From positions 1 through 64,000 of the forward strand of contig CABYFG010000001.1 of assembly GCA_902518185.1 (NCBI GenBank): a DNA stretch of 64,000 bases, read 5' to 3'. Position numbers and translations under genes: made by a program. Shown here one piece after another: positions 1-64,000 of this stretch. The notes beneath the pieces were generated by a model. The model had not been told where the DNA came from. It worked only from the letters and a program-made list of their open reading frames with translations, and made no database searches. Positions within the stretch are counted from its first letter, which is position 1. Every line of letters begins with the position of its first letter. This DNA is from an uncultured Pelagibacteraceae bacterium (GTDB lineage Bacteria > Pseudomonadota > Alphaproteobacteria > Pelagibacterales > Pelagibacteraceae).

Positions 1-1
1 A

Positions 2-1338
2 AAAAAAAGAGAAATTATTTGGAGGGGTATATTAGAAGAAAATATAAAAGTTGTAATTGGTGCAAGATCCTCTTTATTTTTACCGTTTAGAAACTTGGGA
101 TTGATAGTAGTAGACGAAGAACATGATCAATCATATAAACAGGATGAAGGAATAACATATAATGCAAGAGATATGCTGTAACGAGAGCCTCATTCGAAAA
201 AATTCCTATTAACTTGGTAACAGCAATCCCATCTATAGAAACTTATGAAAATATTAAAAAAGGAAAATATAAAATCTCAAACTTAGAAAATAGATTCAAA
301 AAAGCACCTTTACCAAATTATGAAATACTTAATCTAAATAATGTAAAATTAAAAAAAAATTCTTGGATTTCAAATGAAATTTTTAATAAAGTAAATTTTC
401 ATTTAAAAAAAAAGGACCAGGTTTTATTTTTTCTCAATAGAAGGGGATTTTCACCAAGTGTTTTTTGCAAAAAATGTCTCAAAAGCTTTTCATGTCCTAA
501 TTGTTCAATTAATTTAGTATATCATAAAAATAAAAATAATTTATTATGCCATTTCTGTGGTTTTAAGGCACAACTCAATAGAAAATGTCAAAAGGAATTA
601 AGTTGTGATTTTATTTTTAGTGGACCGGGAGTTGAAAGAATTTATGAGGAGGTAAAAAGTATTTTTCCCTCCAAAAAAATTGAAATTTTTTCCAGTGATA
701 CTATGAACAAAAAAAGTTTCAAAAAAAAATTAGATAAAATTGTTAATAATGAAGTTGATATTTTAATTGGTACGCAGTTAATCTCAAAAGGTTTCCACTT
801 TCCAAGTTTAAATTGTATAGTGGTTGTAGATGTAGATTTAACTTCTCAAGGACATGATTTAAGAAATGCAGAGAAAAATTTACAACTATATCATCAATTA
901 TCTGGTAGAGCAGGCCGAACTGGTAAACCCTCGATGGTTTATTTCCAGACTTATAATACTCAAACAAAAATAATTTCAGATATCACAAACAAAAATCCAA
1001 AAGTTTTTTTGGAAAAAGAAATAGAGATAAGAAAAATTAATGGGCTACCCCCTTTTCAAAGATTTATTTCTCTTATTTTAACAGGTGAAAATGAGATTAA
1101 ATTAGAGAAAGAAGCTGCAAGATTTAAAACAGTTTTACAAAGTAAAATTAATGGAAAGATTTTAGGACCTGTTAGTGCGCCATTATTTAAATTAAAAAAA
1201 AAATACAGAATTAGATTATTAATTAGAGGCTCAAAAACTCTAAAATTGCAAAATTCCTTATCAACCATTATTCAAAATTATAAATTTTTGTCTGGAATAA
1301 AACTTTCAGTTGATGTTGATCCAATAAGCTTCAATTAG
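2..1338 (+). pseudogene. priA: Primosomal protein N' (PriA helicase), 5'-truncated by window edge and apparently frameshifted near 175
   Basis: ORF 214-1338 has PriA zinc-binding cysteines (CKKCLKSFSCPNCSINLVYHKNKNNLLCHFCG) and helicase motifs (GTQLISKGFHFP, LYHQLSGRAGRTGKP). Frame 2 upstream reads [43 protein letters not shown] then stops; PriA continues in the other frame as [23 protein letters not shown]. Confidence 0.85.
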
Positions 1339-1448
1339 ACCCCAAAAAAAGCGCATATTTACTTAATGTGTTACTTGAAGACTATATGGTCATATGTTAA
1401 TTAAAACGATATTTTATTAATAATTCTTCAATATCTTTGAGGTGAAAA

Positions 1449-2006
1449 TTGAGTAAAAATAAAGGATTTTCGATCACGTCTGCTAACAGATACTCGTTGG
1501 CTTTATATGAGTTAGCAATTGAGAATGATTTGATTTTTAAATTAGAGAATAATTCACAGGCATTTTTAAAAATGATATCGCATAATAAAGAATTTAAAAG
1601 TTTTTTAAAAGATCCCACCATAAGTTTATATACTTTTAAAGAAGTTATTAACAAAATATCTGAAAATTCAAAGTTAGAGGTCTTATTTTCAAAATTTTTA
1701 AATTTGCTTATTATGAAAAGAAGATTTTTCTATGTAGAACAAATACTCAAAAATTTTATTGAGATTTGCTCAGAAAAAAGAGGTGAATTGAAAGCAGAAA
1801 TAAGATCAGCAAAAAAATTGTCACAAGAGGAAATTGATGAAATTGCTAGACAATTATCAGAAAACTTTAAATCAAAGATTAAGTTAAATTACAATCATGA
1901 TGAAAGTTTAATAGGAGGTTTAATTGTACAAGTTGGAAGTACAATGATTGACACCTCCATAAAAAATAAATTAAATCAAATTGAAAATAAAATGATCGAG
2001 GCTTAG
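1449..2006 (+). CDS. atpH: F0F1 ATP synthase subunit delta (TTG start)
   Basis: First gene of atpHAGDC; delta-subunit C-terminal pattern ([26 protein letters not shown]); GAGGTGA Shine-Dalgarno before TTG. Confidence 0.93.
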
Positions 2007-2007
2007 T

Positions 2008-3543
2008 ATGGAAATTAATCCTTCAGAGGTAACAAAAATCTTAAAAGAAGAAATTAAAAATTTTGGAGAAAAAGCTGAAATTTCAGAGGTTGGTCAAGTT
2101 CTGTCTGTTGGAGATGGTATTGCTAGAATATATGGTTTAGATAATGTTCAAGCTGGAGAGATGGTTGAATTTTCAGATGCTTCTAAAGGTATGGCTCTTA
2201 ATTTAGAAAGTGAAAATGTTGGAGTTGTAATTTTTGGGGATGATAGAAACATTAAAGAGGGTGATGTTGTAAAAAGAACTGGAAGCATTGTTGATACTCC
2301 AGTTGGAAAAGAGTTATTAGGAAGAGTTGTTGATGGCTTGGGTAATCCAATTGATGGAAAGGGCTCATTGGATAAAAACATCAAAAAAAGTAGAGTTGAG
2401 GTAAAAGCCCCTGGTATTATTCCTAGACAGTCCGTTAGTGAGCCAATGCAAACTGGTTTGAAATCAATTGATAGCCTTGTTCCAATTGGAAGAGGTCAAC
2501 GTGAACTAATCATAGGTGATAGGCAAACTGGGAAAACTGCCGTTGCTGTAGATGCGATTATTAATCAAAAAAAAATAAATGAGGCTGGCGATGAGAAGCA
2601 GAAACTTTATTGTATTTATGTGGCGATAGGCCAAAAAAGATCTACTGTAAGACAAATTCAAAAAACCTTGGAAGAAGCTGGCGCTATGGAATATACTACA
2701 ATCGTTGCTGCAACAGCATCAGATTCTGCACCACTTCAGTTTTTAGCCCCATATACTGGCTGTGCTATGGGAGAGTATTTTAGGGATAATGGAATGCATG
2801 CATTAATTATTTATGATGATTTATCAAAACAGGCTGTTGCTTACAGACAGATGTCGCTCATATTAAGAAGACCTCCAGGAAGAGAAGCTTATCCTGGCGA
2901 TGTGTTTTATCTTCATAGTAGATTATTAGAAAGAGCAGCAAAACTAAGTGATGATCATGGGGGAGGCTCTTTAACAGCGCTCCCGATTATAGAAACACAA
3001 GGTGGCGATGTCTCTGCTTATATCCCTACAAATGTAATTTCTATAACTGATGGACAAATATTTTTGGAAACAGAATTATTTAATCAAGGTATTAGGCCAG
3101 CAATAAATGTCGGATTATCTGTATCTAGAGTAGGGTCTGCAGCACAGACCAAAGCAATGAAAAAAGTTTCTGGTTCAATGAAACTTGAATTAGCACAATA
3201 TAGAGAAATGGCTGCTTTTGCACAATTTGGCTCAGATTTAGATGCTTCAACACAACAACTTTTGAATAGAGGATCTAAACTTACTGAGCTTTTAAAACAA
3301 AAACAATATTCTCCCATGTCAGTAGCAGAACAAGTTATTTCAGTGTTTTGTGGAGTAAAAGGTTATTTAGATGACATCGATTTGAAAGATATTGCCGAAT
3401 TCGAAAATAAAATTATTGAAAGATGTAAGTCTGATAAACCGGAAGTTATAGACTCCATATTAAGCTTGGGAAAATTAGATGAGGAAAATGAAAAAAAAAT
3501 TGTTGAAATAATTACTAATTTAAAAAAAAATTTTAAAACTTAA
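2008..3543 (+). CDS. atpA: F0F1 ATP synthase subunit alpha
   Basis: [18 protein letters not shown] Walker A, canonical alpha subunit length 511 aa. Confidence 0.99.
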
Positions 3544-3547
3544 TTTT

Positions 3548-4426
3548 ATGGCAAGTTTAGATGATCTTAAAAAGAGGATTACAAGTGTAAAGTCTACACA
3601 AAAAATCACTAAAGCAATGAAAATGGTAGCTGCTGCAAAGTTAAAGAGAGCTCAAGAAAGTGCTGAAAAAGGAAGACCTTACTCAGAAAAAATGAACAAT
3701 ATAATTTTAAATTTATCAAATGGTATATCAGACAAAGAAAATGCGCCTAAATTATTAAATGGTACTGGAAAAGATCAAACACATCTATGTGTGGTTATGA
3801 CTTCTGATAGAGGTTTATGCGGTGGTTTTAATTCGAATATTATTAAAAAAGCTAAAAGTTATTTTTCTAAATTATCTAAAGATAGTAAGGAATTAAAAAT
3901 AATTACTGTTGGTTCGAAAGGTAATGACCAGTTAAAAAGAATTTATGGCTCCAAGATAATCGAAAAAATTTCTTTTAAGAACTCTAAATATGTAAATTAC
4001 TTTGATGCAGAAAAAGTTGGCAAGTCAATAATAGAAAAGTTTAACAATAAAGAGTTTGATGTTTGTACTATTTTTTATAACCAATTTAAGAATGTCATTA
4101 CCCAAATCCCTCAAGCTCAACAAATCATTCCTTTAAATGATGAAAATAATAATAAGGGAGATGAATTAAATGAAAGTTATGAGTTTGAACCAGATGAAGA
4201 TGAGATATTAAATAATTTATTACCTAAAAATATTTCTACACAAATATTTAAAGCAATGTTAGAAAATTCAGCTAGTGAACAGGGTGCAAGGATGAGTGCA
4301 ATGGATAATGCAACTAGAAATGCTGGGGAAATGGTTGACAAACTTACTATTGAGTTTAATAGAAGTCGACAGGCAGCAATCACAAAAGAGTTAATTGAAA
4401 TTATTTCAGGAGCAGAAAGTTTATAA
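3548..4426 (+). CDS. atpG: F0F1 ATP synthase subunit gamma
   Basis: MASLDDLKKRITSVKSTQKITKAMKMVAAAKL N-terminus and GARMSAMDNATRNAGEM C-terminal signature. Confidence 0.99.
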   Translation: MASLDDLKKRITSVKSTQKITKAMKMVAAAKLKRAQESAEKGRPYSEKMNNIILNLSNGISDKENAPKLLNGTGKDQTHLCVVMTSDRGLCGGFNSNIIKKAKSYFSKLSKDSKELKIITVGSKGNDQLKRIYGSKIIEKISFKNSKYVNYFDAEKVGKSIIEKFNNKEFDVCTIFYNQFKNVITQIPQAQQIIPLNDENNNKGDELNESYEFEPDEDEILNNLLPKNISTQIFKAMLENSASEQGARMSAMDNATRNAGEMVDKLTIEFNRSRQAAITKELIEIISGAESL

Positions 4427-5847
<1,421 letters not shown>

Positions 5848-5848
<1 letters not shown>

Positions 5849-6240
5849 TGAGTGAGGAATTTAAAATTGAAATAATTAATCCTGAAAAATCTTTTTTTGT
5901 AAAAGAAGACGTCATAGAAGCAGTAATCCCAGCATTTGAGGGCGAAATGGGGATTTTAAAAGATCATATATCTTTTATCTCTTTCTTAAAACCGGGTTTA
6001 ATCAAGATTTATTCTAAATCTGGAGAAGACAAGTTTTACTTAGAGGATGGAATCGTTGAATTTAAAAAAAATAATTTATCCATTTTAACAAGTTCGATAT
6101 CAAATTTAAAAGATTTAGATAAAAGTAAATTACAAGATCTTCTAAAAATTGCGGAAGAGCAGTCAAATAAGAATGATATAAATGACCAATCAAAATATTT
6201 AGCTGATCAAAAGATTGAAGTTTTAAAATCTCTTAATTAA
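5848..6240 (+). CDS. atpC: F0F1 ATP synthase subunit epsilon
   Basis: Position after atpD and epsilon-type N-terminus (FKIEIINPEKSFFVKEDVIEAVIPAFEGEMGILKDH). Confidence 0.95.
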
Positions 6241-6709
6241 GAATTTCTTTAATTTTGTGCTGAAGATCTTTATATACTTGCAATTTAAATTTTACTACTA
6301 CATTAGGTAAATTTTCTAAATCAATCCATTTCCATTCTAGAAATTCTGGTTTATCTGTTTTAATATTAATCTCATTATCTTCACCAAGATATCTCATTAG
6401 GTACCATTTTTGTTTTTGACCCTTATATTTGCCTTTCCAAATTATTCCCAATAAATTTTCTGGAAGCATATATGTAAGAGTACCATCTATTTCTTTAATT
6501 AACTCAACATTTGTTATACTAGTTTCCTCCTCCAACTCTCTATAGGCAGCAGTTAAATAGTCTTCTCCATTGTCAACTCCACCTTGAGGCATTTGCCAAA
6601 AATTTTTTGGGTTATCTATTCTTTTTGCAACAAAAATCTGATTCTTTTTATTTAAGACAATGATACCAACACCACTACGTAGTGGAAGCTTTTTGAATTT
6701 TTCCTTCAT
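6233..6709 (-). CDS. rppH: RNA pyrophosphohydrolase (Nudix)
   Basis: RppH-like N-terminus LPLRSGVGIIVLNKKNQIFVAKR and Nudix box GGVDNGEDYLTAAYRELEEETSI. Confidence 0.92.
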   Translation of the reverse strand: MKEKFKKLPLRSGVGIIVLNKKNQIFVAKRIDNPKNFWQMPQGGVDNGEDYLTAAYRELEEETSITNVELIKEIDGTLTYMLPENLLGIIWKGKYKGQKQKWYLMRYLGEDNEINIKTDKPEFLEWKWIDLENLPNVVVKFKLQVYKDLQHKIKEILN

Positions 6710-6710
6710 T

Positions 6711-7847
6711 TTATCCGTTGAGAAGTTTCAGAGCATAGTCTAACTGGTTATCAGTTTCAGATTTAATAACAAAGTCATCTGAACTTTCATTCACCTCTAT
6801 ATCAGGAGAGACCCCTACTTCAGAAATTGATTTTCCAGATGGTAGATAATATTTTGCAACTGTTAATCTAATAGCTCCATCATTTTTAAGAGGTATAATT
6901 GATTGCACAGAGCCTTTTCCATAACTATTTTCTCCTAATAATATTGCTCTTTTATGATCCTTTAAAGCTCCTGCAACAATTTCTGAGGCCGAAGCTGAAC
7001 CATAATTAATTAAAACAATTATTGCCTTTCCATTTGTAATGTCACCTTTTTTAGCAAACCATTTTCTATTTTCTATTTGTTTTCTACTTTTTGTAGATAC
7101 AATTTCACCATTATCTAAAAAGAAATCTGAAATTTTTATTGCTTGAGATAGTAAACCACCCGGGTTATTTCTTAAATCTAAAATGTAAGCTTTAACAGAC
7201 TCATTTTTTTCTATTCTTTTAATTTCCTTTTCTATTTGATCTCCACTATTTTCATTAAAAGATGTCAGTCTAATATAACCAATATTTTTATCTAAAAGCT
7301 CAGCCTTCACTGATTTAATTTGAATAATTTCTCTTACTATTTCAAAGATTAGTGCTTTTTTTTCGCCTCTGCGCCTAACAGTTAATTTGATTCCAGATCC
7401 AACTGGTCCCCTCATTAATTCTACAGCTTCACTTAGTGATTTTCCCTGAACTTGAGTATCGTCAATTTTTACAATGTAATCACCTGCTTTAATTCCGGCC
7501 TTAGATGCAGGCGTATCGTCAATTGGTGATATAACTTTCACAACCCCAGACTCCATACTCACTTCAATGCCAAGTCCTCCAAATTCTCCACTAGTTTCTG
7601 TTTGCATTTCATTAAAAATTTCTGGAGACATATAAGCAGAATATGGATCTAAAGATTGAAGTAAACCATTTATTGCAGAGTCCATGCTTTCTGATTGATT
7701 TATCTCATCAACATATTCTTTATTAATTTTTTCTAAGACTTCACCAAATAAATCAATTTTCTCATAAACATTATTTTCACTAGAGATAGAACCATTTATA
7801 AAAATTAAATAAAAGAAAATTGATATTTTAAAAATTTTAGAAATCAT
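6711..7847 (-). CDS. ctpA: Carboxy-terminal processing protease (S41, PDZ domain); start probably at 7847 rather than the ORF start 7883
   Basis: PDZ domain and catalytic NYGSASASEIVAGALKDHKRAILLGENSYGKGSVQ; internal Met followed by a signal-peptide-like hydrophobic segment gives a 4-bp ATGA overlap with rsfS. Confidence 0.92.
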   Translation of the reverse strand: MISKIFKISIFFYLIFINGSISSENNVYEKIDLFGEVLEKINKEYVDEINQSESMDSAINGLLQSLDPYSAYMSPEIFNEMQTETSGEFGGLGIEVSMESGVVKVISPIDDTPASKAGIKAGDYIVKIDDTQVQGKSLSEAVELMRGPVGSGIKLTVRRRGEKKALIFEIVREIIQIKSVKAELLDKNIGYIRLTSFNENSGDQIEKEIKRIEKNESVKAYILDLRNNPGGLLSQAIKISDFFLDNGEIVSTKSRKQIENRKWFAKKGDITNGKAIIVLINYGSASASEIVAGALKDHKRAILLGENSYGKGSVQSIIPLKNDGAIRLTVAKYYLPSGKSISEVGVSPDIEVNESSDDFVIKSETDNQLDYALKLLNG

Positions 7848-8194
7848 ATTATTAATTTTTCTTTTGGTATAAGCTCTGACCACATTTTTTCAAGTTCATA
7901 AAACTTTCTTTTTTCAGGATGAAAAATATGTACAATTAAATCTATTCCATCAACTAATTTCCACTCACTACTGTCTTTACCCTCAATTTTAGAATCTTTT
8001 ACACCATTTATTTTAAATTTTTCTAATACTTGTTCTGATAATGACTGAATGTGCCTAGATGATGTACCACTAGCAATAATCATATAATCAGCCATCGAGC
8101 TTTTATCTTTGAGATCGATACTTATTATATTCAGTGCTTTATTTTTATCGAGGGTATTAATTACAATTTGTTTTAAATTTGAAATTTTATCCAT
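7844..8194 (-). CDS. rsfS: Ribosome silencing factor RsfS
   Basis: DUF143/RsfS pattern: DLKDKSSMADYMIIASGTSSRHIQSL...WKLVDGIDLIVHIFHPEKRKFYELEKMW. Confidence 0.95.
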   Translation of the reverse strand: MDKISNLKQIVINTLDKNKALNIISIDLKDKSSMADYMIIASGTSSRHIQSLSEQVLEKFKINGVKDSKIEGKDSSEWKLVDGIDLIVHIFHPEKRKFYELEKMWSELIPKEKLII

Positions 8195-8212
8195 TTACTG
8201 CTTTTAAGATTA

Positions 8213-8734
8213 TCAAATTTTCCTTAATTGAGAAGAAGAAATATTGACTTTATTAAATCTTACAAATTCTAAATTTTTCTTATTAACTCTTCTATATGTT
8301 ATTGAATTTAAAGATTTTTTTTTATATCCATGACGATCAAATACAATTAATTTGCATTTTTGAAGAATACGTTCCCATTTATACCATTTATGAAAATATA
8401 TTAAATTATCTGCACCCATTAAAAAATAAATCTCATTTTTTTTGTTTTTTTTAAAATGGTCAATCAAATCTATTGTTTTATTAGATTTGATAGAATTTTC
8501 GTAAAATCTAACATTTATAAACTTGGTACCACCTATTATTTTTTTACAAAGTTGAATTCTTCTGAGAATACTCTCGTTAGTTTTCTTTTTTAGTGGATTT
8601 TTTTTTGTAATTGCCCAAATTATTTTATTGAGTTTAAATCTCTTATAAGCTTCTTTAGAGATGGTTAAGTGACCTTTATGAGCAGGATTAAATGATCCAC
8701 CAAGTATACCAATTTTATTTTTTTTAAATTCCAA
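8213..8734 (-). CDS. nadD: Nicotinate-nucleotide adenylyltransferase
   Basis: GILGGSFNPAHKGHLTISKEA (GSFxPxHxGH) and ISSSQLRK C-terminus. Confidence 0.93.
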   Translation of the reverse strand: MEFKKNKIGILGGSFNPAHKGHLTISKEAYKRFKLNKIIWAITKKNPLKKKTNESILRRIQLCKKIIGGTKFINVRFYENSIKSNKTIDLIDHFKKNKKNEIYFLMGADNLIYFHKWYKWERILQKCKLIVFDRHGYKKKSLNSITYRRVNKKNLEFVRFNKVNISSSQLRKI

Positions 8735-8735
8735 T

Positions 8736-9985
8736 CTATTTCCTTATACTTCCTCTGCTAGTAACTTTGTATTTATAAGAAACTAATTGATTTAAGCCAA
8801 CAGGGCCTCTTGGAGGTAAATTATTTGTTGAAATTCCAACCTCACCACCAAATCCAAATTCACCACCATCTGCGAACTGTGTTGATGTATTATGCATAGC
8901 AATAGAACTTTTAATAAATTTTAAAAATTTATCAGCACTTTTTTTATTTTCTGTAATTATACAATCAGTGTGCATAGTGCCATACTTGTTTATATGTAGT
9001 ATAGCTTCATCTAGGTTTTTAACAGTTTTTACTGATACTTTTGCAGATAAATATTCTTTTGACCAATCTTTTTTTGCCGCTTTGTAAATTTTTCCTCTAT
9101 AAAATTTTCTTACTTTGTTATCACCGATAATTTTACAGCCATTTCTTTCAAGATCTTCTAAAACTGGAATTCCAATTTTATTAATTATTTTTTCATGTAA
9201 AAGAATAGTCTCTGTTGCACCACAAATTGCAGTATTCCTCAATTTTGCATTTATAATTACTTTTTTAGCGATTTCGGGGTTTGCATCTTTGTCTATATAA
9301 GAATGGCAAATGCCCTCAAGATGTCCAATAATAGGAATTGATGATAGCTGTTGAACTTTTTTAACTAAACTTTTTCCTCCTCTCGGTATAATAACATCAA
9401 TATATGGTTTCATTTTACTTAAAATAAAATCTACAGTATTTCTTTTTTTATAATTTATAAATTGAACAAAATTTTCATCTACATTATTTTTCTTTAATGA
9501 CTTTCTAAATAAGTTTGAAAGTACTAAATTTGAGTAAAATGACTCAGAGCCTCCTTTTAAAATGACAGCATTCCCTGATTTAAAACACAAAGATGCAACA
9601 TCTGATGTTACGTTTGGTCTACTTTCATAAATAACTCCTATCACACCTATTGGTATAGATATTCTTGAAATATTCAGACCATTAGGTCTTTTCCATTTTT
9701 CCATAATTACATTAGTTGGATCTTTTAATTTTATTATTTTTTTTATTGAGCCTATAATACCTAAAATTTTTTTTTCATTTAGAACTAATCTATGAATAAA
9801 ATTTTTATTCAATTTTTTTTTATTTGCAAGATCAAGATCCTTTTTGTTGGCACTAAGAATTAATTTTCTATTTTTATAAATAAGTTCAAAATAATTTTTT
9901 AAAACTTTATCTTTCTTTTTAGAGGTAATATGATGTAAAAAAGCTCTTTTGGATTTTCTACCTATATTTATTAATTTTTTTCTCA

Positions 9986-9986
<1 letters not shown>
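8736..9986 (-). CDS. proA: Glutamate-5-semialdehyde dehydrogenase (gamma-glutamyl phosphate reductase)
   Basis: NAVILKGGSES, STQFADGGEFGFGGEVGISTNNLPPRGPVGL; adjacent to proB. Confidence 0.97.
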
Positions 9987-12351
<2,365 letters not shown>

Positions 12352-12364
12352 AATAGATACCTAA

Positions 12365-12763
12365 TTATTTATTAGCCTCATTTTTTATGTTTTCTTTTTT
12401 TTGAGATTTTGAAATTTTCTCAGCTTCAGACAAAACTTTTCCATCTTTAGAGTAAATTTTTTCAACTCTAATCATAGAATATTGCTGTCTATGACCATTT
12501 TTTCTTCTTGAATTTTGTCTTCTTCTTTTTTTAAAGATTAAAATTGTTCTGTTTTTTGTATTTTTAATAAGATTTGCTTCGACCTTTGCTCCTTTTACAA
12601 GTGGGTCACCAAGTTCTATTAGTTTACTATCACCGTAAGCCAGTATTTCATTAAATTCTATCTTTGTATTTTCTTTAATCTTAGGTAATTTTTCTATTTT
12701 TAAAATTTCCCCAGATTTAACTTTATACTGTTTACCACCTGTTTTAATTACTGCATATGACAT
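12365..12763 (-). CDS. rplU: 50S ribosomal protein L21 with lysine-rich C-terminal extension
   Basis: MSYAVIKTGGKQYKVKSGEILKIEKL...FKKRRRQNSRRKNGHRQQYSMIRVEKI. Confidence 0.98.
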   Translation of the reverse strand: MSYAVIKTGGKQYKVKSGEILKIEKLPKIKENTKIEFNEILAYGDSKLIELGDPLVKGAKVEANLIKNTKNRTILIFKKRRRQNSRRKNGHRQQYSMIRVEKIYSKDGKVLSEAEKISKSQKKENIKNEANK

Positions 12764-12787
12764 AGATAATTCTTAAATTTCTCAAGC

Positions 12788-12815
12788 AATATAGTCCTGA
12801 CGATATTTTAGTCAA
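12788..12815 (-). promoter_or_regulatory. Putative sigma70-type promoter for rplU-rpmA-obgE operon
   Basis: On minus strand TTGACT (12815-12810), 16-nt spacer, TATATT (12793-12788), upstream of rplU. Confidence 0.6.
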
Positions 12816-12825
12816 GCTATATAAA

Positions 12826-13545
12826 TTAGAAATTATCCTTCAAATCTCTCAATTTTGAAAAACTTTCCAAATCTTTAGCTCTTAGAAATATATTACATTG
12901 CATTTCTTCATATAAACTTGTTGGTAAAGTAGGAATTTTTTTTTTTTGTTTGTCTTGAGCTTGAATTACTTTTTTTTTAAGGTTAAGATTTTCTCTATCA
13001 TATTTAAGACAAAATTTAGAATTCTGTAAAGTATATTCATGTCCACAATAAATCTCTGTATCAAGAGGAAGTTCCTTAATTTTATTTAGTGAACTGAACA
13101 TCTGAGAATACGTTCCCTCAAAAATTCTCCCACAACCCAAGGAGAACAAAGTGTCTCCTGTAAAAATTTTTTTTTCTTTATAAAAATAAAAAGCAATGTG
13201 TCCTAAAGTATGACCAGGTAAATGAAAAATCTTAGCTTCAAAAGAGTCATCTTTCCAAATCTCATTATCTTTCAAAAGAATATCGATTTTAGGAATTCGA
13301 TTTTTATCACCCTCAAAACCAATAATTTGACAATTATATTTTTCTTTTAAAATTAAATTTCCACCAATATGGTCACTGTGATGATGAGTATTTAAAATAT
13401 ATTTTAAGTTAATCTGATTTTTTTCAATATAATTTATAATTGGATTAGCCTCACCTGGATCGATAACACAGGCTTTTTTACTTTTCTTGTCTATCAATAG
13501 ATAACTATAGTTATCCTGTAAACATTTGATAATTTCAACATTCAT
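12826..13545 (-). CDS. gloB: Hydroxyacylglutathione hydrolase (glyoxalase II)
   Basis: Metallo-beta-lactamase motif NTHHHSDHIGGN, FTGDTLFSLGCGRIFEGT, YCGHEYT. Confidence 0.95.
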   Translation of the reverse strand: MNVEIIKCLQDNYSYLLIDKKSKKACVIDPGEANPIINYIEKNQINLKYILNTHHHSDHIGGNLILKEKYNCQIIGFEGDKNRIPKIDILLKDNEIWKDDSFEAKIFHLPGHTLGHIAFYFYKEKKIFTGDTLFSLGCGRIFEGTYSQMFSSLNKIKELPLDTEIYCGHEYTLQNSKFCLKYDRENLNLKKKVIQAQDKQKKKIPTLPTSLYEEMQCNIFLRAKDLESFSKLRDLKDNF

Positions 13546-13546
13546 A

Positions 13547-14143
13547 TTACTTTTCTATTAAAAATATTCCAAGTTCTGCAAATAAATTTTTAAAAAATAA
13601 ATTTAAGTTATTAATCTTAGATATACTTTTATTTGTTAGAGCCAAAGATTTAAATATTTTAAAATCAATAACTTTTGAAAACTCAACAAAATCCCTAATA
13701 GTACACATATGAATATTTGGGGTATTATACCAATTATTTGGAAGAGTTTTTGTTACTGGCATAGTACCCTTTGTTAATAAATTCAGTCTAACTTTCCAAT
13801 GACCAAAATTAGGAATAGTAACAATTGCTTTTTTTCCTATTCTTAATAGCTCTTTTATAACAGCTTGTGGGTTTACAAAAGCTTGCAATGTTTGACCCAG
13901 TATTACATAATCAAAAGATCTATCAGGAAATTGTTTAAGATCCAGCTCAGCGTTTCCTTCTAAAACGGTTAGGCCTTTTGCAACACAAGTTTGCACTTTC
14001 TTTTTAGAAATTTCAATGCCTCTAATATCAACTTTTTTATTTTTTTTTAAAAACTGCATCAATGTTCCGTCATTACAACCGACATCTAGTATTCTCGAAT
14101 TTTCCTCTAATAATTCTAAAATTATTTTATATTCAGCTTTCAT
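13547..14143 (-). CDS. metW: Methionine biosynthesis protein MetW
   Basis: SAM-binding ILDVGCNDGTLMQFL, GLTVLEGNAE...NIHMCTIRDF; immediately downstream of metX. Confidence 0.95.
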   Translation of the reverse strand: MKAEYKIILELLEENSRILDVGCNDGTLMQFLKKNKKVDIRGIEISKKKVQTCVAKGLTVLEGNAELDLKQFPDRSFDYVILGQTLQAFVNPQAVIKELLRIGKKAIVTIPNFGHWKVRLNLLTKGTMPVTKTLPNNWYNTPNIHMCTIRDFVEFSKVIDFKIFKSLALTNKSISKINNLNLFFKNLFAELGIFLIEK

Positions 14144-15263
14144 TCTTTAATTCCTTGTAAGATTGGTCTAAAAAATTTTTTACAGTCTGTAAAAAATCAG
14201 GAACATTTAATAAAAAAGAGTCATGACCTTTATCTGACTCTATTTCAACAAAACCTACATTTGCACCTATTGCATTTAAAGCAATTACTATTTCTTTATT
14301 TTCTTGTGTTGGATAAAGCCAATCTGAAGTAAAAGATATAACAAAAAACTTTGCTTTGGTTTTTTTAAATGCGTCGGATAGATTACCATTAAACTGCTTA
14401 GCTAGATCAAAATAGTCCATAGCTCTTGTTATATAAAGATAACTATTAGCATCAAATCTATCCACAAATACTGAACCTTGATATCTTAAGTAACTTTCAA
14501 TTTGAAAATCTGCATCGAAACCAAATTTGAAATCATCTCTTTCTTGTAGTTTTCTTCCAAATTTTTCTTGAAGACCTTTTTTGGATAAATAAGTGATATG
14601 TGCAGCCATTCTTGCAACAGCTAAGCCTTTATCTGGAATTTTATTTTTAGAAGTATAGTTGCCTGCTAACCAATTATGATCAGCAGTTATAGCTTGACGC
14701 CCAAGCTCATTAAATGCAATATTTTGTGCAGAGTGACTATATGTGCATGCAATTGGCACAGCTGTTTGAGTTTTATCTGGAAAATTACTTACAAATTGTA
14801 AAACTTGCATTCCACCCATTGAACCACCTATAACAGAAAAAAGTTTTTTGATTTTAAAATGGTCAAGTAAATTTACTTGAGCATTAACCATGTCATTAAT
14901 TGTAATAACAGGAAAATCAGTTCCATAAATTTTGTTGGAAACTAAATTTTTGTGGTTTGGACCGAATGAGCCCATACACCCACCAATTACGTTAGCACAT
15001 ATTACAAAGTACTTATTTGTATTGATTGATTTATCTGGTCCTACCACATTATTCCACCAACCTTCTTTTTTTGTTATTGGATTTATACCAGATACAAATT
15101 GATCTCCCGTGAGTGCATGAAATATTAATATAGCATTATCTTTACTATCATTAAGAGATCCATATGTTTCATAAGCTATTGGAAAATTACTTATAGTTTT
15201 ACCACAATCTAGTTTGAGTGGTTTTTTTATAATAATTGTTTTTAAATCTTTATCATTTTTCAT
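14133..15263 (-). CDS. metX: Homoserine O-acetyltransferase
   Basis: alpha/beta hydrolase with GGSMGGMQVLQF nucleophile elbow, ...GHDSFLL; paired with metW. Confidence 0.96.
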   Translation of the reverse strand: MKNDKDLKTIIIKKPLKLDCGKTISNFPIAYETYGSLNDSKDNAILIFHALTGDQFVSGINPITKKEGWWNNVVGPDKSINTNKYFVICANVIGGCMGSFGPNHKNLVSNKIYGTDFPVITINDMVNAQVNLLDHFKIKKLFSVIGGSMGGMQVLQFVSNFPDKTQTAVPIACTYSHSAQNIAFNELGRQAITADHNWLAGNYTSKNKIPDKGLAVARMAAHITYLSKKGLQEKFGRKLQERDDFKFGFDADFQIESYLRYQGSVFVDRFDANSYLYITRAMDYFDLAKQFNGNLSDAFKKTKAKFFVISFTSDWLYPTQENKEIVIALNAIGANVGFVEIESDKGHDSFLLNVPDFLQTVKNFLDQSYKELKNES

Positions 15264-15295
15264 AAATATGCAGATTGTTGAATTGTGAGAAAAAA

Positions 15296-15349
15296 ACTTT
15301 TTTAGCGGTTTTTTTAAAGCGCTCGCAATTCAGGTAAATCAGCGCACCA
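15296..15349 (-). ncRNA. SAM-II riboswitch upstream of metX
   Basis: Minus strand reads ATGGTGCGCTGATTTACCTGAATTGCGAGCGCTTTAAAAAAACCGCTAAAAAAG, matching the SAM-II pattern GCGCUGAUUUAACC-N-UUGCAAGCGC...GCUAAAAAGG; located between a promoter and the metX start. Confidence 0.9.
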
Positions 15350-15351
15350 TT

Positions 15352-15380
15352 TTTGTACAAGAAGTAATCAAGTATGTCAA
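15352..15380 (-). promoter_or_regulatory. Putative promoter for riboswitch-metX-metW transcript
   Basis: Minus strand TTGACA (15380-15375), 17-nt spacer, TACAAA (15357-15352), positioned a few nt before the riboswitch 5' end. Confidence 0.65.
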
Positions 15381-15452
15381 TTTTTTTGAATTATTTGACA
15401 TATACTATATGAAAAATTCTTATTTTATTTATAAAGAACCTAAATTTAAAAC

Positions 15453-16538
15453 ATGACAAACTTAAAATTTAAGAAAATTGATGTAGACGTCTATGAACCA
15501 GGCAGATCTAAAGTCAAGAGACTAAAAAAAATAATAAAATTATCTGCAAATGAGTCTGCTCTTGGAGTAAGTCCAAAAGTAAAGAAATTACTATCAAAAA
15601 AAAAATTAAATTTTTCTAGATATCCAGATGGAAAGTCGAAAAAATTGAGAAGAGCATTAGCAAAAAAATTTAATTGTGATTTTAAAAAAATAATATGTGG
15701 CGCCGGGTCAGATGAAATAATTCAAATGTTATGTCAGCTTTTTTTACGACCAAAGGATGAAGTTATTGTCTCTCAATATAGTTTTTTAATGTACAGAATT
15801 TACTCAAAAATTGTTGGTGCAAAAGTAATTTTTTCAAAAGAGAAAAACTTTAAATTTTCAATTAATGAAGTGTTAAAAAATGTGACAAAAAAAACTAGAA
15901 TAGTTTTTTTAGCCAATCCTAATAATCCAACAGGAACATATTTAACCAAATCAGAGCTTATTGATTTAAGAAATAGATTAAAAAAAGATATATTGTTGGT
16001 TGTTGATGATGCTTACTTTGAATATATGAAGAATTCAGATTACAAATCAGGATTAGATTTATTCAAAAATAAAAAAAATGTTTTTATTCTAAGAACTTTT
16101 TCAAAAATATATGGGCTAGCCTCCTTAAGAGTAGGTTGGGGTTATGGTTCAAAAGAAATCATAAAAGCACTAAATGTTATTAAACCTCCATTCAATGTAA
16201 ATGAGTTAGCCCAATTGGCTGCTATAGAGTCTTTAAAAGATAAAAAGTTTTTATTACGATCAATTAAACATAATTTTTTAGAGGCACTTAGAATTAAAAA
16301 ATTTCTAAATAATTATCAAATATATTCTAATGAGGTAAGTGCAAATTTTTTATTATTAGACTTTTCAAAATGTAAATTTAAAGCTAAATATTTTTACAAA
16401 AAACTAAAAGAAAAAGGAGTTATCCTTAGGTCTATGGAACAGGGCTACAAAATAAAAGACACATTAAGATTAACGATAGGATCAAAAATTGAAAATGCAA
16501 ATTTTATTAAATTAGCAGAGAAGATATTTGATAAATGA
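15453..16538 (+). CDS. hisC: Histidinol-phosphate / aromatic aminotransferase
   Basis: PLP fold-I aminotransferase: LANPNNPTGTYL, RTFSKIYGLASLRVGWGYG. Confidence 0.92.
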   Translation: MTNLKFKKIDVDVYEPGRSKVKRLKKIIKLSANESALGVSPKVKKLLSKKKLNFSRYPDGKSKKLRRALAKKFNCDFKKIICGAGSDEIIQMLCQLFLRPKDEVIVSQYSFLMYRIYSKIVGAKVIFSKEKNFKFSINEVLKNVTKKTRIVFLANPNNPTGTYLTKSELIDLRNRLKKDILLVVDDAYFEYMKNSDYKSGLDLFKNKKNVFILRTFSKIYGLASLRVGWGYGSKEIIKALNVIKPPFNVNELAQLAAIESLKDKKFLLRSIKHNFLEALRIKKFLNNYQIYSNEVSANFLLLDFSKCKFKAKYFYKKLKEKGVILRSMEQGYKIKDTLRLTIGSKIENANFIKLAEKIFDK

Positions 16539-17431
16539 ATAATATTTTAATTATAGGTTGTGGGTTATTAGGATCTTCTTTATTGAGAAAAATTAAGAAA
16601 AAAAATATAGCGAAAAAAATTTTCATTTTTGAAAAATCAAAAAAAAACCTAAGTAAAATCAAAAAATTAAAGTTACCTTGTGAAATAGTCAAAAAACCAG
16701 AAAATGTTATTCATAAATCAAAATTAATTATTCTCTGTACTCCAATGAGTCAGTACAAAAATTTAATTTTAAGAATTAATAAATTTTTAACTCCTAAAAA
16801 TGTAATTACTGATGTTGGATCTTCTAAGGTGAGTTCATTAAAAATAATAAACAAAAATTTGAAAAAAAAAATTTTTTGGACTTCAAGTCATCCCATAGCA
16901 GGTTCTGAAGTGAGTGGACCTGAGTATGGGACACAAAACTTATTTGAGAATAAATGGTGTGTTCTGATTAAAGATAAGAGATCGAGTATAAAACAAATAA
17001 AATTTCTGAAATCATTCTGGAAAAAAATAGGTTCAAAAATTATTGTTATGGATGCAGAAAAACATGATAAGATCTTTTCTATTACAAGTCATTTACCACA
17101 CCTGGTAGCCTACAATCTTGTAAAATCTGCTCAAGATTTTGAAAGAAAGCAAAAATATAACTTAATAAAATTCAGTGCAGGTGGCTTAAGAGACTTTTCA
17201 AGAATTGCTGCTTCAAATGAGGTTATGTGGAGGGATATTTTTTTTGATAATAAAATTAATATCTCAAAAGCGATTGATTTATTTATAAAAAATTTGAAAG
17301 ATTTTAAAAAAGACATTTATCTTAAAAATAATAGGTCAATTTTGAAAAAATTAGTTCAAACTAAAAAAGTTAGATCGAAAATACTTAAACTTAAACAGGA
17401 TACGAATAAGCCAGATTTTGGAAGGAACTAA
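16535..17431 (+). CDS. tyrA: Prephenate/arogenate dehydrogenase
   Basis: IIGCGLLGSSLLRKI, SSHPIAGSEVSGPEYG, SITSHLPHLVAYNLV. Confidence 0.93.
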   Translation: MNNILIIGCGLLGSSLLRKIKKKNIAKKIFIFEKSKKNLSKIKKLKLPCEIVKKPENVIHKSKLIILCTPMSQYKNLILRINKFLTPKNVITDVGSSKVSSLKIINKNLKKKIFWTSSHPIAGSEVSGPEYGTQNLFENKWCVLIKDKRSSIKQIKFLKSFWKKIGSKIIVMDAEKHDKIFSITSHLPHLVAYNLVKSAQDFERKQKYNLIKFSAGGLRDFSRIAASNEVMWRDIFFDNKINISKAIDLFIKNLKDFKKDIYLKNNRSILKKLVQTKKVRSKILKLKQDTNKPDFGRN

Positions 17432-18180
17432 ATATTTTTTAAATTACTAATTTTTTTAACTTTTAAGAATGCCGTTTCATGAATTAATTTAATTGTTTGT
17501 TTTATCGGCATTATTAACACCTTCCTTTTTGGCCCATAAGCATGAATAATTTTAGATTCATTAATACATATACCAACATGCCCTTTCCAAAAAATAATAT
17601 CTCCTTTAGAAAATCTATTAGTGTTTTTTTTTTTACAATATACAATTTGATCTTTAGTATCTCTTGGAAAAAATATTCTATTATAATAAAAATAAATCTG
17701 AACGAGAGCAGAACAATCTATTCCATCAAAAGTTTTACCACCCCACAAATATTTACTATTAACAAATAATCTAAAAATTTTTGAGAAATTTTTTTCTCTA
17801 TGATTTATTCTTTTTGTATCTTTTTTTCTTACCCATCTATTTTTTTCAATTTCTAAAAAACCTTTAAAATCTCTTTTTTTAGATATACCAGAGGCAAAGA
17901 AAATAAATCTATTAGTTTTTTTGAATTTATTTTTTTTTTTTATAAATATATTTGCTTTTGAAACAAAAATTTTATGAGATGGTTTGAAATTAAAAAAAAA
18001 ATTTTTATTTAATATATATCCAGTATAATTATCATAAAGCGTTTTAATTTTTATCCATTTATCTTTTTTTGATAAAATCTTAAATTTTTCTCCATATAAA
18101 ATTTGAGAAACAACCTCTGAATTATACGAAGGTTTTAAATAAATATTTGCTACGGAATGATTAAAAAATTTATTTTTCAC
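17428..18180 (-). CDS. SH3-domain NlpC/P60 family cell-wall hydrolase
   Basis: SH3-like N-terminus and catalytic DCSALVQ...GDIIFWKGHVGICINESKIIHA. Confidence 0.9.
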   Translation of the reverse strand: MKNKFFNHSVANIYLKPSYNSEVVSQILYGEKFKILSKKDKWIKIKTLYDNYTGYILNKNFFFNFKPSHKIFVSKANIFIKKKNKFKKTNRFIFFASGISKKRDFKGFLEIEKNRWVRKKDTKRINHREKNFSKIFRLFVNSKYLWGGKTFDGIDCSALVQIYFYYNRIFFPRDTKDQIVYCKKKNTNRFSKGDIIFWKGHVGICINESKIIHAYGPKRKVLIMPIKQTIKLIHETAFLKVKKISNLKNI

Positions 18181-19546
18181 TTAGTTGGAGCTTATTTCTC
18201 ATTATCCATAATATTATTAAAGATGGGATTACCATTAGAGCTGTGAGAATAAAAAAAGTACCCCAGTCACCATTTAGCCAGTCTACCAAAGCACCTGATG
18301 AAGATGCTAAAGTAGTTCTGCCAGCTGTTCCTATTGAGGCCAAAAGAGCATATTGAGTAGCAGTATAAGCCCTATCAACTAATAAGGAGATAAAAGCTAC
18401 GAAGGCAACCGTTGCAAACGCTGCAGCTATATCATCGAAAATTACTGCCACTGCAAACAATATTTCGGATTTACCAAACCAAGCCAAAACACTAAACAAT
18501 AAGTTCGTGCCTGCCATAATTATACCAGCCAAAAACATTGCCTTCAGGATTCCAGATCTTATTACGAATAAACCTCCTAAAAGGGTAAAAATTACAGTAG
18601 TTATCCATCCTAAAGTCTTAGAATAAATTGCAATATCTGATTTGCTAAATCCTATTTCTTTATAAAAAATAATTGACATTCTTCCTAAAAAAGCTTCACC
18701 TATTTTAAATAAAAAAACAAAACCTATAATACCTAATGCAATAGAAAAACCATTTTTTTTAAAAAAACTTATTATTGGACCACCTATCGTACCACCAATC
18801 CAGGTCAAGCATTTTGTAATTACATTTTCCTTGGTAAATTTATTTGAAAATAATTTATCATTTTCTTTTTGTTTTTTGACTCTGTCTGAGTTAGTAGTCT
18901 CATTAACAAACATCAAACCTATATTCATTAAAATTACTAAAATACTTAAAATTAGAAAAGTTAATTGCCAGTAGTTATCAAATCCAAAATTTTGTAAAAT
19001 TTCTGCGGAAAATAAAGAAATTACACCTCCTAATTTATACCCTGTCCACCAACCAACAACTGCCATTGCAGCCCCTGCAGCCATAGATTTTCCTTCATTT
19101 TCTCCAATTTGCTCAATTCTCAAAGCATCAACTGTAATATCCTGTGTTGCAGAGGCGATGGCAATAATAAGACCAACTGTAATTATAAGAGCTAAATCTT
19201 GGGTTGGACTCATAACACTCCAAAAAATGAGTGAGACCAAAATCAATACTTGCATCAAAATGATCCAACTTCTTCTATGACCAACTTTTTTAGTTAAAAA
19301 AGGAATTTGTATTCTATCTATCAGAGGCGCCCATAAATAATTGAACGCATAAACTCCAAAAATTAAACCAGCCCAACCAATAGTTGACCTGCTTAATCCA
19401 TCTTCTTTGAGCCATAAACTAAGACTACTCCCAATTAATACCCATGGAAAACCTGAAATTGCGCCCAATAATAGAATTTTAAGCATTCTATAATCAAAAT
19501 AAATTTTAAACATTTCTGCAAAAGATTGCTTTTTTAACTCTATCAT
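18170..19546 (-). CDS. AmpG-like MFS permease
   Basis: Multi-TM; GAISGFPWVLIGSSLSLWLKEDGLSRSTIGWAGL and DITVDALRIEQ typical of AmpG family. Confidence 0.85.
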   Translation of the reverse strand: MIELKKQSFAEMFKIYFDYRMLKILLLGAISGFPWVLIGSSLSLWLKEDGLSRSTIGWAGLIFGVYAFNYLWAPLIDRIQIPFLTKKVGHRRSWIILMQVLILVSLIFWSVMSPTQDLALIITVGLIIAIASATQDITVDALRIEQIGENEGKSMAAGAAMAVVGWWTGYKLGGVISLFSAEILQNFGFDNYWQLTFLILSILVILMNIGLMFVNETTNSDRVKKQKENDKLFSNKFTKENVITKCLTWIGGTIGGPIISFFKKNGFSIALGIIGFVFLFKIGEAFLGRMSIIFYKEIGFSKSDIAIYSKTLGWITTVIFTLLGGLFVIRSGILKAMFLAGIIMAGTNLLFSVLAWFGKSEILFAVAVIFDDIAAAFATVAFVAFISLLVDRAYTATQYALLASIGTAGRTTLASSSGALVDWLNGDWGTFFILTALMVIPSLIILWIMRNKLQLSEK

Positions 19547-19547
19547 C

Positions 19548-20987
19548 TTAGTTTCTCCAAAAAGATGGTAAGAATAACACTAAAATTGCAAATAACTCAA
19601 GTCTTCCCAAAATCATACCTAATGTTAATATCCACTTTGATATATCTGGTAATGATGAAAAATTGCCGTTTGGTCCGATAACAGATCCTAAGCCGGGACC
19701 CACATTTGAGATTGATGTTGCTGCTCCAGAAATTGATGTGACAAAGTCAAGCCCCGTCAAAGATAGCAAAGCTGTAATTATAAAGAAAATTAAAAGATAT
19801 AAATAAATAAAAGATATAACAGACGATATAAAATTATTATCAACAGGATTTTGATCGTATTTTAAAATAAATATCCCTTTGGGATAAATAATTTTCTTTA
19901 GCTGATTTGAGATAAAAGAGAAAAGAATTTGAATTCTAAATATTTTAACTCCACACGTTGTAGAGCCTGCACAACCTCCAATGAACATAAGTAATAAAAA
20001 TAAGATCACAGGAAAACCACCCCAACTATCAAATTGGGCATTCACGTATCCAGTTCCAGTCAATATAGATATGACATTAAATAAAATTGCTCTGAAATTA
20101 AATGAATTTGATTTATCAAAAACAAGATATATCGTAAGTATGAATATGCTTAAAAGAATGATCTTAATAAAAGTTTTAATCTGAGTATCATTAAAAAAAA
20201 CTTTTTTGTTGCCATTTAAAAATTTTATATAAACAATAAATGGCAAGCTTCCTAAGATTATAAATACCATCGCTGAAATTTCTATAGATACACTATTAAA
20301 AAACCCGATCGACTCATTATAATTTGAGAAACCACCAGTAGCAATTGTGGTCATTGCGTGAGTTAAGCTATCAAAAATATTCATACCGAGTATTTTGTAA
20401 GATGATGCGCAAAATACTGTTAATATCAAATAAATATAAATTAATCTAAGTGCGATTTCTTTAGATTTTGGAAGTATTTTTTCAGATGAGTCATTACTTG
20501 AAATTTTAAACAGTTGCATCCCACCTACATTCATTATTGGCATAAGAGTAATAGCCATTACAATGATTCCAATTCCACCTAACCATTGTAATATAGCTCG
20601 CCATAACAAAATTCCTTTTGGTATAGTTTCAAGGTCTGGGATTATTGTTGAGCCTGTAGTAGTAATTCCTGACATGCTTTCAAAAAAAGCATTAGTTATA
20701 TTAAAGCTGTTACCAGAAAAAATAAATGGTAGAGAACTAAAAATTGCAATGCTTAACCAAGACAATGCTGTAAGTAAAAAAGCCTGTTGTAGATTTAATT
20801 TTTTATCATGGTCTAAATTTGACAAAAAAAACAATGTACCGAAAATTATTGTAATTATTGAGGCACCTAAAAAGGATGAGTCAAGTTCATCATAGAAGAA
20901 TTGTGCAATGATAGGTATCAGCATAGATATGCCTAGAATTATTAGAAGTATACCTAAAGTAAAAAAAACAGTTTTATAATTTGTCAT
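19548..20987 (-). CDS. trkH: TrkH family potassium uptake protein
   Basis: Selectivity-filter-like segments (ESMSGITTTGSTII, AMTTIATGGFSN, GTGYVNAQFDSWGG, GGCAGSTTCGVKIFR). Confidence 0.95.
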   Translation of the reverse strand: MTNYKTVFFTLGILLIILGISMLIPIIAQFFYDELDSSFLGASIITIIFGTLFFLSNLDHDKKLNLQQAFLLTALSWLSIAIFSSLPFIFSGNSFNITNAFFESMSGITTTGSTIIPDLETIPKGILLWRAILQWLGGIGIIVMAITLMPIMNVGGMQLFKISSNDSSEKILPKSKEIALRLIYIYLILTVFCASSYKILGMNIFDSLTHAMTTIATGGFSNYNESIGFFNSVSIEISAMVFIILGSLPFIVYIKFLNGNKKVFFNDTQIKTFIKIILLSIFILTIYLVFDKSNSFNFRAILFNVISILTGTGYVNAQFDSWGGFPVILFLLLMFIGGCAGSTTCGVKIFRIQILFSFISNQLKKIIYPKGIFILKYDQNPVDNNFISSVISFIYLYLLIFFIITALLSLTGLDFVTSISGAATSISNVGPGLGSVIGPNGNFSSLPDISKWILTLGMILGRLELFAILVLFLPSFWRN

Positions 20988-21074
20988 TTTGAAAGGACAT
21001 TATTTTATGGTAAATAAATTTCAACTCTATATGAATTAGTAAAATCGTAAATTAATGATTTTTTTGAATTATCA

Positions 21075-22637
21075 ATGATAAAAAAAGAGAATTTAGAAAA
21101 AACTAATGCATGGCCTTTTGTAGAAGCAAAAAAAATACTTCGAGAGAGAAAATCTTTTATTGAAAAAAAGGGTAAAATTATTCTTCAAACAGGATATGGT
21201 CCAAGCGGACTTCCTCACATAGGAACATTTGGTGAGGTTGCAAGAACTTCAATGATTGTAAATGCTTTAAAACATTTAACAGATCTTCCATGTGAAATTA
21301 TAACATTCTCTGATGATATGGATGGATTAAGAAAAGTTCCTGAAAATGTACCTAATAAAGAATTACTTGAAAAAAATTTACACATGCCGCTGACTAAAGT
21401 TCCAGATCCATTTAAAAAATTTAACAGCTTTGGCGAACACAATAACCAAATGCTAAAAGATTTTTTAAATAGTTTTGATTTTAAATATAATTTTAAAAGT
21501 TCAACTGAGCTTTATAAAGCTGGTTTTTTTAATTCTTCTCTACAAGTAATTTTGGAGAAATATGATGGAATTATGAATATTATTATGCCCACGTTAGGAA
21601 AAGAGCGCCAAAAAACATACTGCCCTTTCCTACCAATTTGTCCGGACACTGGTCAAGTTTTAGAAATTCCAGTTAAAGAAATTGACAAAAATAAATCAAA
21701 AATAATTTTTGATAATAATGGTAAAGATTTGGAGAAAAGTATTTTAGATGGAAATTGTAAGCTTCAATGGAAGGTTGATTGGGCAATGAGATGGTATGCT
21801 TTAGATATAGACTTTGAAATGTATGGAAAGGATCTTATAGAGAGCGCAATACTCTCAACAAAAATAATAAAATTAATTGGCAAAACAAATCCCTCTGGAT
21901 TCGCATATGAATTATTTTTGGATGAAAAAGGAGAGAAGATTTCAAAATCAAAGGGAAATGGTATAACTATTGATCAATGGTTAGAGTATGCCTCTCCTGA
22001 GAGTTTGTCACTATATATGTACCAAAACCCTAAAAGAGCAAAAAAACTTTACAAAGAAATAGTTTCTAAAACTGTTGATGACTATTTGGATCTGATTGAG
22101 AAAGCAAAAACTCAGAATGAGTTGCAGCTGCTAATGAATCCTGTATGGCATGTCCATAATAGCTTAATACCAAAGGAAAATATGATTATGTCTTTTTCAA
22201 TGTTATTGAATTTAGTCGAAACAAGTAATGCAAATAGCAAAGAACTTCTTTGGAAATTTGTTAAAAAATATAAAAAAAATATTTCAGAAAAAGACAATCC
22301 TATCTTTGATAATTTAGTAGATTATGCAATTAAATATTTTAATGATGTAATAAAATTAAAAAAAAATTATAAAAAACCTAACGCTGAGGAAAAAAAAGCT
22401 TTAGAAGCTCTAGTAAAAACTTTAGATAAATGTGACGACAAAATGAAACCTGAAGATATTCAAACAATGATATATTCGGCAGGTAAAGAAAATGGATACA
22501 CTGAGAACCTTCGAGATTGGTTTAAATTGATTTACGAAGTAGTTTTTGGAGATGAGAATGGGCCAAGGATGGGTTTTTTTATAAGTTTTTTTGGTGTGAA
22601 AGAAACAAAAGATCTTATATTAAATAAAATTAAATAA
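21075..22637 (+). CDS. lysK: Lysyl-tRNA synthetase, class I
   Basis: Class I signature GPSGLPHIGTFGEVART and KISKSKG; LysRS1-type length 520 aa. Confidence 0.95.
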   Translation: MIKKENLEKTNAWPFVEAKKILRERKSFIEKKGKIILQTGYGPSGLPHIGTFGEVARTSMIVNALKHLTDLPCEIITFSDDMDGLRKVPENVPNKELLEKNLHMPLTKVPDPFKKFNSFGEHNNQMLKDFLNSFDFKYNFKSSTELYKAGFFNSSLQVILEKYDGIMNIIMPTLGKERQKTYCPFLPICPDTGQVLEIPVKEIDKNKSKIIFDNNGKDLEKSILDGNCKLQWKVDWAMRWYALDIDFEMYGKDLIESAILSTKIIKLIGKTNPSGFAYELFLDEKGEKISKSKGNGITIDQWLEYASPESLSLYMYQNPKRAKKLYKEIVSKTVDDYLDLIEKAKTQNELQLLMNPVWHVHNSLIPKENMIMSFSMLLNLVETSNANSKELLWKFVKKYKKNISEKDNPIFDNLVDYAIKYFNDVIKLKKNYKKPNAEEKKALEALVKTLDKCDDKMKPEDIQTMIYSAGKENGYTENLRDWFKLIYEVVFGDENGPRMGFFISFFGVKETKDLILNKIK

Positions 22638-23683
22638 TGTTTTCAAATTTAAGATCTTTAATTTTTAAATTAGATCCTGAGACGGCTCATAGTTTAGCAA
22701 TAAAGTCATTAAAATTTAATTTTATTCCTAATATTTTAGATGATGAAAAAAATAACCCTCTTTTTAAGACAAAATTATTTAATAAAGAAATAGATAATCC
22801 AATTGGTATGGCAGCAGGATTTGATAAGAATGCCGAGGTATATAATTCATTGTTCAATTTAGGTTTCGGTTTCGTCGAAGTAGGAACTGTTACACCATTA
22901 GAACAATACGGAAATCCCAAACCTAGAGTTTTTAGACTGGTAGAGGATGAGGCTCTGATAAACAGACTTGGTTTCAATAACCTAGGTTCAAAAAATATTG
23001 TAGATCGAATTAAAAGAAATAATCCAACTGGATTACTTGGAATAAATATTGGACCCAACAAAGACTCAGAAGATAGAGCAAATGATTATATACAGTGTTT
23101 AAAAATATTTAATGGGGTCTCAGATTACATCACTATAAATATTTCTTCACCAAATACTGAAGATTTAAGAAACTTTCATGATCAAAAAAAATTAGATGAT
23201 CTTCTAAAATTAATAGATAAAGAGAAGAGAGATCTTAACTCTAAAACACCTATAGTGGTAAAAATATCACCAGACATAAATGATAAAGAAATTATGAAAA
23301 TATCAGAAGTGCTTTTAAATAATGAGATAGAAGCAACTATTATCTCTAATACATCTGATACAACAAGAGAAAATTTACAAAATAATCAAAGTTATCAAAA
23401 AGGAGGATTATCTGGAAAACCTTTAGAGTCCAAATCTTCTAAGTTAATCAGAAAATTTTTTAAAGTTTTAAAAGGTAGAATTAAAATTATAGGTGTAGGT
23501 GGTGTAGACTCTGGCAGATCTGCTTATCAAAAATTTTTAGCTGGAGCTGATTATTTACAACTTTATACAGGCATGGTCTTTAGAGGCCCAAATATTGTTA
23601 GTCTCATTAAAAAAGAGCTTAAGGAAATATTATTAAAAGATGGTGTAAAAAACTTTAATGAAATAGTAGGAAAAAAGGATTAG
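22637..23683 (+). CDS. pyrD: Dihydroorotate dehydrogenase (quinone)
   Basis: NPIGMAAGFDKNAEVYNSLFNLGFGFVEVGTVTPLEQYGNPKPRVFRL; ISSPNTEDLRNF. Confidence 0.97.
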   Translation: MFSNLRSLIFKLDPETAHSLAIKSLKFNFIPNILDDEKNNPLFKTKLFNKEIDNPIGMAAGFDKNAEVYNSLFNLGFGFVEVGTVTPLEQYGNPKPRVFRLVEDEALINRLGFNNLGSKNIVDRIKRNNPTGLLGINIGPNKDSEDRANDYIQCLKIFNGVSDYITINISSPNTEDLRNFHDQKKLDDLLKLIDKEKRDLNSKTPIVVKISPDINDKEIMKISEVLLNNEIEATIISNTSDTTRENLQNNQSYQKGGLSGKPLESKSSKLIRKFFKVLKGRIKIIGVGGVDSGRSAYQKFLAGADYLQLYTGMVFRGPNIVSLIKKELKEILLKDGVKNFNEIVGKKD

Positions 23684-23698
23684 GGTAATCTAATAAAC

Positions 23699-23727
23699 TT
23701 GACGCCATCTATATCTCACCTTATATA
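23699..23727 (+). promoter_or_regulatory. Putative rpmB promoter, very close to start codon
   Basis: TTGACG (23699-23704), 17-nt spacer, TATATA (23722-23727); ATG at 23740. Confidence 0.65.
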
Positions 23728-23739
23728 GTCGATCTTGAT

Positions 23740-24054
23740 ATGGCAAAAAAATGTGAATTAACCGGAAAAAATCCAATGAAAGGTCATAATGTTAGTCATG
23801 CTAATAATAAGACAAAAAGAAGATTCTTACCTAATCTAAAAAAAGTAAAATTTACGAGTGAACTTTTAAAAAGAAGCTTAAAATTGACGGTTAGTAATGC
23901 AGGGGTTAGATCAGTAGACAAAAAAGGTAGTTTTGATGAATTTCTAAAATCTGTAAAAAACAAAAATTTATCGCCTAGATTAAAAAAATTAAAAAAAAGT
24001 TTATTAATAAAATCTCCGTTTCAAAAAAAACCTGTTCAATCTAAGACTGCCTGA
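23740..24054 (+). CDS. rpmB: 50S ribosomal protein L28
   Basis: [33 protein letters not shown]. Confidence 0.98.
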
Positions 24055-24602
24055 TGAACAAAATATTCTTGACGCTCTCATTTTTAATGGGGTTAGTAGT
24101 ACTATCTTCTAATTATTTGGTCCAATTCCCAATTAAATATTATGGATTAGAGGAAATATTAACATATGGAGCTTTCAGTTACCCAATTGCATTTTTGATA
24201 ACAGATCTAGCCAATAGATCTTTTGGAAAGTTGATAGCTAGAAAAATTGTTTATATCGGTTTTTCAATTGGAATTATATTTACATTAGTATTTTCTACTA
24301 ATTTCACCGATCTCATTTCAATACGAATAGCGATTGGATCAGGAACAGCATTTATTATTGCACAGCTATTAGATGTTCAAATATTTGATCAATTGAGACA
24401 AAAAAAATGGTTCGTTGCTCCTTTAACATCCTCTCTAATTGGATCTACTGTGGATACTTTTTTGTTTTTTTCTATCTCTTTTTATGGAACAGTAATACCG
24501 TGGTTAACATTATCTCTTGGTGATTTAGCAGTTAAAATTTTTGTTGCCTTAGTAATGTTGATACCTTTTAGATTGTTATTAGGTACCTTAAAAGCAGTAT
24601 AA
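24054..24602 (+). CDS. Queuosine precursor transporter (VUT/YhhQ family)
   Basis: Multi-TM; FSYPIAFLITDLANRSFGKLIARKIVYIGF pattern of the VUT_1/YhhQ family. Confidence 0.85.
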   Translation: MNKIFLTLSFLMGLVVLSSNYLVQFPIKYYGLEEILTYGAFSYPIAFLITDLANRSFGKLIARKIVYIGFSIGIIFTLVFSTNFTDLISIRIAIGSGTAFIIAQLLDVQIFDQLRQKKWFVAPLTSSLIGSTVDTFLFFSISFYGTVIPWLTLSLGDLAVKIFVALVMLIPFRLLLGTLKAV

Positions 24603-25655
24603 TTAAATATTAGGTTCTTGTTGAGTCATACAATGTATTGCACCAAAACCCCATATTAACTTACTACAGTCAATTGTCTCAATTTTTCTATTTTTAAAAT
24701 AATTTTTAAAAATTTTTATTGCAAAATTATCCTCTTTTACTTTAAAAATTGGGACTAGCACTTTTTTATTACAAATATAAAAATTCATATAACTAGCAGG
24801 AACTCTCATCTTATTTATAAAAATTGGTGAGGGCATAGGTACTTTTATGATTTTAAATTTTTTACCTCTTTCATCTCTAGAATTCTGTAAAATTTTAAAA
24901 TTTTCATTAAGGTTTTTATAATTTTTGTCATTTTTGTTTTTTTCAATAGCTGTCATAATTGTATTTCTTGAAACAAATCTAGAAATATCATCAACATGGC
25001 CATGGGTATCATCGCCAACAATTCCTTTTTTAAGCCATATAAAATTTTTTATGTTCAAATATTTGTTAAATATTTTCTCATAATCTTTCTTTTTAAAATC
25101 TTTATTCCTCTCTTGAATTGTACTTAATAAACATTCCTCTGTTAATAAAATTGATCCTGCACCATTTACATCAAAAGCTCCTCCTTCCATTATTACTTTT
25201 CTTATTTTCCCATTTTTTTTGATCATTGGATTAATTTTTTTCAAATTGATAATTTTACTCAAAATATTATTCACTTTATTGTCATTTTTATAATTTTTAT
25301 ATTTTGCCCACCCGTTAAATGAAAAATTTATTATTATTTTTTTCTTATATTCTTCGTTGATTAAAAAGATTGGACCTGAGTCTCTTAACCATATTCTATC
25401 TGTTTTTACTTTATGAAAATAAATATTTTTGATTTTTCTTGATTTTACAATCTTCTTAATACTTTTACTTTTATTATGGATAACCAGATTAACTTTTTGG
25501 TGTTTTGAAATTTTATATATAATTTCCAAAATTACTTCAGGAATAAATTTATATAGACCAGGCCAATCGTTTTCATTATATGGCCATGCAATCCAGACTG
25601 ATTTTTGACTCTCCCATTCCCCAGGCATTCTAAATCCATCAAGTCTTTCAGTCAT
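24603..25655 (-). CDS. aguA: Agmatine deiminase
   Basis: FRMPGEWESQKSVWIAWPYNENDWPG, MEGGAFDVNGAGSILLTEECLL, GDDTHGHVDDISRFV, GFGAIHCMTQQEP. Confidence 0.95.
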   Translation of the reverse strand: MTERLDGFRMPGEWESQKSVWIAWPYNENDWPGLYKFIPEVILEIIYKISKHQKVNLVIHNKSKSIKKIVKSRKIKNIYFHKVKTDRIWLRDSGPIFLINEEYKKKIIINFSFNGWAKYKNYKNDNKVNNILSKIINLKKINPMIKKNGKIRKVIMEGGAFDVNGAGSILLTEECLLSTIQERNKDFKKKDYEKIFNKYLNIKNFIWLKKGIVGDDTHGHVDDISRFVSRNTIMTAIEKNKNDKNYKNLNENFKILQNSRDERGKKFKIIKVPMPSPIFINKMRVPASYMNFYICNKKVLVPIFKVKEDNFAIKIFKNYFKNRKIETIDCSKLIWGFGAIHCMTQQEPNI

Positions 25656-26529
25656 CTTCAGGATTCTTTAATATACCTTTATAAAAATCAATTCTTCGAT
25701 CACGTAAAAAAGGCCAATGTTGTCTAATTTTATCAATTTTTTTGTAATCAACTTCACGGATTAAAATTTGCTCTTTATTGTTGCTTAGTTTTCCGATTAT
25801 TTGACCACTTGGATCAATTATCATTGAATTTCCCCAGAATTCTATTTTCTTCTTACCTTTTTTTTCAGATCCAACTCTGTTTATGGCAACCACGTAAATT
25901 CCATTTGCAATAGCATGGGATTTTTGCATTGTAATCCATGAATCTAATTGAGATTTTCCAAATTTCCTTTTTTCTTTTGGGTGCCATCCAATAGCAGTCG
26001 GGTAGAAAATTATTTGTGCACCTTTTAGTGCAGTTAGTCTAGCAGCTTCAGGAAACCATTGATCCCAACATATCAAAGGTCCAATTTTACCAAATTTTGT
26101 TTTTATTGATTTAAATCCTAAATCCCCAGGGGTAAAATAAAATTTTTCATAATACCCAGGGTCATCTGGAATGTGCATTTTTCTATACTTTGACAATATT
26201 TTACCCATATCATTTATTACGACACTTGTATTGTGATAGAAACCATGAGTTTTTTTTTCAAATAATGAAATGATTAATACTATTTTTAGATCTTTTGCTA
26301 AATCACAAAATATTTTTGTTGTTCTTCCTGGTATTTTTTCAGAAAGTCTAAAATTTGAGTGATTTTCTGTCTGACAAAAATAATTAGATAAAAATAATTC
26401 TGGTAAACAAATTATCTTTGCTTTTTTTGATGCAGCTTTTTTTACATTTTTAATTGCCGAAACTAAATTTTCTTGAATATTCTTTGAGATTTTACTTTGA
26501 ATAATCCCAATTTTAACTTTTTTGACCAT
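25648..26529 (-). CDS. aguB: N-carbamoylputrescine amidase (nitrilase family)
   Basis: Nitrilase triad context: LPELFLSNYFCQ, KYRKMHIPDDPGYYEKFYFTPGD, LICWDQWFPEAARL; adjacent to aguA. Confidence 0.95.
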   Translation of the reverse strand: MVKKVKIGIIQSKISKNIQENLVSAIKNVKKAASKKAKIICLPELFLSNYFCQTENHSNFRLSEKIPGRTTKIFCDLAKDLKIVLIISLFEKKTHGFYHNTSVVINDMGKILSKYRKMHIPDDPGYYEKFYFTPGDLGFKSIKTKFGKIGPLICWDQWFPEAARLTALKGAQIIFYPTAIGWHPKEKRKFGKSQLDSWITMQKSHAIANGIYVVAINRVGSEKKGKKKIEFWGNSMIIDPSGQIIGKLSNNKEQILIREVDYKKIDKIRQHWPFLRDRRIDFYKGILKNPEDD

Positions 26530-26532
26530 TAA

Positions 26533-27573
26533 TCAAAATATTTTGGAGAAGTTTTTTCTATCTCTATTTTTCCATTCTCCAGTATGATAGGCATTACTTG
26601 CAATTAACGGTAGAACACTAGTTGCTTCTGCAAAAACCATTTGCTCTTTGGTTGTATCAACTTTACCCCACGAGCTTGCCTCTTTTAGTGTTGAGCTGCT
26701 ACATGCACCATCCCTTGAATCAGCAACTGTAATTTGAATGGCATATTTGTGCATATCTACCTCTTTTCCTAAAAGTTCGGCGCAAATTACTGTATCTTGT
26801 ATAAAATTTTTAGGAACACCACCACCAATCATAAATAATCCTGAACCTTTAGATTTAACTTTTATTTCTGTTAATTCTCTAAATTCTCTTATGGAGTCCA
26901 TAGTTATATGATTTTTTGGATTTCTCTCTTGGTGCATTACTAATCCAAAACCTGCACTCGAGTCAGTAAATGCTGGGCAGAATATTGGAACATTATTATC
27001 ATACGCTGTTTCAATCAGAGATCCCTTTTTTTTTGCATTTGACTTTAAAAACTTACCAATTTCTTTAATAAACTCTCTTGAAGTATAAGTTTTTGGTTCT
27101 AGTTTATCAGCGATTTCTCCAATTTTTTTGTCACAAAATTGAAGCTCTTCTTCATCAATGTAAGTGTCATATATCCTATCTATGTAATTTTTTCTAAGTT
27201 CACTATCGTTTTGATGTTGTGAACCTTGATAATGTTTAAATCCAAGTGCCTCAAAAAAATCCATATCTATTATAGATGCTCCAGTTGCAACGATTGCATC
27301 TACCATGTTATATTTGACTAAATCTCTGTAAATATTCATACACCCAGCTGCTGAAGTGGATCCTGCTAATGTTAAAAAAATTGTACATTCTTTGTCTTTC
27401 AACATTTCATTATAAATATTGGCTGCATTAGCAGTTTCTCTTGAAACAAAAGACATTTTTTCCATGGAAGAGATAATTTTTCTAGAGTCAAAAGATGTAA
27501 TATCAATATGTTCTACAGGTTTTTTTAAGAAATCTTTTTTACTGTTGTGACCAAGATTTTTATTTTCTGACAT
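26533..27573 (-). CDS. Deoxyhypusine synthase-like protein (homospermidine synthase / polyamine enzyme candidate)
   Basis: DHS family motifs: TLAGSTSAAG, DAIVATGASIIDMDFFEALG, GGGVPKNFIQDT, EASSWGKV (catalytic Lys context); in polyamine operon. Confidence 0.88.
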   Translation of the reverse strand: MSENKNLGHNSKKDFLKKPVEHIDITSFDSRKIISSMEKMSFVSRETANAANIYNEMLKDKECTIFLTLAGSTSAAGCMNIYRDLVKYNMVDAIVATGASIIDMDFFEALGFKHYQGSQHQNDSELRKNYIDRIYDTYIDEEELQFCDKKIGEIADKLEPKTYTSREFIKEIGKFLKSNAKKKGSLIETAYDNNVPIFCPAFTDSSAGFGLVMHQERNPKNHITMDSIREFRELTEIKVKSKGSGLFMIGGGVPKNFIQDTVICAELLGKEVDMHKYAIQITVADSRDGACSSSTLKEASSWGKVDTTKEQMVFAEATSVLPLIASNAYHTGEWKNRDRKNFSKIF

Positions 27574-28757
27574 TAAGCAACTAAAGTAGCTTTGTCTGAA
27601 TTCTTATCATACATAGACATTATTGGATCATCCTCAACCTCATAAATTTCATCTGAATAATAACCATTAAATTGAGTTCTAAAGGTTAAACCATACGATC
27701 CTAGTTGGCCAAGTTCAATGTAATCATTTTCTTTAATGTTATTTGGAAGTAGGAAAGGACCTTTCATATAATCCATACTGTCACACGTAGGTCCATAAAA
27801 ATCAAATGCAGACATTTTTTTTGAAATAATTTTACTTGAAGTTTCTTTAATCAATTTTGATGGAAAAACTATATTTGGCGTTCCAGCATCAAAGAGTGTA
27901 CCGTAAGTGCCATCATTAATATAAAGCTTTTGTTTCTTTCTTAAATTAACCCTGACAATAGTTGATCCACTTTCTGCAACCAAAGCTCTACCAGGTTCAC
28001 AAATAATTTGAGGCATTTTTTTTAGATTTAAATTTTCCAAACTCTTTCTAATTTCCATCATATAACTGTCTAAAGATTGTGGCACAAGATCAGGATAAAT
28101 TGTTGGGAACCCACCACCGATGTTTATGTAATCTGGAATTATTTTAGTTTTTTTAATTATATTTCCCATTTCTTTAATCCCTTTGGAATATGAAATTGGA
28201 TGCATACATTGAGAGCCAACGTGAAAACTTAATCCAATTTTTCTTGAATGAAGTTTTGCAAGTCTTAGTAGACCTGAAGCCTCTGAATTCAATGCACCAA
28301 ATTTTTTTGACAAATCTATTTCGGCATGTTCATTGGATACTGCAACTCTGATAAATAATTCTAAATCTTTAGCATTACCTGTAGTTTCGATAATCTTTAT
28401 TAATTCGTCTTTAGTATCTAACGCGAAAGTTTTAATTCCAAAATTGTAATATGCCTCTTTAATACTCTCTCTACTTTTAACAGTATGCATAAAAGAACAT
28501 TTAGCAGAATTGTCGAATTTTCTTACTGCTTTGATTTCCTCAATAGATGCAACATCAAATTGATTAATTCCACTTTTTATTAAAGTTTTAATTATTTCTG
28601 AATTGGGATTAGTTTTAACAGCATACAATATTTGTCCTGGGAACTTTTTTTGGAAGAATTTTGAGGCAGAAAGAATAGAATTCTTCCTTATACAATATAC
28701 AGGTTTTTCCGGTTTCAGTTGATTTACTAATTCCTCAACTGACTTAAATTTTTGCAT
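27573..28757 (-). CDS. Class III PLP-dependent ornithine/lysine decarboxylase
   Basis: YAVKTNPNSEIIKTL, SFHVGSQC, GGGFP, CEPGRALVAESG, YGPTCDSMDYM. Confidence 0.93.
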   Translation of the reverse strand: MQKFKSVEELVNQLKPEKPVYCIRKNSILSASKFFQKKFPGQILYAVKTNPNSEIIKTLIKSGINQFDVASIEEIKAVRKFDNSAKCSFMHTVKSRESIKEAYYNFGIKTFALDTKDELIKIIETTGNAKDLELFIRVAVSNEHAEIDLSKKFGALNSEASGLLRLAKLHSRKIGLSFHVGSQCMHPISYSKGIKEMGNIIKKTKIIPDYINIGGGFPTIYPDLVPQSLDSYMMEIRKSLENLNLKKMPQIICEPGRALVAESGSTIVRVNLRKKQKLYINDGTYGTLFDAGTPNIVFPSKLIKETSSKIISKKMSAFDFYGPTCDSMDYMKGPFLLPNNIKENDYIELGQLGSYGLTFRTQFNGYYSDEIYEVEDDPIMSMYDKNSDKATLVA

Positions 28758-28900
28758 TTTTAATGCTCCCTAAAAAAATTTAACAAAAAAAAGCTTTTTT
28801 AAAAAAAACTTTAATAATTGCACCGATAGTTCAATAGTTATTCAATGTAAAGTAAATAATCACCTATTGAATTGTGGAAAAAAACCTCCATATTAGACAT

Positions 28901-29464
28901 ATGAAAAATGAAGCTACACTTCAAAATCTAGCAGATTTCGACAATAAATCCTTATTGATTGTCGATGATGATAACCCTTTTAGGGAGAGATTAGCAAGAG
29001 CTATGGAAAAAAAAGGATTTGAAGTTATTCAAGCTGAAGGTGTAAAGAAAGGCATAGATTCAGTTAAAGCAAAAAAACCCGGTTTTGCAGTAGTCGATTT
29101 AAGGCTTGGAGATGGTAATGGATTGGAAGTAGTAAAAGAAATTCAGTCATCTAATTCTTCTAGCAGAATAATAATGTTAACAGGCTATGGAAATATTCCG
29201 ACTGCAGTTGCAGCTATTAAAGAGGGTGCTATTGATTATCTGGCTAAACCCGCAGATGCTGATGATGTAGAGAAGGCACTTTTAGCAGATCCTTCTAAAA
29301 AAGCTGCTCCTCCAGAGAATCCCATGTCGGCTGACAGAGTAAAATGGGAGCATATTCATAGAGTATTTGAACTTTGTAATAGAAATGTATCTGAAACAGC
29401 CAGAAGACTCAAAATGCACAGAAGAACGCTTCAAAGAATCTTATCTAAAAGATCTCCTAAATAA
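28901..29464 (+). CDS. actR: ActR/RegA/PrrA-type redox response regulator (ORF open from GTG 28874; ATG 28901 likely start)
   Basis: Receiver domain SLLIVDDDNPFRERLARAMEKKGFEV plus Fis-type HTH NVSETARRLKMHRRTLQRILSKRSP. Confidence 0.93.
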   Translation: MKNEATLQNLADFDNKSLLIVDDDNPFRERLARAMEKKGFEVIQAEGVKKGIDSVKAKKPGFAVVDLRLGDGNGLEVVKEIQSSNSSSRIIMLTGYGNIPTAVAAIKEGAIDYLAKPADADDVEKALLADPSKKAAPPENPMSADRVKWEHIHRVFELCNRNVSETARRLKMHRRTLQRILSKRSPK

Positions 29465-30008
29465 ATCTTTTTATATTCAAAATTTTTTTAGTTAAAAGAG
29501 TAAGAATTGTTATTTTAAAAAATTCTGCAAGTAAAAAAGGTGCAACACCTAATTTGAAAAGAGGTTTATCCCAGCCTATAGCAATTCCAAGCCATAAAAC
29601 ACCCAGAATATAAATTGTTGAAACAGAAAAAATTAATTTGAAGAAAATAATCAAATAATTATCTTTTACTCTAATAAATGAGGCAAGATAACAAGCTGAG
29701 ATAAATCCCAATAAGTATCCCATTGTTGGACCAGTGAAATAAACCCATCCAACACCCCTTTCTGGCGAATTTGAAAAAACAGGAAAACCAATGATCCCTT
29801 CTAACAAATACAAGCATACAGAAAGTAATGCTATTTTATAACCTAAAATAATACCTAAAAATAAAACCATGAATGTTTGCATTGTCATTGGCACAGGGTA
29901 GAAAGGTATTTTTATTTTTGCAGAAATTATAAGTGCAATAGAGCTCAAGAAAATGATTAATACGTGTTTTAATATTTTTAATTGTGAATTTTGCTTTATA
30001 ACTTCCAT
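29457..30008 (-). CDS. bioY: Biotin transporter BioY
   Basis: PFYPVPMTMQTFMVLFLGIILGYK...GVGWVYFTGPTMGYLLGF. Confidence 0.93.
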   Translation of the reverse strand: MEVIKQNSQLKILKHVLIIFLSSIALIISAKIKIPFYPVPMTMQTFMVLFLGIILGYKIALLSVCLYLLEGIIGFPVFSNSPERGVGWVYFTGPTMGYLLGFISACYLASFIRVKDNYLIIFFKLIFSVSTIYILGVLWLGIAIGWDKPLFKLGVAPFLLAEFFKITILTLLTKKILNIKRFI

Positions 30009-30054
30009 AAAAAATAATACTCTTATTTTTATTGATAATCTATATTAAATTATA

Positions 30055-32829
30055 ATGATTAAAATTCAAAATACAGATCATTTTTATCTAATTGATGGTT
30101 CTGGTTATATTTTCAGAGCTTACTATGCACTTCCGCCTTTAACTAGAAAAAGCGATGGATTACCAACAGGAGCAGTTAATGGTTTCTGTAATATGCTTTT
30201 TAAACTTCTCGAAGACTCAAAATCTCCTCAGAATTCACAAAAACCTACACACTTTGCTGTAATCTTTGACTCAGCCAGAAAAACATTTAGAAATGAAATA
30301 TACGCCGATTACAAAGCAAACAGATCAGAAGCGCCTGATGATTTAGCGCCACAATTTGAATATATAAGAAAATCTGTTCAAGCTTTCAATCTTCCAAGTG
30401 TAGAGTTGATTAATTATGAGGCTGATGATTTGATTGCAACATATGTAGATCAAATTTTAAAAATTGGTGCAAAAGCAACAATAGTTTCTTCAGATAAGGA
30501 TTTGATGCAACTATTCAAAAAAAATGTCCGAATTTTTGATCCAATGAAAAATAAATTTATAACTGATGAGGATGTTAAAAATAAATTTGGGGTGAGTCCA
30601 AATAAAGTAATTGATGTTCAGGCTTTAGCTGGAGATAGTAGTGACAATGTCCCAGGAGTTCCAGGTATAGGAGTAAAAACTGCTGCAGAGCTTATAAATA
30701 AATATGGCACTTTAGAAAAACTTTTACAGTCTGCAAATGAAATTAAGCAAAACAAAAGAAGAGAAACACTCATAGAAAATAAAGACAAGGCTTTAATAAG
30801 TAAAAAACTTGTTTCCTTAAATCACAAAGCACCAATTAATAAAAAACTTATAGATTTTAAATTGAAGGATATCGATAAAGATAAACTTTATAAATTTTTG
30901 AGAGAAATGGAATTCAACAGATTATTAAGTTCGGCTATATCTGTATATGGAGAACCAAGTTTAAAAAGTGATAAGATAGAAGATAAAATACAAAAAAAAA
31001 TTCAACCTATTACTAAAGATAACTATTACCTAATTAGAGATCCAAAAGAATTGGATGATTGGATTAAAGATGCAGAAAAAATGGGTGAAGTTGCAGTCGA
31101 TACTGAAACGAGTTCATTAGATCCTCATCAGGCAGATTTAATTGGAGTTTCTTTATGCTCAAAGATTGGTAAAGCCTGTTATATTCCTATAGCTCATAAA
31201 ACAAAAAAAAATATTGATCAGAATATAGTTTTAAAAAAATTAAAAACACTTTTAGAAGACCCAGGTATAAAAAAGATAGGTCAAAATATAAAGTTTGATT
31301 TTATTGTTTTTTATAAGCGTGGCATCAACATTAAATCCATGGAGGATACCATGTTAATGTCTTATGTTTTAGATGCTGGAAAAAATAGACATAACATGGA
31401 TACTTTATCAGAGATTCATTTAGGTCATAAAACAATTTCTTTTAAAGATTTAGTTGGAACTGGAAAAAAACAGATTAATTTCTGTGAGGTTGAAATTGAG
31501 AAAGCAAAAAACTATGCTGCAGAAGATGCTGATATAACTTTAAGATTATACAAAAAGTTTTATAAAAGTCTTAAAGATGAAAAAATGACAAGTGTATATG
31601 AAATTTTTGAAAAACCTATGATAAAAATATTAGCTTTCATGGAAATTGAGGGAATAAAAATAGATAGTAATTTTTTAAAAATTTTATCAAATAAGTTTCA
31701 CAAAAAGATTGAAGAAATTCAGAAAGAGGTTTTTAAATTATCAAAAAAAAAATTTAATATTGCTTCACCAAAACAATTAGGTGAAATTATATACAACGAT
31801 TTAAAAATTGCTGGATTAAAAAAAACAAAAAAAGGTAGTTTTGCTACAAGCGCTTCTGTTTTAGAGGATTTAGCGTTCAAGGGCCATAAATTTCCTCAGC
31901 TTGTGTTAGATTGGCGACAAATATCAAAATTAAAAAATACATATTCAGACTCCTTACCGGAACATATCAATCCAAAAACTAAAAGAGTACACACTTCCTT
32001 CCTATTAGCTGCAACTACTACTGGCAGATTAGCATCGAGTGATCCAAACTTACAAAATATTCCAATCAAGTCTGAGGATGGAAAAGATATTAGAAAAGCT
32101 TTCGTTGCTAAAAAAGATTTTGTTCTAATATCTGCTGACTATAATCAAATAGAAATGAGAATTTTAGCTGATCTTGCAGATGTTAAAGAGTTAAAAAAAG
32201 CTTTTAAAGAAAACGTAGATATTCATTCTCTTACCGCGAGCCAAATATTTAACACAGATATTAATAAAGTTAATCAAGATCAAAGGAGAAAAGCTAAAGC
32301 TATAAATTTTGGTATAATTTATGGTATTTCACAATACGGATTAGCTAAACAAATTAATGTTTCAAATTTAGAGGCCGAGGAGTTTTTAAAATCTTATTTC
32401 AATAAGTTTCCAGAAATAAAAGTTTATATGGATAAAACAATTAAATTTTGTAGAAAAAGTGGATACGTAAATAACATTTTTGGAAGAAAATCTCATTTTT
32501 TAAACATTAATGATAAAAATTATAACGTAAGAAACTTTCAAGAAAGAGCAGCTATTAATGCTCCTATTCAAGGGTCCGCGTCTGAAATCATGAGATTAGC
32601 AATGATTAGACTAAATCAAAGTTTAGACATTAAAAAGAATCAGAAAACAAAAATGTTACTTCAAATTCATGATGAATTAATTTTTGAGACCCCAAAAGAT
32701 AATGCTGACAGAATAAGTAAAATAATATCAAAAGAAATGGCTAGTGTAGCTGAGAGTGATCAGCATTCATTTTCAATACCTTTAACAGTAGATTTGAATA
32801 TAGGTGGCAACTGGGGAGCTCTTCACTAA
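30055..32829 (+). CDS. polA: DNA polymerase I (5'-3' exo, 3'-5' exo and polymerase domains)
   Basis: LIDGSGYIFRAYYALPPLTRKSDGLPTGAVNGF; VAVDTETSSLDP; DYNQIEMRILADL; QIHDELIFE. Confidence 0.98.
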   Translation: MIKIQNTDHFYLIDGSGYIFRAYYALPPLTRKSDGLPTGAVNGFCNMLFKLLEDSKSPQNSQKPTHFAVIFDSARKTFRNEIYADYKANRSEAPDDLAPQFEYIRKSVQAFNLPSVELINYEADDLIATYVDQILKIGAKATIVSSDKDLMQLFKKNVRIFDPMKNKFITDEDVKNKFGVSPNKVIDVQALAGDSSDNVPGVPGIGVKTAAELINKYGTLEKLLQSANEIKQNKRRETLIENKDKALISKKLVSLNHKAPINKKLIDFKLKDIDKDKLYKFLREMEFNRLLSSAISVYGEPSLKSDKIEDKIQKKIQPITKDNYYLIRDPKELDDWIKDAEKMGEVAVDTETSSLDPHQADLIGVSLCSKIGKACYIPIAHKTKKNIDQNIVLKKLKTLLEDPGIKKIGQNIKFDFIVFYKRGINIKSMEDTMLMSYVLDAGKNRHNMDTLSEIHLGHKTISFKDLVGTGKKQINFCEVEIEKAKNYAAEDADITLRLYKKFYKSLKDEKMTSVYEIFEKPMIKILAFMEIEGIKIDSNFLKILSNKFHKKIEEIQKEVFKLSKKKFNIASPKQLGEIIYNDLKIAGLKKTKKGSFATSASVLEDLAFKGHKFPQLVLDWRQISKLKNTYSDSLPEHINPKTKRVHTSFLLAATTTGRLASSDPNLQNIPIKSEDGKDIRKAFVAKKDFVLISADYNQIEMRILADLADVKELKKAFKENVDIHSLTASQIFNTDINKVNQDQRRKAKAINFGIIYGISQYGLAKQINVSNLEAEEFLKSYFNKFPEIKVYMDKTIKFCRKSGYVNNIFGRKSHFLNINDKNYNVRNFQERAAINAPIQGSASEIMRLAMIRLNQSLDIKKNQKTKMLLQIHDELIFETPKDNADRISKIISKEMASVAESDQHSFSIPLTVDLNIGGNWGALH

Positions 32830-32879
32830 TTTAAATTGATTGCCCAATTTAGAACAATTTAGTATTTTTATTATAGATT

Positions 32880-33587
32880 ATGCATAAACAAACTATTGCA
32901 TTAATAGATGACGATAGAAACATTCTAACTAGTTTAAGTATTGCTCTTGAAAAAGAAGGTTTCAAAGTTCAAACTTATATTGACGGCGAGAGTGCTTTGA
33001 TTGGTTTAACTAGAACTCCACCAGATCTGGCGATAGTTGATATTAAAATGCCAAAAATGGACGGCGAAGAGTTATTAAAAAAACTAAGAAAGAAAACCTC
33101 ACTTCCAGTTATATTCTTAACTTCAAAAGATGATGAGATTGATGAATTGCTTGGTTTAAAACTTGGTGCTGATGATTTTGTTAAGAAGTCCGGAGGTTTC
33201 TCTATTAAAGTATTGATTGAAAGAATAAGGGTTCAACTAAGAAAAAAAGATTCAAAAGAAACTTTAGAGGAAAATAAAAGCATAATTTCTCATGGAAAAT
33301 TAAAACTGGATCCGTCCCAATTAGAATGTGAATGGGATGGCAAACAATTACCAGAAAAGTTAACAACAACTGAATTTTTATTAGTAAAAGAATTAGCTAA
33401 AAGACCAGGAATTATTAAAGAGCGAGCTCAACTGATGGATATTGCTTACAGAGAAGATACAGATATAGAGGATAGAACTATTGATAGTCATGTAAAAAGG
33501 ATTAGGAAAAAATTTAAGAAAGTTGATCCAGAGTTTTCAGCTATAGAGACTAGATATGGTAGTGGATATAGATGGAATGTTAGTTGA
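32880..33587 (+). CDS. chvI: ChvI-like OmpR-family response regulator
   Basis: ALIDDDRNILTSLSIALEKEGF...TYIDGESAL; winged helix EDRTIDSHVKRIRKKF; paired histidine kinase. Confidence 0.88.
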   Translation: MHKQTIALIDDDRNILTSLSIALEKEGFKVQTYIDGESALIGLTRTPPDLAIVDIKMPKMDGEELLKKLRKKTSLPVIFLTSKDDEIDELLGLKLGADDFVKKSGGFSIKVLIERIRVQLRKKDSKETLEENKSIISHGKLKLDPSQLECEWDGKQLPEKLTTTEFLLVKELAKRPGIIKERAQLMDIAYREDTDIEDRTIDSHVKRIRKKFKKVDPEFSAIETRYGSGYRWNVS

Positions 33588-35128
33588 TGTTAAGCAATTT
33601 ACTTAAAAGTTTATCGATTTTAAAAAAGTTTTTATTAATAAATTTTATTTTTTTTACAATAATTGGTCTTTTTACATTCATTTATTTAAAAAATGTACAA
33701 CCAAATTTAATAAAAAAAAAATCATCTAATCACATCGAGGTAATAAATAATACAGTAGACAATTTGACAAGGCTAAAAGTTAAATTTGTAGAAGATGAAA
33801 TTAGAAGCTTTCTTTTTTCAACAAGATTTCTTTTTCAAAATTTAGATAGAGTGATTTTTTTTGATCATGAGCTAAATTTAGTTGGGGATACTGATACTTT
33901 AGATTTAGACCCCAGATCTTTTACCTCAAGGTTAGATAAAATTGAATTTGAAATATTAAGTGAAAAAAAAACAAAAGAAGTGACAGATAAAAAAAATATA
34001 GATATTGGTAAAGATAGTAATTTTTCTTTAAAAGATATTTTGTCTGAATATTCTAAATCAAAAAATTTTGGAATACCTTTTACATTTACCCAAGAGGAGT
34101 TCAATAAATTCAAACTTATAACCATAAAAAACGTAATGTTTGATGGTAAGAATATTGGTTATTTAGCAATTTCTGAGAATGCAAATGAAATTAAAACAGC
34201 AATAGATGAGCGTAAAACTTTTATATTAAGAACGGCTTTAGCAGTCGGAATTGTTATTTTAATATTTTCTTTTGTGTTAAATAGGTACTTTCTTAAGCCA
34301 ATCAAAAATTTAGTTAGTTATACAAAAACAATTAAGGATAAAAATACAGAGATTACTAATATAGAAGGTTTGAAATTGAGGAATGATGAGCTAGGGCTGT
34401 TATCCAATTCACTAGATGACATGACCTTAGAACTTCAAAAAAGAATATCACATGCCGAAAACTTTTCTACTGATTTGGTTCATGAGATAAGGAACCCTTT
34501 AGCTTCTTTGAAAAGTGCTTCTGAAATTTTACATGACACAAACGATCTTGCTCAAAGGTCTAAATTAATAGATATAATGAGTCATGATGTACAAAGGATA
34601 GAGAGACTGATAACAGATTATTCTCAGATGCTTAAAGATGAAGTTGCTTTAAGTAAAGAAAAAATTAAAAAATTAGATATTGAGCCAATAATTAAATCAG
34701 TTGTTGATGATTATAATAACATTTATAAACTTAAAATGGGAATTAAGGTTTATTATAAAAATGATGGAAAAAAACATTATTTTGTGAATGGGATTGAAAA
34801 CAGAATTGAGCAAATAATTGCTAATCTTTTAGATAATGCGATTTCTTTTAGTGAAAAAAATAAAGATGTGATTGTCAAAGTTTTTAAATCAGATGATAAT
34901 AAAGTAGTTATAAATGTCTTAGATGAAGGACTAGGATTTAGAGAAAAGAATACAGAAAGAATTTTTAAAAGATTTTATAGTAATAGACCCGACAAATTTG
35001 GAGAACATTCTGGTCTTGGTTTAAATATTGTTAAAAATTTGGTTGAATTACATAATGCAGCAATAATTGCATCAAATAGAATTGATAAAAGAGGAGCAAA
35101 GATGGAAATAATATTTCCAAGAATTTAA
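33584..35128 (+). CDS. chvG: ChvG-like sensor histidine kinase
   Basis: Two TMs, HAMP, H-box DLVHEIRNPLASLKSASEIL, ATPase GLGLNIVKNLVELH; 4-bp overlap with chvI. Confidence 0.88.
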   Translation: MMLSNLLKSLSILKKFLLINFIFFTIIGLFTFIYLKNVQPNLIKKKSSNHIEVINNTVDNLTRLKVKFVEDEIRSFLFSTRFLFQNLDRVIFFDHELNLVGDTDTLDLDPRSFTSRLDKIEFEILSEKKTKEVTDKKNIDIGKDSNFSLKDILSEYSKSKNFGIPFTFTQEEFNKFKLITIKNVMFDGKNIGYLAISENANEIKTAIDERKTFILRTALAVGIVILIFSFVLNRYFLKPIKNLVSYTKTIKDKNTEITNIEGLKLRNDELGLLSNSLDDMTLELQKRISHAENFSTDLVHEIRNPLASLKSASEILHDTNDLAQRSKLIDIMSHDVQRIERLITDYSQMLKDEVALSKEKIKKLDIEPIIKSVVDDYNNIYKLKMGIKVYYKNDGKKHYFVNGIENRIEQIIANLLDNAISFSEKNKDVIVKVFKSDDNKVVINVLDEGLGFREKNTERIFKRFYSNRPDKFGEHSGLGLNIVKNLVELHNAAIIASNRIDKRGAKMEIIFPRI

Positions 35129-35173
35129 CTTGATCTATTGATTATTTAATTCTTATTTGTTAAAAAATCTTTC

Positions 35174-36460
35174 ATGGAAGATTTTAAAGTAAAAGACTTA
35201 TCTCAGGCAAATTTTGGCCGTAAGGAAATTTCGATTGCTGAAAGTGAAATGCCTGGACTGATGGCTCTTAGAGAAGAGTATGCAGATAAACATCCTCTAA
35301 AGGGTGCAAAAATTGTAGGATGTTTACACATGACTATACAAACTGCAGTTTTAATTGAAACCCTAGTTCATTTGGGTGCTGAGGTGAGATGGTCATCTTG
35401 TAATATTTTTTCAACTCAAGATCATGCAGCGGCAGCAATAGCAAAAGCTGGAGTACCAGTATTTGCATGGAAAGGTGAAACAGAGGAGGAATATTGGTGG
35501 TGTGTTAAGCAAACAATTGAGGGTAAGAAAGACTGGAAACCAAATATGATCTTGGATGATGGAGGAGATCTAACAGCTTTAATGCACAAAGATTATAAAG
35601 ATTTAATGAAAGATGTTAAAGGTTTATCTGAAGAAACCACTACAGGAGTTTTAGCACTTAAAAAAATGGAAAAAGATGGAACTTTGTTAGTGCCTGCAAT
35701 TAATGTTAATGACTCAGTAACAAAATCAAAATTTGACAATTTATATGGATGCAGAGAAAGTTTAGTTGATGGGATTAAAAGAGCAACAGATGTGATGATG
35801 TCTGGAAAAGTAGCGATTGTTGCAGGTTTTGGAGATGTTGGCAAGGGTAGTGCAGCATCATTAAGACAATCGGGTGCAAGAGTTATGATTACTGAAACTG
35901 ATCCCATATGTGCATTACAGGCTGCCATGGAAGGGTATGAGGTGGTAACAATGGATGATATGATAAGTTGTGCAGATATTGTGGTAACTGCAACTGGAAA
36001 CAAAGATATTGTTACCGCAGACCATATGCGAGAAATGAAAGATAGAGCAATATTATGTAACATTGGTCATTTTGATAATGAAATTCAAGTTGAAGCATTA
36101 AAAAACTATAAGTGGGATGAAATTAAGCCACAAGTGCATGAAATCACTTTGCCAAGTAAAAAAAGAATAATATTACTTGCTGAGGGCAGATTAGTAAACT
36201 TAGGCTGTGCCACAGGACATCCAAGTTTTGTGATGAGTGCATCGTTTACAAATCAAGTTATTGCACAAATTGAATTATGGAATAATTCAAAAAATTATAA
36301 AAATAAAGTTTATGTATTGCCTAAGCACTTAGATGAGAAAGTTGCAACATTACATCTTAAAAAAGTAGGTGCAAAGTTAACTAAATTGTCAAAAGATCAA
36401 GCAGATTATATTAGTGTTAAAGTAGAAGGTCCTTACAAACCAGATGCATATCGCTACTAA
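35174..36460 (+). CDS. ahcY: S-adenosylhomocysteine hydrolase
   Basis: [50 protein letters not shown]. Confidence 0.99.
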
Positions 36461-36462
36461 GA

Positions 36463-36900
36463 GTGCAAAAAATAGATTTATCCTCACAAAATAAAACAAA
36501 AGAATTCGCATATACTTTATCAAAAAAAATTAAAATTGGTGATATCATATATCTATATGGTGAGATAGGTGTTGGCAAAACAACCTTTGTAAAATTCTTT
36601 ATTAATAGCTTTCAAAAAAAAAATAATTTGAAGTTAACAGAGGTCATAAGTCCAACTTTCACTTTATTAAATGAGTATCAAATAAATAAATTTAAGATAA
36701 ATCATTATGATTTATTTAGATTGGAGTCTTCAAAAGAAATAGATAATTTGGATTTATTTACTGATAGTAAAAATTCAATTACATTAATAGAGTGGCCACA
36801 AAAAATTAAAAAAAATCCGAAAAATTTGATAAAATTAGAATTTAATTATAATGAAAATTATCAAAAAAGATCTGTAGAAATAAAAGGTTTAAGTTTATAA
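36463..36900 (+). CDS. tsaE: tRNA t6A biosynthesis ATPase TsaE (GTG start)
   Basis: YLYGEIGVGKTTFVKFFIN, SPTFTLLNEYQ, HYDLFRL. Confidence 0.95.
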   Translation: MQKIDLSSQNKTKEFAYTLSKKIKIGDIIYLYGEIGVGKTTFVKFFINSFQKKNNLKLTEVISPTFTLLNEYQINKFKINHYDLFRLESSKEIDNLDLFTDSKNSITLIEWPQKIKKNPKNLIKLEFNYNENYQKRSVEIKGLSL

Positions 36901-36908
36901 TTTTTCCG

Positions 36909-37856
36909 ATGAAAAGTGATAGTAATTTGAAGGAAATTAAAGGAGATGCATCCTTTAGAAAATTTTTTAGAAAAAAAAATAAGGATTTTTCATCTATTAT
37001 AGTTCGTTCAAAAAAAGAAAAAAAAAAGGACCTTCTTATTTACGATGCTATTAATAAAGTCTTAGTTAAAAATGATATTTTAGCACCTATTATGTATAAA
37101 GAAAATTATTTGAATAATTATATCGAAATACAAGATTTTGGAAACAATACTCTTTTAAAAATTTTTAAAAGAAAAAAGATAGATAAATTTTTTTATTTTA
37201 AAAAAATAATAGCGTTATTAAATAAACTTCATTTAATTAAAGATAGGCAAATTAAAGATTTTAAAGGGCGTAAGTACACGATTCCAAATTATGATAAAAA
37301 AATATTAATTAAGGAAACAAATTTATTTTGTGATTGGTATATTAAAAAAAACTTAGAAAAAAATAAAAAAAATTTTAATCAAAAATTTAAAAAAATAGTT
37401 AAAAAAATTGTTGATAACTTGAAAATGAAGAATGAAGTTTTTGTACATAGAGATTTTCATATATCTAATTTGATGTTGGTAAATAAAAAATTAGGCATCA
37501 TAGATAATCAAGATGCTTTAATTGGAAATAGGGCTTATGATTTGGCTTCACTTATAGATGATGTAAGATTTAAAACATCTTCAGAATTTAAAGAAAAAAT
37601 ATATAAATATTTTATAAGAAATCAAAAAAAAGCAAAATATACTGAATTTAGAAATGATTTTGAAATACTTTCAATTTTAAGAAACTTAAAAATCATTGGT
37701 ATATTTACTCGTTTGGCTTATAGAGATGGAAAAAAAGATTATTTAAAATTAATACCTTACTGCTGGGGATTGATAGACAACAGGATTAATGAAAATAAAA
37801 CTTTTATAGATTTAAAAATGCTTCTATCAGAAAATTTTCCAAGCAAAATTAAATGA
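36909..37856 (+). CDS. amgK: AmgK-like aminoglycoside phosphotransferase family sugar kinase
   Basis: GDASFRKFFR, VFVHRDFHISNLMLVNKKLGIIDNQDALIGNRAYDLASLIDD; followed by murU. Confidence 0.85.
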   Translation: MKSDSNLKEIKGDASFRKFFRKKNKDFSSIIVRSKKEKKKDLLIYDAINKVLVKNDILAPIMYKENYLNNYIEIQDFGNNTLLKIFKRKKIDKFFYFKKIIALLNKLHLIKDRQIKDFKGRKYTIPNYDKKILIKETNLFCDWYIKKNLEKNKKNFNQKFKKIVKKIVDNLKMKNEVFVHRDFHISNLMLVNKKLGIIDNQDALIGNRAYDLASLIDDVRFKTSSEFKEKIYKYFIRNQKKAKYTEFRNDFEILSILRNLKIIGIFTRLAYRDGKKDYLKLIPYCWGLIDNRINENKTFIDLKMLLSENFPSKIK

Positions 37857-38542
37857 AAATTAATCATGCATTAATATTGTGTGCTGGATTAGGAAATAGA
37901 CTTAATCCTCTAACATTAAATACACCGAAGCCGTTATTATATTTTAAAAAAAAAACAGTTTTAGAAATCTGCATTGAAACAATTTTGAAACTTGGAATTA
38001 AGAATATCTCTATAAATACTTTCTATTTAGGGAGTGAAATTTCAAAATTTATAAAAAAAAAAAAATTTTCAAAAAATATTAATATTTTTGAGGATGGCAA
38101 AGAAATTCTCAATACTGGCGGTGGAATTTTAAATATGATGAATAATTATTCAGATAGTGATTATATAATTTTCAATCCAGATACAATTTGGAGTGAAAAT
38201 TATTTAGAAGATATAAAGAATATGCAAACTTTTTATTTTTCTAAAAAATTAGATAATATTCTTTTAACTACAAATAAAAGTTTAAGTTTTGATAAAAATC
38301 TTCAAGGAGACTTCAAATTAGAGAATAATTTGTTAAAAAAAAGTGAAGAAAAAGATTTTATTTATATAGGTTGTCAGATTTTAAACAAAAATCTATTTAA
38401 GGATTATAATATTCGAAATTTTTCAGTTTCTGAGATCTGGAATAATTTACTAGTAAAAAAAAAATTAAATGGCTTTGAAAGTAAAAATAAATTTTATCAT
38501 TTAACTAATCTGGAAATTTTTAAAAAACTAAAAGATCTTTAG
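37853..38542 (+). CDS. murU: MurNAc-1-P uridylyltransferase-like nucleotidyltransferase
   Basis: ALILCAGLGNRLNPLTLNTPKPLLYF and NTGGGILNMM; coupled to amgK. Confidence 0.87.
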   Translation: MKINHALILCAGLGNRLNPLTLNTPKPLLYFKKKTVLEICIETILKLGIKNISINTFYLGSEISKFIKKKKFSKNINIFEDGKEILNTGGGILNMMNNYSDSDYIIFNPDTIWSENYLEDIKNMQTFYFSKKLDNILLTTNKSLSFDKNLQGDFKLENNLLKKSEEKDFIYIGCQILNKNLFKDYNIRNFSVSEIWNNLLVKKKLNGFESKNKFYHLTNLEIFKKLKDL

Positions 38543-39233
38543 CATTTTTTTTATCAAGATATTCACAATTATCAATTTCATGATTTTTATCAAATCTTAT
38601 TATCAAAGGATTACCAGTAGGTATCTCTAGATTAGATATTTGAGAATTGTCCAACTTAAATAAAAATTTGCATAATGCTCTAATCGAATTACCATGAGCA
38701 GAGATTAAAACATTTTTGTTTTTTAAATATTTTGAGATTTCTTTGTTGAAATACTTTGTCACTCTTTCATAAGTTTCTTTTAAAGACTCTGTATTTGGGA
38801 TTATATTTAGTGGTAAATCTTTATAGGTACTAATATTTATCGGGTGAAATGGACTATCCTTGCTTAATGGATTTGGCTTAATATCCCACGATCTTCTAAA
38901 TTCATGAACTTTTTTTTTACCAATTTTTTTTATCATTTCATCTTTATTTAAACCAGTTAATGCCCCGTAATGTCTCTCATTTAATTGCCAAGCTCTTGTA
39001 AATTCTTTACTGTCATTTAAGATATTTTGAATTATCTTTAATGTATTGTTTGCTCTTAATTGAAGTGATGAATAATATAAATCAATTACTAAATTCTTTT
39101 GTTTAATTAAAGTACCTGCTTTTTTAGCCTCCAATATACCATTTTCAGATAAATCTATATCAACCCAGCCTGTGAATCTTCTTTCTAGATTCCATTTGCT
39201 TTGACCATGTCTTATTAATATTAAATAGTTCAT
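38520..39233 (-). CDS. gpmA: 2,3-bisphosphoglycerate-dependent phosphoglycerate mutase
   Basis: LILIRHGQSKWNLERRFTGWVDIDLSENG, WQLNERHYGALTGLNK. Confidence 0.97.
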   Translation of the reverse strand: MNYLILIRHGQSKWNLERRFTGWVDIDLSENGILEAKKAGTLIKQKNLVIDLYYSSLQLRANNTLKIIQNILNDSKEFTRAWQLNERHYGALTGLNKDEMIKKIGKKKVHEFRRSWDIKPNPLSKDSPFHPINISTYKDLPLNIIPNTESLKETYERVTKYFNKEISKYLKNKNVLISAHGNSIRALCKFLFKLDNSQISNLEIPTGNPLIIRFDKNHEIDNCEYLDKKNAKDLLVF

Positions 39234-39274
39234 TATTTATAGTAAATATTTTAATATAATAAAAAGTGCTTTAG

Positions 39275-39670
39275 ATGTTTAACAAATTTTCAACATATTT
39301 AAAAAAAGTTTTCTATATAGCCAATATAACACTCATTATATTATATCTGTTTCCTGGAAGTATATTAGGATGGATATTATATGGAGATTTAGGGCTTCAA
39401 CCTCAGATTACCTCAGATTTTATAGTATCTTCAAATCATGTTTATGCATTTATAATTTTATCAATATTGGGTTACGGAACATATAAAAAAAAACAATTAA
39501 AAAATTTATTTTTGTACTTATTTTCAATCTCAATTTTTCTCGAACTAATGCACATTATAGTTCCTAATAGAGGATTTGAATTTTCTGATTTATTTGGAAA
39601 TGTTATTGGTGTTTTAGTTGTTTATTCTTATAACAAAATATATAAATTTCTTAAAAGCATTAGAGGATGA
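39275..39670 (+). CDS. VanZ-like small membrane protein
   Basis: Multi-TM; ELMHIIVPNRGFEFSDLFGNVIGVLVVY typical of VanZ family. Confidence 0.7.
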   Translation: MFNKFSTYLKKVFYIANITLIILYLFPGSILGWILYGDLGLQPQITSDFIVSSNHVYAFIILSILGYGTYKKKQLKNLFLYLFSISIFLELMHIIVPNRGFEFSDLFGNVIGVLVVYSYNKIYKFLKSIRG

Positions 39671-40269
39671 ATTTTAGAAATTTTAAAAAATTTTTAATTA
39701 TGTTATTTATTTTATTTTCTGGATGTTCATCTATTCCTAAAAATGTATCTAGTAGCTGTGACATATTTAGTGAAAGATACTTCTGGTATAAGCACGCAAA
39801 AAAAACAGAGCAAAAATGGGGCACACCAATCTACATTCAACTAGCTATAATAAAAATGGAGTCTGATTTTGACTGGTTAGCTAAACCACCTAGAAAGAAA
39901 ATTTTTAGGATTATTCCTTATAAAAGACCATCAAGTTCTTTTGGTTATTCACAAGCAGTTAAGGGAACATGGTCGCAATACAAAAAAGAAACTGGAAACA
40001 AATTAGCTACTAGAGCAAGATTCAAAGATAGTGTAGATTTTATTGGTTGGTATACAAATAAATCAGAAAAAATCCTAAAAATTTCAAAAAAAGATGCTTT
40101 CAAACAGTATCTTGCTTACCATGAAGGTTGGGGGAATTTCAAACATTACAAAAAGAATAAAAAAGTAATTGGATTAGCTAAAAAAGTAGAAAAACAAGCT
40201 GGTGTTTATAAGAGACAATTATCAGAGTGCAATAAATCTCTTAATAAAAATAAATATATTATTTTTTAG
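39667..40269 (+). CDS. SLT-like lytic transglycosylase lipoprotein
   Basis: Lipobox LFILFSGCSS; IQLAIIKMESDFDW and SSSFGYSQAVKGTWSQYKKETG catalytic-domain-like motifs. Confidence 0.8.
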   Translation: MNFRNFKKFLIMLFILFSGCSSIPKNVSSSCDIFSERYFWYKHAKKTEQKWGTPIYIQLAIIKMESDFDWLAKPPRKKIFRIIPYKRPSSSFGYSQAVKGTWSQYKKETGNKLATRARFKDSVDFIGWYTNKSEKILKISKKDAFKQYLAYHEGWGNFKHYKKNKKVIGLAKKVEKQAGVYKRQLSECNKSLNKNKYIIF

Positions 40270-43200
40270 ATAATTCTTTTTTTAATTCTAAATCAACTTC
40301 ATCTATTCTCTTCGTATTTCTAGCTAAAGCTAAGTACATTGATGGAGTAATATATAATGTAAAAAATGTCGAAATAATCATTCCACCTAGAATAGTTGAA
40401 CCCACAGCCAATCTTGAACCCTCACCAGCACCCGGTCCAATGTTTCCTATGACAAGTGGTATCATTGCAATCATAGTACTTAAAGATGTCATGATGATCG
40501 GTCTAAACCTCACTGAGCATGCCTCTTTAACTGCTGACTCAATATTCTTACCTGTAGTTCTTATTCGATTGGCATAATCGACTATTAAAATACTATTTTT
40601 TGTAGAGATACCTATAAGAATGATAAGAGCAATTTGAGAAAAAATATTCACAGAGCTGTTTAAAAATAATATGAAAACTAATCCACCAAATATTGCTAAT
40701 GGTACAGTTAAAACAATTATAAATGGATGAATAAAAGAGTTAAAGGTTGCAGCCATTACTAAGTAAGCAGTTAGTAAAGATAAAAAAAATATTATAAATA
40801 ATTCATTACTTGTCTCTTTTATTTCCTCAGATTTTCCTTTCCAAGTAATTTGATTTTTTGGGGCTAAATTTGCCATTACATCTTCAAAAAATCTTATTGC
40901 TTCAATTAATGAATAGCCTTCATTAATATTTGCAGATATTGTTACTGCTCTTTGTCTGTTGTATCTTGATAATTCTTTTGCAGAGCCTTCCTCTTTAAAG
41001 CTTACTAAATTTGCAAGTGAGATTAGTTTTCCAGTAGTGTCGGAACGAACAAATATCTTTGAGACTCCTTCTTTATTCCTCCTATCTGACAAATATTGTT
41101 GAACAATAATTGGATATTCTCTACCTAATTTATTAAAAGTAGTAATTTTCTTTCCACCATAAAGAGTTTCTAGAGTTTCTCCAATAGCTTTTGTGGAGAC
41201 TCCTAGATCTTTAGCTTTATTTTTGTTTATTAACAGTTTTATCTCAGGTTTATTTCTATTGTAATCAGATTCAATTCTTGAGAGTTCTTTATTAGATCTA
41301 ATTTTTTGAATTATTTGTGTTTGAATTTCTTCGAGTTCTTCGTAGCTGTTACCATAAATAACCATTTGCACTGGCTTATTGTAATTAGAAACTCTTATTG
41401 ATTGTGGAGATATAGGAAAAGCCAGGGCCTGGGGAAGCGTAACAATTTTTCCAATAGCTTCTCTTAAAATTACTTGTTGTCCTTTTTTTCTTTTTTTCCA
41501 ATCATCTAAAAGAGCAATTATAATAAAACTATTAAATGAGTTTGCGGAATTTCCAAATCCAGGTACTCGCATAATAAATCTTGAGTAAGGACTATCTTCG
41601 GATTGTAAAAGTGGTATTAACCTAGCCTCAACTTTTTGCGCTTGTTCTTGTGTATATTCAAAAGAGCTTCCCTCATCAGTGGCTCCTATAATTAAATAAG
41701 CACCACGATCTTCCATAGGCAACAATTCCTTTTTTGAAAAACTAAATAATAAGATAGAAGAAATAATTATAAAGACTATAAAAATACCAACTAATTTGGT
41801 TTTCTGAACAATAACATCTAAGGTTTCTCTATAAAATTTGGCGAAATTTAAAAAAACTTTCTCAAATTTTTGTATAAAAATTTTCTTTGAGCTTTTTTTA
41901 TTTAAGAATTTACTAGCAAGCATTGGCGACAGTGTTAATGCTACAAAAGATGAAATTACTATTGAAAATGATAATGCAATCGCAGTTTCTCTAAATAATG
42001 TTCCAGAAATTCCCTGAATAAATATTAGCGGAAGGAACACAGCAACCAAAATTAGTGTTGTAGCGATTATTGCAAATGATATTTGTTTAGATCCTTTGTA
42101 TGCTGCTACAAGCGGTGTTTCTCCATTTTCTATTCTTCTATATATCGCATCTGTCATGATTACAGAGTCATCTGTAATTATGCCTATGGCCAATATAAAA
42201 CTTAAAAGTACAAAAATATTTATTGACAGACCAAAAATATAAAGACCCAAAAAAGAGGCTATTAAGCTTACCGGAAGTGCAATAGCTGGCACAACTACAG
42301 CCTTGAGATTTCCCAAGAATAAATAGATTATTAAAACAACCAAAACAAACGCTATAATCAAGGTTTTATATACCTCCTCAATTGCAGCCTCCACATAATT
42401 AGCTCTATTAAATGAGACTCTTAAATCTAATTCTTCAGGCAAAGATTTTTTTACTTCAATTATCTTTTTTTTAATATCCTTTGAAAGCTCCACTGTTGAT
42501 GCACCACTTCTTGCATAAATACCAATCCCGACAGTTTTCAAATTTATTTGATCTTTAGTTTGAGCTTTGAAAAGAGTTTTTTCTGAAACAGGTCCAAATT
42601 CAATATTTGCAATATCAGATAATAAAATAACTTTATTATTAGTTTTTTTTATCGGTAATTGTTTAATAGAATCTATATCATTATAAGATTTGTCTAAATT
42701 AAGCGTAAGATCAATGTTATCCGCCTCAAGAGTTCCAGCTGGAAGACTAATATTCTCTCCCCGAATCGCAACTTCAACTTCATTTATTGTTAGATCATTT
42801 GCCGCCAGTTTAATCGGATCTATCCAAACTCTAATACTTAATTCTCTTAGACCACCAACTAATATTCTTCCAACATTTTTTACACTTGAAAATTGATCTA
42901 CCAAATATCTTTTCGCATAATCTCCTAATTCAAGATCACTCCAAGTAGACGAGGATAAAGATAACCACATTGTAGTTGTAAAACCCGCAGCTCTTTTTAA
43001 TATCTGTGGGGGTTCTGACTCTGTGGGTAAATTATCAACAACTCTTGCAACTCTTTCTCTAATATCATTTGCAGCGTTATCCAAATTTATACTTGTGTCA
43101 AACTCAACATTTATTGTGCTCCTGCCATTTTCAGATTTAGAATCTATATTCTTTATTCCTTCTGCACCCCCTATTACATCTTCAATAACTTGAGTAACCT

Positions 43201-43387
43201 CTTGATCTATTATTGACGCTGATGCTGAGTTATAATTTACTTGTACTTGAACCACAGGTGGTTGAATACCATCAGGAAGTTCTCTAACTGGTAATTTCCA
43301 AAATACAAATAATCCAAAAATAATTAGTATTAGGGACATTACCCATGATACCGTAGGTCTTTTAATACTTAATTCAGTAATAAACAT
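40259..43387 (-). CDS. RND efflux transporter permease (AcrB/MexB family)
   Basis: 1042 aa; FITELSIKRPTVSWVMSLILIIFGLFVFWKLPVRELP, ILAIGIITDDSVIMTDAIYR, YLVMAATFNSFIHPFIIVLTVPLAIFGG. Confidence 0.96.
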   Translation of the reverse strand: MFITELSIKRPTVSWVMSLILIIFGLFVFWKLPVRELPDGIQPPVVQVQVNYNSASASIIDQEVTQVIEDVIGGAEGIKNIDSKSENGRSTINVEFDTSINLDNAANDIRERVARVVDNLPTESEPPQILKRAAGFTTTMWLSLSSSTWSDLELGDYAKRYLVDQFSSVKNVGRILVGGLRELSIRVWIDPIKLAANDLTINEVEVAIRGENISLPAGTLEADNIDLTLNLDKSYNDIDSIKQLPIKKTNNKVILLSDIANIEFGPVSEKTLFKAQTKDQINLKTVGIGIYARSGASTVELSKDIKKKIIEVKKSLPEELDLRVSFNRANYVEAAIEEVYKTLIIAFVLVVLIIYLFLGNLKAVVVPAIALPVSLIASFLGLYIFGLSINIFVLLSFILAIGIITDDSVIMTDAIYRRIENGETPLVAAYKGSKQISFAIIATTLILVAVFLPLIFIQGISGTLFRETAIALSFSIVISSFVALTLSPMLASKFLNKKSSKKIFIQKFEKVFLNFAKFYRETLDVIVQKTKLVGIFIVFIIISSILLFSFSKKELLPMEDRGAYLIIGATDEGSSFEYTQEQAQKVEARLIPLLQSEDSPYSRFIMRVPGFGNSANSFNSFIIIALLDDWKKRKKGQQVILREAIGKIVTLPQALAFPISPQSIRVSNYNKPVQMVIYGNSYEELEEIQTQIIQKIRSNKELSRIESDYNRNKPEIKLLINKNKAKDLGVSTKAIGETLETLYGGKKITTFNKLGREYPIIVQQYLSDRRNKEGVSKIFVRSDTTGKLISLANLVSFKEEGSAKELSRYNRQRAVTISANINEGYSLIEAIRFFEDVMANLAPKNQITWKGKSEEIKETSNELFIIFFLSLLTAYLVMAATFNSFIHPFIIVLTVPLAIFGGLVFILFLNSSVNIFSQIALIILIGISTKNSILIVDYANRIRTTGKNIESAVKEACSVRFRPIIMTSLSTMIAMIPLVIGNIGPGAGEGSRLAVGSTILGGMIISTFFTLYITPSMYLALARNTKRIDEVDLELKKELSKK

Positions 43388-44257
43388 TTATTTTGTAATA
43401 GGTTTAATTTTACCGTTGGGTCTAACTTTTTTAAGGCCCTCAGCTACAACAGTTTCTCCTTCATTAAGTCCAGAGATTATCTCAATATTTCTATTACTTC
43501 TTAATCCTGTCTTTACCTCAGTTTTATTAGCAATATTTGAACCATTAATTTTGTAAACATATGATTTATCACCTTCAATCATCACGCTGGTGTCAGGCAC
43601 GCTTAATGAATTTCTTAAGTTAAATTTTATACTAACCTCCAACAATGAGCCTGAAATTAATTCTTGGTTTGAATTATTCACTTTAACTCTAGATAATAAA
43701 CTTCGTGTATCTGCATTTATTCTACTTGAAACAAAATCAACTTCTCCAGAAAAAACTTTATCTTTGTAGCTTGATAATTTTACTTCTACTGGAAGTCCTT
43801 TTTTTATTGATGCTGAATAACTTTCAGGAATCTTTATATCCGAGTAAATTTCAGAATTATCATCTAGCGTAATAATAAATATGTTATTCGAGACTAAAAT
43901 ATCCTCAGTAAGTCCTGTGTAACCAAGCACACCACTAAACGGTGCAATAAGATCTCCACTCTTTAATTTTATCAATTTATCTCCTTTATTCACAAAATCT
44001 TTAAGTTCTAAATCACCTAGGAGGTCGTCTTTTTTAATTTTGAAAGTTTGTGATTTTTTGGAAATTGCGGTGCCAAAAGTTTCAATTTTTTCTGAAAATT
44101 CTTTATTCATCACTTCTGTAACTAATATTCCAGGAGGTGGAACTTTGCTAAATTTTTTTTTAAAATGATTAGCTATTAAAGTTCTTGAAATAATTACAGC
44201 TGCAATAACAAGAAAAAATATTAAAATTATTGATATTGTTTTTGTAGATCTTTTCAT
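43388..44257 (-). CDS. RND efflux periplasmic adaptor subunit (membrane fusion protein)
   Basis: Single N-terminal TM, lipoyl/beta-barrel-type domains (APFSGVLGYTGLTEDILVSNNIFIITLDD), precedes RND permease. Confidence 0.92.
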   Translation of the reverse strand: MKRSTKTISIILIFFLVIAAVIISRTLIANHFKKKFSKVPPPGILVTEVMNKEFSEKIETFGTAISKKSQTFKIKKDDLLGDLELKDFVNKGDKLIKLKSGDLIAPFSGVLGYTGLTEDILVSNNIFIITLDDNSEIYSDIKIPESYSASIKKGLPVEVKLSSYKDKVFSGEVDFVSSRINADTRSLLSRVKVNNSNQELISGSLLEVSIKFNLRNSLSVPDTSVMIEGDKSYVYKINGSNIANKTEVKTGLRSNRNIEIISGLNEGETVVAEGLKKVRPNGKIKPITK

Positions 44258-44261
44258 ACTT

Positions 44262-45077
44262 CTAAATTAATCCGTATTCAGCCCAAGAACCATCGTAAAT
44301 GCAAGGTAGATATTTATCATTTATTAGGGAATAAGCTAGTGCCAAAACACACGCAGTAACTCCAGATCCGCAAGAAAAAACTATATTTTTGTCGGTAACA
44401 TTATTCAAACACGAGTGAAAAATTTTTTTAAGCTCACTCACATTTTTAAATGTTTTGTCTTCATTTAAACAGGAAGTGAATGGGATACAAAAAGAGTTCT
44501 TAATATTTCCACTTTTTAATTCTTTTCTAGGTTCCGCAACCTTCCCTTCAAATCTCTCTCTGCTTCTAGCATCTATAACTTTAAAATTTGGTTTAATTAT
44601 ATTTTGATTTATCATTTCTATATCTTTAACCAATTCTTTTTTTTCTAAACTCTTATATCTAGACTTGTTTATTAATGGTAAATCACTAGTAGTCGTTTTT
44701 TTTTCTTTAATCCATTTACTCAAGCCACCATTTAATATATGAACTAATTTTGGATCATGACCAAAATAAATAAAATTATACCAACATCGACAAGAACTTA
44801 ATACATCAGAATTATCGTAAATTACTATTTTATCATTATTTTTAATTCCCATTGATGAAACTATTTTTTCCCAATCATATTTATTAACTAACATGTGGGG
44901 AAGATTTGTTTTTTTGTTAGAATTTGAATCTAAATCAAAGAATATAGAATTTGGTATATGCCTAATTTTGTATTCTTCAAAACCATTTCTTTTTGTTAGA
45001 GGCATATGCCACGAACAATCAATAATTTTTACATTATCTAGATTCTTGTCCAACCATTCAGTTTCTACTAATGACAT
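44262..45077 (-). CDS. sseA: 3-mercaptopyruvate/thiosulfate sulfurtransferase (tandem rhodanese)
   Basis: KIIDCSWHMP, HIPNSIFFDLD, active site FSCGSGVTACVLALA. Confidence 0.93.
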   Translation of the reverse strand: MSLVETEWLDKNLDNVKIIDCSWHMPLTKRNGFEEYKIRHIPNSIFFDLDSNSNKKTNLPHMLVNKYDWEKIVSSMGIKNNDKIVIYDNSDVLSSCRCWYNFIYFGHDPKLVHILNGGLSKWIKEKKTTTSDLPLINKSRYKSLEKKELVKDIEMINQNIIKPNFKVIDARSRERFEGKVAEPRKELKSGNIKNSFCIPFTSCLNEDKTFKNVSELKKIFHSCLNNVTDKNIVFSCGSGVTACVLALAYSLINDKYLPCIYDGSWAEYGLI

Positions 45078-45521
45078 TTATCTTTTTTCCAAATATCTTT
45101 GGTGATATTCTTCGGCAACACAATAATTTTTAAGTAATGATATTTTTGTAACGACTCTGCCTGACAATTTTTGATTAACTTCATTTAAAACCTTTTCAGC
45201 TATTTTTTTTTGATCATCATTTAAATAAAATATTTCACTCCTATATTGAGTCCCAAAATCAGGCCCTTGAGAATTTAGTGTGGTCGGGTCATGAATATCA
45301 AAAAATATATTTAAAATATTTTCGTACGAGATCATTTTTTCGTCAAAATCCAGCTTAACAACCTCTGCATGATTAGTTTTTCCCGTGCAAACTTCTTTAT
45401 AGGTAGTTTGTTTGCTTTCGCCTCCACAATAGCCAACCTCTGTTTTAATTATCCCATCAATTCTACTGAATTTTATTTCAGGTCCCCAAAAACATCCAAG
45501 AGCTAAAACTGCTATTTCCAT
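45078..45521 (-). CDS. msrA: Peptide methionine-S-oxide reductase MsrA
   Basis: ALGCFWGPEIKFSRIDGIIKTEVGYCGG, HDPTTLNSQGPDFGTQYRSEIFY. Confidence 0.97.
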   Translation of the reverse strand: MEIAVLALGCFWGPEIKFSRIDGIIKTEVGYCGGESKQTTYKEVCTGKTNHAEVVKLDFDEKMISYENILNIFFDIHDPTTLNSQGPDFGTQYRSEIFYLNDDQKKIAEKVLNEVNQKLSGRVVTKISLLKNYCVAEEYHQRYLEKR

Positions 45522-45556
45522 TGATAAAGATTTAAATTAATTTACAAATTATTCGT

Positions 45557-46441
45557 ATGCTAAGTAAAAATCAATTGGGTTTTTTGTACATGTTTATGTC
45601 TGTTTGTGCATTTTCATTAATGGACATAATTGTTAAGTGGTCGGTTGATTATCCAATAGGACAAGTTTTATTTTTTAGAGGTTTTTTTGGAATTTTATTT
45701 TATTTTTTTATAATACCAAAAGAGAGACTTCATGATTTTTATTATACTAAAAGAGCTGGTTTACATTTTTTACGTTGTATGTCAGGTTTAATTGCTTTGG
45801 TTGCAATTTTTATAGCTTTAAGAAAGCTTCCTTTAGCAACCGTTGTTAGCATCTCTTTTGCAGCACCAATATTTACAACAATCCTATCAATATTTTTATT
45901 AAGTGAAAAAGTTGGGATTTACAGGTGGCTAGCAGTAATAGTTGGTTTCATAGGGATATTAATTATTACTGAGCCAGGTATAACCCAATTAAATATTTAT
46001 TATGTTTTCCCAGTAATATTTTGTCTTGGTTTATCTTACGTAGCTATCACTATAAGACAATTATCAACAACAGAGCCTGTTTGGTTAATTTCCTTTTATT
46101 TCTCTTTGTCAATTACTCTATTAAGTTTTTTAAGTATTCCACAAGGATGGGTTATGCCGAGTTTGAAGGATTTTATATTTTTATCTTTGGTCGGTATTTT
46201 TGGTGGTATGGCTAATCTATGGCTGGGCCAGTCATATAAATATTCTGAAGTTTCTCTTGTTACTCCATTAAAATATTTAGCTTTATTATTTGCTATAGTG
46301 TTTGGTTACTTCATATGGGGAGAAGTGCCTACATATAAAACGCTTCTTGGAGCATTATTAGTAATTGTATCAACACTGATTATCTTTAGAAGAGAAATTT
46401 ATAATAAAAAAATAATTACTTCTAAAACAATAAATGACTAA
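45557..46441 (+). CDS. EamA/DMT family transporter
   Basis: 10-TM two-repeat pattern; ISFAAPIFTTILSIFLLSEKVGIYRWLAVIVGFIGILII. Confidence 0.9.
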   Translation: MLSKNQLGFLYMFMSVCAFSLMDIIVKWSVDYPIGQVLFFRGFFGILFYFFIIPKERLHDFYYTKRAGLHFLRCMSGLIALVAIFIALRKLPLATVVSISFAAPIFTTILSIFLLSEKVGIYRWLAVIVGFIGILIITEPGITQLNIYYVFPVIFCLGLSYVAITIRQLSTTEPVWLISFYFSLSITLLSFLSIPQGWVMPSLKDFIFLSLVGIFGGMANLWLGQSYKYSEVSLVTPLKYLALLFAIVFGYFIWGEVPTYKTLLGALLVIVSTLIIFRREIYNKKIITSKTIND

Positions 46442-47069
46442 AGTTCCAAAATATTGGAAAAAAGCAAAAAATTACCTATCAAAAAAAGATAAAGTATTAG
46501 GAAAATTAATTAAAAGCTATCAAAGTCCTTCAGAAATCATTCTTACTTCTAGAGGAAATATATTTTTTTCCTTATGCAAAAGTATAATTGGTCAACAAAT
46601 TAGTGTTGCTGCAGCAAATGCTGTTTTTTTAAAATTTAAAAAGAGGTGTAATAATAAAATAAATCCAAAAATAGTATCTAAATTAACTACATCGCAATTA
46701 AAAAGTTGTGGATTGAGCCACCAGAAGGTGTCTGGTATCAAGAATTTAGCGAAAAAGACTTTGAATAAATCTTTCAATCCAAAACTAATAAAGAATATGA
46801 GTGATGAAGAGGCAATAATTTATCTTTCAAAATTAAAACAGATTGGAAGGTGGTCAGCAGAAATGATTTTACTTTTTACATATAATAGACCAAATATTTG
46901 GCCCATACAAGATATTGGACTTCTTAAAGCGATTTCAAAAAACTATAAAAAAAAATATTTACCTCCAGAAAGGTTTGTAAATGATTTAAAAAAAAAATTT
47001 ACACCTTATTGCTCAGTAGCAACGTGGTACTTGTGGAGAAGCATAGATCCAGAACCAATACAATATTAA
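46434..47069 (+). CDS. alkA: DNA-3-methyladenine glycosylase II-like HhH-GPD protein
   Basis: IIGQQISVAAANAVFLKFK, LKQIGRWSAEMILLF, catalytic Asp WPIQDIGLLKAI. Confidence 0.88.
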   Translation: MTKVPKYWKKAKNYLSKKDKVLGKLIKSYQSPSEIILTSRGNIFFSLCKSIIGQQISVAAANAVFLKFKKRCNNKINPKIVSKLTTSQLKSCGLSHQKVSGIKNLAKKTLNKSFNPKLIKNMSDEEAIIYLSKLKQIGRWSAEMILLFTYNRPNIWPIQDIGLLKAISKNYKKKYLPPERFVNDLKKKFTPYCSVATWYLWRSIDPEPIQY

Positions 47070-47356
47070 ATACCCTCTACTATTTGATGATGTCTAATTA
47101 CATGGCCTTCAAGGATATTGTGGGCATCTTTATACTCTTTAGAGTCATAGCATCCTAAAGCAGTATTATAATTTGGAAATTCAACAACGACTATTCTTGG
47201 AGAGTCGATCCCCTCATTTGTTCTATTTTTACCACCTCTAACTAAAAATTTACCAGAAAATTTTTCCACAGCAGGTTTAGCTTTACTAGCATACTCTCTT
47301 AGTTTTTCTAAATTATCTATCTTATCATATATACATACCCAGTAAGCTTTCATCAT
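47066..47356 (-). CDS. DUF1330 family protein
   Basis: MKAYWVCIYDKIDNLEKLREYASKAKPAVEKFSGKFLVRGG...VVVEFPNYNTALGCYDSKEYKDA. Confidence 0.9.
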   Translation of the reverse strand: MMKAYWVCIYDKIDNLEKLREYASKAKPAVEKFSGKFLVRGGKNRTNEGIDSPRIVVVEFPNYNTALGCYDSKEYKDAHNILEGHVIRHHQIVEGI

Positions 47357-47396
47357 TTCTCCTTTTTAAATAATTTTAATTGTGATAATAAATTTC

Positions 47397-47924
47397 ATGG
47401 CAGAGAAATTGATTATCAGCTTTAATGAATATATTCAAATAGTTGAGAAACTAGCAATACAAATTCATAAAAATTATAGTCCAACAGTTCTTGTTGGCAT
47501 TATGAGGGGAGCAGCACCAATTATTGATATTTTATCAAGAATTTTAAAATTACCCATAGCATACATAGTTATTCAGAGTTATTCCGGCAAGGGAATAGAG
47601 GATAAACAAGGTAAATTAATGTTTGCTCGTGAAATAAGTTCTTTGGCAAATAATAAAGATTTTACCAGAGTACTTTTGATAGATGACTTATCAGACACCG
47701 GTTTAACTTTAAACAAAAGTATAGAGTGGTTAAAAAGTTACGGTCCAACAAAAGATTTTATTAAAGAGGTTAAAACAGCATGTTTATGGAAAAAGAAGTC
47801 ATCATCATTTGAGCCAGATTTTTGTCCTGTTAAACTAAACTCTGACCCTTGGATTGTTCAGCCAACTGAGCACTATGAGGAACTATCGATTGAGCAAATT
47901 ATTGAGAAAAATAAACAGGGCTAA
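47397..47924 (+). CDS. Purine-type phosphoribosyltransferase (start likely ATG 47397)
   Basis: VLVGIMRGAAPIIDILSRIL and PRPP loop VLLIDDLSDTGLTL. Confidence 0.88.
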   Translation: MAEKLIISFNEYIQIVEKLAIQIHKNYSPTVLVGIMRGAAPIIDILSRILKLPIAYIVIQSYSGKGIEDKQGKLMFAREISSLANNKDFTRVLLIDDLSDTGLTLNKSIEWLKSYGPTKDFIKEVKTACLWKKKSSSFEPDFCPVKLNSDPWIVQPTEHYEELSIEQIIEKNKQG

Positions 47925-47938
47925 AGTTAAATAGCCCT
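47917..47938. terminator. Bidirectional hairpin between convergent phosphoribosyltransferase and NCS2 genes
   Basis: AGGGCTA-AAGTTAAA-TAGCCCT (7-bp stem); on minus strand followed by GTTTATTTTT. Confidence 0.7.
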
Positions 47939-47952
47939 ATTTATAAACTTGT

Positions 47953-49263
47953 TTAAGCAACAACAAAGCTTAAAAAACTTAAAATTGCAATAACCCAAAT
48001 AGCAGGTGAAGTTGATGAAAACTTCCCGGTGCAAATTTTGATTAAAGCATATGAGATAAATGCTAACGCAATACCATTACTAATGCTATAAGTCAAAGGC
48101 ATTGCTATCATAGCTAACACCGCTGGCGCAGACTCAGCAATATCATTCCATTCGATATCAGTTATATTCCTCACAAATAAAACAGCAACGTATAAAAGAG
48201 CTGCTCCATCAATCTCTTTTGGCAGGCTTGTTGCTAGGGGAGATAAAAATAGACAGGCCAAAAATAATAATCCAATTACTAAAGATGTCATTCCAGTTCT
48301 ACCACCAGCTTTTACACCAGCTCCAGACTCAACATAACTTGTTACTGTCGTCGTACCCATCAAAGCTCCTGCAACAGTTCCTACACTGTCAGACATCATA
48401 GCTTTTTCAATATCTTTTACTTTACCATTTTTATCTACTTTACCTGCAACGTTTGCTACTGAAGTTAAAGTTCCTGCAGTGTCGAAGAAATCAATAAACA
48501 AAAGAGTGAATATCACTGTTGACATACCGGCGGTAAAAGCAGCAGTTAAATCAAAGTCCATTAAATAGGTCATTGGGGGTATGTTTCCTACAACACCATT
48601 GAATTTTGCGAGACCTGATACCCAAGCAATTATACTAAAAGCAATGATACCAATAATAATATTCCCTTTTATATTAAGTTTCTCCATTACAATCATTGAA
48701 ATAAATGCCAAACATCCTAAAATAATTAAAGGATTTTTTATATCACCAAGTGTAACTAATGTTACAGGATGATCAGCAACGACACCCATTATTTCTAAGC
48801 CGATAATTGCTAGAAATAAACCTATGCCTGCACCAATTCCAAGTTTTAAACTTTTTGGAATTGAATTAATTAGCCATGCCCTTATAGGGGTTAAAGATAT
48901 AATTAAAAATAATACACCCGCCACTAGGACTGCACCCAAAGCTGCCTGAGGGGTATAACCCATACCAGCTACTACTCCAAAAGCTACAAACGCATTAATA
49001 CCCATTCCAGGCGCAAGCCCAATTGGCCAAGTCTTTCCATAGAATGCCATGATGAAACATGCTAGTGCCGTTGCAACTATTGTTGCAGTAAATACTGCGC
49101 CAAAATCAAAAAAACCTTTTTCAGGTCCTGCGAATTCTCCTGACAAAATGAATGGATTTAAAAACATTATATATGCCATTGTCAGAAAAGTTGTAACTCC
49201 AGCTATAACTTCTGTTTTAAAATTAGTTTTGTGTTTTTTGTACTCAAAATATTTATCTAGCAT
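47953..49263 (-). CDS. NCS2 family purine permease (guanine/hypoxanthine type)
   Basis: FKTEVIAGVTTFLTMAYIMFLNPFILS, GLAPGMGINAFVAFG, DFFDTAGTLTSVANVAG. Confidence 0.95.
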   Translation of the reverse strand: MLDKYFEYKKHKTNFKTEVIAGVTTFLTMAYIMFLNPFILSGEFAGPEKGFFDFGAVFTATIVATALACFIMAFYGKTWPIGLAPGMGINAFVAFGVVAGMGYTPQAALGAVLVAGVLFLIISLTPIRAWLINSIPKSLKLGIGAGIGLFLAIIGLEIMGVVADHPVTLVTLGDIKNPLIILGCLAFISMIVMEKLNIKGNIIIGIIAFSIIAWVSGLAKFNGVVGNIPPMTYLMDFDLTAAFTAGMSTVIFTLLFIDFFDTAGTLTSVANVAGKVDKNGKVKDIEKAMMSDSVGTVAGALMGTTTVTSYVESGAGVKAGGRTGMTSLVIGLLFLACLFLSPLATSLPKEIDGAALLYVAVLFVRNITDIEWNDIAESAPAVLAMIAMPLTYSISNGIALAFISYALIKICTGKFSSTSPAIWVIAILSFLSFVVA

Positions 49264-49388
49264 TTTTCCTCCTATTAATGATTAATTAATTGATTCTTCA
49301 TAAAATTACCTCACAAAATCTAGTTTTATTCACATTATTCAACTTATAAGTTTATATTTATGCTTTAATTTAGTTGATAATATTTTTC

Positions 49389-49694
49389 ATGAAAATTTTT
49401 AAATCAATTACCTTGCTAATTTTTTTCTGTTTTGCTTTTTCGGGTTGTCAAACTGTTAAAAAAAAAACAGATGCAATTGTAGAAAAAGAAAATCAAAAAT
49501 TATCAAAATATATTGGAAAACCCTCTAATAAACTTAAAAATGACTTGGGAAATCCTGATGAAGATTTTAAAAATGAGGATGGTAATACTGAACTAGTTTA
49601 TAAAACTAAAAAATATGGAATTCCTTGCGAAAGAAAATTTGAGATTGACTCTAATTCTATTGTGATCGGATTTGTTTCAAAAGGTTGTTTTTAA
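49389..49694 (+). CDS. Small lipoprotein, SmpA/OmlA-like by eye
   Basis: Signal peptide with lipobox FAFSGCQ after MKIFKSITLLIFF; function unknown. Confidence 0.65.
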   Translation: MKIFKSITLLIFFCFAFSGCQTVKKKTDAIVEKENQKLSKYIGKPSNKLKNDLGNPDEDFKNEDGNTELVYKTKKYGIPCERKFEIDSNSIVIGFVSKGCF

Positions 49695-49699
49695 ATTTA

Positions 49700-49722
49700 C
49701 TTGCGGAGACAAACTCCGCAAG
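49700..49722. terminator. GC-rich hairpin between convergent lipoprotein and hsp20 genes
   Basis: CTTGCGGAG-ACAAA-CTCCGCAAG, perfect 9-bp stem; no strong T-tract on either side. Confidence 0.65.
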
Positions 49723-49732
49723 CAAGGCAAAC

Positions 49733-50179
49733 TTATTTAATCTCTATAAGCTTTTTCTTTTTATGTTCTGGCACTATTCTTTCACACGATATTGTTAAAA
49801 GACCATCTTTAAGTTCTGCACCATTTACTTTCACATCATCAGCAATAGTGAACGATCTTGCAAATTGTCTTTGTGATATACCTTTGTGTATAATCTCACC
49901 ATTATCACTTTGGTCTTGAGATTTATTAACTTGTTTTGTTCTTACAGTTAATAAATTATCCTCAAATTCAACCTCAACATCTTTTTTATTAAAACCAGCC
50001 AGAGCTACTTCGATAGCGTAATTGTCTTTGCTAGTTTTTCTAATGTTGTATGGCGGATAATTTGACTGCATAGTCATTGTGCCATTCCCTAACATATTTT
50101 CAAATTGATCAAACATATCGTCGAAACCAATTGAAAATGGTCTTAGGGAGTTAAATATAGATAGATCCTTACTTGTCAT
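49733..50179 (-). CDS. Hsp20/alpha-crystallin small heat-shock protein (IbpA-like); start ATG 50179
   Basis: YPPYNIRKTSKDNYAIEVALAGFNKKDVEVEFEDNLLTVRT...LKDGLLTI; strong SD AGGAGG before MTSKDL. Confidence 0.95.
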   Translation of the reverse strand: MTSKDLSIFNSLRPFSIGFDDMFDQFENMLGNGTMTMQSNYPPYNIRKTSKDNYAIEVALAGFNKKDVEVEFEDNLLTVRTKQVNKSQDQSDNGEIIHKGISQRQFARSFTIADDVKVNGAELKDGLLTISCERIVPEHKKKKLIEIK

Positions 50180-50183
50180 ATTT

Positions 50184-50231
50184 CCTCCTTTGTTAAGCAA
50201 GTTTATTGAAAGCCCCATTAGGCGACTTTCA
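50184..50231 (-). promoter_or_regulatory. Candidate ROSE-type RNA thermometer in hsp20 5' UTR
   Basis: 5' hairpin TGAAAGTCGCC-TAAT-GGGGCTTTCA, then CUUGCU-UAACAA-AGGAG, where UUGCU can pair with SD AGGA leaving one bulged G (ROSE signature). Confidence 0.65.
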
Positions 50232-50237
50232 TATTTT

Positions 50238-50266
50238 TATATGGTATTTCTTTAAAAATTTTCAAG
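50238..50266 (-). promoter_or_regulatory. RpoH (sigma32)-like promoter for hsp20
   Basis: Minus strand CTTGAAA (50266-50260), 13-nt spacer, TACCATATA (50246-50238), versus consensus CTTGAAA-N13-CCCCATNTA. Confidence 0.7.
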
Positions 50267-50273
50267 ATTTAAA

Positions 50274-52349
50274 TTAAAGTTTTTTTGCAATCTTTAAGGC
50301 AAAGGCATAATCTAATGCTATCTCCTCAATTGCACCATCTCTACCAGATTTCCCGCCATGACCTGCTTCCATTTCAGTCTTTAAAAGTAATAAATTATTA
50401 TCTGTTTTATAATCTCTAAGTTTTGCAGTGAACTTTGCGGGCTCATCAAACAAAACTCTGTTATCATTTAAGCTTGTTGTGATTAAGATATGAGGATAAT
50501 CCATTTTTTTTATATTATTATATGGAGCATAAGAATAAATATATTCAAAATGATCTTTATTATCTTTAGCATTACCAAATTCATCAAACTCTCCGACAGT
50601 TAATGGCAAAGAATGATCTAGATTGGTTGTCAAAGAGTCTACAAATGGCACTGCCATTATGATACCTAAGAATAATTCTGGGTTCATATTTACTACTGCT
50701 CCCATTAATAACCCACCAGCTGATCCGCCCATACCAATAATCTTACCTTTTGATGAATATTTTTTTTCGATTAAATATTTGGCTGCATATATGTAATCTC
50801 TAAAAGTATTTTTTTTATTTGTTAGTTTTCCCTCTTTCCACCATTTCATGCCCTTTTCCATTCCACCTCTTATATGAGCAGTCGCCCAAATTATATTTCT
50901 GTTTATCAAGCTTAATTTTGTAGATGAAAAACTTGGACTCATTGAATTACCATATGACCCATAACCATAAAGTAAAACATTGGCTGATCCATCCATTTTA
51001 GTTTTTATATGTCTCGTTATGGTTAGTGGGACTAATCTTCCATCATGAGATTTGTATTCTACTCTTTCTACGATATAATCTTCAGGATTATGCCCTGAGG
51101 GAATTATTTGCTCTTTAACGATTTTTTTTTGTTTTGTTGAGAGATCATACAAATATACTCTTGAAGGAGTTTTTGGAGAGGAATATCCAATATAAATTTC
51201 ATCAGTGTTTTTATCTTTTTGTCTAAAAGAAATATTTGGTACACAGACTTGCTCATTTGAAAGAATAATCTCTTCCTCTAAACCAGTATGAATGTTTCTA
51301 ACAAATAGCTTGTCTAGCGCATTAGATGTCTCTGACCTTATTATCCAGTTTTTTAAAAATACACAACCACCAATTAAAACCTCATCCTTGGCTGCGATAT
51401 AAGTTTTCCAATTTTGTCTTTCTAAACTTTCTGAAACTTCAATCTTAAAATCCTCAGCATTTTCATTTGTGTGGTTATAAAATTTATTATCCCACGAATT
51501 AACTGAATACAAAACACCTTTATTTCTTTTCTTTATCAATTTAGGATAAGGTATTTTTTCATCTGTTCTAAAATAATACTGCTCAGATGTATTATGATCT
51601 GAAGTAGAAATAAAAAAATATTTTTCATCTGAACTTAAATTAATACTTACTGTAAAAGCCTTACTTATTTCCTCAAAAACTAGATCATCTGACTTATCAA
51701 AATTACCTATTTCATGTCTAAAAATTTTTCTTGCACGATGGTTATTGTCTAATTTCGAATAAAAAATATATTTATCATCTAAACTGAATGTAATGCTACC
51801 AGAAGTGTCATAGATTTGTTTAGTAACAATTTTGTTTGTCTCAATGTTTCTTATAAAAATAGTATAATATTCAGATCCTTTAACATCTAATGAGTAAGCT
51901 AAATACTTATCATTATGGCTTACTTCAAGATCACCCACACCAAAATATTCAACACCCAATTTTTTTTTTTCTTCATCTCCATTCCAAATTTCTTCAATTT
52001 TTTTTGAGTTAATTTTTCTTCTTAGTTTTATTGAATAATTTCCCTCAATTGTAGTTTTAGTCCAATATTCATAAGAATGATCTTTGTAAGGCAAGGATTC
52101 ATCATCAAGTTTTATTCTTCCCTTAATTTCATGAAAAATTTTTTTTTGTAGATTTTTTGTATCTTTTAAATGATATTCAGTATAATTATTTTCTTCAATT
52201 AAATATTTTTTTACCTCTGGATTAAGTTTATTTTTGTCTTTAAGTACTTCTAAAATGTTTTTTTGATGAATCCAGCTATAGTCATCCTCCCAGGTTATAT
52301 TGTGACAAGATTTTATTTCTGGTATTTTTCTAAGTTGTGGTACTTTCAT
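50274..52349 (-). CDS. ptrB: S9 family prolyl oligopeptidase / oligopeptidase B
   Basis: GMGGSAGGLLMGAVVNMNPELF nucleophile, AGHGGKSGR histidine, 691 aa. Confidence 0.94.
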   Translation of the reverse strand: MKVPQLRKIPEIKSCHNITWEDDYSWIHQKNILEVLKDKNKLNPEVKKYLIEENNYTEYHLKDTKNLQKKIFHEIKGRIKLDDESLPYKDHSYEYWTKTTIEGNYSIKLRRKINSKKIEEIWNGDEEKKKLGVEYFGVGDLEVSHNDKYLAYSLDVKGSEYYTIFIRNIETNKIVTKQIYDTSGSITFSLDDKYIFYSKLDNNHRARKIFRHEIGNFDKSDDLVFEEISKAFTVSINLSSDEKYFFISTSDHNTSEQYYFRTDEKIPYPKLIKKRNKGVLYSVNSWDNKFYNHTNENAEDFKIEVSESLERQNWKTYIAAKDEVLIGGCVFLKNWIIRSETSNALDKLFVRNIHTGLEEEIILSNEQVCVPNISFRQKDKNTDEIYIGYSSPKTPSRVYLYDLSTKQKKIVKEQIIPSGHNPEDYIVERVEYKSHDGRLVPLTITRHIKTKMDGSANVLLYGYGSYGNSMSPSFSSTKLSLINRNIIWATAHIRGGMEKGMKWWKEGKLTNKKNTFRDYIYAAKYLIEKKYSSKGKIIGMGGSAGGLLMGAVVNMNPELFLGIIMAVPFVDSLTTNLDHSLPLTVGEFDEFGNAKDNKDHFEYIYSYAPYNNIKKMDYPHILITTSLNDNRVLFDEPAKFTAKLRDYKTDNNLLLLKTEMEAGHGGKSGRDGAIEEIALDYAFALKIAKKL

Positions 52350-52364
52350 AATTAGCAGAATTAT

Positions 52365-52868
52365 ATGAATATAATAATTTATACAGTGGTAATATTGCTC
52401 ATCTTATATTTTCTTTTGAAATTTATAAGCAATATTTCATCAAAGAAAATATCTAAAGGCCTCCGAATTTCAACGATTGTGGCTCTAATAATTCTTGCAG
52501 TGTTATTTGCTCTAGGAGGTAGGTACTTATTAACTTTGCCCCTAACCTTAGCAAGTCTTGCGCTATTAAAATTAAAAGGTTTGTCAATTTTTCAATTGAT
52601 TTCACTTTATAGATTAATTCAGACTTTAAGGAGGAGTGGCCGATTTTCTTTTAACCAATCACAAGGAAAGAGTTTTTCTAACCTTTCTGTATCAGAGTCT
52701 TATAAAATTCTAAATTTAGATGAAAAAAAAAAATTAACCAAAGAGGATATTAATAAGGCTTACTTAAAAATCCAAAAAAAAATTCATCCAGATGTTTCAC
52801 CAGAGACTGCTCGATTATCATCAATCGTTAATGAGGCAAGAGATGTATTGCTCAATGAAGTTAAATAA
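52365..52868 (+). CDS. Membrane-anchored J-domain protein (TIM14/TimB-like topology)
   Basis: N-terminal TMs and C-terminal J domain with HPD (KKIHPDVSPETARL). Confidence 0.82.
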   Translation: MNIIIYTVVILLILYFLLKFISNISSKKISKGLRISTIVALIILAVLFALGGRYLLTLPLTLASLALLKLKGLSIFQLISLYRLIQTLRRSGRFSFNQSQGKSFSNLSVSESYKILNLDEKKKLTKEDINKAYLKIQKKIHPDVSPETARLSSIVNEARDVLLNEVK

Positions 52869-53787
52869 AATTTTTTATTTCATCCATTACCATTTCAACT
52901 GTAATTGAGTTAGGATCCAAGCGGGAGTTGTGGGAAATTTTATTTAATTCAATATTTGCTGGAATAATTCTTTTTTGATTTAAGCTATAGTCCGAGTAAG
53001 CTCTTGGTGTATCTAATAAAATTACAAAACTTAGCTTTCCCATTTGACAAGATATATGATGACCAAAAGAATCATTACCAATATAAAAATCACTCAATGA
53101 TATATAATTCTTTACTTCGTATATATTTTTATTACTAAGCGACTCACAGTGTTCTTTACCAATTTCCTTAATTATCTCATTTGCATCATTACTTTCATCA
53201 GGCCCGCATAATAAATAAAAGTAAAATTTATTTTTCTCATTTATTTTTTTTATTAACGAGATAAAATTTTTGACCCCCCATTTTGTTGTTGGACCAGATG
53301 ATCCAATTCCCATAATTATTTTTTTTAGGTCATTTTTTTTTAATTTATTTACCTCGGTACTATCTACTAAAATACTACTTTCTGTGGGACAATCTGAAAT
53401 TCCTAAATTTTTTTCAGTAAATTTTTTTGCAGTATTTACAAGATGTAAATTTTTCTTTTTAAAAAAAGGGTATTTGTAAACATTATTTATACCAGCTATT
53501 TTAGCAGCAAAAAAATATCTGAGACTTGGATAGAATATGTATAAATTATCAAGACTTAATTTTTTCAGAAAATTTGATAGTTTAATTATATCTAAAAGCT
53601 TTTTATAAAAATCATCTAAATATATGATATCTTGAATAAGTGGATCATTTTCAAGAACTTCCTTAAGCTTTGGGTTTAATGTAATTAATGTTACAGGACC
53701 AAATTTTTTCGCTATTTGGTGACAATAACTGAGATGAAGTAGATTTGCGCCTAAACCCTTATAGCTTAAGAAAATTCCAGTTTTCAT
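52861..53787 (-). CDS. Glycosyltransferase family 9 (LPS heptosyltransferase-like)
   Basis: MGIGSSGPTTKWGVKNFISLIKKI, NDSFGHHISCQMGKLSFVILLDTP. Confidence 0.8.
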   Translation of the reverse strand: MKTGIFLSYKGLGANLLHLSYCHQIAKKFGPVTLITLNPKLKEVLENDPLIQDIIYLDDFYKKLLDIIKLSNFLKKLSLDNLYIFYPSLRYFFAAKIAGINNVYKYPFFKKKNLHLVNTAKKFTEKNLGISDCPTESSILVDSTEVNKLKKNDLKKIIMGIGSSGPTTKWGVKNFISLIKKINEKNKFYFYLLCGPDESNDANEIIKEIGKEHCESLSNKNIYEVKNYISLSDFYIGNDSFGHHISCQMGKLSFVILLDTPRAYSDYSLNQKRIIPANIELNKISHNSRLDPNSITVEMVMDEIKNFI

Positions 53788-53826
53788 AAAAATAATTTTT
53801 CTATTATACTTAATTAAAAAAAATTT

Positions 53827-54711
53827 ATGGTAAAAATTAAAGGAATTTATGCAGCTGGAATGTCAATTTTAAATGATGATTTGAGTTTAAATGTCGAAAA
53901 AACAATTTTACATTCCGAAAAAATTATTGATCAGGGATGTCATGGAGTTGCAATTTTTGGGAGCACTGGTCAAGCACAATTAATTTCAGTAGCTGAGAAG
54001 ATTGATTTACTTAATAAACTGACTTTGAGCAAATATAAAAAAAGCTATATTATAGGTACAGGCTTTAATTCTTTAGCAGAAACAATTAATTTAATGAAAA
54101 TTTCCTTAACACTTGGATTTAAAAAATTTTTGGTAATGCCTCCAGCATATTATAATTATGAAGATGCACAGGTTATTAAATTTTACTCAAAAATAATCGA
54201 GAGTATTCCAGATGTTGAAATTATTCTCTATAATTTTGAAAAATTATGTGGATATAAATTTAGTAAAGAATGTGTAGAGGAATTAGTTAAAAGATTTCCT
54301 GATCAAATAATTGGCGTTAAAGATAGTTCTTACAATTTGATTGAAAGTTTGGAAGTAGAAAATTTTTCAATTTTACCCGGATCTGAGCTGAAACTATTAA
54401 GTGGCTTAGAAAAAGGATGTTCAGGGATTATTACAGCAACTTGCAATGTTACAGCGACTTTATCTAGAAAAGTTTATGATGATTTTTTTTTAAAAAATCC
54501 TCAATCACAAAATAAAAAATTATGCGAGGTAAGGAGAGTTTTTGACGAATTTAATTTAATTTCTGCATTACACACTTTTTACGCTAAAGAAGATAGTATT
54601 TATGAAAATGTATTACCTCCCTTAAGATTATTAAATGAGATAGAGGGAAAAAAGTTAATTGATACTTTAAAAGGTATAAATTTTAATTTGAAACCTTCAA
54701 GGGCTGCCTAG
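53827..54711 (+). CDS. Dihydrodipicolinate synthase/NAL superfamily aldolase, non-canonical paralog
   Basis: GVAIFGSTGQAQLISVAEK, IILYNFEKL, IIGVKDSS (Schiff-base Lys). Confidence 0.85.
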   Translation: MVKIKGIYAAGMSILNDDLSLNVEKTILHSEKIIDQGCHGVAIFGSTGQAQLISVAEKIDLLNKLTLSKYKKSYIIGTGFNSLAETINLMKISLTLGFKKFLVMPPAYYNYEDAQVIKFYSKIIESIPDVEIILYNFEKLCGYKFSKECVEELVKRFPDQIIGVKDSSYNLIESLEVENFSILPGSELKLLSGLEKGCSGIITATCNVTATLSRKVYDDFFLKNPQSQNKKLCEVRRVFDEFNLISALHTFYAKEDSIYENVLPPLRLLNEIEGKKLIDTLKGINFNLKPSRAA

Positions 54712-54712
54712 C

Positions 54713-55900
54713 ATGCAATTAGCTAGATTTTTAAATAAAGTTTTCAAAAAAGGTGGATTTATATTAACTGATGCTAACGGAAAAGATTACATAATAGGTA
54801 AGCCAGAAAAAAATCCTTTAAATATAAAAATTTTAAATAAAAAACTTCATATCAAACTTTTATTTCATCCTGATTTATATTTTGGGGAAGCATATACTAA
54901 TGGAGAAATTGTTATTGAGAATGGAACACTTTCAGATTTTTTAAACCTAGCTCTAATGAATTTTGGTAGAAAAGAATTAAATTTTTTTAGTTACTTGATT
55001 AACAAAATTCGAGGATCTTATAGATATCTTACAAATTTTAATTTTATAAAAAAATCAAAAATGAACGTTGCTCACCATTATGATATTAATGATGACTTGT
55101 ATGATTTATTTTTGGATCCAAAAAGACAATACTCATGTGGATATTTTAAAAAAGAGAATGATAGTCTTGAAGAGGCACAAAATAATAAGATTAATCATAT
55201 AATTAAAAAATTAAATATAAAACCGAATCAAAAAGTTCTAGATATAGGGAGTGGATGGGGCTCACTTGCGATAGATATTGCCAAAAGCGCTAAATGTGAG
55301 GTGACTGGTATTACTTTATCTAAAAATCAACTTAATTATTGTAATAAAAAAATTAAAGACATGAATTTAGAAAATCAAGTCTCTTTTAAATTAATGGATT
55401 ACAGAGAGCTTAATGAAAAATTTGACAGAATTGTAAGTGTTGGAATGTTTGAACATGTTGGAAGAAAGTTTTATAAAAAATTTTTTTCTCAAATTGAAAA
55501 ATTACTCAGTGATAATGGTGTTTCTTTAATACATACTATTGGCTCGGTTAACCCACCCAGAGATCCCCATCCATGGATTACAAAATATATTTTTCCTGGA
55601 GGCTATACCCCAAGCCTAAGCGAAGTTACAAATCCAATTGAAAAAGCTGGTTTAGTTGTAAGCGATATTGAAGTTTTAAGACTTCATTATTCACACACTT
55701 TAAGGCACTGGAAAGAAAATTGCATAAAAAATAAAGAAAAAATTATCAAACTGTTTGATGAAAAATTTTTTCGAATGTGGGAATTTTATCTTACTGGTTG
55801 TGAAATGGCTTTCAAATGGGGAGACCAAGTTGTATATCAATTTCAACTTACAAAAAATTATGAGTCGACTCCATTGACTAGAGACTATATTTATCAATAA
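54713..55900 (+). CDS. cfa: Cyclopropane-fatty-acyl-phospholipid synthase family
   Basis: VAHHYDINDDLYDLFLDPKRQYSCGYF, KVLDIGSGWGSLAIDIA, GMFEHVGRKFYKKFF, IHTIGS. Confidence 0.93.
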   Translation: MQLARFLNKVFKKGGFILTDANGKDYIIGKPEKNPLNIKILNKKLHIKLLFHPDLYFGEAYTNGEIVIENGTLSDFLNLALMNFGRKELNFFSYLINKIRGSYRYLTNFNFIKKSKMNVAHHYDINDDLYDLFLDPKRQYSCGYFKKENDSLEEAQNNKINHIIKKLNIKPNQKVLDIGSGWGSLAIDIAKSAKCEVTGITLSKNQLNYCNKKIKDMNLENQVSFKLMDYRELNEKFDRIVSVGMFEHVGRKFYKKFFSQIEKLLSDNGVSLIHTIGSVNPPRDPHPWITKYIFPGGYTPSLSEVTNPIEKAGLVVSDIEVLRLHYSHTLRHWKENCIKNKEKIIKLFDEKFFRMWEFYLTGCEMAFKWGDQVVYQFQLTKNYESTPLTRDYIYQ

Positions 55901-55929
55901 ATTGTTGATAGAATCGTCTCTTCTCAGAA

Positions 55930-57126
55930 ATGAAAAAAAAGCAAAAAAAACCAAAAAAAAAAAGGAAATTTATCAATAAAGCGAAATTTTTAAAAGCTCG
56001 AAAAAAAATTAAGAAAAATCGAAAAATAAGGAAGAAAATAAAAAAAAAAGTAATTATTAAAAATAAAAAAAATAAATTAAAAAAATCTAAAAAAGCTAGA
56101 TATTTAACTCATATAAAAAAAACTCAAAAAGAAACCTTAGTTTTAAAATTTATAAAATTTCAATTATCTTTAAAACCTCAATTTAATATCAAATTTATCT
56201 ATAGTTTAGAAAAATTCATACAAGGTTTTTTTGACAGAATTTCAGAAACAATTTCAAATTATAAAATTTTAAAACGTGATGAAAAAAGAAGAATAAAGAT
56301 AGAAAAAATTGAGAAAGAAAGACAGATAAAAATTCAGCTGGCCAAGCAAAAGGAAGAAGAACAAGCACTTAGAGTTAAAATAAAGGAGCAAACACTTAGA
56401 GAAGAATCTAAGCTTGAAAAACAAAGAGTTAAAGACATTAAACTATTTTTAAGAAAAGAACAGGCACTTCTAAGAATTGAACAAGCAGAGAAACAAAAGC
56501 AGTTTTTAAAACAATTAAGGCTTGATAAACAAATTGAAAAATTCAGAATTAGAGAAGTCAAAGAATTAGAGAAGCTAGAAAAAATCTCTTTAAAAGAAAA
56601 AAGAGAAGATTACGCAGGATTACAAGAAAGAATTGATAGGCTTAAAGAAAAATATCGGTTGCTTCGAGATCAAAAAATTAAAGAAAGAGTTGAGGCGTTA
56701 GGAGTAAAACTGCAAGGTAATGAAGATAGAGAAACTTTATTAGAAAAAGAAAAAGAATATAATTTAGCAAGACAAAAAATTGAATTTGCATTAGAGAGTT
56801 TTTATAGAAGTGCAGCTAGTTTAGTATTTCAATTAAATAAAAGACATGTTACTAGAGATATGTCAATTTTTCGTTGTATAGACAGAAGATTTGAAACTGG
56901 AGAGGTTTTTATTAAATGGGATGACTCACAAGATGATGAGTGGTTATTATTGATTTATATTAAAAATAATTCTCCTGATGAGGGTATTGTGATTGAAGAT
57001 AAAACAAATCCAGAAAAAAATATCTCCCATGAATTTAGAAGTGTGGATATATTTAGAGCTTCAGACACAATGGTAGACTCTTTAACTCAACTAATTGCAA
57101 GAAAAAGAGAGAAAAATTATAATTAA
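55930..57126 (+). CDS. Hypothetical protein: lysine-rich N-terminus, long coiled coil, C-terminal globular domain
   Basis: 398-aa uninterrupted ORF; about 35 of first 60 residues K/R; acidic/aromatic C-terminus (GEVFIKWDDSQDDEWLLLIYIKNN); collinear neighbours. Confidence 0.8.
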   Translation: MKKKQKKPKKKRKFINKAKFLKARKKIKKNRKIRKKIKKKVIIKNKKNKLKKSKKARYLTHIKKTQKETLVLKFIKFQLSLKPQFNIKFIYSLEKFIQGFFDRISETISNYKILKRDEKRRIKIEKIEKERQIKIQLAKQKEEEQALRVKIKEQTLREESKLEKQRVKDIKLFLRKEQALLRIEQAEKQKQFLKQLRLDKQIEKFRIREVKELEKLEKISLKEKREDYAGLQERIDRLKEKYRLLRDQKIKERVEALGVKLQGNEDRETLLEKEKEYNLARQKIEFALESFYRSAASLVFQLNKRHVTRDMSIFRCIDRRFETGEVFIKWDDSQDDEWLLLIYIKNNSPDEGIVIEDKTNPEKNISHEFRSVDIFRASDTMVDSLTQLIARKREKNYN

Positions 57127-57156
57127 AAGTTTATATTTAATCAGGAATTATCTTTT

Positions 57157-57450
57157 ATGATTTTAGGATCAATTTTTTTAATAATTTTATATTTAATCTT
57201 TAGATACATAATTTCATGGATTACATACTATAACAATTTAGATCCTAGACTTGGAGAGAGTACATGGAGATTTACTTATGACTATCCTGTAGTTGGTGAA
57301 AGAGACATTTCTGATTTAGATGATAAAGATTTTGTGAGGCTTAGGAGAAAAAAAAATAAAATTGTATTGTTAATGTATTCTATAGTTTTGATTATGTTTA
57401 TATCTTCTATGTCTCTACTAAGTAACTTTTTGATATTTTTTTTTAGTTAG
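57157..57450 (+). CDS. Small two-TM hypothetical membrane protein
   Basis: TM, YYNNLDPRLGESTWRFTYDYPVVGERDISDLDDKDFVRLRRKKNK loop, TM. Confidence 0.65.
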   Translation: MILGSIFLIILYLIFRYIISWITYYNNLDPRLGESTWRFTYDYPVVGERDISDLDDKDFVRLRRKKNKIVLLMYSIVLIMFISSMSLLSNFLIFFFS

Positions 57451-57797
57451 TTTTTTTTTAGTTGTTTTTTATTTTTTAGATAAAGAAAAAAGGCAACAAT
57501 CTCATATAACAAGGTAAATACACTATAGATGATTGGTAGTTTAAAAAAAGTATAAAGAAATTTATATTTTGGCATTTTTTTCCACAAAAATAAAAAGGCC
57601 TCTGCACCTCCTAAAACTTTTTCACCATCTTTAACGTGAAGTCTTCTCAAAAGTTGTTTGCTATTTTTAGAGGTCTCTTTTTCAGCTAATTCATTATTAG
57701 TTATATCAATCCAATCAATTTCTTCTATTTTTTCTTTTTTATAAAGATCAATTTCAGCCTTACAGATTTTGCAAGAATTGTTAAAATAAACTTTCAT
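57447..57797 (-). CDS. DUF393 / DCC family thiol-disulfide oxidoreductase-like protein
   Basis: FNNSCKICKAEIDLYKK CxxC at N-terminus, VLGGAEAFLFLWKKMPKYKFLY. Confidence 0.87.
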   Translation of the reverse strand: MKVYFNNSCKICKAEIDLYKKEKIEEIDWIDITNNELAEKETSKNSKQLLRRLHVKDGEKVLGGAEAFLFLWKKMPKYKFLYTFFKLPIIYSVFTLLYEIVAFFLYLKNKKQLKKN

Positions 57798-57890
57798 ATG
57801 TGCTTAATTTATTACAATTTTGTCCCATAAAGTACATGCGTAAAATACTCTAGTTGAAAATTCCATGAAACAATCTAATTAGTATCCTTT

Positions 57891-59303
57891 ATGAGTAATT
57901 TCTTTGAAAAATCTGACCTGTCTAGAAGTGAAGCTGAAAATATTATTTCTGAGACTTTACAAAAATGTGATGATGGTGAATTGTACTTAGAAAATTCAAA
58001 ATCTGAGTCGATCTTACTAGATGATAATAAAATTAAAAATTCCAGTTATAGTTCAGATTTAGGATTTGGATTTAGAGCTGTTTCCGATGAAGTGGTCGCT
58101 TATTCTCATTCCAACGAAATTTCAAAAAACTCTTTGAAACAGTCTTCAGAAAATTTAAAGTCAACACTAAAGTCTGTAAAAGGTACTTATAATCATGAAA
58201 TTCCCAAATCTAATAAAAAATATTACGACAATATTAACCCTATTGAACAAAAATCTCTTAATGAAAAAATTAAAATACTCAATAATGTAAATAATTATTT
58301 ACGATCCAAAGATGATAATGTTAAGCAAGTTACTGCCAATTTTTTGGGAGAGCAAAAGTCTGTAGAAATAATTAGATCTGGTGGTGAGACTTTATCAGAT
58401 GTTCGTCCTTTAATAAGATTTAATGTATCAGTTATGCTTGAAAAAAATGGCAGAAAGGAAACAGGTGTATTTGGTGTCGGTGGAAGACAATCTTATGACT
58501 CATATTTAAAAGATGATAATTGGAAAAGTGTTTGTGATGAGGCTTTAAGAATAGCATCAGTAAACTTAGATAGCAAACCTGCGCCAGCCGGTGAAATGAA
58601 AGTTGTACTGGGTCCTGGTTGGCCAGCAATATTAATTCATGAAGCTGTTGGTCATGGTTTAGAAGGAGATTTTAATAGAAAAAAAACTTCAGCTTTTCAT
58701 AATCTGATGGGACAAAAAATTGCGAGTGATGGAGTTACAATTGTTGATGATGGTACTATTGATAATAGAAGAGGCAGTCTTACAATTGATGATGAGGGAA
58801 CACCAACAGAAAAAACTGTTTTAATTGAGAATGGAATTTTAAAAAATTTTATGCAAGACCGTCTTAATGCACGTTTGATGAAAACCAAATCTACTGGTAG
58901 TGGAAGAAGAGAAAACTACAGACATATAGTTCTACCAAGAATGAGAAATACGATGATGCTTAGCGGTAATCAGTCCCAAGAAGAAATGATTAAATCTGTC
59001 GACAAAGGTATCTTCGCAGTTAGTTTTGGAGGTGGACAAGTCGATATTACATCTGGAAAATTTGTATTCAATTGTACTGAAGCTTATGAAATTGTTAATG
59101 GCAAAATTGGATCACCAATTAAGGGTGCTACGCTAATTGGAGATGGTCCTTCAATTCTAAAAGAAGTTTCTATGGTAGGTAATGACATGATGATGGATCC
59201 TGGTATTGGAACGTGTGGTAAAGCTGGACAAGGCGTCCCTGTAGGAGTTGCACAGCCATCTATATTAATAAATAAGATGACCGTAGGTGGTACGAAACTT
59301 TAA
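57891..59303 (+). CDS. tldD: Metalloprotease TldD
   Basis: ILIHEAVGHGLEGDFNRKKTSAF (HExxxH), GIGTCGKAGQGVPVGVAQPSI. Confidence 0.97.
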   Translation: MSNFFEKSDLSRSEAENIISETLQKCDDGELYLENSKSESILLDDNKIKNSSYSSDLGFGFRAVSDEVVAYSHSNEISKNSLKQSSENLKSTLKSVKGTYNHEIPKSNKKYYDNINPIEQKSLNEKIKILNNVNNYLRSKDDNVKQVTANFLGEQKSVEIIRSGGETLSDVRPLIRFNVSVMLEKNGRKETGVFGVGGRQSYDSYLKDDNWKSVCDEALRIASVNLDSKPAPAGEMKVVLGPGWPAILIHEAVGHGLEGDFNRKKTSAFHNLMGQKIASDGVTIVDDGTIDNRRGSLTIDDEGTPTEKTVLIENGILKNFMQDRLNARLMKTKSTGSGRRENYRHIVLPRMRNTMMLSGNQSQEEMIKSVDKGIFAVSFGGGQVDITSGKFVFNCTEAYEIVNGKIGSPIKGATLIGDGPSILKEVSMVGNDMMMDPGIGTCGKAGQGVPVGVAQPSILINKMTVGGTKL

Positions 59304-60620
59304 ATGGTAAAAGATCAAGAATTTTTAAAAGAAAAAGCATTATATTGTCTAATTTTAGCAAAGAAATTCGGTGCTACAGACTCAAGCGTGGTTGTAAAGA
59401 ATTCTGTTTCTGAAACTGTAAATTTTAGAAATAGAAAATTAGATGAGTCTAATAGATCAGATGATTTAGGTATAAGTATAACTACCTACATTGGTAAAAA
59501 AAAATCATCGATATCTTCATCTAATTTAATTAATGATAATTTGAATATTTTGATCGAAAAGTGTATTGAGACCACCAAAAATACTCCTCAGGATGAATTT
59601 AACTCTTTACCGGATAAAGATTTATTAGCAAAAGAAGTTAAAGATTTAGAACTCTATGACGATACTCATATAGAAAACGATCAAAAAATAAATTATTTAA
59701 AAAGACTAGAGGCTGCAGCCTCTGATAACAAAAAAATTATCAATACTGAGTCTAATTTTACTCAAAATAAATCAAATTTTGTTTTGGCTAATAGTCAGGG
59801 TTTTTCTGATGGTTACAAAACATCTTCATTTACTGCATCAAGTGTAGCAGTTGCAAAAGATGAAAAAAGCATGGAAAGAGATTATGAATATTCTAGCAAA
59901 TGTTTTTTTAAAGACTTGGATGATGCTGATAAATTAGGCAAGCTAGCTGCTAATCAAACTATTCGCAAATTAAGTCCAAAAAAAATTGGGAGTGAAAAAA
60001 TTGCTATAATTTTTGATAAAAGGATAGCCAGAGGAATGTTAAGTAATTTTGCAAGCGCTATTAATTCATCAGTAATATCAAGAGGAACTTCTTTTTTAAA
60101 GGATAAAATAAATCAAAAAATATTCCCAGATAAAATTAATATTTTTGACAAACCTGATATGCTCAAAGGTCTAGGCTCAAGAAATTTTGATAGTGAAGGG
60201 GTAAAAACCGACACACTGAAATTAGTGGATCAAGGAATTTTGAAACATTATCTGATTGATACTTATAATGGAAAAAAATTGAATCTTAAATCTAATGGAA
60301 GATGTGGAGGAACAAGTAATCTTTATTTTGAGAATGGAAATATTAATTTTAAAGATTTACTGAATTCACATTCAAAAAGTCTTTATATTACCGAAACCAT
60401 AGGACATGGAAGTAATATTGTGACCGGAGATTATTCAGTTGGAGCAACCGGGTTTTTAATTGAAAATGGTGAGTTTAAATATCCAATAAATGAAATTACT
60501 ATAGCAGGTAATTTTAAAAACATGTTTCAAAATATTACCTTAGCAAATGATTTAGAGTTCAAATATGCAACTAACTCACCAACCATGTTAATAGAGGGAA
60601 TGGTTGTTGCTGGTAAATGA
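59304..60620 (+). CDS. pmbA: TldE/PmbA metalloprotease subunit
   Basis: TETIGHGSNIVTGDYSVGATGFLIENGEFKYPINEITIAGNFKNMF; adjacent to tldD. Confidence 0.95.
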   Translation: MVKDQEFLKEKALYCLILAKKFGATDSSVVVKNSVSETVNFRNRKLDESNRSDDLGISITTYIGKKKSSISSSNLINDNLNILIEKCIETTKNTPQDEFNSLPDKDLLAKEVKDLELYDDTHIENDQKINYLKRLEAAASDNKKIINTESNFTQNKSNFVLANSQGFSDGYKTSSFTASSVAVAKDEKSMERDYEYSSKCFFKDLDDADKLGKLAANQTIRKLSPKKIGSEKIAIIFDKRIARGMLSNFASAINSSVISRGTSFLKDKINQKIFPDKINIFDKPDMLKGLGSRNFDSEGVKTDTLKLVDQGILKHYLIDTYNGKKLNLKSNGRCGGTSNLYFENGNINFKDLLNSHSKSLYITETIGHGSNIVTGDYSVGATGFLIENGEFKYPINEITIAGNFKNMFQNITLANDLEFKYATNSPTMLIEGMVVAGK

Positions 60621-61597
60621 GTGAATTTTGTATAATTGGTTCTGGAATATCTGGATCCACAATTGCAAATCTTCTTACTAAAAAATATTCAGTAATTTTG
60701 TTTGATAAAGCAAGAGGTCCTGGGGGTCGTGCATCTTTTAAAAGAATAAAAGGCAAAACAGGCTTTGATCATGGCACTCAGTATATTTCACCAAAAACTA
60801 AGGAATTTAAAAAATTTACCAAAGATTTAATGAAAAAAAGAATTTTAAAAGTATGGAGAGGCACACATGTTTTTCTTAATTCAAAAAAAAAAGAGGATAA
60901 AAAACATTTAAAAGTAATTGGTAAAAATGGAAATAATGATATTTGCAAACATTTGCTAAAGAAAATTAATTGCAACTATCACAGTGAATTAAAAAAAATC
61001 TATTATAAAAATAAACTCTGGTATTTGTTATTTGACGATGGAAAATTAAGATCCTTTAAAAACTTAATTTTGACTTGTCCTTTTCCACAATTAAAAAAAC
61101 TTTCTAAGAAATTTATTAATAACTCTTTTTTAAGAAAATCAATAAAAATGGATGCAAATATTACTACTATGATTGCAATAAAAAAAAACAAGAATTCAAA
61201 TAGTAGCTATCTTTTTGAAGACTCAATTCTGGGCTGGGCAGGAAATGAAAACTCAAAAAAAAGATTTAAATCAAAATATGATTTATGGACTCTTCAAAGT
61301 ACATTTAAATGGGCAAATAAAAAGATTAATAAAAACAAGAATAACAAAAAAGAAAATTCACAAATTATGATCGATAAATTTTTTAAACTTTCAAATATCA
61401 AAAAAACAAAGATTTATTATTCACTTAATCACGGTTGGCGGTATTCTTCAAATTCGAGACCATTTAAAATTAAGAGTTTTTGGGATCCTAGGAAAAGATT
61501 GGGTGTTTGTGCTGATTGGTTTGTAGGACCTAGATTAGAGTCAGGATGGATAAGTGCACATGATTTATTTAGAAAAATCTCAAGAGAAATTAATTAA
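60617..61597 (+). CDS. FAD-dependent NAD(P)-binding (renalase-like) oxidoreductase
   Basis: FCIIGSGISGSTIANLLTKKYSVILFDKARGPGGRAS; FDHGTQYIS; GVCADWFVGPRLESGW. Confidence 0.85.
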   Translation: MSEFCIIGSGISGSTIANLLTKKYSVILFDKARGPGGRASFKRIKGKTGFDHGTQYISPKTKEFKKFTKDLMKKRILKVWRGTHVFLNSKKKEDKKHLKVIGKNGNNDICKHLLKKINCNYHSELKKIYYKNKLWYLLFDDGKLRSFKNLILTCPFPQLKKLSKKFINNSFLRKSIKMDANITTMIAIKKNKNSNSSYLFEDSILGWAGNENSKKRFKSKYDLWTLQSTFKWANKKINKNKNNKKENSQIMIDKFFKLSNIKKTKIYYSLNHGWRYSSNSRPFKIKSFWDPRKRLGVCADWFVGPRLESGWISAHDLFRKISREIN

Positions 61598-62270
61598 AAT
61601 TCTTTAATTTATATTCCCAGTTACCCATTCTTGAATAGGATACTTTTAATATCATTAAATTTTTACGATCATACCAAATGTCAAAATCTAATCTTTTATC
61701 TTTCGGTATACTCATGTCTTTAGATTTCAGTGTAAAATGATCAACATCATAAACTTTTCCATAAAGATCTATTTTTTCTTTACCTAAAAAAGTTACAACT
61801 TGATCCTTAATACTCCCTGAGATAGGACTTATTTGAGAACTCGCTTGTAAAATTTTGTGATTCCACCAATTTCCAATCACGTTATCAGTTGAGGCTTCTC
61901 CATTATATGAAGAGCCTTTGATATTAAATTTTTTATTTTTTTGATCAAATGTTAAATTAACAAACTTCTTTTTGTCATTTTGTAAAGTTTTAGAATTATA
62001 AGAAACTAATTGATCTTTGAAATATTTTTCCTCGCTATAACCCTCAACTTGGAAAACTGTTGCTCCCAAAAGTTTAACTACAAACTTAATTTGATTAGTA
62101 ACAATAGTTTCTGATCCATTTCTATTGAAAAAATAATGATTATAGCCAATAAGTTCACCATTTCGAAAAATCTCCATCTCAATTTTGTTGTATTTAATGT
62201 AATGTCCAATATGAGCGATTGAATTTGTTGGATAAATAAAAAGAAATAAAATGACTATAATTTTTTTCAT
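61590..62270 (-). CDS. Secreted DUF6134-like hypothetical protein
   Basis: Signal peptide MKKIIVILFLFIYPTNSIAHIG; FDIWYDRKNLMILKVSY. Confidence 0.6.
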   Translation of the reverse strand: MKKIIVILFLFIYPTNSIAHIGHYIKYNKIEMEIFRNGELIGYNHYFFNRNGSETIVTNQIKFVVKLLGATVFQVEGYSEEKYFKDQLVSYNSKTLQNDKKKFVNLTFDQKNKKFNIKGSSYNGEASTDNVIGNWWNHKILQASSQISPISGSIKDQVVTFLGKEKIDLYGKVYDVDHFTLKSKDMSIPKDKRLDFDIWYDRKNLMILKVSYSRMGNWEYKLKNFN

Positions 62271-62320
62271 TTAACAACTAGTTTAATAGACTTTATTAAC
62301 AATAGAAATAACTTATTAAA

Positions 62321-62968
62321 ATGTTTTTAAAAATTAAGAAAATACCAAGGGTTAATTGGAGTTCAGATAAGCCTTATAATTTTAAACCAAAATTCTCTAC
62401 ATTCTTTTTTTTATGTTTTGGCTTGATGTTATTTGGTCTTGGAGAAGGTCTATTAATTGTATCTTTTACTGGTGCTTCTCCATGGAGTGTTTTAGCTCAA
62501 GGTATTTCTTTAAATGTTAATTTGAGTATAGGAACAATAACATTTTTGATAAGTGTTGCAGTTTTAATTTTGTGGATACCGCTTGGTCAAAAACCAGGGA
62601 TGGGGACAATACTTAATGCAATCATTATTGCGCTGATGATCGATCTTTGTATAAAATTTGTTCCAACCCCATCTAATTACTTTTATCAATTAATTCTGGC
62701 AATAATTTCAGTAATAACCGTTGGAATTGGTGGAGGTATTTATCTTGTATCTAATCTTGGAGCTGGACCAAGAGATGGTTTGATGATTGGTCTCCAAAAA
62801 AAAACAAATTTACCAGTTGCTGCCGTGAGAGCATTCTTAGAAATTTCTGTTGTAAGTGTTGGATGGTACTTAGGTGGAACTGTGGGTGTGGGAACTTTAT
62901 TATTTGCTTTTGGAATCGGTCCTTGTGTTGCCTTAGGCCTGTATTTAGTTGATAAAATTTTCGATTAG
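62321..62968 (+). CDS. YczE/YitT family membrane protein
   Basis: LFGLGEGLLIVSFTGASPWSVLAQGIS..GIYLVSNLGAGPRDGLMIGLQKKT. Confidence 0.8.
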   Translation: MFLKIKKIPRVNWSSDKPYNFKPKFSTFFFLCFGLMLFGLGEGLLIVSFTGASPWSVLAQGISLNVNLSIGTITFLISVAVLILWIPLGQKPGMGTILNAIIIALMIDLCIKFVPTPSNYFYQLILAIISVITVGIGGGIYLVSNLGAGPRDGLMIGLQKKTNLPVAAVRAFLEISVVSVGWYLGGTVGVGTLLFAFGIGPCVALGLYLVDKIFD

Positions 62969-64000
62969 GCTGCAGCGCCTGATTTTTCACTTCTTTTTCT
63001 TTCGTGCGGATCGAGAATGGCTTTTCTCAATCTACAAGAGTCTGGAGTGATTTCCAAAGCCTCATCAGTATTTAACATGCTTAATTGTTCAGCAATGGAC
63101 ATTTTTCTTACTGGTGTTAAAACGACATTTTCATCTGTACCTTGTGTTCTCATATTAGTTAATTTTTTGCCCTTCATAACATTAATAATCATATCTCCAG
63201 GTTTAGGAGATAATCCCACAATCATACCTGGATAAACAGGATCATTATGAGTTACAAACATCTCTCCTCTAGCCTGTAAATTAAATATTGCAAATGCAAC
63301 TGCTTTTCCTTGTTCCATTGAAATAAGTGCACCATTTCTCCTACCTTCCATTTCACCCTCAAATGGCCCATACGCGTGAAAAATTCTGTTAATTACACCA
63401 TTACCTTTTGTAAGTGTTAGAAACCGACTTGTGTATCCCATTAAACCTCTTGTTGGTGCATGAAAGATTAATCTTTTTTTATTTTTACCAGTATCTTTTA
63501 ATTCAATTAATTTGCCTTTTCTTCTGTTCATGGAGTCAATAATCTTTGATGAATGTTCTTCATCGAGATCCATAGTTATTTCTTCTATTGGTTCAAGTTT
63601 GTTACTATTTTCATCTTTTTTATAGAGAACTTTTGGGGGACTAACAGTCATTTCAAAACCTTCTCTTCTCATTTGAGTAAGTAAAATTTCTAACATTAAT
63701 TCACCTCGACCACTTACAACAAAAGAATCGTTACCTTCATTTTCTGTAAAAGTAATTCCAACATTATTCTGTGCTTCTTGAAGCAATCTATCTCTTATTT
63801 GAGTACTTGTAAGTTTTTTACCCTCAGTTCCTGCAAGAGGAGATGTGTTTACAGTAATTGTAATAGACATTGTTGGTGGATCGATTGGAGTAGCTTTAAT
63901 AGGATCATTTACCTCAAGATCACAAATTGTGTCAGCAACATTTGCTTTTTCTAAGCCAGCGACAACTACAATATCTCCCGCCTCACCAATTTCGATTGGT
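62965..64000 (-). CDS. typA: Translational GTPase TypA/BipA, C-terminal part (runs off right edge)
   Basis: ATPIDPPTMSITITVNTSPLAGTEGKKLTSTQIRDRLLQEA, GRGELMLEILLTQMRREGFE; open frame upstream to 64000 (PIEIGEAGDIVVVAGLEKANVADTICDLEVNDPIK). Confidence 0.97.
   Translation of the reverse strand, partial: PIEIGEAGDIVVVAGLEKANVADTICDLEVNDPIKATPIDPPTMSITITVNTSPLAGTEGKKLTSTQIRDRLLQEAQNNVGITFTENEGNDSFVVSGRGELMLEILLTQMRREGFEMTVSPPKVLYKKDENSNKLEPIEEITMDLDEEHSSKIIDSMNRRKGKLIELKDTGKNKKRLIFHAPTRGLMGYTSRFLTLTKGNGVINRIFHAYGPFEGEMEGRRNGALISMEQGKAVAFAIFNLQARGEMFVTHNDPVYPGMIVGLSPKPGDMIINVMKGKKLTNMRTQGTDENVVLTPVRKMSIAEQLSMLNTDEALEITPDSCRLRKAILDPHERKRSEKSGAAA

Follow-up and report, generated by a model that had tools for sequence, protein, structure and literature searches.

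A ROSE-like leader, probably an RNA thermometer, behind a sigma-32 type promoter upstream of hsp20 in SAR11 bacteria

Introduction

Cells of the SAR11 group rank with the most numerous in the sea, and they have very small genomes with few protein regulators. That ROSE elements precede small heat-shock genes is well established for both alpha- and gammaproteobacteria. The DNA analysed here is a stretch of 64,000 nucleotides from an uncultured member of the Pelagibacteraceae (contig CABYFG010000001.1, hereafter the window), in which a sequence-only reading had proposed that a heat-shock promoter and a compact ROSE-like RNA thermometer are packed together in the short gap before a small heat-shock gene. 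We asked whether this gap does hold such a double control, and whether the arrangement is a property of the family. If a thermometer does sit in this gap and is retained by nearly all sampled SAR11 genomes with hsp20, unseen by current Rfam models, it would show that temperature sensing at the level of translation survived genome streamlining, and it would offer a testable handle on the response of these bacteria to warming.

Results

The hsp20 gene and its setting

The hsp20/ibpA-like gene lies at 49733..50179 on the minus strand and encodes a small heat-shock protein of 148 aa. The protein matches the NCBIfam IbpA model with an E value of 9e-30, yet remains under the equivalog cut-off of that model; this match confirms the small heat-shock gene that had been read downstream of the leader. 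Pelagibacteraceae relatives carry Hsp20 proteins up to 96% identical to it, and 118 of the 127 good genomes of the family have the gene, nearly always as one copy per genome. The upstream neighbour is a prolyl-oligopeptidase-like ORF (oligopeptidase B model) that ends at 50274, so that the intergenic gap is only 94 nt long and holds the promoter, a leader of about 52 nt and the sequence AGGAGG. The inverted repeat CTTGCGGAG..CTCCGCAAG (49701-49726), located between the end of hsp20 and a convergent small lipoprotein-like ORF, is probably a bidirectional terminator.

The ATG start of hsp20 is at 50179-50177 on the minus strand. An in-frame upstream ATG at 50218 ("MGLSINLLNKGGN") was rejected as the start because it sits within hairpin 1 (described below), and also because its spacing to the conserved ATG differs among relatives, so that the frame is not kept. 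Gene callers that used it would lengthen Hsp20 by 13 residues, an extension that the relatives do not support. Folding of the plus strand of the leader region revealed nothing.

A sigma-32 type promoter is conserved across the family

The hsp20 leaders of the home genome and of its family, the Pelagibacteraceae (SAR11), were gathered, 160 in all; 159 of them could be parsed for a promoter. In the window, a -35 element of the sigma-32 (RpoH) type, CTTGAAA, is found at 50260..50266 and a -10 element, CCATAT, at 50239..50244, both on the minus strand. An RpoH-type promoter match was found in 156 of the 159 parsed leaders; the -35 element contains CTTGAA in 136 and ATTGAA in 20, and the spacer is 15 nt long in 148. 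A strict form of the pattern was present in 76/159 native sequences and in 1/795 shuffled ones. A pattern search for the promoter motif within the single home genome gave 8 matches versus 6 in the control, which is not significant; the weight of the promoter call therefore lies in its conservation across relatives. Together with the boxes themselves, which are as the sequence-only reading had described them, this conservation substantiates a sigma-32 promoter upstream of hsp20. An rpoH gene scores above its curated cut-off in the same genome, and transcription of hsp20 would presumably depend on sigma-32. Because the -10 box ends 4-9 nt ahead of hairpin 1 in nearly all family leaders, transcription would start at about 50230-50233, at the foot of hairpin 1.

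Three family members (L078, L085 and L130) keep a ROSE-like leader without a recognised RpoH-type promoter. One of them, L130, which represents a second hsp20 type in genome G057, has TTGACA..TATAAT-like boxes together with the palindrome CATATATG.

The first hairpin covaries

Hairpin 1 (UGAAAGUC-G-CC / UAAU / GGGGCUUUCA) occupies 50207..50231 on the minus strand and was identified by both folding and covariation. Its core in the family leaders is UYGCY opposite RGGR, with a G that is invariant and always unpaired, and its outer stem is very different among genomes, although the pairing is nonetheless kept. In a test set of 36 leaders less than 90% identical to one another, 96.3% of the hairpin 1 cells were paired, compared with 84.1% after shuffling, and 35 cells were changed on both sides, compared with 8.9. 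Both sides had changed in seven of the nine pairs, and the covariation score was 0.508 versus 0.274 for shuffled leaders, a value reached by none of 500 shuffles, these shuffle controls being inflated by the relatedness of the sequences. When the pairing partner was slid along the same 36 leaders, a control that retains relatedness, no offset came near the observed pairing. RNAalifold recovered the same hairpin with no structure supplied. A stable 5' hairpin ahead of the candidate sensor hairpin is a ROSE-like feature, and it is the one that hairpin 1 provides.

The anti-SD strand of the second hairpin is invariant

Hairpin 2 (CUUGCUU / AACA / AAGGAG), the thermosensor candidate, spans 50185..50201 on the minus strand, with its anti-Shine-Dalgarno (anti-SD) strand, CUUGCUU, at 50201-50195; the Shine-Dalgarno sequence (SD), AGGAGG, is at 50184..50189 on the same strand. 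The motif CU(U/C)GCU precedes the SD in all 160 leaders, also in lineages with different first codons. Its G is likewise invariant in 160/160, and from the sequence and the predicted fold G50198 is either bulged or opposed to G50187. All leaders except three have the five ROSE pairs intact; those three lose the loop-adjacent U-A pair, and in two leaders with UCGCU a C-G pair replaces U-G. Loss of the UUGCU/AGGA pairing in relatives, which the sequence-only reading had named as the finding that would count against it, was looked for and not seen. The two-hairpin leader with UUGCU opposite the SD thus stands, given the universal motif and the covariation of hairpin 1. Compensatory change across SAR11 leaders, the other family comparison that had been proposed, is strong for hairpin 1, whereas hairpin 2 has zero compensatory changes and an invariant SD side. 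Hairpin 2 does not covary because its SD side cannot vary, and with covariation absent the case for it rests on the invariance of the anti-SD strand. Alignment A1 had the SD misaligned in five rows, which lowered the pair counts of hairpin 2; the MAFFT alignment A2, in which the two anti-SD types were out of register, was left out of model building.

A pattern search of the whole home genome for CTTGCT-N3-12-GGAG gave 13 occurrences. Judged by their ORF context, only that of hsp20 forms an anti-SD and SD before the start of a plausible gene. The UYGCU-SD arrangement was found in 0/65 window ORFs called by their first ATG, and of the window ORFs with 100 aa or more only 5/65 have an SD-like sequence ahead of the first ATG, which makes a strong AGGAGG such as that of hsp20 an exception in this stretch.

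The first codons can compete for the anti-SD strand

With a short coding part, the preferred fold of the leader is hairpin 2, the SD being about 78% paired at 20-25°C, and this predicted fold sets G50198 opposite G50187. The Bradyrhizobium structure is reported to have the same arrangement: instead of bulging out as expected, its G is paired to a G on the opposite strand of the stem (PMC11342760). The SD-hiding fold that had been proposed dominates in the window when 8 or 30 nt of the gene are included, but not with 24 nt, where a pairing that had not been foreseen competes: the minimum-energy fold joins CUUGCUU to AAGUAAG in codons 2-4 (50168..50174, minus strand; P 0.96), and the SD then lies largely open in a loop. 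In nearest-neighbour energies, neither construct folded shows more than a slight change in predicted SD accessibility between 5 and 42°C. Because these energies ignore the non-canonical G pair, the balance of the two folds cannot be read from them.

We therefore weighed whether the hairpin between CUUGCUU and codons 2-4, which loops out the SD and the start, is the main cold lock or a competing second state. Besides being the minimum-energy fold of the window, it agrees with a strong synonymous bias: among non-redundant genes, 34/34 have AGT as codon 3 and 36/36 have AAG as codon 4, where the rest of the gene gives backgrounds of 16% and 28%, and in synonymous bias the two codons rank first and third among the positions of hsp20. 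Such fixation over that background implies some constraint at the RNA level at codons 3-4. In addition, the leader of genus g9 (L072) can form an even longer pairing with its own, different codons. However, the pairing is lost or weakened in lineages that keep UUGCU (those with MKELS and MTKHL starts, and other alphaproteobacteria), and its pair counts fall within those of shuffled sequences, 33 to 455 of 500 shuffles reaching the observed values. Comparison of native sequences with synonymous randomisations was inconsistent, with a mean P of 0.22 versus 0.07 and most single sequences not significant. We consider it unlikely that this pairing is the lock or a second state of it. The pair counts give no support to the codon 2-4 pairing as a covarying helix, and we keep it solely as a rival of, or an addition to, hairpin 2.

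Synonymous fixation in hsp20 is visible at 50176-50165 of the window and in codons 5-12 (AGT and AAG, also CTA, ATA and AAC). In sister genera, codons 4-9 are able to fold into a hairpin within the coding sequence, and one position of it is occupied by several types of pair.

A family model finds the leader where Rfam does not

The sequence-only reading had taken classical ROSE as the family to search with, which proved not to be the best choice. Rfam at gathering level found no ROSE in the whole window, and a permissive search of the window leader matched no ROSE model, both giving chance matches only. In other genomes, the best match below threshold was ROSE_3 (RF02523), on the right strand and precisely where the leader lies (L102, 25.2 bits; L271, 34.5 bits), but above its gathering score it was found in 0/289 sampled alphaproteobacterial genomes and 0/14 control genomes. 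The ROSE_3 model is thus narrow, since none of the 289 genomes of the class reaches its cut-off, and current annotation will miss such elements.

We built a covariance model, R1, from 36 SAR11 leaders only, and ran it over 385 Alphaproteobacteria genomes. R1 includes nine codons, so that a small share of its score is coding sequence. R1 and hsp20 were each found in 214/297 family genomes, and the genomes listed as lacking the one and those listed as lacking the other differ in only two cases. An R1 element placed before a small heat-shock gene and co-occurring with it across the family is a further ROSE-like feature. Outside the family, 11 of the 17 best R1 loci (L270-L286) are directly upstream of an hsp20 ORF, and both hairpins are aligned in the ten R1-hsp20 loci listed there. 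Could the ROSE motif be a chance match in an A+T-rich leader? The promoter pattern in the single genome is not above its control and Rfam finds nothing in the window, as chance would have it, but the conservation in 160/160 leaders, the covariation of hairpin 1 and the recovery of the element before hsp20 in unrelated families leave this reading with practically no probability. Chance resemblance is refuted by the conservation data already.

Four of the loci outside the family (L273, L276, L277 and L281), all from one alphaproteobacterial family, have hsp20 with a ROSE-like leader and without a sigma-32 promoter. Their promoter is sigma-70-like and overlapped by a palindrome such as TGACATATTGACATTATGTCAATATGACA; the control of transcription has been swapped while the RNA part stays.

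ROSE-like leaders also precede rpoH

With R1, the range of ROSE-like leaders widens to further alphaproteobacteria and, as had not been expected, to rpoH: three of the 17 best non-family loci (L274, L275 and L285) are directly before rpoH. The leader of L275 (the same locus as L325) reads AAGAACUGCUGUAGCAAGGGUUCUUAAUCUUGCUUAAUAAGGAG before the rpoH start. At L327, in a sister genome whose RpoH is 54% identical, R1 scored 31.2 bits with the second hairpin less well aligned. The rpoH leader of SAR11 itself has no visible ROSE element. These matches suggest that the heat-shock sigma factor itself is under ROSE control in the alphaproteobacteria of L274, L275, L285 and L327. If this is true, the master heat-shock regulator RpoH is translated under a ROSE thermometer.

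The loci without a sigma-32 promoter and those before rpoH also bear on another explanation, in which the leader is an element of mRNA stability and initiation, hairpin 1 shields the 5' end, UUGCU is kept for some other reason such as the binding of a protein or a small RNA, and heat control is purely transcriptional. It would fit with covariation being confined to hairpin 1 and with the small effect of temperature on predicted SD accessibility, and a sigma-32 promoter might be enough for heat control. Yet UYGCU remains invariant opposite the SD even where no sigma-32 promoter is recognisable (L078, L085 and L130 in the family; L273, L276, L277 and L281 outside it), and a UYGCU element also stands before rpoH in other bacteria. 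We regard this explanation as improbable, more so than the pairing with the first codons.

Discussion

Taken together, these data make it very likely that hsp20 in SAR11 is controlled by a ROSE-like RNA thermometer that follows a sigma-32 promoter, and the leader probably hides the ribosome-binding site until warming. In the mechanism that we propose, heat would raise sigma-32 activity, and the hsp20 transcript would begin a few bases ahead of hairpin 1, which may act as a stable 5' structure that guards the transcript and prevents misfolding of the leader. Hairpin 2 would hold the SD weakly paired to CUUGCU around one non-canonical G, and warming would melt it and make the SD accessible to the ribosome. 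Of this picture, the analysis shows the sequence elements with their conservation and context and the covariation of hairpin 1, while the start of transcription, the dependence on sigma-32, the hiding of the SD inside cells and its release on warming are inferred.

A broader proposal is more tentative: that a compact ROSE element acts on alphaproteobacterial rpoH, and that in SAR11 the anti-SD strand is shared by the SD and the first codons as a two-state lock. We put it forward as a possibility with the odds somewhat against it.

A literature search, in which subscription journals were thinly covered, found no report of a ROSE element or RNA thermometer in SAR11, and a 2009 RNA screen of P. 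ubique does not mention hsp20, heat shock or thermometers. The thermometer-like leader of SAR11 hsp20 has apparently not been described before. According to a 2014 review, the ROSE family is always associated with small heat-shock genes (PMC4166951), and later work extends it to ABC transporters (PMC11342760); no paper on rpoH with ROSE in the present sense was found in our search. The rpoH leaders are therefore a more surprising and more novel lead than the compact form before SAR11 hsp20. The short architecture put forward by the sequence-only reading is real, but its novelty is not, since two-hairpin compactness is already known from Pseudomonas ibpA (PMC3669281) and ROSE_3.

The SAR11 leader has the ROSE-like features that we tested at the level of sequence, and it is best described as ROSE-like, not as a ROSE_3 recognised by Rfam; the elements nearest to it are the two-hairpin thermometer of Pseudomonas ibpA and ROSE_3. 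With ROSE_3 (RF02523) it shares the two-hairpin layout, the unpaired G in the UGCC/GGG core of hairpin 1, the CUYGCU/AGGAG helix and the AUGAC start, whereas relatives in the family reach only 17-25 bits, the gathering score being 43, and the window is unmatched. Classical ROSE elements (Bradyrhizobium hspA, E. coli ibpA) likewise precede small heat-shock genes and set U(U/C)GCU with a non-canonical G opposite the SD, but they have three to four hairpins, and the SAR11 leader is far shorter and lacks the additional 5' hairpins. The E. coli rpoH thermometer is similar in that coding sequence helps to mask the region of the start, much as it would in the alternative SAR11 pairing, but it differs in gene, structure and size, with up to 229 nt of coding sequence involved (PMC4166951). 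The likeness to the Pseudomonas ibpA thermometer (PMC3669281) extends to a leader of about 60 nt with two hairpins only, a stable hairpin I, a hairpin II that pairs the SD to U(U/C)GCU, a sigma-32 promoter and a small heat-shock gene, and, if our placement is right, to a transcription start at the foot of the first hairpin. In Pseudomonas, hairpin II is sufficient for thermoregulation, and hairpin I stays unmelted (PMC3669281). Compared with it, the SAR11 leader is shorter and A+T-rich, its core has no G-C clamps on both sides, the loop of hairpin 2 is closed by A-U pairs, and codons 2-4 may compete for the anti-SD strand.
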